20,100 nt of DNA from a virus, in IMG/VR virus record IMGVR_UViG_3300035663_000924, positions 1 to 20,100 of that record. One strand, written 5' to 3'. The notes below the pieces were generated by a model that saw nothing but the letters and a program-made list of their open reading frames with translations, ran no database searches and was not told where the DNA came from. Made by a program: the position numbers and the translations under genes. This document shows, piece after piece, positions 1 to 20,100 of this stretch. Within the stretch, counting starts at the first letter, position 1. Every line of letters starts with the position of its first letter.

Positions 1-344
1 TAAATGGCGCATTGTTGCTGGCGGATAGACACGTCTGCATTCTGCGCGAAGCACATTATGACACTACCGGGATTGTCCATTGCAGCCTTTACTACGGCTG
101 TTGCTGCCCACGTTGTCTTGGACGATCTATTGCCTCCGCTCACAAGTATCTCATTGAAAGACTCTAACAACTCCTCCGCCTTCTTCCAGTGGGGTAGTTT
201 GAACCCATATCTGTAAGGGTCGCGTATGCTGTTCTCTATCGCCTGATGGTAGATATCGTAGAGCGAGGCTAAAGCCTCCGGCTGCATTCGCGCCATTTCC
301 TCATTGGTTGGTGGCGCGAGAATAGCGTGTTTGCGCCAAATCAT
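1..344 (-). CDS. Terminase large subunit, N-terminal part (runs off window edge)
   Basis: Reading leftward from the ATG at 344-342 gives an open frame of 114 codons with no stop before the edge. Residues 70-77 read GGNRSSKT, the Walker A (P-loop) form typical of phage terminase ATPases. It is preceded by a hydrophobic strand (EILVSG) and followed by a helix and a second strand (VIMCFAQN), the usual ATPase-core order. In this family the protein binds procapsid portal and small subunit, translocates DNA using ATP, and cuts concatemers with a C-terminal nuclease; Walker B and nuclease parts lie outside the window. The start codon overlaps the small-subunit stop by 4 nt (ATGA), which supports both the start and coupled translation. 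A different P-loop phage ATPase is possible but unlikely beside a small-terminase gene. Confidence 0.9.
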   Translation of the reverse strand, partial: MIWRKHAILAPPTNEEMARMQPEALASLYDIYHQAIENSIRDPYRYGFKLPHWKKAEELLESFNEILVSGGNRSSKTTWAATAVVKAAMDNPGSVIMCFAQNADVSIRQQQCAI

Positions 345-835
345 ATCTCAACAGCCTCCTTCTGAAGCGCGGCCCTAGCATCCGCAATAGCCTTCATAGC
401 ATCCTCCAAACTCGGCTTCCCGGCCTTGTGCTCTACCACCACCTTGTTCTCACCTAGAGCCTGCATACCCTTATCCACGGCTATCCCATAGGAAAGAACC
501 AAATCCCGAATGTTCACCTTAGCCAAAGCGTCAGGGTTGTTAGCCAGCATCTCTAGCTTCTGTTTAGCCAACAACCTCAGCCCCTCTGCCATCTCAAACC
601 CATCTGCCGCCAACTGCTTCCTTCTCACCTCAATCGCCACCTCATGCCGCGCCTTCACCTTACTAATCTGATTGAACGAGAATCCCGTAGCCTCAGCTAT
701 CTCCTCCCACGTATTCCCTTCCGCCAGTTGCTCCAAGCACAGCATAGCCTTCGTCGGCTCCCGCGCCTCTAGGGTGCGACAATCGCTGTCCACTAGGGAG
801 GACAATAGAACGGGGCTGATGTTCTCTAGGCTCAT
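341..835 (-). CDS. Terminase small subunit-like DNA-recognition protein
   Basis: A 164-residue protein, a usual size for small terminases. Residues 42-64 (TWEEIAEATGFSFNQISKVK region) form a clear helix-turn-helix. Residues 108-125 contain the GIAVDKG pattern, which recurs in small-terminase and phage HTH proteins near the oligomerisation helix. The C-terminus is a charged Ala-rich helix (about 143-160). By family knowledge the protein binds the packaging site, assembles as a ring and presents DNA to the ATPase subunit. The gene directly precedes the large subunit with an ATGA overlap. The start at 835 is the first ATG after a 55-bp AT-rich gap; no convincing Shine-Dalgarno is seen, so the exact start is moderately sure. 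The role rests on HTH plus position. Confidence 0.8.
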   Translation of the reverse strand: MSLENISPVLLSSLVDSDCRTLEAREPTKAMLCLEQLAEGNTWEEIAEATGFSFNQISKVKARHEVAIEVRRKQLAADGFEMAEGLRLLAKQKLEMLANNPDALAKVNIRDLVLSYGIAVDKGMQALGENKVVVEHKAGKPSLEDAMKAIADARAALQKEAVEI

Positions 836-837
836 AC

Positions 838-887
838 TTTAGACAAATAGATCATAATCGACTTATACTTGAAACAATTTAGACATA
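838..887. promoter_or_regulatory. AT-rich gap with paired TTTAGACA motifs before the terminase genes
   Basis: The 55-bp gap between the endonuclease and terminase small-subunit genes is strongly AT-rich. It carries TTTAGACA twice on the plus strand (838-845 and 878-885), 40 bp apart. The same core occurs as TTAGACATAA at 5407-5416 in another AT-rich repeat. This may be an operator or promoter for the terminase operon, but no well-spaced -35/-10 pair is evident on the minus strand (the nearest is TTGTTT, 15 nt, TATGAT). Confidence 0.25.
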
Positions 888-890
888 GGC

Positions 891-1319
891 TCATTGCGAG
901 ATCAATGCTAATAACGAGTGTTTATCCAAGGCAAGCGCAACATCGTTCGTAATGCGTTTAACGCGAAATCCACGGATAGCTGATAGGAAGTAGTCTCTAC
1001 GACTGTCATACGCCATTTGCTCACTATCATCGTGATAGCCGCCATCTACCTCAAGACACAACTTCTTGCGACGCTTAAAGTAGAAATCAACAATGAAATG
1101 CTTGTTAGACGTGCAGAAGCCTTTCTGAAAGCAATAGTCTTCACCAATACTATCAAGCAAGTCTTTAACGTAAAGCTCCGCCTTAGTAGCTTTGGCTTTA
1201 AGCACACCTCGCCTTAAAGCTAACAAGCTTCGGTTGGAAGGACTACTGTTGATATTCATCTTACGCTTGCGTATGGATTGTACTGAGCCCCCAAAATTTC
1301 TGTCAAGCCATTTGTTCAA
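891..1319 (-). CDS. DUF559 / Vsr-like PD-(D/E)XK endonuclease
   Basis: This 142-residue protein shows the DUF559 layout, related to very-short-patch-repair nucleases: Glu48 in TKAELYVKDLL, Asp78 in FIVDFYF, then Glu90-x-Asp92 in LCLEVDGGYH with His96, and a YDSRRDYFL segment (104-112) before an RVKRITNDV strand. These are the usual metal-binding and fold-defining positions. It would be a DNA-nicking or cutting enzyme; possible roles are repair, helping terminase cleavage, or free-standing homing. It is the first gene of the leftward late block. The longest frame opens with TTG at 1319, immediately after an in-frame TAG and 8 nt after GGGG; an ATG at codon 21 (1259) is the alternative, and the domain fits either start. 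The N-terminal 30 residues are basic and possibly a DNA-binding arm. Confidence 0.75.
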   Translation of the reverse strand: MNKWLDRNFGGSVQSIRKRKMNINSSPSNRSLLALRRGVLKAKATKAELYVKDLLDSIGEDYCFQKGFCTSNKHFIVDFYFKRRKKLCLEVDGGYHDDSEQMAYDSRRDYFLSAIRGFRVKRITNDVALALDKHSLLALISQ

Positions 1320-1356
1320 CTATGTTTCCCCGTCTTCTTCAACTATGTTTTCCCGT
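1315..1356. repeat. 23-bp tandem repeat, two copies, at the endonuclease start
   Basis: TTCAACTATGTTTCCCCGT (from 1315) recurs as TTCAACTATGTTTTCCCGT (from 1338), giving a period of 23 bp. On the minus strand each copy contributes a GGGAAA(A)CATAGTTGAA string, so both the TTG start and the G-rich ribosome-binding segment of the endonuclease gene are duplicated just upstream. It could be replication slippage or a duplicated translation or operator signal. Confidence 0.6.
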
Positions 1357-1421
1357 TTCTCCTTTTAGGAAGGACCATTTGGAATATTTTTTTTAGGGGG
1401 CGTTCTGACCAATTACAATAA

Positions 1422-1457
1422 CCCCACCCCCCCCCCACCCTTGACCCCCCTCCCCCC
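1422..1457 (-). repeat. Poly-C/poly-G block with G-quadruplex potential on the minus strand
   Basis: The plus strand has C runs of 4, 10, 3, 6 and 6 separated by 1-4 nt. The minus strand therefore has five G tracts of at least three residues with short loops, which meets the usual sequence rule for an intramolecular G-quadruplex. It lies about 100 bp upstream of the first late gene on the strand that would be the non-template strand for late transcription. Confidence 0.6.
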
Positions 1458-1578
1458 TATGGGTAGCCAGCCAGTATCCAGCTATTGCCAGCCAGCCAGC
1501 AGTGTCGGGTTTGTCGGGTTTATGTCCTGTTGGGCTCGCGTAGGGGGTTTGTGCTAATGGGAGGGGAATGGATTACGG

Positions 1579-1603
1579 GCCAAGATTCGGAGCCAAGATT
1601 CGG
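1579..1603. repeat. 13-bp tandem repeat GCCAAGATTCGG
   Basis: GCCAAGATTCGG occurs at 1579-1590 and 1592-1603. Related GGATTCAGG strings follow, first near 1608 and again near 1631. Together with other short duplications in this gap it points to slippage-driven growth of the non-coding region, or to iterated protein-binding sites. Confidence 0.5.
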
Positions 1604-1817
1604 GGCCGGATTCAGGTGGGGAGACGGCGAGGATTCAGGCAGACGGGCATACCATAGCTTGCCAGCAGGGGCGGGTAGGCAGTCTATCGGCTGCGATTGG
1701 CTGTTGGCTGTTGGCTTTCTTCCTTTGTGCATACGCTATCCCCAACCTTTTGCTCTGCTCCTACGGTGTGAGGTATTAGGGGCCGCGAATTGGGTGGAAA
1801 AGATAGCGCGCAAATCG

Positions 1818-1847
1818 TTGCAAGCGTAGTGACTTACAGACTATCTT
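1818..1847 (+). promoter_or_regulatory. Possible sigma70-like promoter for the early genes
   Basis: TTGCAA (1818-1823) and TATCTT (1842-1847) are separated by 18 nt, about 105 bp upstream of the first early start codon. Both hexamers are imperfect and the host is unknown, so this is only the best candidate in the gap. Confidence 0.2.
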
Positions 1848-1951
1848 CTTTCTTTTGTGCAAAAAGTCTTGAAACGAAGCACGCAATACCCATTCTCTCC
1901 ACATAGCCAACGCACAACGCGGCGGCACCAAAACAGAAGGGGGAAAAAATT

Positions 1952-2179
1952 ATGACCATCACATATAAAAAGACAGAGAATTGCCCAATTTCGGGCCAGC
2001 CACGGCAACTAATCGGACACGTTTCAGCCTTTCTTGGCAAGGAAAGCGGCAAACACCATTTTGCCGGTGGGCACTGTAACGGTTTGATTTCGGGGCAGGT
2101 GCTCGCGCAATTGGATGCGGGGCAAGATTACGGCACTTATAAAGCCGACGGGCTATCCGTTGAGTGGATAGCAGAATAA
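1952..2179 (+). CDS. Hypothetical small protein, first early gene
   Basis: A 75-residue protein I do not recognise. It is soluble-looking, with Gly/His/Cys content (Cys11, Cys42, HH at 35-36, GGH at 39-41) and a short Trp-Ile C-terminus; the Cys and His residues are too scattered to call a zinc site. The ATG at 1952 follows a strong purine run (GAAGGGGGAAAA) acting as ribosome-binding site in the first copy of the recurrent leader cassette. Being the first rightward gene after the control region, it is likely expressed immediately after infection; host-takeover or anti-defence roles are common for such genes but unsupported here. Confidence 0.65.
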   Translation: MTITYKKTENCPISGQPRQLIGHVSAFLGKESGKHHFAGGHCNGLISGQVLAQLDAGQDYGTYKADGLSVEWIAE

Positions 2180-2223
2180 AACAGGATCGGCAAAAACAAC
2201 CCAAAAATAGAAAAGGAAAACAC

Positions 2224-2445
2224 ATGAAAACAGAAACTTACATTCTGCCCGCTTATTGGGCAAGTTATTTGATTAACGGCGACGCAAGCGGATTGGAGGA
2301 AGAAGACCAGCGAGCCTGCGACGCTTGGCTTGCCCGTAATCCGGGTGGGAGTTGCGTTGACTGTGGCGAAAGCTATTTTTCGCACCGCAACGACGCGGGA
2401 ACACTTGCGGGAGACGTAGCCGAATACACTTTTCTCTGCGAATAA
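2224..2445 (+). CDS. Small conserved phage/plasmid-type protein (LINGD...EYTFL family)
   Basis: A 73-residue acidic protein. It resembles a widespread family of short proteins from phages and plasmids with the pattern LPAYWASYLINGDASGLEEE (8-27), a DAWL helix, a central Cys pair CVDC (44-47) and a closing GDVAEYTFL motif (63-71). No biochemical function is known to me for the family. The start is placed at 2224 because the leader cassette with AAGGA sits directly before it; the frame is open further upstream but would read through this leader. It is unlinked by overlap to neighbours, unlike most genes farther right. Confidence 0.8.
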   Translation: MKTETYILPAYWASYLINGDASGLEEEDQRACDAWLARNPGGSCVDCGESYFSHRNDAGTLAGDVAEYTFLCE

Positions 2446-2477
2446 ACAGCTAACCCAAAAACAGAAAAGGAAAACAA

Positions 2478-2735
2478 ATGAAAGCCTTAAGCAAAACAGA
2501 ATTCAATAGGGCGGTTACAGAATCGCTTTTTAGCCCCGGCGGAACGTTGGCTCTCTTGCCCAAAGAACGTTTTAATATGGGTAAATATCAGAAAACAATT
2601 ATAGGCCGGGAAGTTCCTGAATATCACGCCAAAAACGTTCGCATAGTTTGGGCGGAAGCGCGGAGCGACAAAGATGGCCCATATTACGCGCTTTATTGTA
2701 TCCCCAATCGTGCGCCATCCCTTGCCGTAGCATAA
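2478..2735 (+). CDS. Hypothetical small protein
   Basis: An 85-residue protein, not recognised. The middle is basic (MGKYQKTIIGREVPEYHAKN, 34-53) and the C-terminal half looks like beta strands (VRIVWAEAR, PYYALYCI), suggesting a small alpha/beta fold. The ATG at 2478 has the third leader cassette with AAGGA 8 nt upstream. It stands alone between two cassette leaders, so it is an independent translational unit in the early operon. Confidence 0.7.
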   Translation: MKALSKTEFNRAVTESLFSPGGTLALLPKERFNMGKYQKTIIGREVPEYHAKNVRIVWAEARSDKDGPYYALYCIPNRAPSLAVA

Positions 2736-2761
2736 ACCAAAACAGAAAAGGAAAAACACAT

Positions 2762-3031
2762 ATGAAATCTTATCTAATGCCTGAAAGCGTCCAATCTGAC
2801 TATGGCCAATTTCGCAGAAAAGGGAAAGTCTTTCACCGTGTCACCGGGAAACTCGTTTCGGTTCGTGCGGACATTTCAGATACTTGGTTCTCTATTCCGG
2901 CCACTACTGTGGCGGAACACGGTTTCCTTTCCATGAATGACGAAACGAAAGAACTGCAATTTACTCCGCACACTGAACAAACCGAAACACCGGCGCAATT
3001 CCGCAAATCGCTTAAAAAGGCTTACAAATAA
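2762..3031 (+). CDS. Hypothetical small protein
   Basis: An 89-residue protein, not recognised. A basic N-terminal half (RRKGKVFHRVTGKLVSVRAD, 18-37) precedes a beta-rich middle and a polar C-terminus ending in a lysine-rich helix (FRKSLKKAYK). The basic character could suit nucleic-acid binding, but no motif supports it. The ATG at 2762 is fixed by the fourth leader cassette. A hairpin with a T run follows 34 nt after the stop, suggesting that this first group of four small genes ends here or is attenuated. Confidence 0.7.
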   Translation: MKSYLMPESVQSDYGQFRRKGKVFHRVTGKLVSVRADISDTWFSIPATTVAEHGFLSMNDETKELQFTPHTEQTETPAQFRKSLKKAYK

Positions 3032-3064
3032 AACACCCCTCAAACCTTCACCCCATGCCCTGCT

Positions 3065-3090
3065 CCCGGCTTCGCCGGGGCGGGGTTTTT
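3065..3090 (+). terminator. Intrinsic terminator-like hairpin after the first small-gene group
   Basis: CCCGGC (3065-3070), loop TTC, GCCGGG (3074-3079), then GCGGGG and five T residues (3086-3090). A second smaller hairpin, CCGGC-ACTTC-GCCGG, follows at 3101-3115. The T run is 7 nt from the stem, so termination may be partial. Confidence 0.5.
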
Positions 3091-3154
3091 GGGTGCAAAC
3101 CCGGCACTTCGCCGGATCCAAAACAGAGTCAGAAAAAACAGATAAATAAAGCCT

Positions 3155-3691
3155 ATGAAACTGCCTAAAAACTGCCTTGTCGAAAAAGTTGCCAGCCAAG
3201 ATGCCACCCGTGCGGCCATAACCCTCCCGTATTTGGACATAGATGCGGAGAGGACAGCGCACATCATTTCCACCAACGGCGCGGCCATGGTAAAACTTCC
3301 CGTGTCAATTACGGCGGAGGATGTGGCCGGATATGTGCCAACGGTTGCCTTGAAAGAAGGGCGCAAGTTAGCCAAGAAATTCGATTCCGTTGAGTTGGTA
3401 TGCAATGGGAGCGCGAAACTTTTGAATGGCGCAACCTATCCACGGGAGAGCCGGGAGACGTTCCCCAATTGGCGTCAAGTTTGGCCCAAAGAAGAGGGCA
3501 AAATTACGTTGGCCCTTGATGCGGCTTTGCTTTACGAATTGGCGCAGGCAATGGGAACGGAGGGCGTTGTCCTTACTTTTGATGCAGACAAACCCATATC
3601 CGTTCGCGCAACCGCAACCAAAGCTTGCAAGCCCGCAAGTCTTGATGCCATGGGTATCATTATGCCAATTCGCACTAAGCCCGCAAGCTAA
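3155..3691 (+). CDS. Sliding-clamp-like (DnaN-related) protein
   Basis: A 178-residue protein whose order of features recalls a bacterial beta-clamp subunit, at about half the usual 360-370 residues. It has an N-terminal domain with an IISTNGAAMVKLPV strand (37-50, cf. the clamp VATDGHRLA region), a YPRESRETFPNW connector (95-106), and a second domain with LDAALLYELAQAMG (121-134) and DKPISVRA (145-152), matching the clamp pattern of helix plus Pro-Ile-x-Val strand. It ends with a GIIMPIR element, typical of clamp C-termini. In the family, clamps tether polymerases and other DNA enzymes to DNA. A shortened phage clamp would have to oligomerise differently or bind host clamp partners. It is followed by strong hairpins. 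The assignment is from motif pattern only. Confidence 0.5.
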   Translation: MKLPKNCLVEKVASQDATRAAITLPYLDIDAERTAHIISTNGAAMVKLPVSITAEDVAGYVPTVALKEGRKLAKKFDSVELVCNGSAKLLNGATYPRESRETFPNWRQVWPKEEGKITLALDAALLYELAQAMGTEGVVLTFDADKPISVRATATKACKPASLDAMGIIMPIRTKPAS

Positions 3692-3713
3692 CACCCCACA
3701 ACCCCAACCCCTT

Positions 3714-3774
3714 GCCCTGCCTTCTCTCCGGAGAGGCGGGGCTAAGGCGTTGAAAGGGGGCGCGTTTGCCCCTT
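3714..3774 (+). terminator. Two tandem hairpins after the clamp-like gene
   Basis: GCCCTGCC (3714-3721) pairs with GGCGGGGC (3735-3742), enclosing a TCT-CCGG-AGA tip. A second hairpin pairs AAGGGG (about 3754-3759) with CCCCTT (3769-3774). There is no real T run after the first, so it may be a processing or attenuation structure rather than a full terminator. Confidence 0.4.
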
Positions 3775-3798
3775 AATTGACAGGAAACACATACACAA

Positions 3799-4194
3799 AT
3801 GACAACCAAAGAGAAGATTAAGCTAGTTGAAACCGCGTTTTCCGCGCTTTACCCGTTGGAGAACATCACGTGGACAAATTACCCGCAAGAACTGCTCCGG
3901 ATGTGCTCAGACGAGGAAAAGAGTCACCGTGGAGACGATTTTAACCGCTCGCATCCGAACACTGTATCCGCTCACGTTGCGGCCAAAATGTTTGCCGTAA
4001 AACGTATAGCCGAATACCTCACCGGACAACGTATGCCTAGGGGGAAAGACTTCCTGCACACCCAACGTTCTTGTTTCTATGCGGCGGGATTGGTTGACGC
4101 TCACCGCAAGATCATCCGCAAAGCTTGGCGCAAATTGCCAATCGCGGAGTTGGCTGAATTGGATTACTGCGAATTCGTCGGCAAATCTGTTTAA
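3799..4194 (+). CDS. Hypothetical protein, mostly helical
   Basis: A 131-residue protein, not recognised. It appears almost entirely alpha-helical, with a basic C-terminal half (HRKIIRKAWRKLPIAELAEL, 102-121) and a conserved-looking HTQRSCFYAAGLVDAHRK stretch. The ATG at 3799 has GACAGGAAACAC upstream, with AGGA 12 nt before ATG. It is isolated between two hairpin regions, so it forms its own small unit. Helical basic proteins of this type in phage early regions are sometimes regulators, but no DNA-binding motif is clear. Confidence 0.7.
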   Translation: MTTKEKIKLVETAFSALYPLENITWTNYPQELLRMCSDEEKSHRGDDFNRSHPNTVSAHVAAKMFAVKRIAEYLTGQRMPRGKDFLHTQRSCFYAAGLVDAHRKIIRKAWRKLPIAELAELDYCEFVGKSV

Positions 4195-4215
4195 GACTTA
4201 AAACCCCCATTAAAA

Positions 4216-4243
4216 GCCCGCTCCCGTCAATGGGGCGGGCCTT
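4216..4243 (+). terminator. GC-rich hairpin after the helical hypothetical gene
   Basis: GCCCGCTCCC (4216-4225) pairs with GGGGCGGGC (4232-4240) across loop GTCAAT with one bulged base, followed by CTTTGC. The stem is strong but the T run is only three residues, so it is a weak terminator or 3' protecting hairpin. It lies 17 nt before the next ATG. Confidence 0.5.
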
Positions 4244-4257
4244 TGCGGTGAACACTT

Positions 4258-4557
4258 ATGAAAAAAACACAAAATACACATACACCGGGGCCTTGGAAAA
4301 CTGTTTTAAGCGCATCAACTCGCGCCGTCACAACCGCAAACGAAGCGCCGAAACAGGCAGCTATTTGCCGTTTATTCACTGAATGCGTGGCGTTTGAACC
4401 GGGAGAATTTGAAGCCAACGCCCGTTTGATCGCAGCCGCGCCGGAATTGCTTCAAGTGGCACGGGATTTCCTTTTGCTTGCGGCTTTACACGATTGGGGA
4501 GGGGCCGCAATTGACTTTGCAAAGGCTACGGTAGCCAAAGCGGAGGGCGTGAAATGA
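4258..4557 (+). CDS. Phage HTPGPW / ARLIAAAPELL family protein
   Basis: A 99-residue protein with the two signatures of a very common small phage family: HTPGPW near the N-terminus (8-13) and ANARLIAAAPELLQVARDFL (54-73) in the second half. Members occur in early or accessory regions of many tailed phages; no reaction is established to my knowledge. Ala-rich helices dominate the C-terminal half. The ATG at 4258 follows a hairpin and lacks a Shine-Dalgarno site. The stop overlaps the next start by 4 nt (ATGA), opening a chain of coupled small genes. Confidence 0.85.
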   Translation: MKKTQNTHTPGPWKTVLSASTRAVTTANEAPKQAAICRLFTECVAFEPGEFEANARLIAAAPELLQVARDFLLLAALHDWGGAAIDFAKATVAKAEGVK

Positions 4558-4811
4558 AAATTGGCATTGATTATGTTAAGTCGCTCCAAATTCAGGACGA
4601 ATATCGGGCGGCGCACTGCAACCACGGGGAAGAATTTGGCACGTTTTGGCACCCTGAGCACCCCGATTCAAGGGATTGGAGCATAACGCTCTACCGCGTA
4701 TGTGACTCTTTAGTTTTTGCGACAAATGGCGATCCCGTATGGGATCATTGCGCCGAATTTTCGGAGCTGGTAGCGGAATATGGAATAGACATTGAGGAGG
4801 CAATCGCATGA
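4554..4811 (+). CDS. Hypothetical small acidic protein
   Basis: An 85-residue acidic protein, not recognised. It has aromatic and His-rich stretches (HCNHGEEFGTFWHPEHPDSR, 21-40), a beta-like WSITLYRVCDSLVFATNG, and an acidic helical end (EYGIDIEEAIA). The His/Cys cluster could bind metal, but spacing fits no family I know. Start and end are both set by ATGA overlaps with neighbours, so it is translated with them. Confidence 0.75.
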   Translation: MKIGIDYVKSLQIQDEYRAAHCNHGEEFGTFWHPEHPDSRDWSITLYRVCDSLVFATNGDPVWDHCAEFSELVAEYGIDIEEAIA

Positions 4812-4918
4812 AATCGCTTTTCCGCTACCTCATTGAATCTCTGCTCGATTTCCTGTTTGCGTGCAATAGAACGCGAAACGACTTGAAAGAGGCGAACACT
4901 GGAACACTTAAAAAATGA
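4808..4918 (+). CDS. Very small hypothetical protein (36 aa) in coupled chain
   Basis: A 36-codon frame whose ATG (4808) overlaps the previous stop and whose TGA (4916-4918) overlaps the next ATG. The peptide starts with an amphipathic or hydrophobic stretch (LFRYLIESLLDFLFA, 4-18) and ends polar and lysine-rich. It could be a membrane-associated peptide. The double ATGA linkage is the main evidence that it is real; no homologue is recognised. Confidence 0.55.
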   Translation: MKSLFRYLIESLLDFLFACNRTRNDLKEANTGTLKK

Positions 4919-5001
4919 CACGACTTATTCTCAACGCCGCGCTTTGCCTATTAAGCATAGGCGCATTAGTCCTATGCCTCGCCGTGAGGCTCTTAAGATG
5001 A
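4915..5001 (+). CDS. 28-residue single-span membrane peptide
   Basis: The frame from ATG 4915 encodes MTRLILNAALCLLSIGALVL followed by CLAVRLLR. Residues 4-25 form one continuous hydrophobic segment flanked by Arg on both sides, a classical single transmembrane span. Both ends overlap neighbouring genes by ATGA, so position and frame are constrained. Such peptides in phages include lysis accessories, superinfection-exclusion proteins and membrane modulators; which applies here is unknown. Its early-strand location, far from tail and lysis genes, argues mildly against holin function. Confidence 0.6.
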   Translation: MTRLILNAALCLLSIGALVLCLAVRLLR

Positions 5002-5219
5002 CGCCTAGACCCTACAGACTGCCGAAAGTGAGGCTTGTCGGCCTCGTAAATCCGCGCACAAAAGCCTCTTTGGAGGCGTGGCGCACCCATTACAAAGTGC
5101 CTATAGGCGAGAGCCTTGACGCCCTCTTCGACCACGCCATGCGGGGCGAGGGGGCGTTTATTTTCCGTTTACCGGTAAATGGTAATCCTTTGCCCGATAA
5201 CTCAGATAAACCTCAATAA
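4998..5219 (+). CDS. Possible ribbon-helix-helix small protein
   Basis: A 73-residue protein starting with a basic Pro-rich arm (TPRPYRLPK), then a strand VRLVGLVN (10-17), helix RTKASLEAWRTHYKVP and helix ESLDALFDHAMRG. The strand-helix-helix order and size resemble ribbon-helix-helix regulators, which bind operators as dimers; this is pattern inference only. The C-terminus is polar and disordered. The start at 4998 is chosen over an upstream ATG (4944) because it overlaps the stop of the 28-residue gene as ATGA, like the other links in this chain. The stop TAA is directly followed by ATG 5220. Confidence 0.6.
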   Translation: MTPRPYRLPKVRLVGLVNPRTKASLEAWRTHYKVPIGESLDALFDHAMRGEGAFIFRLPVNGNPLPDNSDKPQ

Positions 5220-5234
5220 ATGACACTATTATGA
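5220..5234 (+). other. Four-codon minicistron linking two genes
   Basis: ATG ACA CTA TTA TGA begins at the base after the previous TAA and its TGA overlaps the ATG of the next gene (5231). It is also an 11-bp near-tandem duplication of the next gene's start (ATGACACTATT / ATGACACTCATT). It could let terminating ribosomes re-initiate or simply be a duplication by-product. Confidence 0.35.
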
Positions 5235-5365
5235 CACTCATTAATCTAATCAGCCTAATTTTGGGCTTCCTATTGATTGGCTTAGTCGCACTCTTCCTAT
5301 TTTGGCCAAAAATCGCACCCTTCTTTTTTTTGGGCAAGGATGATGACGACAGTTGGGACTTGTAA
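5231..5365 (+). CDS. 44-residue single-span membrane protein with acidic tail
   Basis: The frame encodes MTLINLISLILGFLLIGLVA and continues LFLFWPKIAPFFFLGKDDDD SWDL. Residues 3-34 are very hydrophobic, enough for one long span with a Pro-containing break (WPKIAP), followed by a sharply acidic C-terminus (GKDDDDSWDL). The topology is likely N-out or hairpin-like with the charged tail in the cytoplasm, but this cannot be decided. It is the second membrane peptide in the same coupled chain, suggesting a membrane-directed function for the cluster. The ATG at 5231 overlaps the minicistron stop; no Shine-Dalgarno. Confidence 0.6.
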   Translation: MTLINLISLILGFLLIGLVALFLFWPKIAPFFFLGKDDDDSWDL

Positions 5366-5387
5366 CCAAAAATTGCAGAAACTCAGT

Positions 5388-5445
5388 CAAATATAACAAA
5401 AATAGCTTAGACATAACAAATATAACAAAAATCGCTTAGAAATAA
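5388..5445. repeat. Two tandem 29-bp AT-rich repeats (iteron- or operator-like)
   Basis: CAAATATAACAAAAATAGCT plus TAGACATAA (5388-5416) is followed without gap by a second copy (5417-5445) differing at two positions (ATCGC, AGAAATAA). The flanks are also AT-rich and a degenerate partial third copy may lie at 5366-5387. It sits directly upstream of a short gene and 260 bp before a promoter-RNA region. It contains TTAGACATAA, shared with the gap before the terminase genes. Confidence 0.65.
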
Positions 5446-5456
5446 CAATAAAACGT

Positions 5457-5705
5457 ATGAAAACAGAACCAGAACACATCAGGGCATTTATCGGCACCCG
5501 CAAAATCTGCTACCCATACCACGTCGGCCAATTGCAGGCCGTGCTACGCTATTGCTTGCCCTATGGGGTGATTCCCGGCGTGACGATCACCGACAGGGCG
5601 GCATTCAATGAATGGGTGGAAACGGAATTGGAACGGCTCATTCAAGAGGCTGAAAAGTTTGAACGCGACGAAAACAAACCAATTGACAACGAACCCATGG
5701 TATAA
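5457..5705 (+). CDS. Hypothetical small acidic protein
   Basis: An 82-residue protein, not recognised. The N-terminal half (RAFIGTRKICYPYHVGQLQA, 9-28) looks globular; the C-terminal half (WVETELERLIQEAEKFERDE, 53-72) is a charged helix, possibly coiled coil, followed by a disordered DNEPMV tail. The ATG at 5457 has no Shine-Dalgarno but follows the 29-bp repeats, so it may be regulated through them. The last codons overlap an extended -10 promoter (5698-5706), which includes the TAA stop. Confidence 0.65.
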   Translation: MKTEPEHIRAFIGTRKICYPYHVGQLQAVLRYCLPYGVIPGVTITDRAAFNEWVETELERLIQEAEKFERDENKPIDNEPMV

Positions 5706-5706
5706 T
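5698..5706 (+). promoter_or_regulatory. Perfect extended -10 promoter element (TGGTATAAT)
   Basis: TG-G-TATAAT at 5698-5706 matches the extended -10 consensus exactly and contains the stop codon of the preceding gene. Transcription would start around 5712-5714. A TTGACA at 5683-5688 lies only 12 nt upstream, too close for a normal -35, but extended -10 promoters do not need one. Everything downstream to 6182 is non-coding. Confidence 0.55.
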
Positions 5707-5712
5707 CCCCTC

Positions 5713-5818
5713 GCTAGGTAGCTGTACAAGAGCCTACGGACATTTCATTTTTCCCGCCTGCCGACGGAGGGAATCTTCAGAAAAGCCCCTTGGTACTTGT
5801 ACTGCCAAGGGGTTTTTT
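5713..5818 (+). ncRNA. Candidate ~105-nt structured RNA ending at a strong terminator
   Basis: The predicted RNA begins just after the extended -10 element. It could form TAGG (5715-5718) with CCTA (5733-5736), then TTCCC-G-CC with GG-A-GGGAA (5751-5773, loop TGCCGAC), and ends in a textbook intrinsic terminator at 5786-5818. It contains no start codon with a plausible frame. It could be a trans-acting phage small RNA, or a leader/attenuator for the operon at 6183. I recognise no known RNA family. Confidence 0.5.
5786..5818 (+). terminator. Strong intrinsic terminator
   Basis: CCCCTTGG (5786-5793) pairs perfectly with CCAAGGGG (5805-5812), loop of 11 nt, followed immediately by six T residues (5813-5818). 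This is the best intrinsic terminator in the window. Confidence 0.85.
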
Positions 5819-5957
5819 ACTGCCCTGAAAGTAAGACGTACCGTTAAGGGGACGTATAAGCCATGTTGCACCTTACGCCTGAAGCGGCGACACACTCAGC
5901 TTTGCTAGGACAGCGCGAAAATCCGTTCCCCAACTTTGAAGATTCGAGGGAGGGCGG

Positions 5958-6096
5958 TATGGAACTCCCTCTGGAGGATCATTTGGCAGCTAAGCGCATA
6001 CCGAAGCCCTGATTCTTTTGGGGTAGTGCAAACGGGACTCTCAGACATTGGCCTAACGGCCTATGGAATCTTCTCTGTCGGATATTTGGCAGCTTA
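5958..6096 (+). repeat. Imperfect 35-nt direct repeat inside the non-coding RNA region
   Basis: Copy A (5958-5993) and copy B (6062-6096) share TATGGAA, CTCTG, GGAT and an exact ATTTGGCAGCT (5981-5991 and 6084-6094), at about 104 nt spacing. It suggests two repeated structural modules within one RNA. Confidence 0.6.
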
Positions 6097-6146
6097 ACTA
6101 GCCGCGAATTGCGTAGCGGCGTCAAAACAAGAAACAAAAATGCGGG

Positions 6147-6168
6147 AAACCCCTTAAAGGGGGTTTTT
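6147..6168 (+). terminator. Intrinsic terminator 14 nt before the next gene
   Basis: AAACCCC (6147-6153), loop TTAAAG, GGGGTTT (6160-6166), with the T run continuing to 6168. The following gene starts at 6183, so its mRNA must either read through this terminator or begin in the 14-nt gap. Confidence 0.8.
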
Positions 6169-6182
6169 CGCCTCATCTAAAC

Positions 6183-6413
6183 ATGAATCAAGAAATAACA
6201 CCTCAACAAACAGGCATTGATAATGCCCAAACCGTCTTAATGCCTAAAGAAACAGTCGTTAAGACCAGAATTAGATTGCCTACCAAAAGAGGCTGGGCCG
6301 CAATGAAAGTTGCGGACCTATTCAAGGCTCAAAAGACCTTACGAGAGCTTTGCAGGGACCACGGAGCACCGCTCCACCTAGCAAGACACTACCTCTACCA
6401 AACAAAGAAATGA
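6183..6413 (+). CDS. Hypothetical small basic protein, HTH-like C-terminus
   Basis: A 76-residue protein, not recognised. It has a polar N-terminus (about 25 residues, Gln/Thr-rich), then a basic segment (RIRLPTKRGWAAMKVADLF) and helices (KTLRELCRDHGAPLHLARHY, 51-70) with helix-turn-helix spacing, so DNA binding is possible. It is the first gene after the terminator-bounded RNA region and has no Shine-Dalgarno, with only 14 nt between the T run and ATG; expression is likely controlled by terminator read-through. It starts the replication gene block. Confidence 0.65.
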   Translation: MNQEITPQQTGIDNAQTVLMPKETVVKTRIRLPTKRGWAAMKVADLFKAQKTLRELCRDHGAPLHLARHYLYQTKK

Positions 6414-6420
6414 AAAATCA

Positions 6421-6645
6421 ATGAGAACCTATTATACTGAATGTGAAAACGATTGGTTGAGAGCAGTAATAAGCGGAGAAATATGTTTCAGAAAATGCCC
6501 AACCTGTGACAACGATGGTGTTGAACACCAAGCCTACGATGAAAACGGAAATCCCTGTTCAGCGGATGATGAAACCGCCGAGCGACACACTTGCGAAAAA
6601 TGCAAGGGAGTGGCCTACATCGAATTACCTAATAAAACAAAATGA
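6421..6645 (+). CDS. Small zinc-ribbon-like protein
   Basis: A 74-residue acidic protein with two CxxC knuckles: Cys26-PT-Cys29 (KCPTCDNDG) and Cys58-EK-Cys61 (HTCEKCKGVAYIE), both followed by Gly. This is the usual four-cysteine zinc-binding arrangement of small zinc ribbons, with a DnaJ-type CxxCxG flavour. The target is unknown; such phage proteins may bind nucleic acid or host enzymes. The stop overlaps the next ATG (ATGA), and the ATG at 6421 is 7 nt after the previous stop with no Shine-Dalgarno. Confidence 0.7.
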   Translation: MRTYYTECENDWLRAVISGEICFRKCPTCDNDGVEHQAYDENGNPCSADDETAERHTCEKCKGVAYIELPNKTK

Positions 6646-6878
6646 GCACAGCAAGTATCTGCCTAGACCTAATCTTCCGCCATGCGCCTAGACTTATGCG
6701 CGAGGGTGGGGGACCAATTGAAGAAGACCGGAAAACGAACAAGCTCTCAGCCAAAACGATTTTCGCTATTCTCGAACGCCGAAAAAGCGGAATGCCTATT
6801 AAGCAAATCGGGAAGGAATTGGGCGTAAGTAGGGCCGCAATTCAGGTCCATTGCAAAAGGCACAACGTAAAACCATGA
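6642..6878 (+). CDS. Helix-turn-helix protein, resolvase-type HTH
   Basis: A 78-residue protein. Residues 38-75 (KTIFAILERRKSGMPIKQIG then KELGVSRAAIQVHCKRH) are a clear HTH of the type seen at the C-terminus of resolvases and in sigma-like proteins: a helix with RRKSGMPIKQIG, turn, recognition helix SRAAIQVHCKRH. No catalytic domain is present, so a small DNA-binding regulator is the likeliest role. It is coupled to both neighbours by ATGA overlaps. Confidence 0.75.
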   Translation: MSTASICLDLIFRHAPRLMREGGGPIEEDRKTNKLSAKTIFAILERRKSGMPIKQIGKELGVSRAAIQVHCKRHNVKP

Positions 6879-7165
6879 ACATATCAGAAACGATGGCTTC
6901 CGTCAGATTTTTGATGGGAAAATACTACTTACGATTTGCTAACAACCCCATTGCACAGGGTAAGAGCAGGGAGTTTGCCTCACGGCCTAGAATTGACGCC
7001 AAGAAAGCCCTAGCCGTTGTGCTTGACTGGCGAGGGGGTTTAAGCCGCAAGGATTTATGTAAGATACACAGCCTTTCATTGCCCTCGGTTGATCGGCTGG
7101 TTAAAGCAAACAAGGACAACCACTCACCCACGTTAGATAACATAAGCTACAAAATAAAAAAATGA
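6875..7165 (+). CDS. Small basic HTH-like protein
   Basis: A 96-residue basic protein. The central part (DAKKALAVVLDWRGGLSRKD then LCKIHSLSLPSVDRLVKAN, about 43-81) fits an HTH with Gly-Gly before helix 2. The N-terminal 40 residues are basic and aromatic (FLMGKYYLRFANN). It is probably another DNA-binding protein paired with the upstream HTH gene. The start at 6875 is set by the ATGA overlap with the previous stop, although the frame is open a little further upstream. Confidence 0.65.
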   Translation: MNISETMASVRFLMGKYYLRFANNPIAQGKSREFASRPRIDAKKALAVVLDWRGGLSRKDLCKIHSLSLPSVDRLVKANKDNHSPTLDNISYKIKK

Positions 7166-7449
7166 ACAAAGAAAAACAACGTATCGCCATCGCGGAAGCG
7201 TGTGGAAAATGGCCTGATGGATGGCCTCACTCTTTTATGAATCAGTCCGATAGGCTGCGCCATGTTCCCGACTACCTCAACGACTTGAACGCCATGCACG
7301 AAGCGGAGAATTTAGGTTTTAGAAGCGCGCAACAATGCAGGGATTACGCTGAATACCTAGACGATGGGAATGGCGGTCATTTCGCAACTGCCACCGAACG
7401 TGCCGAGGCTTTCTTGAAAACGATTGGCAAATGGGAGGATGACGAATGA
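7162..7449 (+). CDS. Small phage protein of the RIAIAEACG...PDYLNDLNAMHEAE type
   Basis: A 95-residue protein with two signatures common in tailed-phage accessory proteins: RIAIAEACGKW (7-17) and VPDYLNDLNAMHEAENL (35-51). I believe related domains are described as the phage ABA sandwich domain, but I cannot verify that here. Function is unknown. The C-terminal part (AFLKTIGKWEDDE) is also typical. ATGA overlaps join it to the HTH gene before and the helicase gene after. Confidence 0.8.
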   Translation: MNKEKQRIAIAEACGKWPDGWPHSFMNQSDRLRHVPDYLNDLNAMHEAENLGFRSAQQCRDYAEYLDDGNGGHFATATERAEAFLKTIGKWEDDE

Positions 7450-8705
7450 ACAAAGAAAGCATATTCATAGGGGCTTGCCTAGCCTGCCCTGAACTCATAG
7501 ACGACGGCATAGCACAGGGATTGAACAACGCGGCGTTCGGCCAAGCCCACCGCACCCTCTGGCAGACCCTTGTGGGGCTGCGCTCTAAGGCCCAACTCAC
7601 CGACTGTAACAGTGTTTACCTAGCTTTGGGCGATAAGTGCCCGGCGGATGAGCTATTTGCGGCTGAGAAAGCCTGCCAAAGCTCAGTGACGGGACGTAAG
7701 GCTCTTAAAAGCCTGATATGGGAGGGACAGTTGGCTACGCTCAAGCCTGCCCTTCAGGACACGATTGCTTGCGTTTTACGGGGCGGGAAGGCTGAGGAGG
7801 TGTCAACACTCGTGGAAGGGCTGCAAACCCACTTAAAACCCACAGAATCGGAGGCTCCAAGCCTCACCCAACTCATTACGGAGGTGAAGCTATGGGCCGA
7901 GCAGGAAATTGCGGGCACTAGAGACAACCGCGACCTAGTAACTACCGGCCTGCCTAGCTTCGACAAGCTCTCTAGCCCGATGGAAGCACATGAGTATGTG
8001 GTTGTCGGCGCGAGAACGTCCATTGGCAAGTCCTCGTTTATGAGCCAAATTGCCAGCCACAACCTCAACCGGGGCTTACGGGTGGCCTACTTCACCCTTG
8101 AAACCTCAGCCGGGGCTGTCGTTAAGCAAATCGCGGGACAACGGGCGAAGATAAACCTGCGCCAAATCAACCAAGAGATGAGCGACCGGCAACAGGAGTA
8201 TTTCAAAGCTCTGAAGCGACTAGGCGAGCAACACCTCCGAGTTTTCGACAAGGATATGACTGTTGGCCAAATTGAGAGCCGTTGCCGACTTTTGGCCGCA
8301 AGCTGGAAGCCACAGCTTGTAATCATTGACTACCTCGGTCTAATCAGGGGCACCGATGGGTCTGCTTACGAACGCATGGGGCAACTCTCTAAAGCCATGA
8401 TACCGCTGAGGAAAACTTTGGGCTGCGTGCTAATGGTGGCGGCACAGTTGAACCGCTCCAACGAACGGGAAGATCGTGCGCCAACCCGCTCCGACTTTCG
8501 GGACGCTGGCTCCATTGAGGAAGACGCGCACAGAGTCATTGCCCTTCACCGGCCCAGCAAGAGCCACAGCGGAAACGTCCAAGAACTAGGGCAATCTACC
8601 TATGACTATGAGCTGCTGCAATTGAAGCTCAGGGATGGACCGCTGGCCTATTCTCGCATCAAATACTTCGCTCCCCACACTTGGTTTTATGAAGAAACAA
8701 ATTGA
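7446..8705 (+). CDS. DnaB-type replicative DNA helicase
   Basis: A 419-residue protein, slightly shorter than bacterial DnaB (about 450-470). The N-terminal domain (1-125) is helical, as in DnaB. The RecA-like core has TTGLPSFDKL (166-175), Walker A VVGARTSIGKSS (186-197; canonical DnaB GARPSMGKTA), AYFTLET (214-220), Walker B LVIIDYLGLI (291-300), AAQLNRSNE (332-340, sensor) and DFRDAGSIEEDAHRVIALHR (350-369), the DnaB-family motif leading to the arginine finger. It should form a hexamer that unwinds DNA 5'-3' at the fork using ATP. No separate loader, primase or polymerase is seen in the window. Start and ATGA overlap agree. Confidence 0.95.
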   Translation: MNKESIFIGACLACPELIDDGIAQGLNNAAFGQAHRTLWQTLVGLRSKAQLTDCNSVYLALGDKCPADELFAAEKACQSSVTGRKALKSLIWEGQLATLKPALQDTIACVLRGGKAEEVSTLVEGLQTHLKPTESEAPSLTQLITEVKLWAEQEIAGTRDNRDLVTTGLPSFDKLSSPMEAHEYVVVGARTSIGKSSFMSQIASHNLNRGLRVAYFTLETSAGAVVKQIAGQRAKINLRQINQEMSDRQQEYFKALKRLGEQHLRVFDKDMTVGQIESRCRLLAASWKPQLVIIDYLGLIRGTDGSAYERMGQLSKAMIPLRKTLGCVLMVAAQLNRSNEREDRAPTRSDFRDAGSIEEDAHRVIALHRPSKSHSGNVQELGQSTYDYELLQLKLRDGPLAYSRIKYFAPHTWFYEETN

Positions 8706-8865
8706 TCTTTTCGGCAACGAAATTAGCATAGAAAAGGCTACCGAGAAGCCAGTTGCGAAAGTTGAAGAAAAAAAAGAAGAAATAGCTCGACAGGAGTTAA
8801 TCAATCGTCCCTTCTCGGTGCTCAGGGTAGATAAAAACACAACGTGGATATTCCACGAAACCTAA
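8689..8865 (+). CDS. Small hypothetical protein (MKKQIDLFGNE type)
   Basis: A 58-residue highly charged protein starting at 8689, 17 nt inside the helicase gene in another frame. The N-terminal KKQIDLFGNE is a motif I have seen at the start of short phage proteins; a Lys/Glu-rich linker (EKPVAKVEEKKEEIARQE) and a C-terminal strand (FSVLRVDKNTTWIF) follow. QIDLF also loosely resembles a clamp-binding QxxLF peptide, worth noting because a clamp-like gene is present, but this is inference. No Shine-Dalgarno is visible. Confidence 0.6.
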   Translation: MKKQIDLFGNEISIEKATEKPVAKVEEKKEEIARQELINRPFSVLRVDKNTTWIFHET

Positions 8866-8871
8866 AAACAG

Positions 8872-9141
8872 ATGCATATAAATATAGAAAACACACGCTT
8901 GCTAGGAATCGGGGAGACTGTTCTCCCCACCGACTACTGCCATATCGACGGCGACTTCATGCTCGTTGACCACCCAGAGGTGGGACACATAGTGGATGGC
9001 GACGAGTTCTACGAATATCGTCGCAGCCTTCAGGGTTGCCCTTGGGAAGCCATTTATGCTGAGCTGGGTATCACCAGCCAACAAGCCAAAAATTCCTTTC
9101 GCAGGATTTGCGAAGAGCTCAAGAACCTCAAACATGAATAA
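8872..9141 (+). CDS. Hypothetical small acidic protein with HTH-like C-terminus
   Basis: An 89-residue protein, not recognised. It has an acidic, beta-rich N-terminal half (GETVLPTDYCHIDGDFMLVD) and a C-terminal helical part (PWEAIYAELGITSQQAKNSF, 57-76, then RRICEELKNL) with the spacing of a sigma-like or HTH segment. The ATG at 8872 lies 7 nt after the previous stop without a Shine-Dalgarno. It overlaps the SSB-like gene by 8 nt, so it is probably co-translated with it. Confidence 0.65.
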   Translation: MHINIENTRLLGIGETVLPTDYCHIDGDFMLVDHPEVGHIVDGDEFYEYRRSLQGCPWEAIYAELGITSQQAKNSFRRICEELKNLKHE

Positions 9142-9697
9142 GACACTCCAAGACCTCGTAAACTCGGCACCGGGAACTTTCTTTTCCGGCACCTTCCAAG
9201 CAAATGTGAGCGGTTGCAAAGCCGTGAGCACCAAAACCGGCAAGACTTTCTACAAAGCCACCCTGACGGGTGATGGCGTAGAAGTCTCCGCCACCTCGTT
9301 CTCCCGCGATCTTAGCCCGCTGGAAGGAAAGCTCGTTAAATTTGGCGGCATGGGCATCAAGCGCGGTGACGACTATCAGGGCAAGGGTCAAGTGGTGTTG
9401 GGCGATAAGTCCATCATCAGTCCAGTGGGCGAGGCAATCCCTACTATGCCAGCTCCCCTCCCAGCCTTTGCAGGCATTCCAACCCCATCGGCGGCTTCTA
9501 CCCGCATTGAGGGGGTAACGGTAGGGATGGCGATTAACAAGGCTGTGGACATTCTCATTCCTAGCGGCGTCCATATTGACGAGAACTCAGTTTGGCAAAC
9601 CGCCTCCATGCTCATCCGCGTGGCTCAGAAGCTCCAATCTGGCAACCTAGCGACACCAGAACCCAGCAACGAACCCTCCGAAGAACAGCCCTACTAA
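9134..9697 (+). CDS. OB-fold single-stranded DNA-binding-like protein
   Basis: A 187-residue protein. Residues 14-95 give the strand pattern of an OB fold: GTFFSGTFQANVSGCKAVST (14-33), GKTFYKATLTGD, VEVSATSF, KLVKFGGMGIKRGDDYQGKG and QVVLGD. A Pro/Ala linker (100-122), an amphipathic helical part (126-172) and an acidic tail (PEPSNEPSEEQPY) follow. Bacterial and phage SSBs commonly carry a flexible acidic C-terminus that recruits partners, usually ending in an aromatic residue; here it ends in Tyr. It would coat ssDNA at the fork made by the upstream helicase. The start at 9134 is chosen because it is the ATG just inside the preceding gene's end (8-nt overlap); an earlier in-frame start would overlap by about 145 nt. 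Confidence 0.55.
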   Translation: MNKTLQDLVNSAPGTFFSGTFQANVSGCKAVSTKTGKTFYKATLTGDGVEVSATSFSRDLSPLEGKLVKFGGMGIKRGDDYQGKGQVVLGDKSIISPVGEAIPTMPAPLPAFAGIPTPSAASTRIEGVTVGMAINKAVDILIPSGVHIDENSVWQTASMLIRVAQKLQSGNLATPEPSNEPSEEQPY

Positions 9698-9700
9698 CTT

Positions 9701-9766
9701 CTCGGCGGTACCGAGCATAAACCCAACCCTCCGAGCCCGACCGTGGGCGTGCGAAAATACGCGGTC
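9701..9766 (+). promoter_or_regulatory. Two hairpins in the gap after the SSB-like gene
   Basis: CTCGG (9701-9705) pairs with CCGAG (9711-9715). GACCG-(TGGG)-CGT (9739-9750) pairs with ACG-CGGTC (9759-9766) across loop GCGAAAAT. No T run follows, so these look like mRNA processing or translation-control hairpins. Confidence 0.35.
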
Positions 9767-9778
9767 ACTTAAATAAAC

Positions 9779-9955
9779 ATGAACAAAAACGACTATCTAA
9801 TGGCCCACTCTCTAGGCAGACTCTTGGGAGCCTGCGAGTTTGTAGGGCTTTACGGCAAGGAACAGGGGGTCGATGTGCTCCATGAGCAGTTGCAAAAACT
9901 TGCGGCTCTCAGCAAAGAAATCTCAGCAGAACTAAATAAAAACAAAACACCATGA
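9779..9955 (+). CDS. Small helical hypothetical protein (58 aa)
   Basis: A 58-residue frame from ATG 9779 to TGA 9953-9955. It is predicted helical: an N-terminal amphipathic segment (YLMAHSLGRLLGACEFVGLY, 6-25) and a C-terminal charged helix (VLHEQLQKLAALSKEISAEL, 33-52), probably coiled coil. The stop overlaps the next start by ATGA, strong support for a real gene. No homologue recognised; its position between SSB-like and nuclease genes suggests a replication or recombination accessory. Confidence 0.65.
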   Translation: MNKNDYLMAHSLGRLLGACEFVGLYGKEQGVDVLHEQLQKLAALSKEISAELNKNKTP

Positions 9956-10770
9956 GCACGGAATCTGGACACTGGTATTCACTCGACGGAAAAGCCTGCC
10001 ACACGCAGGCCACAAAGAAAGGGGCTAAGAACCCCACGAGACCCACCAACCTGAAGGACGCACGGGAGCAGAAGCTACTGCCTAGCGTTACAGCCTACAC
10101 GAAGATGCTCGCCTCTCCCGGCCTAGAACGCTGGAAGATGAGCAAGGTGGCGGAAACCTGCTTCGCCTCTCCTCCTCACCCCGGCGAGGAAATGGGGGAC
10201 TACGTTAGGAATATGCTGGAGAAGAGTAAGCAAGACGGGATGGGAGCAGCCGATCTTGGCACCACCATTCACGCGGCTATTGAGGGCAAACTAAAGGGCC
10301 AAGAATACTTCGACCATGAGGTGGCCCTGTCCGAGGAGCGTAGTTGTATGCTGTCCGAGCTAGTAGAACCAGCCTTCGCCAAGCTGGAAAGCCTGAGCAT
10401 TAAAGTAGTCAAGGCTGAGACCGTTCTCGTAAACGCTACGCAAGGCTACGCAGGGACTACCGACGTAGTGTTTGAGAGTCCCTACGGGAAAGGAATCCTC
10501 GACTGGAAGAGCAAGCGGACGAAGCCGGAAGAACCCATCTTCCCCGGTGAAACCCACCCCATGCAACTTGCGGCCTACTACATCGCGCACTACCAAGACT
10601 TGTTCTTCACCGACGCCCTCTGCATGAACATCTACATCTCTACGACCGAACCGGGACGCATTGACGTAGTGAAGTATGACGGGGCGCAACTTGTGGAGTC
10701 ATACAAAGACTTCCTCTGTCTCACACGACTATGGAGACGCCAGAACAACTACGACCCGCGAGTAGCGTAA
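9952..10770 (+). CDS. RecB/Cas4-like PD-(D/E)XK nuclease
   Basis: A 272-residue protein with the ordered motifs of phage RecB-type nucleases: GTTIHAAIEG (103-112, motif I His107), KAETVLVN (154-161, Glu156), GYAGTTDVVFE (165-175, Asp171), GILDWKSKRTKP (181-192, the D-x-K catalytic pair Asp184/Lys186) and MQLAAYYIA (204-212, motif with Gln205). In this family the enzymes degrade or resect DNA for recombination, repair or concatemer processing with a divalent metal. It lacks the four-cysteine Fe-S cluster of Cas4: no C-terminal Cys triad is seen. Coupled to the preceding small gene by ATGA; its end overlaps the HNH gene by 40 nt. Confidence 0.85.
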   Translation: MSTESGHWYSLDGKACHTQATKKGAKNPTRPTNLKDAREQKLLPSVTAYTKMLASPGLERWKMSKVAETCFASPPHPGEEMGDYVRNMLEKSKQDGMGAADLGTTIHAAIEGKLKGQEYFDHEVALSEERSCMLSELVEPAFAKLESLSIKVVKAETVLVNATQGYAGTTDVVFESPYGKGILDWKSKRTKPEEPIFPGETHPMQLAAYYIAHYQDLFFTDALCMNIYISTTEPGRIDVVKYDGAQLVESYKDFLCLTRLWRRQNNYDPRVA

Positions 10771-11048
10771 ACTACTTCTTGCCGAAGAAGAAGAAGAGCT
10801 TGGGGCTGAAACGAGTAAGCTCCAAGCAATCGGCAAGGAACAAGGAATACACCAAACTGAGGCGCATATTTCTGAAGGAATCGCCCTTTTGCGCCATCTG
10901 CAACCAACCAGCCACGGACATTCATCACAAGGAAGGCCGAGGCTCCAAGACTAACGACACAACGACATGGCTGCAAACCTGTCGTTCCTGCCACATCAAC
11001 ATTCACTACCACCCTAGCTGGGCTAGGGAACAAGGCTACCTACTATGA
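10731..11048 (+). CDS. HNH endonuclease-like protein with two zinc knuckles
   Basis: A 105-residue protein. The basic N-terminal arm (KKKKSLGLKRVSSKQSARNK, 19-38) is followed by FLKESPFCAICNQPATDIHH (47-66) with Cys54/Cys57 and the HH pair, a WLQTC segment, and CRSCHINIHYHPSWARE (84-100) with Cys84/Cys87/His88 and the closing His92. This matches a common small phage HNH family encoded beside recombination genes, often likened to lambda NinG-type proteins. Likely a structure- or site-specific DNA nicking enzyme. The ATG at 10731 gives a 40-nt overlap with the upstream nuclease gene; no better downstream ATG exists before the domain. Confidence 0.8.
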   Translation: METPEQLRPASSVNYFLPKKKKSLGLKRVSSKQSARNKEYTKLRRIFLKESPFCAICNQPATDIHHKEGRGSKTNDTTTWLQTCRSCHINIHYHPSWAREQGYLL

Positions 11049-11224
11049 AACCAAAAATTGACCAACTAATCAACCACATGCTCGGGGACTGCATCCATTC
11101 GGAGAACCCCACCGATCTTTACAACGCCCTAGTAAGGCTGGAGAAAGGCTCCGTTGCCCTCCTCAACATTGCCCGCATTCACGAACTGGAACACTACATT
11201 CCGGACAACGGCCATGAAGTGTGA
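11045..11224 (+). CDS. Small hypothetical protein (59 aa)
   Basis: A 59-residue frame starting with an ATGA overlap on the HNH stop and ending at TGA 11222-11224, 11 nt inside the next gene. It is mostly helical (LINHMLGDCIHSENPTDLYN then ALVRLEKGSVALLNIARIHE), slightly acidic and His-rich. Not recognised. The coupling at its start is the main evidence. Confidence 0.6.
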   Translation: MKPKIDQLINHMLGDCIHSENPTDLYNALVRLEKGSVALLNIARIHELEHYIPDNGHEV

Positions 11225-11471
11225 ACTGATTGGACGCTCGCAGATAGAATGCGAATCCGCCGACCGGGACGTAAAATACACCATTGAGCTAGACGAGAAT
11301 GTTCCAAACGGAGCTTGTAATTGCGCCGACTTTATGACTCGCTGCCAGAAGGAATGGGACCGGACAAAGAAAGTAGTGGAATACGGCAACCCTCAACGAA
11401 CCAGATGCAAACACATAAACGCAGCAGTAATGTTCTTAGGTAACACAGTGATAGCTAGTTTTAACAAATGA
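11214..11471 (+). CDS. SWIM-type zinc-finger protein
   Basis: An 85-residue protein. After a beta-rich N-terminus (KCELIGRSQIECESADRDVK YTIEL) comes ACNCADF (Cys35-x-Cys37) and, 27 residues later, RCKHINAA (Cys65-x-His67): the CxC...CxH pattern of SWIM zinc fingers, which bind nucleic acid or protein and occur in recombination-linked proteins. The spacing is at the long end of the SWIM range. The start at 11214 (ATGAAGTGTGAA) is preferred because it overlaps the previous gene by only 11 nt; the stop overlaps the next ATG. Confidence 0.65.
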   Translation: MKCELIGRSQIECESADRDVKYTIELDENVPNGACNCADFMTRCQKEWDRTKKVVEYGNPQRTRCKHINAAVMFLGNTVIASFNK

Positions 11472-11869
11472 ACCCACCCGACCAACCCACGCCGCGCACC
11501 GATGCGGTGGAGTTTTTCGATCAAAGTTGGTTTGTCTCTGCCGACTTCGCCCGCACCCTTGAACGCGAACTCGCCGCCTCAAATAAACGAATCGCTGATT
11601 GTGAATTTCTTTTGGAGCACAGGTATAAAATCATCCAGCAACAAGAGCCGCGATGCAATGAAGCCATCGCCCGCGCCGAGAAAGCTGAGGCTGCGCTCCA
11701 CGCCTTACGGTTGGTTTGCGGCACCAGCGACGCCGACAAGTTCACGACTTGGCTCAACGTCGCCATTGCCCGCGCCGAGAAAGCCGAGGCTGAACGCGAC
11801 CGGGCGGAGGCCGAAGTTGCTGCGTTCAAAAAAGTTCTTTTGGAGTTTGGGCAATCGACGCCGCCATGA
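11468..11869 (+). CDS. Coiled-coil phage protein (TPRTDA...DFARTLERELAA type)
   Basis: A 133-residue protein. TPRTDAVEF (8-16) and SADFARTLERELAASNKRIA (24-43) mark a family of short proteins frequent in environmental phages, in my recollection often from Verrucomicrobia-like hosts. The remainder is a long Ala/Glu/Arg coiled coil with an internal duplication (AIARAEKAEA at 66-75 and 99-108). Function unknown; it may act as an oligomeric scaffold. The ATG overlaps the SWIM gene stop (ATGA). Confidence 0.75.
   Translation: MNPPDQPTPRTDAVEFFDQSWFVSADFARTLERELAASNKRIADCEFLLEHRYKIIQQQEPRCNEAIARAEKAEAALHALRLVCGTSDADKFTTWLNVAIARAEKAEAERDRAEAEVAAFKKVLLEFGQSTPP
11663..11792 (+). repeat. In-frame 31-bp direct repeat inside the coiled-coil gene
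   Basis: Copies at 11663-11693 and 11762-11792 differ at two bases, both synonymous (ATC/ATT, GCT/GCC). The offset of 99 nt is 33 codons, so it keeps reading frame and the coiled-coil phase is largely preserved. It indicates recent duplication within the gene. Confidence 0.75.
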
Positions 11870-11883
11870 AAGGCACGCCATGA
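11866..11883 (+). other. Five-codon minicistron linking two genes
   Basis: ATG AAA GGC ACG CCA TGA: the ATG overlaps the stop of the coiled-coil gene and the TGA overlaps the ATG of the next gene (11880). It resembles the minicistron at 5220-5234 and could pass ribosomes across a 10-nt gap. Confidence 0.35.
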
Positions 11884-12065
11884 ACCAACCCCGCACTTAC
11901 GCCATCCTTCAGGCTAAAGCCTCCCTGCTCTCCAGCATGGGGTTTAGGCTCAAGCTATGGCAAGATGGCGAGTTGTGGAGATGGCAATGGAACAACGGGC
12001 TGGCTGGCTCTACCGACGCTCAGAGCAAAGAGATCGCCCTAGTTTTTGCCTTAGAAAGCGTATGA
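11880..12065 (+). CDS. Small Trp-rich hypothetical protein (61 aa)
   Basis: A 61-residue protein, not recognised: YAILQAKASLLSSMGFRLKL (7-26), WQDGELWRWQWNNGLAG, and a helix SKEIALVFALESV. It looks like a small alpha-beta domain with five aromatic Trp/Phe residues in the centre. The start at 11880 is favoured because a much longer upstream reading of the same frame lies entirely over the coiled-coil gene. The stop overlaps the next ATG (ATGA). Confidence 0.6.
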   Translation: MNQPRTYAILQAKASLLSSMGFRLKLWQDGELWRWQWNNGLAGSTDAQSKEIALVFALESV

Positions 12066-12193
12066 TTTTCCCCGTGCTATTGCAAGCCGAGTCTCAGGAG
12101 TATAGCTTCCCAATGGGTTGCGAAAGCCTGAACACAGCGCATGGACGCTTAGGGTGCCGTAAATTTCCGGCCCTTCCATGCGGCGGGGTCTGA
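12062..12193 (+). CDS. Very small hypothetical protein (43 aa)
   Basis: A 43-residue frame opened by an ATGA overlap. The peptide has three Cys (in MGCESL, RLGCRK, LPCGGV) and a hydrophobic start (MIFPVLLQAES). No known family. It may be a real coupled peptide or a fortuitous frame; the only support is the overlap and the 8-nt distance to the next gene. Confidence 0.4.
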   Translation: MIFPVLLQAESQEYSFPMGCESLNTAHGRLGCRKFPALPCGGV

Positions 12194-12201
12194 TTTAACC
12201 T

Positions 12202-12561
12202 ATGAATGAGAAAGCCCACTGCAATGGTCAATGGACTGCAGCTCGCAAGAAGAGCTTCATTACCTCGGCGTTGCGTAGGGCTTCGTCTCGTTGGGCACCT
12301 AAGTTTACCTCCAAGAAGGAAGCCCGCACCGCTAGAAACACCTACACCTGTTCCCTGTGCTCAAAGAGCGTGGGGAATAAGGACATAAAGATAGATCACA
12401 TCCATCCCGTAGTTGACCCGCTCAAAGGCTGGGTAAGCTGGGATAGCTTCATCGAACGTTTGTTCGTAGAGAAGGACGGCTACCAAGCCCTTTGTGTAGC
12501 CTGTCACAGCGAAAAAACATCCAAAGAGCGACTTGTCCGTAAAGCTGCTAAACTCAAATAA
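12202..12561 (+). CDS. HNH endonuclease (second copy type)
   Basis: A 119-residue protein. The basic N-terminal half (AARKKSFITSALRRASSRWA, 13-32) precedes CSLC (50-53), the DHIHPV core (65-70) and CVACHSEKTSKER (98-110) with Cys98/Cys101/His102. This is the CxxC...DH...CxxCH-x-K form of phage HNH nucleases, which nick or cut DNA. A longer insertion (GWVSWDSFIERLFVEKDG) between the halves is typical of homing-associated members. It differs from the HNH protein at 10731, so the two are not recent copies. Free-standing homing or packaging-linked roles are both possible. Confidence 0.8.
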   Translation: MNEKAHCNGQWTAARKKSFITSALRRASSRWAPKFTSKKEARTARNTYTCSLCSKSVGNKDIKIDHIHPVVDPLKGWVSWDSFIERLFVEKDGYQALCVACHSEKTSKERLVRKAAKLK

Positions 12562-12562
12562 C

Positions 12563-13294
12563 ATGAAGAAATTCGTCATAGTCGCAGACATTCACGGCAA
12601 CCATGCAGACCCTCAAGCCACCGCCGCCGCCCTAGCCTTTACCAAAGACTTCAACCCCGAGATAAGGGTGATTGCTGGCGACCTATGGGACTTCTCAGCC
12701 ATCCGTCAGGGAGCCTCAGAGGAAGACCGGTCTGTAAGCATGAGGGATGACTTTGACGTAGGGGCGCGATTTGCCGACTCCTTCTTCAAGGGGGGCAAGG
12801 ACAACACCCTAATGCTGGGCAACCACGACGTAAGAGTATGGGACTTGGCCGAGTCCACAGATGCCGTTAAAGCCGATTTGGGGCAACGAATGGTAAGCGA
12901 CATACAAATGGTGGCAAAGAGGAACAAAGCCTCTCTAATCCCCTACGATAGCCGCCTAGGGGTTGTTTCTATCGGCCATTTGAACGTAGTTCACGGCTTC
13001 CACACGGGAATGTCAGCTTGCGCCTCCCACTCCCGCATCTACGGCAACGTAGTTTTCGGCCACTGCCACAGCATAGAGTCCTATCAAACCCCCGGTCTAA
13101 AGCCACAGGAAGCCCGCTGCATAGGCTGTCTCTGCGATCTTAACCCCGGCTACGCCAACCGTAAGACGGGCAAACTCCGCTGGAGTCATGGCTGGGTGTA
13201 TGGCTGGGTAGAAGACGACGGAAGCTATTCCATCTTTCAAGTGCGCGGCATCAACGGCAAATTTCGCGCTCCCACAAACATAAAAACCTACTAA
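12563..13294 (+). CDS. Calcineurin-like metallophosphoesterase
   Basis: A 243-residue protein with the ordered family motifs: DIHGN (9-13; Asp9, His11), AGDLWDF (38-44; Asp40), LGNHD (85-89), VVHGFHTG (142-149) and FGHCHS (165-170). These bind two metal ions for phosphoester hydrolysis. Phage homologues act on nucleic-acid phosphodiesters or on nucleotides or protein phosphates; the substrate cannot be told here. A C-terminal beta part (WSHGWVYGWVEDDG, then SIFQVRG) completes the sandwich. The start at 12563 directly precedes the first core strand; an in-frame start at 12533 would only add a tail overlapping the HNH gene. Confidence 0.9.
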   Translation: MKKFVIVADIHGNHADPQATAAALAFTKDFNPEIRVIAGDLWDFSAIRQGASEEDRSVSMRDDFDVGARFADSFFKGGKDNTLMLGNHDVRVWDLAESTDAVKADLGQRMVSDIQMVAKRNKASLIPYDSRLGVVSIGHLNVVHGFHTGMSACASHSRIYGNVVFGHCHSIESYQTPGLKPQEARCIGCLCDLNPGYANRKTGKLRWSHGWVYGWVEDDGSYSIFQVRGINGKFRAPTNIKTY

Positions 13295-13527
13295 TGAAAA
13301 ACAACCCTTGGTCTGAGATGGACAAGCTAATGGCAGAGGAAACCGTTTCCCGTAAGGACGGATGGTTTTCCATGCAAGACTTCATGGACAACTACAAATG
13401 CCCCAGAAGCACAGCCCGCTCACGAATTGAGTCTTGGCTTACCTCGGGTGCGATTGAGAAGAAAGCTGGAGTTGTCGCTGACGGGAAAAGAGGCACCTAT
13501 TACCGTCACGCCAAAAAACCTTTGTAA
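13294..13527 (+). CDS. Winged-helix DNA-binding-like protein
   Basis: A 77-residue basic protein that is nearly all one winged-helix fold: helix WFSMQDFMDNYK (24-35), turn CPRS, recognition helix TARSRIESWLTSGAIEKK (40-57), and a wing VVADGKRGTYYRH. The pattern resembles small phage replication or transcription regulators. The start overlaps the previous stop by one base (TAATG). Its stop codon lies inside the first stem strand of the structured leader that follows, so its translation may influence that RNA's folding. Confidence 0.75.
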   Translation: MKNNPWSEMDKLMAEETVSRKDGWFSMQDFMDNYKCPRSTARSRIESWLTSGAIEKKAGVVADGKRGTYYRHAKKPL

Positions 13528-13685
13528 TGGTGTAAAGAACAACATTTCAGGGCTACCCATCTGACGAGGTGGGGGCAATCCTGAAGATGGGAGTTTGAGC
13601 CTCCCTTACAATATCCTGTCTGCACTGAATGTCGGGTTCATCCGTGAAAGCAGCAATGCTTCTAGGTGCAGATGGGAGCTAATTT
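13522..13685 (+). promoter_or_regulatory. Structured leader / riboswitch-like RNA before the last early gene
   Basis: A 158-nt non-coding gap can fold extensively. TTGTAA (13522-13527) pairs with TTACAA (13606-13611). Inside are TTCAGG (13546-13551) with CCTGAA (13580-13585) and hairpin GGGAG-TTTGAGC-CTCCC (13589-13605). Alternatively CCCATCT (13556-13562) pairs with AGATGGG (13585-13591), giving a kink-turn-like internal loop (GAC bulge, GA opposite GA). A second domain closes with TCTGCAC/GTGCAGA (13619-13625/13666-13672), holding two arms, one capped by a GCAA tetraloop (13653-13656). AGATGGGAG occurs twice (13585-13593 and 13670-13678); the second copy is the ribosome-binding site, 7 nt from ATG, and could pair with CCCATCT or CTCCC. 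No known riboswitch class recognised. Confidence 0.55.
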
Positions 13686-13925
13686 ATGAACAACCTATCC
13701 CCCAACGACCCGCTCTATTGGTTTAAGAACCTACCAAAAGAGGTAAGCGTCTTAGTTCAATTGGAGGACGATAGGCTTTTAGAGCTACCCAAACACTACA
13801 AGTTCAGGATGATGGGGGTGGACGAAGAAATGATCTCCCATTGTGAGGTAGTGGGGGGAGCCAATTGCGGCCTCCGCTTCTACCTGAGCGGGAATGGGCT
13901 TAACGCGATGGAGCCGGTAGATTAG
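13686..13925 (+). CDS. Hypothetical protein under the structured leader
   Basis: A 79-residue acidic protein, not recognised. The first half (LYWFKNLPKEVSVLVQLEDD, 9-28) and the beta-rich rest (HYKFRMMGVDEE, LRFYLSGNG) suggest a small globular domain. It has one of the clearest Shine-Dalgarno sites in the window (GGGAG, 7 nt), which sits at the base of the second leader domain. It is the last rightward gene; its final 26 nt overlap the end of the opposing late gene. The RNA in front suggests tight control of its translation, yet its role is unknown. Confidence 0.6.
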   Translation: MNNLSPNDPLYWFKNLPKEVSVLVQLEDDRLLELPKHYKFRMMGVDEEMISHCEVVGGANCGLRFYLSGNGLNAMEPVD

Positions 13926-15651
13926 CCGCTGGACCACCACTCATTAAGAGTGATGGAAGCATCTCTGGAACATTCGTATTAAACTCGGGACGGGCGAATG
14001 CTCTCTGATAGGTGGGGGTAGCCACTATTGATTGCGCTACCTTCCTACCGGATGAAATACCACCCTGAGCCGCCGCTGCTGCTGCTGCACCAGCCATCCA
14101 ACCGGGAATTTGAAACCCAGAAACACTAACGCTTGGAATCATGTAATGCCCCAAGGTGGCACCACTGGCACCCAGAAACAGGGTTCTGGATGTTTGTTTA
14201 TCCGCTATTGGATTGGCGACAGCCGTGTTCTTAATCACATTTGGATTAATTGAAGCAAAGTCAGCAAGCGTCTTCAGCTTTCCAGTGAAGTTGCCGCGCA
14301 TAGGGTCGTTCATATCGGCAATGATGGACAAATCCAATCCAGCACCGTTATAGCCCCGGCCTCCGTTTGCACCAAGCGAGATGTCAAAGATATGCCACTT
14401 TGCCAATTTAGCCCGGTTGGTCTTGAACTCATCCAGCAATGGTTTATTGCCTGAAGCGGAAACAATCTTCTCAAGATTCTGCTCAATAACATCCGCTTCT
14501 TTGGATAGAGTGACGGCGTTTCGTCTCAGAGCACTATCACCATTGGACTTAGAGAAACTATCCCATGCGTTTCTTGCATCGGAACGCTTGTCGTTTAGCT
14601 CATTCAGAACCTCTTGCGCTTGCGTATTGATCTTGGCGATTTCTTCGTATGGCCGAGCCAAGTCCAGTTTTTTCTGTTTCATCACATCCACCGTTAGATC
14701 GGCGTCTGGAGGCAAACCAAGCTCCTCTCTGGCAATAGCATCACCACGGAGTTGATTGTGTTTTCGGAACAGGGCTTGAGACTCACTTTGACCCGCAAAC
14801 TTAACCATACCCCTATTAATTGTCCTTGGATTGGAAATAGATGGGTCGGGCATCAATCCCTCGTCAATGCCAGCACTCATGGTTTTAATGAACCCTTTGG
14901 AACGGTTTCTCGTCGCTTCTAGTTCGCTCTGAGCCTTACCCGTTGAGAGCTTGTTACCTAGTTTGAAAAACGCCACAGCCTCGGCTGCTGACTGAACCGC
15001 TTCCTCTGGGGTGAGGTATTCACCCGTATCAATAGATTTTTGGGCCGCCTTACCAAATACAGTAGCCGCAACCATCTTCTGCATTTCCGCGCTAAGCCCA
15101 GACTTGTCAATTAGGCTCAAAGCCTTGACTGGAAGTGCAGCGGACAGAACGCCGGACTCAACCAGTTCCCCGCTCGTTACGGCTGTTCCCGTGCGTTTTG
15201 ATTCAAGGTAGCGACCAAGAACACCACCAAGCATGGTGGCTACCGCTCCAACAGCAGGATTGACCGCAAAGCCAGCACGTTGAGCAACCGCCGTTGGCCC
15301 GCCTTGTGTAACCATTGACTTGCCCATTTCAATTGTTTCTTGGGGCTGTGGAATGGCCCTGAGCAAGTTCTGAGAGCCAGCAGATAGGCGTGACGTGCCG
15401 CCGCCGCTCAAGAAATCCATAACACCAGCAGGAATTTGCGTAGCAGCATTCCCAAGCATCTCCATGCGGGATGGTTGTGCCATTGGTTGTTGAACAGGCT
15501 GAGCCATCGGTGTTTCTACGGGAGCCGCTACAGGAGCTTGTGCCAGCGGAGCGGGACCACTCGCTTGTAGTTGTCCAGATGGTTGTCTGGAAGCCCGTGC
15601 CGCCAATTCAGCATCCGCAATAGCCAATGCCTTCTTTTGTTCTGGAGTCAT
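13900..15651 (-). CDS. Large putative internal virion / ejection protein (583 aa)
   Basis: A 583-residue protein. The N-terminal 65 residues are Ala/Pro/Gln-rich and disordered (repeats like APVAAPVETPMAQPVQQPMA). Then come small hydrophobic Gly-rich segments (GFAVNPAVGAVATMLGGVLG), a charged central helical region (290-400), and a C-terminal part with an Ala-rich hydrophobic stretch (WMAGAAAAAAAQGG) encoded by a GCN run at about 14070-14095. Membrane-active Gly/Ala segments in a large late protein next to tail genes fit DNA-ejection or internal virion proteins, though no enzymatic motif is visible. The N-terminal MTPEQKKAL repeats the C-terminal MTPEQKAL of the gene before it. It is the last gene of the late strand in this direction. 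Confidence 0.6.
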   Translation of the reverse strand: MTPEQKKALAIADAELAARASRQPSGQLQASGPAPLAQAPVAAPVETPMAQPVQQPMAQPSRMEMLGNAATQIPAGVMDFLSGGGTSRLSAGSQNLLRAIPQPQETIEMGKSMVTQGGPTAVAQRAGFAVNPAVGAVATMLGGVLGRYLESKRTGTAVTSGELVESGVLSAALPVKALSLIDKSGLSAEMQKMVAATVFGKAAQKSIDTGEYLTPEEAVQSAAEAVAFFKLGNKLSTGKAQSELEATRNRSKGFIKTMSAGIDEGLMPDPSISNPRTINRGMVKFAGQSESQALFRKHNQLRGDAIAREELGLPPDADLTVDVMKQKKLDLARPYEEIAKINTQAQEVLNELNDKRSDARNAWDSFSKSNGDSALRRNAVTLSKEADVIEQNLEKIVSASGNKPLLDEFKTNRAKLAKWHIFDISLGANGGRGYNGAGLDLSIIADMNDPMRGNFTGKLKTLADFASINPNVIKNTAVANPIADKQTSRTLFLGASGATLGHYMIPSVSVSGFQIPGWMAGAAAAAAAQGGISSGRKVAQSIVATPTYQRAFARPEFNTNVPEMLPSLLMSGGPAANLPAPSR

Positions 15652-15658
15652 TTTATTC

Positions 15659-16966
15659 TTAGAAAAGGGCTTTCTGTTCCGGGGTCATTACAGACCATTG
15701 AAGCGAGGTAACACCCTTTGGTGGAATAGAATTAAAATCGGGCACCTGTCTCCCTGATTCCTCAAAGAATCTCTTGTAGGTTCCCTTCTCGTAGTTGTCT
15801 TTATACTTCTTAACGGTGCGAAGCTCAATGTCTCTACGGATTTCAGTCAGTCGTTCCAGTGTTTTATTATCAAATTCTTTAGTTCCCGTAAATGCTTGTC
15901 TCAAAAACTCACGTTCAGCCGGGGTGTCCATACCTCTAGCTCCAACACCCAATGCGCTAATCATGGGGAATACGTCAGACCCAAGCAAAGAATCAAGAAG
16001 CTCCGTGTTCTGAACGGTTTTGCCCGCTTTTTTATCATCCAAGAACTTCGCCCTTATCCGATTGGCATTCAGGAACAGTTCCGCCCCAAATCCCGTTGTA
16101 ACATCCCCAGATTTAATAACTCCAAGCACATCATCTAGTTTCTGGATTCTATCGGGAGCGGCAGATACGGCGTCATATTCGTTTAAGTCTCTTTGAAATA
16201 AAGTCGCACCAGCTTCTTTCTTATAGGCATTTTCACCCATATTGATGTTGGTTTGTGCGCCGGGAGCAAAACGGCTTAGACCAGTGACAAAGATCGTTCC
16301 ATCGGGCAGGGGAGTGCCCTTATAGTCGGTTCCAGCGGGAAGTGCATCAACTTGGGCTTGTGTCATTACTACGCCGGGAGTTGGTTCTTTTTCGCGCAAC
16401 TCCTTCCCTGTTTCGGCGTTAAGTTTGTTTATCTCAGCCTCCATCTTTGCAAGTCCAGCAGCCATTTCCGCGCCTCTAAATTGAGCGGTAGGCGAAACCT
16501 GATTAACCATAGAGAATGGACGGCCACCAGATTCCGTAACAGCGGAAGCGTATTGCGCGGCTTGCGTATCTTCAGCCTGTTTACGGGTAAATTCGTTTAG
16601 GGTGTTAGCAAACTGAATGGTGTTAGCCGCGCCGCCTAGTGATTTAACTACAGCTCCAATAGCCTTGCGATCAATGTTTCCAGAAGCATCTGGTTTCAAT
16701 CCAACTTGTGATGCAAATGCCGGATTGGTCTTTAGGATACGGCTAACAGTTTCGGTGGCCTGTTCGTTAAGCTGTTTTTCTTCTTCTTTCTTGTAATACT
16801 TTTCAACGCCAGTGGCTACCTGCTGTCCAAGCCCAGCCAAGCCCTGCCCAATTAGCTCAGCACCCCGCGCCTGTGCCTGAGCACCCTGCATAGCCCCTTG
16901 CAAGAAGGGGGTGAAGTCGGTGCGACCTAGGGCCGCATTTACCTGTGAGCCTAATTGAAAAGCCAT
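15659..16966 (-). CDS. Putative internal virion / structural protein (435 aa)
   Basis: A 435-residue protein. The N-terminal part has a Gly/Ala/Gln amphipathic segment (MQGAQAQARGAELIGQGLAG, 25-44), then a charged helix (KYYKKEEEKQLNEQ). The rest is helical and polar, with a small Gly/Asp-rich beta part (DYKGTPLPDGTIFVTGLSRF, about 214-233). No enzyme motif. AQAQARGA also occurs near the C-terminus of the upstream 305-residue protein, suggesting these neighbours share a membrane- or assembly-related element. The stop is 7 nt before the next gene. Assignment as ejection or virion protein is from position, size and composition. Confidence 0.55.
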   Translation of the reverse strand: MAFQLGSQVNAALGRTDFTPFLQGAMQGAQAQARGAELIGQGLAGLGQQVATGVEKYYKKEEEKQLNEQATETVSRILKTNPAFASQVGLKPDASGNIDRKAIGAVVKSLGGAANTIQFANTLNEFTRKQAEDTQAAQYASAVTESGGRPFSMVNQVSPTAQFRGAEMAAGLAKMEAEINKLNAETGKELREKEPTPGVVMTQAQVDALPAGTDYKGTPLPDGTIFVTGLSRFAPGAQTNINMGENAYKKEAGATLFQRDLNEYDAVSAAPDRIQKLDDVLGVIKSGDVTTGFGAELFLNANRIRAKFLDDKKAGKTVQNTELLDSLLGSDVFPMISALGVGARGMDTPAEREFLRQAFTGTKEFDNKTLERLTEIRRDIELRTVKKYKDNYEKGTYKRFFEESGRQVPDFNSIPPKGVTSLQWSVMTPEQKALF

Positions 16967-16971
16967 AAGAG

Positions 16972-17889
16972 TTAGCCGCCAAACATTTTCTTAGCACCCA
17001 AACCAAAAAGACTTGTGCCACCAGTCATAGGAGCCGCCGCAATAGCACCAATACCTTGGGCAAGACCGCCAATCATAGCACCGCGAGCCTGAGCTTGTGC
17101 CCCGGCCAAGGCTGCCTGAGAGCCATAGATGGACGCATTGTAGTTGGAGAGATTGCTTGCGTTCTGGAGGGCCAAATTGACGCCAGCGTTAGGGTCGCTA
17201 AAACGGGGACCAACCTGTTGCCCACCCTGTTGATAGGCCAAGCCCTGCTGTCCTTGTGCATATTGCATAGCCGAAGAAGGACGGCCAAGAATGGACATGA
17301 GGGGACTAGAAAACTGTTGGTTATACGACTGAGCAAGCTGTCCCGCTCCCATAGCCTCCTGACGCTTAGAGGACAAGAAACCTTCCCGCCCTAGAATCTC
17401 GGCTGCAACAGACGATTGATCACCAATGCGCCCTCTAGCCATACCTGCACTACGGGCTTGCTGTTCAGCTAGGCGACGTTGCTCAGGGGTGAGTCCTTGG
17501 GACTGCCCATAGAGCTGCATAGCCAATTGGTTCTGTTGGTTGGCAATAGCCGCCGAATAGGGGTCGGCTTGGCGCATGGCCTCCGTCACCCCAGACCCAT
17601 ATTGACCAATGGCCGCTACGTCTCCTGCTCGCTGTTGAGCCAAGGCTTGCTGCTCAATGGCTCCTAGTTGCTGAGTCCCTTGCCCCAAAAGGTTGATGCC
17701 ACCCCGTTGATATTGCCCAATGTCGGCTAGGTTAAGCGCGGCATATTGAGGACGATATTGCTGTTCCAACCCAAACGTCAGGGCTTGGAGTTCTGGATTG
17801 GCAAATTGACGCTGATAATCCAGCATGGATTGACCCGCATTCACGCCTGTGGGCGCAGGGGGAGGAGTGGGTGTTTTCGTCTTACTCAT
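16972..17889 (-). CDS. Gln/Ala-rich putative virion or tail-associated protein (305 aa)
   Basis: A 305-residue protein starting with a short basic Pro tract (SKTKTPTPPPAPTG). It is very rich in Gln, Ala, Gly and Tyr throughout (ALAQQRAGDVAAIGQYGSG; YAQGQQGLAYQQGGQQ). The C-terminal 45 residues (AGAQAQARGAMIGGLAQGIG, then AIAAAPMTGGTSLFG) form a glycine-zipper-like hydrophobic segment able to insert into membrane. Proteins beginning with a Lys/Pro arm and Gln-rich helices are common beside tail genes in environmental podovirus-like genomes and are thought to be ejection or internal proteins. Overlaps the previous gene by ATGA. Confidence 0.6.
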   Translation of the reverse strand: MSKTKTPTPPPAPTGVNAGQSMLDYQRQFANPELQALTFGLEQQYRPQYAALNLADIGQYQRGGINLLGQGTQQLGAIEQQALAQQRAGDVAAIGQYGSGVTEAMRQADPYSAAIANQQNQLAMQLYGQSQGLTPEQRRLAEQQARSAGMARGRIGDQSSVAAEILGREGFLSSKRQEAMGAGQLAQSYNQQFSSPLMSILGRPSSAMQYAQGQQGLAYQQGGQQVGPRFSDPNAGVNLALQNASNLSNYNASIYGSQAALAGAQAQARGAMIGGLAQGIGAIAAAPMTGGTSLFGLGAKKMFGG

Positions 17890-18230
17890 TTGTGCTTTAG
17901 TCTATCACAAAGCCGTGCAGTGTCATAGACGGCCAACCGTTGAGCATTAAGCCCCTTATCTCTCATCCAAGCAATCTTGGGCAGGAAGAATGGAGCTTGG
18001 CCTAAAAACCACTCCAAACAGCGTTTACCGGCAGCATAATGAACATACCAAGCGTCGGGCTGGGCCGGAAACCAATCGGGTTCCCCTATCTCCGCCCTAA
18101 CAGGCTTAAACATCATAAACCTATCGGGCGCAGCTATCACATAGGCATTAACCAAGTAGTAGCCTAAGTCCTGCTCAAAGTTAAGGCCATGTTTAACGTA
18201 ATGAGCCTTGGCTTGCTCAATTGGGGTCAT
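17886..18230 (-). CDS. Hypothetical small protein of the tail region
   Basis: A 114-residue aromatic protein, not recognised: helix TPIEQAKAHYVKHGLNFEQD (2-21), beta AYVIAAPDRFMMFKPVR, a Trp-rich middle (DWFPAQPDAWYVHYAAG), and a basic C-terminal helix (RLAVYDTARLCDRLKHK). Many tail loci carry such a 100-120 residue protein between fibre and ejection genes, with an unassigned role. The AAPDRFMMFKPV segment looks like a compact enzyme-like or acyltransferase-like fold, but I would not call it. The start overlaps the upstream stop by one base and the end overlaps the next gene by ATGA. Confidence 0.65.
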   Translation of the reverse strand: MTPIEQAKAHYVKHGLNFEQDLGYYLVNAYVIAAPDRFMMFKPVRAEIGEPDWFPAQPDAWYVHYAAGKRCLEWFLGQAPFFLPKIAWMRDKGLNAQRLAVYDTARLCDRLKHK

Positions 18231-18754
18231 TAAACAGCAGTTAGAGCAATTTTATACTCGTTAGTGCCATCAATCGTCACCAACAGGAAAGTGCCGCCTC
18301 CGTCGTTCTGGAAGCCAAATTGAATGTCATTACCACCCGTTCCACTGTTTAGTTTGACGGTGCGCCCATTGGTTGCGCTGGTAAGGATTGATTTAGCCGC
18401 AAGAATTGTCAGGTCGCCGGTAGGGGATAGATTGTTGCACGAAGCATCACCCGTAACCGTGAGCGTTGTTCCAACACTCAACGAGCCTACAATGGATTGA
18501 TTGCCGGGAATGGCTACATTGGCTGGCGTTACACCAACAACAGGCACCCATGTTGGTGCGCCCGGTGAGAGCATGGTTGGGGTGATGCCAGCGGTTTTCA
18601 CCCTGAGCGAACCACCGGACACCTCTAGGGAGCTATTATCCGTGGCCCCACCGGTTCCGGCCACAAACGTAGCACTATCCACTAGAGCGTTAAGATTGCC
18701 TGCGACAACTTGATTGCCGGTAGCGAAGGTGTGGCCTTTAGAGAGAATGGGCAT
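18230..18754 (-). CDS. Tail-fibre-like structural protein (174 aa)
   Basis: A 174-residue Gly/Thr/Ser/Val-rich protein with fibre-type phrases: SLEVSGGSLRVKTAGITPTM (42-61), GSLSVGTTLTVTGDASCNNL (89-108) and a C-terminal beta domain (DIQFGFQNDGGGTFLLVTID). These resemble repeating beta-strand fibres of tailed phages, where trimeric proteins attach to the baseplate or a tail spike. No enzyme motif. Its position between the spike and internal proteins fits an adaptor or secondary fibre. The start ATG is at 18754, 37 nt after the spike stop. Confidence 0.7.
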   Translation of the reverse strand: MPILSKGHTFATGNQVVAGNLNALVDSATFVAGTGGATDNSSLEVSGGSLRVKTAGITPTMLSPGAPTWVPVVGVTPANVAIPGNQSIVGSLSVGTTLTVTGDASCNNLSPTGDLTILAAKSILTSATNGRTVKLNSGTGGNDIQFGFQNDGGGTFLLVTIDGTNEYKIALTAV

Positions 18755-18791
18755 GAGAGTAGTTTATCAGTAGCGAGACGTTGAAAATCTA

Positions 18792-20100
18792 TCAATAGTT
18801 ATTGAACACCTGATTACCCGAACCGTTGTCTTGAACGCAAGTTCCAGCCCGCGCTGTTCCCCCTGAGTTGTAAAGCTGGTTCAAGGCAACAAGCGAACGG
18901 TCTGAACCTGAGTTGAGCACTATACCTATGCTTGGCCCTTCAATTTTGTTTCCAGTGATTGTATGATTGTCGGAATCCATTGAAATAGCCACGTCACTTG
19001 AGCCGCAGCGTAGATAAGAATTTGTAATTGTTGCCCAAGTGCAGTTTGTGTTTATATCAATGCCGGTAAAAGCCGCTTCACCATCTTTATGGAAGTTCCC
19101 GTTAGTTATCCAAACACGCTCACAATTAACCGCGTTTACCCAACTATTAAGCGACTTACAATGGCAATCAGTGATATTAAGCTGTTCCTCGCCAGTTGTA
19201 GTATTCCAGTAGATACCGGTCCCGCAAAGAACAAACGTGCTCTGGGAAACTGTTACACCCTCGTAAGTGTTTGTTCCGATAACACGAATTCCGTAAAGAA
19301 ACCCTTGGACATTAACCGCCCAAATATCACAGACAGTTGGAGATCGGTCAACGGTTGGCCCATTACCCTCAAGCAAAATCCCGTCGCCCGCCGTATTTGA
19401 CGCCGATACCATACGAATGTTTTCAATGACTACATTCGGCAAATCAACTAAGTGAATTCCGCTTATCCAATACTTCGTTACATTGTAGCCCTCAATTGAA
19501 ATGCGCCGAACAGCGCAACCAATCGAAGAACCGTTTATGTTAATTCCGACAATTTTTAACGCTTTGTAAGTGCCAACTTGAGACGCGCAAATACTAAAAT
19601 CCTCAACAGTAACAACATTTGATGTGGTTGCGCCTTCTGTTTGAGCAACCGACGCAATGATTTCAACACCATTACTTGCTGAACTAAAAAACAGTTTAGT
19701 AACTCCCGGTCCGTCTCCGCGCAAACAAATGCTTTGAGAATTGGTAGTTTGAGTAATGGTCCAAACACCGGCCAGTTTGTAACTAACTGCTGGCGCAGGC
19801 ATATAAATGCAGCCACCCCCATAGGCAAGCATAGCGGTAGCTGCCGCATTGAAAGCGGGTAAATCATTAGTGCTCCCATCACCAGTGGCTCCATAGTCCT
19901 TTACGTTAAACACGTCTCCTGCTCTAACCGCAAAAGTTCGTGTAACTGAACTTGTGCCCGTTGGCTTGCTAGTTGCCGCCGATATGTCTCCAAGTGTAAG
20001 AGTGATTGCAGGCGTAGTAGTAGGATCGGCAACGGTGCCCGAAACTCCGTTGGCTGTCACAACGGAAACCGATGTAACTGTTCCACCAGACGAGGGAGAA
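18792..20100 (-). CDS. Tail spike with pectate-lyase-type beta-helix (5' end beyond window)
   Basis: The frame is open to the right edge; upstream of a GTG at 20060 it continues in frame as PSSGGTVTSVSV then VTANGVSG, a phrase typical of phage fibre and spike N-terminal regions, so the true start lies outside the window. A Pectate_lyase_3-type motif follows (VFNVKDYGATGDGSTNDLPA), then a long right-handed beta-helix rich in IxIxG and NxxI turns (VVIENIRMVS, ITNGNFHKDG, HTITGNKIEG). It ends in NQVFNNY, at least 435 residues in all. Such spikes bind and often cleave host surface polysaccharide; no catalytic residues can be named. Probably the main receptor-binding protein. Confidence 0.85.
   Translation of the reverse strand, partial: SPSSGGTVTSVSVVTANGVSGTVADPTTTPAITLTLGDISAATSKPTGTSSVTRTFAVRAGDVFNVKDYGATGDGSTNDLPAFNAAATAMLAYGGGCIYMPAPAVSYKLAGVWTITQTTNSQSICLRGDGPGVTKLFFSSASNGVEIIASVAQTEGATTSNVVTVEDFSICASQVGTYKALKIVGININGSSIGCAVRRISIEGYNVTKYWISGIHLVDLPNVVIENIRMVSASNTAGDGILLEGNGPTVDRSPTVCDIWAVNVQGFLYGIRVIGTNTYEGVTVSQSTFVLCGTGIYWNTTTGEEQLNITDCHCKSLNSWVNAVNCERVWITNGNFHKDGEAAFTGIDINTNCTWATITNSYLRCGSSDVAISMDSDNHTITGNKIEGPSIGIVLNSGSDRSLVALNQLYNSGGTARAGTCVQDNGSGNQVFNNY

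Follow-up and report, generated by a model that had tools for sequence, protein, structure and literature searches.

Do the very small overlapping frames found in a 20.1-kb virus record, the whole of which is referred to here as the window, encode proteins, and if so, what might a set that includes two membrane peptides do for the phage?

Layout of the chain and evidence for coding

Inspection of the window located all five frames of 85, 36, 28, 73 and 44 aa at 4554-5365 on the plus strand, where the sequence-only reading had placed them, together with the three ATGA joints (at 4808, 4915 and 4998) and the TAA-ATG minicistron joint that it had described (Table 1). A fourth ATGA, at 4554, links the end of a 99-aa gene to the start of p85, showing that the chain begins one gene earlier; the GGAGG of p85 sits inside the final codons of this 99-aa gene. 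At the other end, the TAA of the 73-aa gene (5217-5219) is followed directly by ATG-ACA-CTA-TTA-TGA, the TGA of which overlaps the ATG of TM44. The longest ATGA chain in the window comprised five frames (counting frames of at least 25 aa), compared with a maximum of three, reached in 20 of 200 first-order Markov sequences; the five-frame chain is outside chance. A second five-frame ATGA-joined chain begins at 6421, and tight gene joining is therefore a style of the whole arm.

Table 1. Coordinates of the chained genes and associated features in the window.
Feature	Position	Strand	Description
99-aa gene	4258..4557	+	First gene of the chain; matches phrog_1273, a family without assigned function
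p85 (85 aa)	4554..4811	+	No family match
p36 (36 aa)	4808..4918	+	Amphipathic N-terminal helix; slot occupied by a Sec-exported lysin in relatives
Segment in place of the 377-nt lysin segment of L003 (5261-5637)	4814..4914	+	Flanks alignable
TM28 (28 aa)	4915..5001	+	Single-span membrane peptide
73-aa basic protein	4998..5219	+	Ribbon-helix-helix-like by pattern only; most constant gene of the region (30/30)
Minicistron ATGACACTATTATGA (MTLL)	5220..5234	+	Overlaps the TM44 start; varies among relatives
TM44 (44 aa)	5231..5365	+	Single span; acidic tail GKDDDDSWDL

Relatives in the viral collection comprised 33 loci for the 73-aa gene, 25 for TM44, 24 for TM28 and 8 for p36, and p85 was present in 6 other contigs at 81-100% identity. 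The TM44 loci were obtained with a clade-A alignment and added no new contigs to those in which the 73-aa gene had been found; a first scan had been empty, probably because a short divergent first sequence served for confirmation. TM28 occurred in 31 loci besides the window, and all 32 sources (the window, L008-L037 and L063) had an intact TM28 frame, the ATGA overlap into the 73-aa gene and TM44 downstream, counts that are not independent because many contigs are near-duplicates (26 sources are distinct at the DNA level, and L025, L033, L036 and L037 come from the same contigs as L003, L004, L006 and L007). Frame-disrupting indels in relatives, which had been named beforehand as a sign that would speak against these genes, broke none of the 32 TM28 frames. 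TM28, the 73-aa gene and TM44 thus make up a cassette, conserved and coupled in translation, within the early arm, the one that encodes DnaB, in an uncultured phage group.

Substitution patterns pointed in the same direction. The pN/pS ratio of TM28 was 0.15 in clade A (21 sequences) and 0.14 in clade B (5 sequences), lower in both clades than that of the 73-aa gene (0.23 and 0.38) or TM44 (0.33 and 0.21). Its variable sites at codon positions 1/2/3 numbered 13/2/22 (p=0.001) and 10/2/20 (p=0.0007) in the respective clades, and pooling the clades gave a saturated 22/10/26 (p=0.045). The gene for p85 is strongly coding, with 20/10/60 variable sites. For p36, represented by only 5 distinct DNA sequences, the distribution of 10/4/13 was not significant (p=0.08), and 28 of its 36 residues were invariant among five aligned contigs. 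We conclude that the small genes are almost certainly real, and that p36, TM28 and TM44 are, surely or with high probability, genuine genes of this uncultured group. A scarcely credible alternative is that the small frames are by-products and TM28 merely a translated leader feeding ribosomes to the 73-aa gene, for which the AGG in the R25 codon of TM28 doubles as a weak Shine-Dalgarno sequence; against this alternative stand the conservation of amino acids along the whole of TM28 with third positions free in both clades, and the position-specific polar face described below.

The homology search proposed for the two membrane peptides yielded relatives of both in the viral collection, as given above, and no significant match in Pfam, PHROGs, NCBIfam or PADLOC; the p36 family was likewise without significant match in these four. 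A blastn search of window 3000-9000 against the phage collection returned no named-phage relatives. TerL and portal had only distant relatives, the best being in Phage C75C1 (44% and 56%), and tblastn of the cassette proteins against C75C1 (E<=1) gave only short insignificant matches, the best with an E of 0.18. Neither the 73-aa gene nor TerL pointed to a host when used to scan bacterial and archaeal genomes, and titles and abstract openings in the published literature held no account of the cassette.

The exchanged slot upstream of TM28

Comparison of 43 distinct cassettes revealed that the gene upstream of TM28 is exchangeable, with a Sec-exported murein lysin and no p36 in 33, p36 and no lysin in nine, and neither in one (L104, which is incomplete, with only 1,190 nt upstream). 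For this count, L025, L033, L036, L037 and similar duplicate entries were removed, and L020 and L088, which are one contig, were counted once. The cassettes of the L017/L063 contig were counted separately; this 14.8-kb contig, a likely chimeric assembly, carries two cassettes in opposite orientation, one with the lysin and one with p36. In all 33 lysin-bearing cassettes the lysin lay on the same strand as the cassette, and in nine contigs its stop overlapped the TM28 start directly. Occupation of a common slot accounts in part for the mutual exclusion of p36 and lysin; nevertheless, the distance of the lysin from the 73-aa gene varied (about 450 to 3,700 nt upstream), and in no case was p36 found alongside it.

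The exchange is seen most clearly in a natural pair formed by the window and L003, the DNA of which aligns at window 4534-4813 (89%) and 4915-5189 (77%), leaving between these flanks 101 nt in the window and 377 nt in L003, the site of the lysin. Beyond p36 and two types of lysin, unrelated proteins of 53, 62, 64, 65-67, 73 and 216 aa also precede TM28. Whatever the gene, a frame of at least 36 codons ended in the ATGA of the TM28 start in 30 of the 32 sources (the exceptions being L012 and L063). The ATGA junctions act as borders of gene exchange.

Several features identify the usual occupant as an exported lysin. The L007 lysin exceeded the cut-off for SLT transglycosylases (PF01464; 27.4 bits versus 21.3), four of 11 records lay above that cut-off, and relatives of the L007 lysin were found in five of six full-length genomes, in one place each. 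The N-termini are signal-peptide-like (MKRT..ALPxRA-G, with the cleavage site judged by eye). The two lysin models cross-match because a 22-residue fragment was among their sequences, and they were scored only as lysin present or absent. The peptide p36 contains an amphipathic stretch with a moment of 0.52 over 18 residues.

In the p36 lineage, a near-complete record (G004) showed no lysin by tblastn or in a Pfam scan of its main frames, and none was recognised among the matches listed in a PHROG scan of those frames (25 of 36 families); the gene content of G004 is otherwise mostly common to lysin-bearing records. G004 may still encode a hydrolase from a family not yet described. One could imagine that in this lineage, comprising the window and G004, p36 together with TM28 and TM44 would replace the exported lysin, giving a tailed phage a peptide-only means of lysis or envelope disruption, a lysis set without a murein hydrolase; we regard this as very improbable. 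At this coupled slot a lysin and a 36-residue peptide are cleanly exchanged, which makes it possible to test whether an enzyme can be replaced by very small peptides.

To view the region independently of the cassette, we used a sample anchored on the DnaB helicase, consisting of 32 loci, 29 of them with usable upstream sequence (L089, L094 and L107 lacked it and were left out), plus the window. Among these 30 sources, the 73-aa family was present in 30, TM44 in 27, a lysin upstream in 25 and TM28 in 21; the records lacking TM28 have a diverged type of the 73-aa gene.

Build of the membrane peptides and the basic protein

The sequence-only reading had described the 28- and 44-aa products as single-span membrane peptides, and each indeed contains one hydrophobic span. 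Among 12 distinct versions of TM28, ten positions were invariant (M1, R3, L4, N7, A8, L12, S14, C21, L22 and R25). On a helical wheel, R3, N7, S14, C21 and R25 share one helix face, within 40 degrees, with a clustering of R=0.95 that random placement rarely equals (p=0.00013 for the five chosen positions and 0.0014 for the four strictly polar ones), although the test was devised after inspecting the sequence, and C21, a cysteine, is not strongly polar. Changing the assumed helix pitch lowered the clustering, to 0.76 at 95 degrees and 0.69 at 105. The conserved C21 also led us to consider a lipoprotein, a reading that was dropped because the residues preceding C21, judged by eye, do not fit in clade A.

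TM28 shares the build of TisB, the 29-aa type I membrane toxin of E. coli, in being one amphipathic helix, the polar face of which is conserved. In TisB, one hydrophilic side of the helix bears the charged residues and Q19, and the effect of the peptide depends on K12 and Q19 (PMC11449926). The two peptides are alike in size, in forming a single helix with one polar face, and in heptad-like spacing (D5, K12, Q19, D22 and K26 in TisB; R3, N7, S14, C21 and R25 in TM28). In contrast to TisB, TM28 is a phage gene in an operon, and no charge zipper can form in TM28 because it has no acidic residue. E. coli YohP, a 27-aa single-span protein, dimerises and lowers the membrane potential without killing (PMC12719787); it resembles TM28 in having 27-28 residues and one span, and is likened to it by build, not by sequence, YohP being a host stress protein. 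The resemblance of TM28 to TisB and YohP is a likeness of build, not of descent. TM28 is a naturally occurring peptide of TisB-like build, encoded by a phage in a cassette that also features an exported lysin.

The TM44 peptides of relatives are 34-45 aa long; their C-termini are acidic tails, almost all of which include a tryptophan. Those of L006 and L007 showed weak, sub-threshold similarity to cytochrome b6-f subunit V (PetG PF02529, E 0.0022; NF001907, E 0.00094). This similarity and the size and dissipating effect of YohP would be in keeping with a role in which TM28 and TM44 mildly lower the membrane potential or tune a respiratory complex, keeping the host quiet and causing neither lysis nor exclusion. 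We consider such modulation unlikely, as the PetG-type matches were far below the curated cut-offs, covered the hydrophobic span only and were absent for the TM44 of the window.

The start of TM44 is variable. Only 11 of the 32 sources combined a nearby TM44 start with a minicistron, which was therefore rejected as a conserved element; the other starts overlapped directly (seven of 32), were close without a minicistron (three) or lay 72-417 nt away (11, two of them with a longer small frame). In L077 and L079, recombination has left a visible scar about 200-530 nt past the core of the 73-aa gene: two distinct membrane peptides with acidic tails follow one another, and part of the C-terminus of the other 73-aa type persists. 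Directly past TM44 in the window are two tandem 29-nt AT-rich repeats (5388-5445, 93% alike), the core of which recurs after TM44 in several relatives and which may represent a promoter or binding site.

The 73-aa protein had been suggested to be a ribbon-helix-helix protein, and by eye it does resemble such regulators (Pfam RHH_1 and RHH_3), with a short strand, two helices and a G-x-P turn. This assignment found no support in profile, fold or homology tests and is pattern-based only: PF01402 matched 0 of 10 records at E<=10, PF12651 matched one of 10, elsewhere in the record, and Pfam, NCBIfam and PHROG gave no match. The AlphaFold model (pLDDT 52) has helices at 19-32 and 38-48 and no strand in the monomer, and a Foldseek search with it returned 0 matches. 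The p85 model had a pLDDT of 62.8. Weak PDB matches (capsid VP3, and Muscleblind for p85) were dismissed as chance.

These properties also bear on the idea of a toxin-antitoxin-like pair, in which TM28 would be the toxin and the basic 73-aa protein its coupled antitoxin or autoregulator. The constant ATGA coupling (32/32) and the TisB-like face of TM28 are what such a pair might show, but known ribbon-helix-helix profiles do not match the 73-aa protein, and the 73-aa gene stays without TM28 in nine of the 30 DnaB-anchored sources, which departs from the obligate pairing of type II systems and is unusual for an antitoxin. We therefore view this pairing as quite improbable.

Genomic setting and proposed role

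Genomes of this uncultured group (G001-G006) are 38-39.5 kb and carry terminase, portal and other structural genes on one strand and DnaB, exonuclease, HNH and small accessory genes on the opposite strand. We tentatively propose that the cassette is an envelope-attack or lysis-associated module in which TM28 would perturb the inner membrane. A part in attacking the host envelope is the most likely role, if a tentative one, because the slot beside the membrane peptides holds a lysin or p36, and a lysis-associated membrane peptide is favoured because an exported lysin is the usual, often directly coupled, neighbour. In this proposal, TM28 would insert in the inner membrane and self-associate via the conserved R3-N7-S14-C21-R25 face, with a fall in membrane potential like that caused by TisB and YohP; as with a pinholin, this depolarisation would promote the action of a lysin that Sec had exported beforehand. 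TM44 could be a second membrane partner or modulator, the coupled basic 73-aa protein might be a DNA-binding regulator limiting expression, and the amphipathic p36 would take the place of the lysin in one lineage.

The proposed arrangement can be compared with lysis systems of an exported (SAR or signal-peptide) endolysin and a pinholin, such as gp61-gp63 of phage N4 (PMC12642591). Both have an exported lysin gene adjoining small membrane-protein genes, and TM28 and TM44, with one span each, are like holins and pinholins in being small membrane proteins beside a phage lysin. The cassette differs in that its lysin has a cleavable-looking signal peptide, its membrane partners are 28 and 34-45 aa, its place is among the replication genes, and the lysin gives way to p36 in one lineage. 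Neither TM28 nor TM44 showed holin-family similarity in PHROGs, Pfam or NCBIfam.

The lysis-associated reading stays tentative for three reasons: the strand on which the cassette lies, its loose association with the lysin, and the other small membrane proteins that the structural arm encodes. The cassette is located in the replication and antirestriction arm rather than with the structural genes. TM28 and the lysin are not strict partners, as nine of the 43 cassettes have TM28 and p36 without a lysin, nine lysin-bearing ones lack TM28, and other genes often intervene between the two. The structural arm of G004 encodes 132-aa (phrog_6637) and 54-aa membrane proteins (L064:3795-4351, minus strand), possible holin or spanin candidates, one of which could be the holin; the PF11351 holin profile, looked for in the structural arm, gave 0 of 8.

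The setting would also fit an early host-takeover or superinfection-exclusion module, in which the peptides would bind or block a membrane component of the host or of an incoming phage and the lysin would be a mere neighbour in a swappable accessory region. The cassette shares its arm with the DnaB helicase and, in a relative, with ArdA; at least eight unrelated genes interchange freely in the position upstream of it; and TM28 persists without the lysin. An ArdA antirestriction gene (PF07275) lies in the same region as the cassette in G004 (L064:18126-18641), and an early accessory role is therefore conceivable. A frame of about 290 aa upstream of the cassette in L018, L019 and L095 looks ArdC-like, and the locus seems to collect counter-defence genes. 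Against takeover or exclusion, there is no PADLOC match, no relative with an assigned function and no identified target, leaving it a somewhat doubtful candidate. The anti-defence role that the sequence-only reading had entertained found no backing in PADLOC models, which gave 0 matches at E<=1 to 10 proteins.

Other elements of the arm were observed around the chain. Downstream, window 5698-6150 comprises about 450 nt without a clear gene, begins with TATAAT and is conserved in DNA across relatives that otherwise share little. Its predicted fold shows covariation, in that for 19 of 60 pairs one or more of the 15 sequences differed at both bases and still paired, and Rfam gave no match, making it a candidate for an unrecognised structured phage RNA. 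Upstream, an intergenic GC-rich hairpin-like stretch precedes the 99-aa gene (window 4195-4257) and was matched in 22 of 39 loci, a count that was not deduplicated; the swapped genes behind it often end in AKAEG, the codons of which supply the GGAGG of the next gene. Farther upstream, window 3155-3691 matches phrog_3007, 'RusA-like resolvase', but to the eye the C-terminus of its product looks like a sliding clamp.
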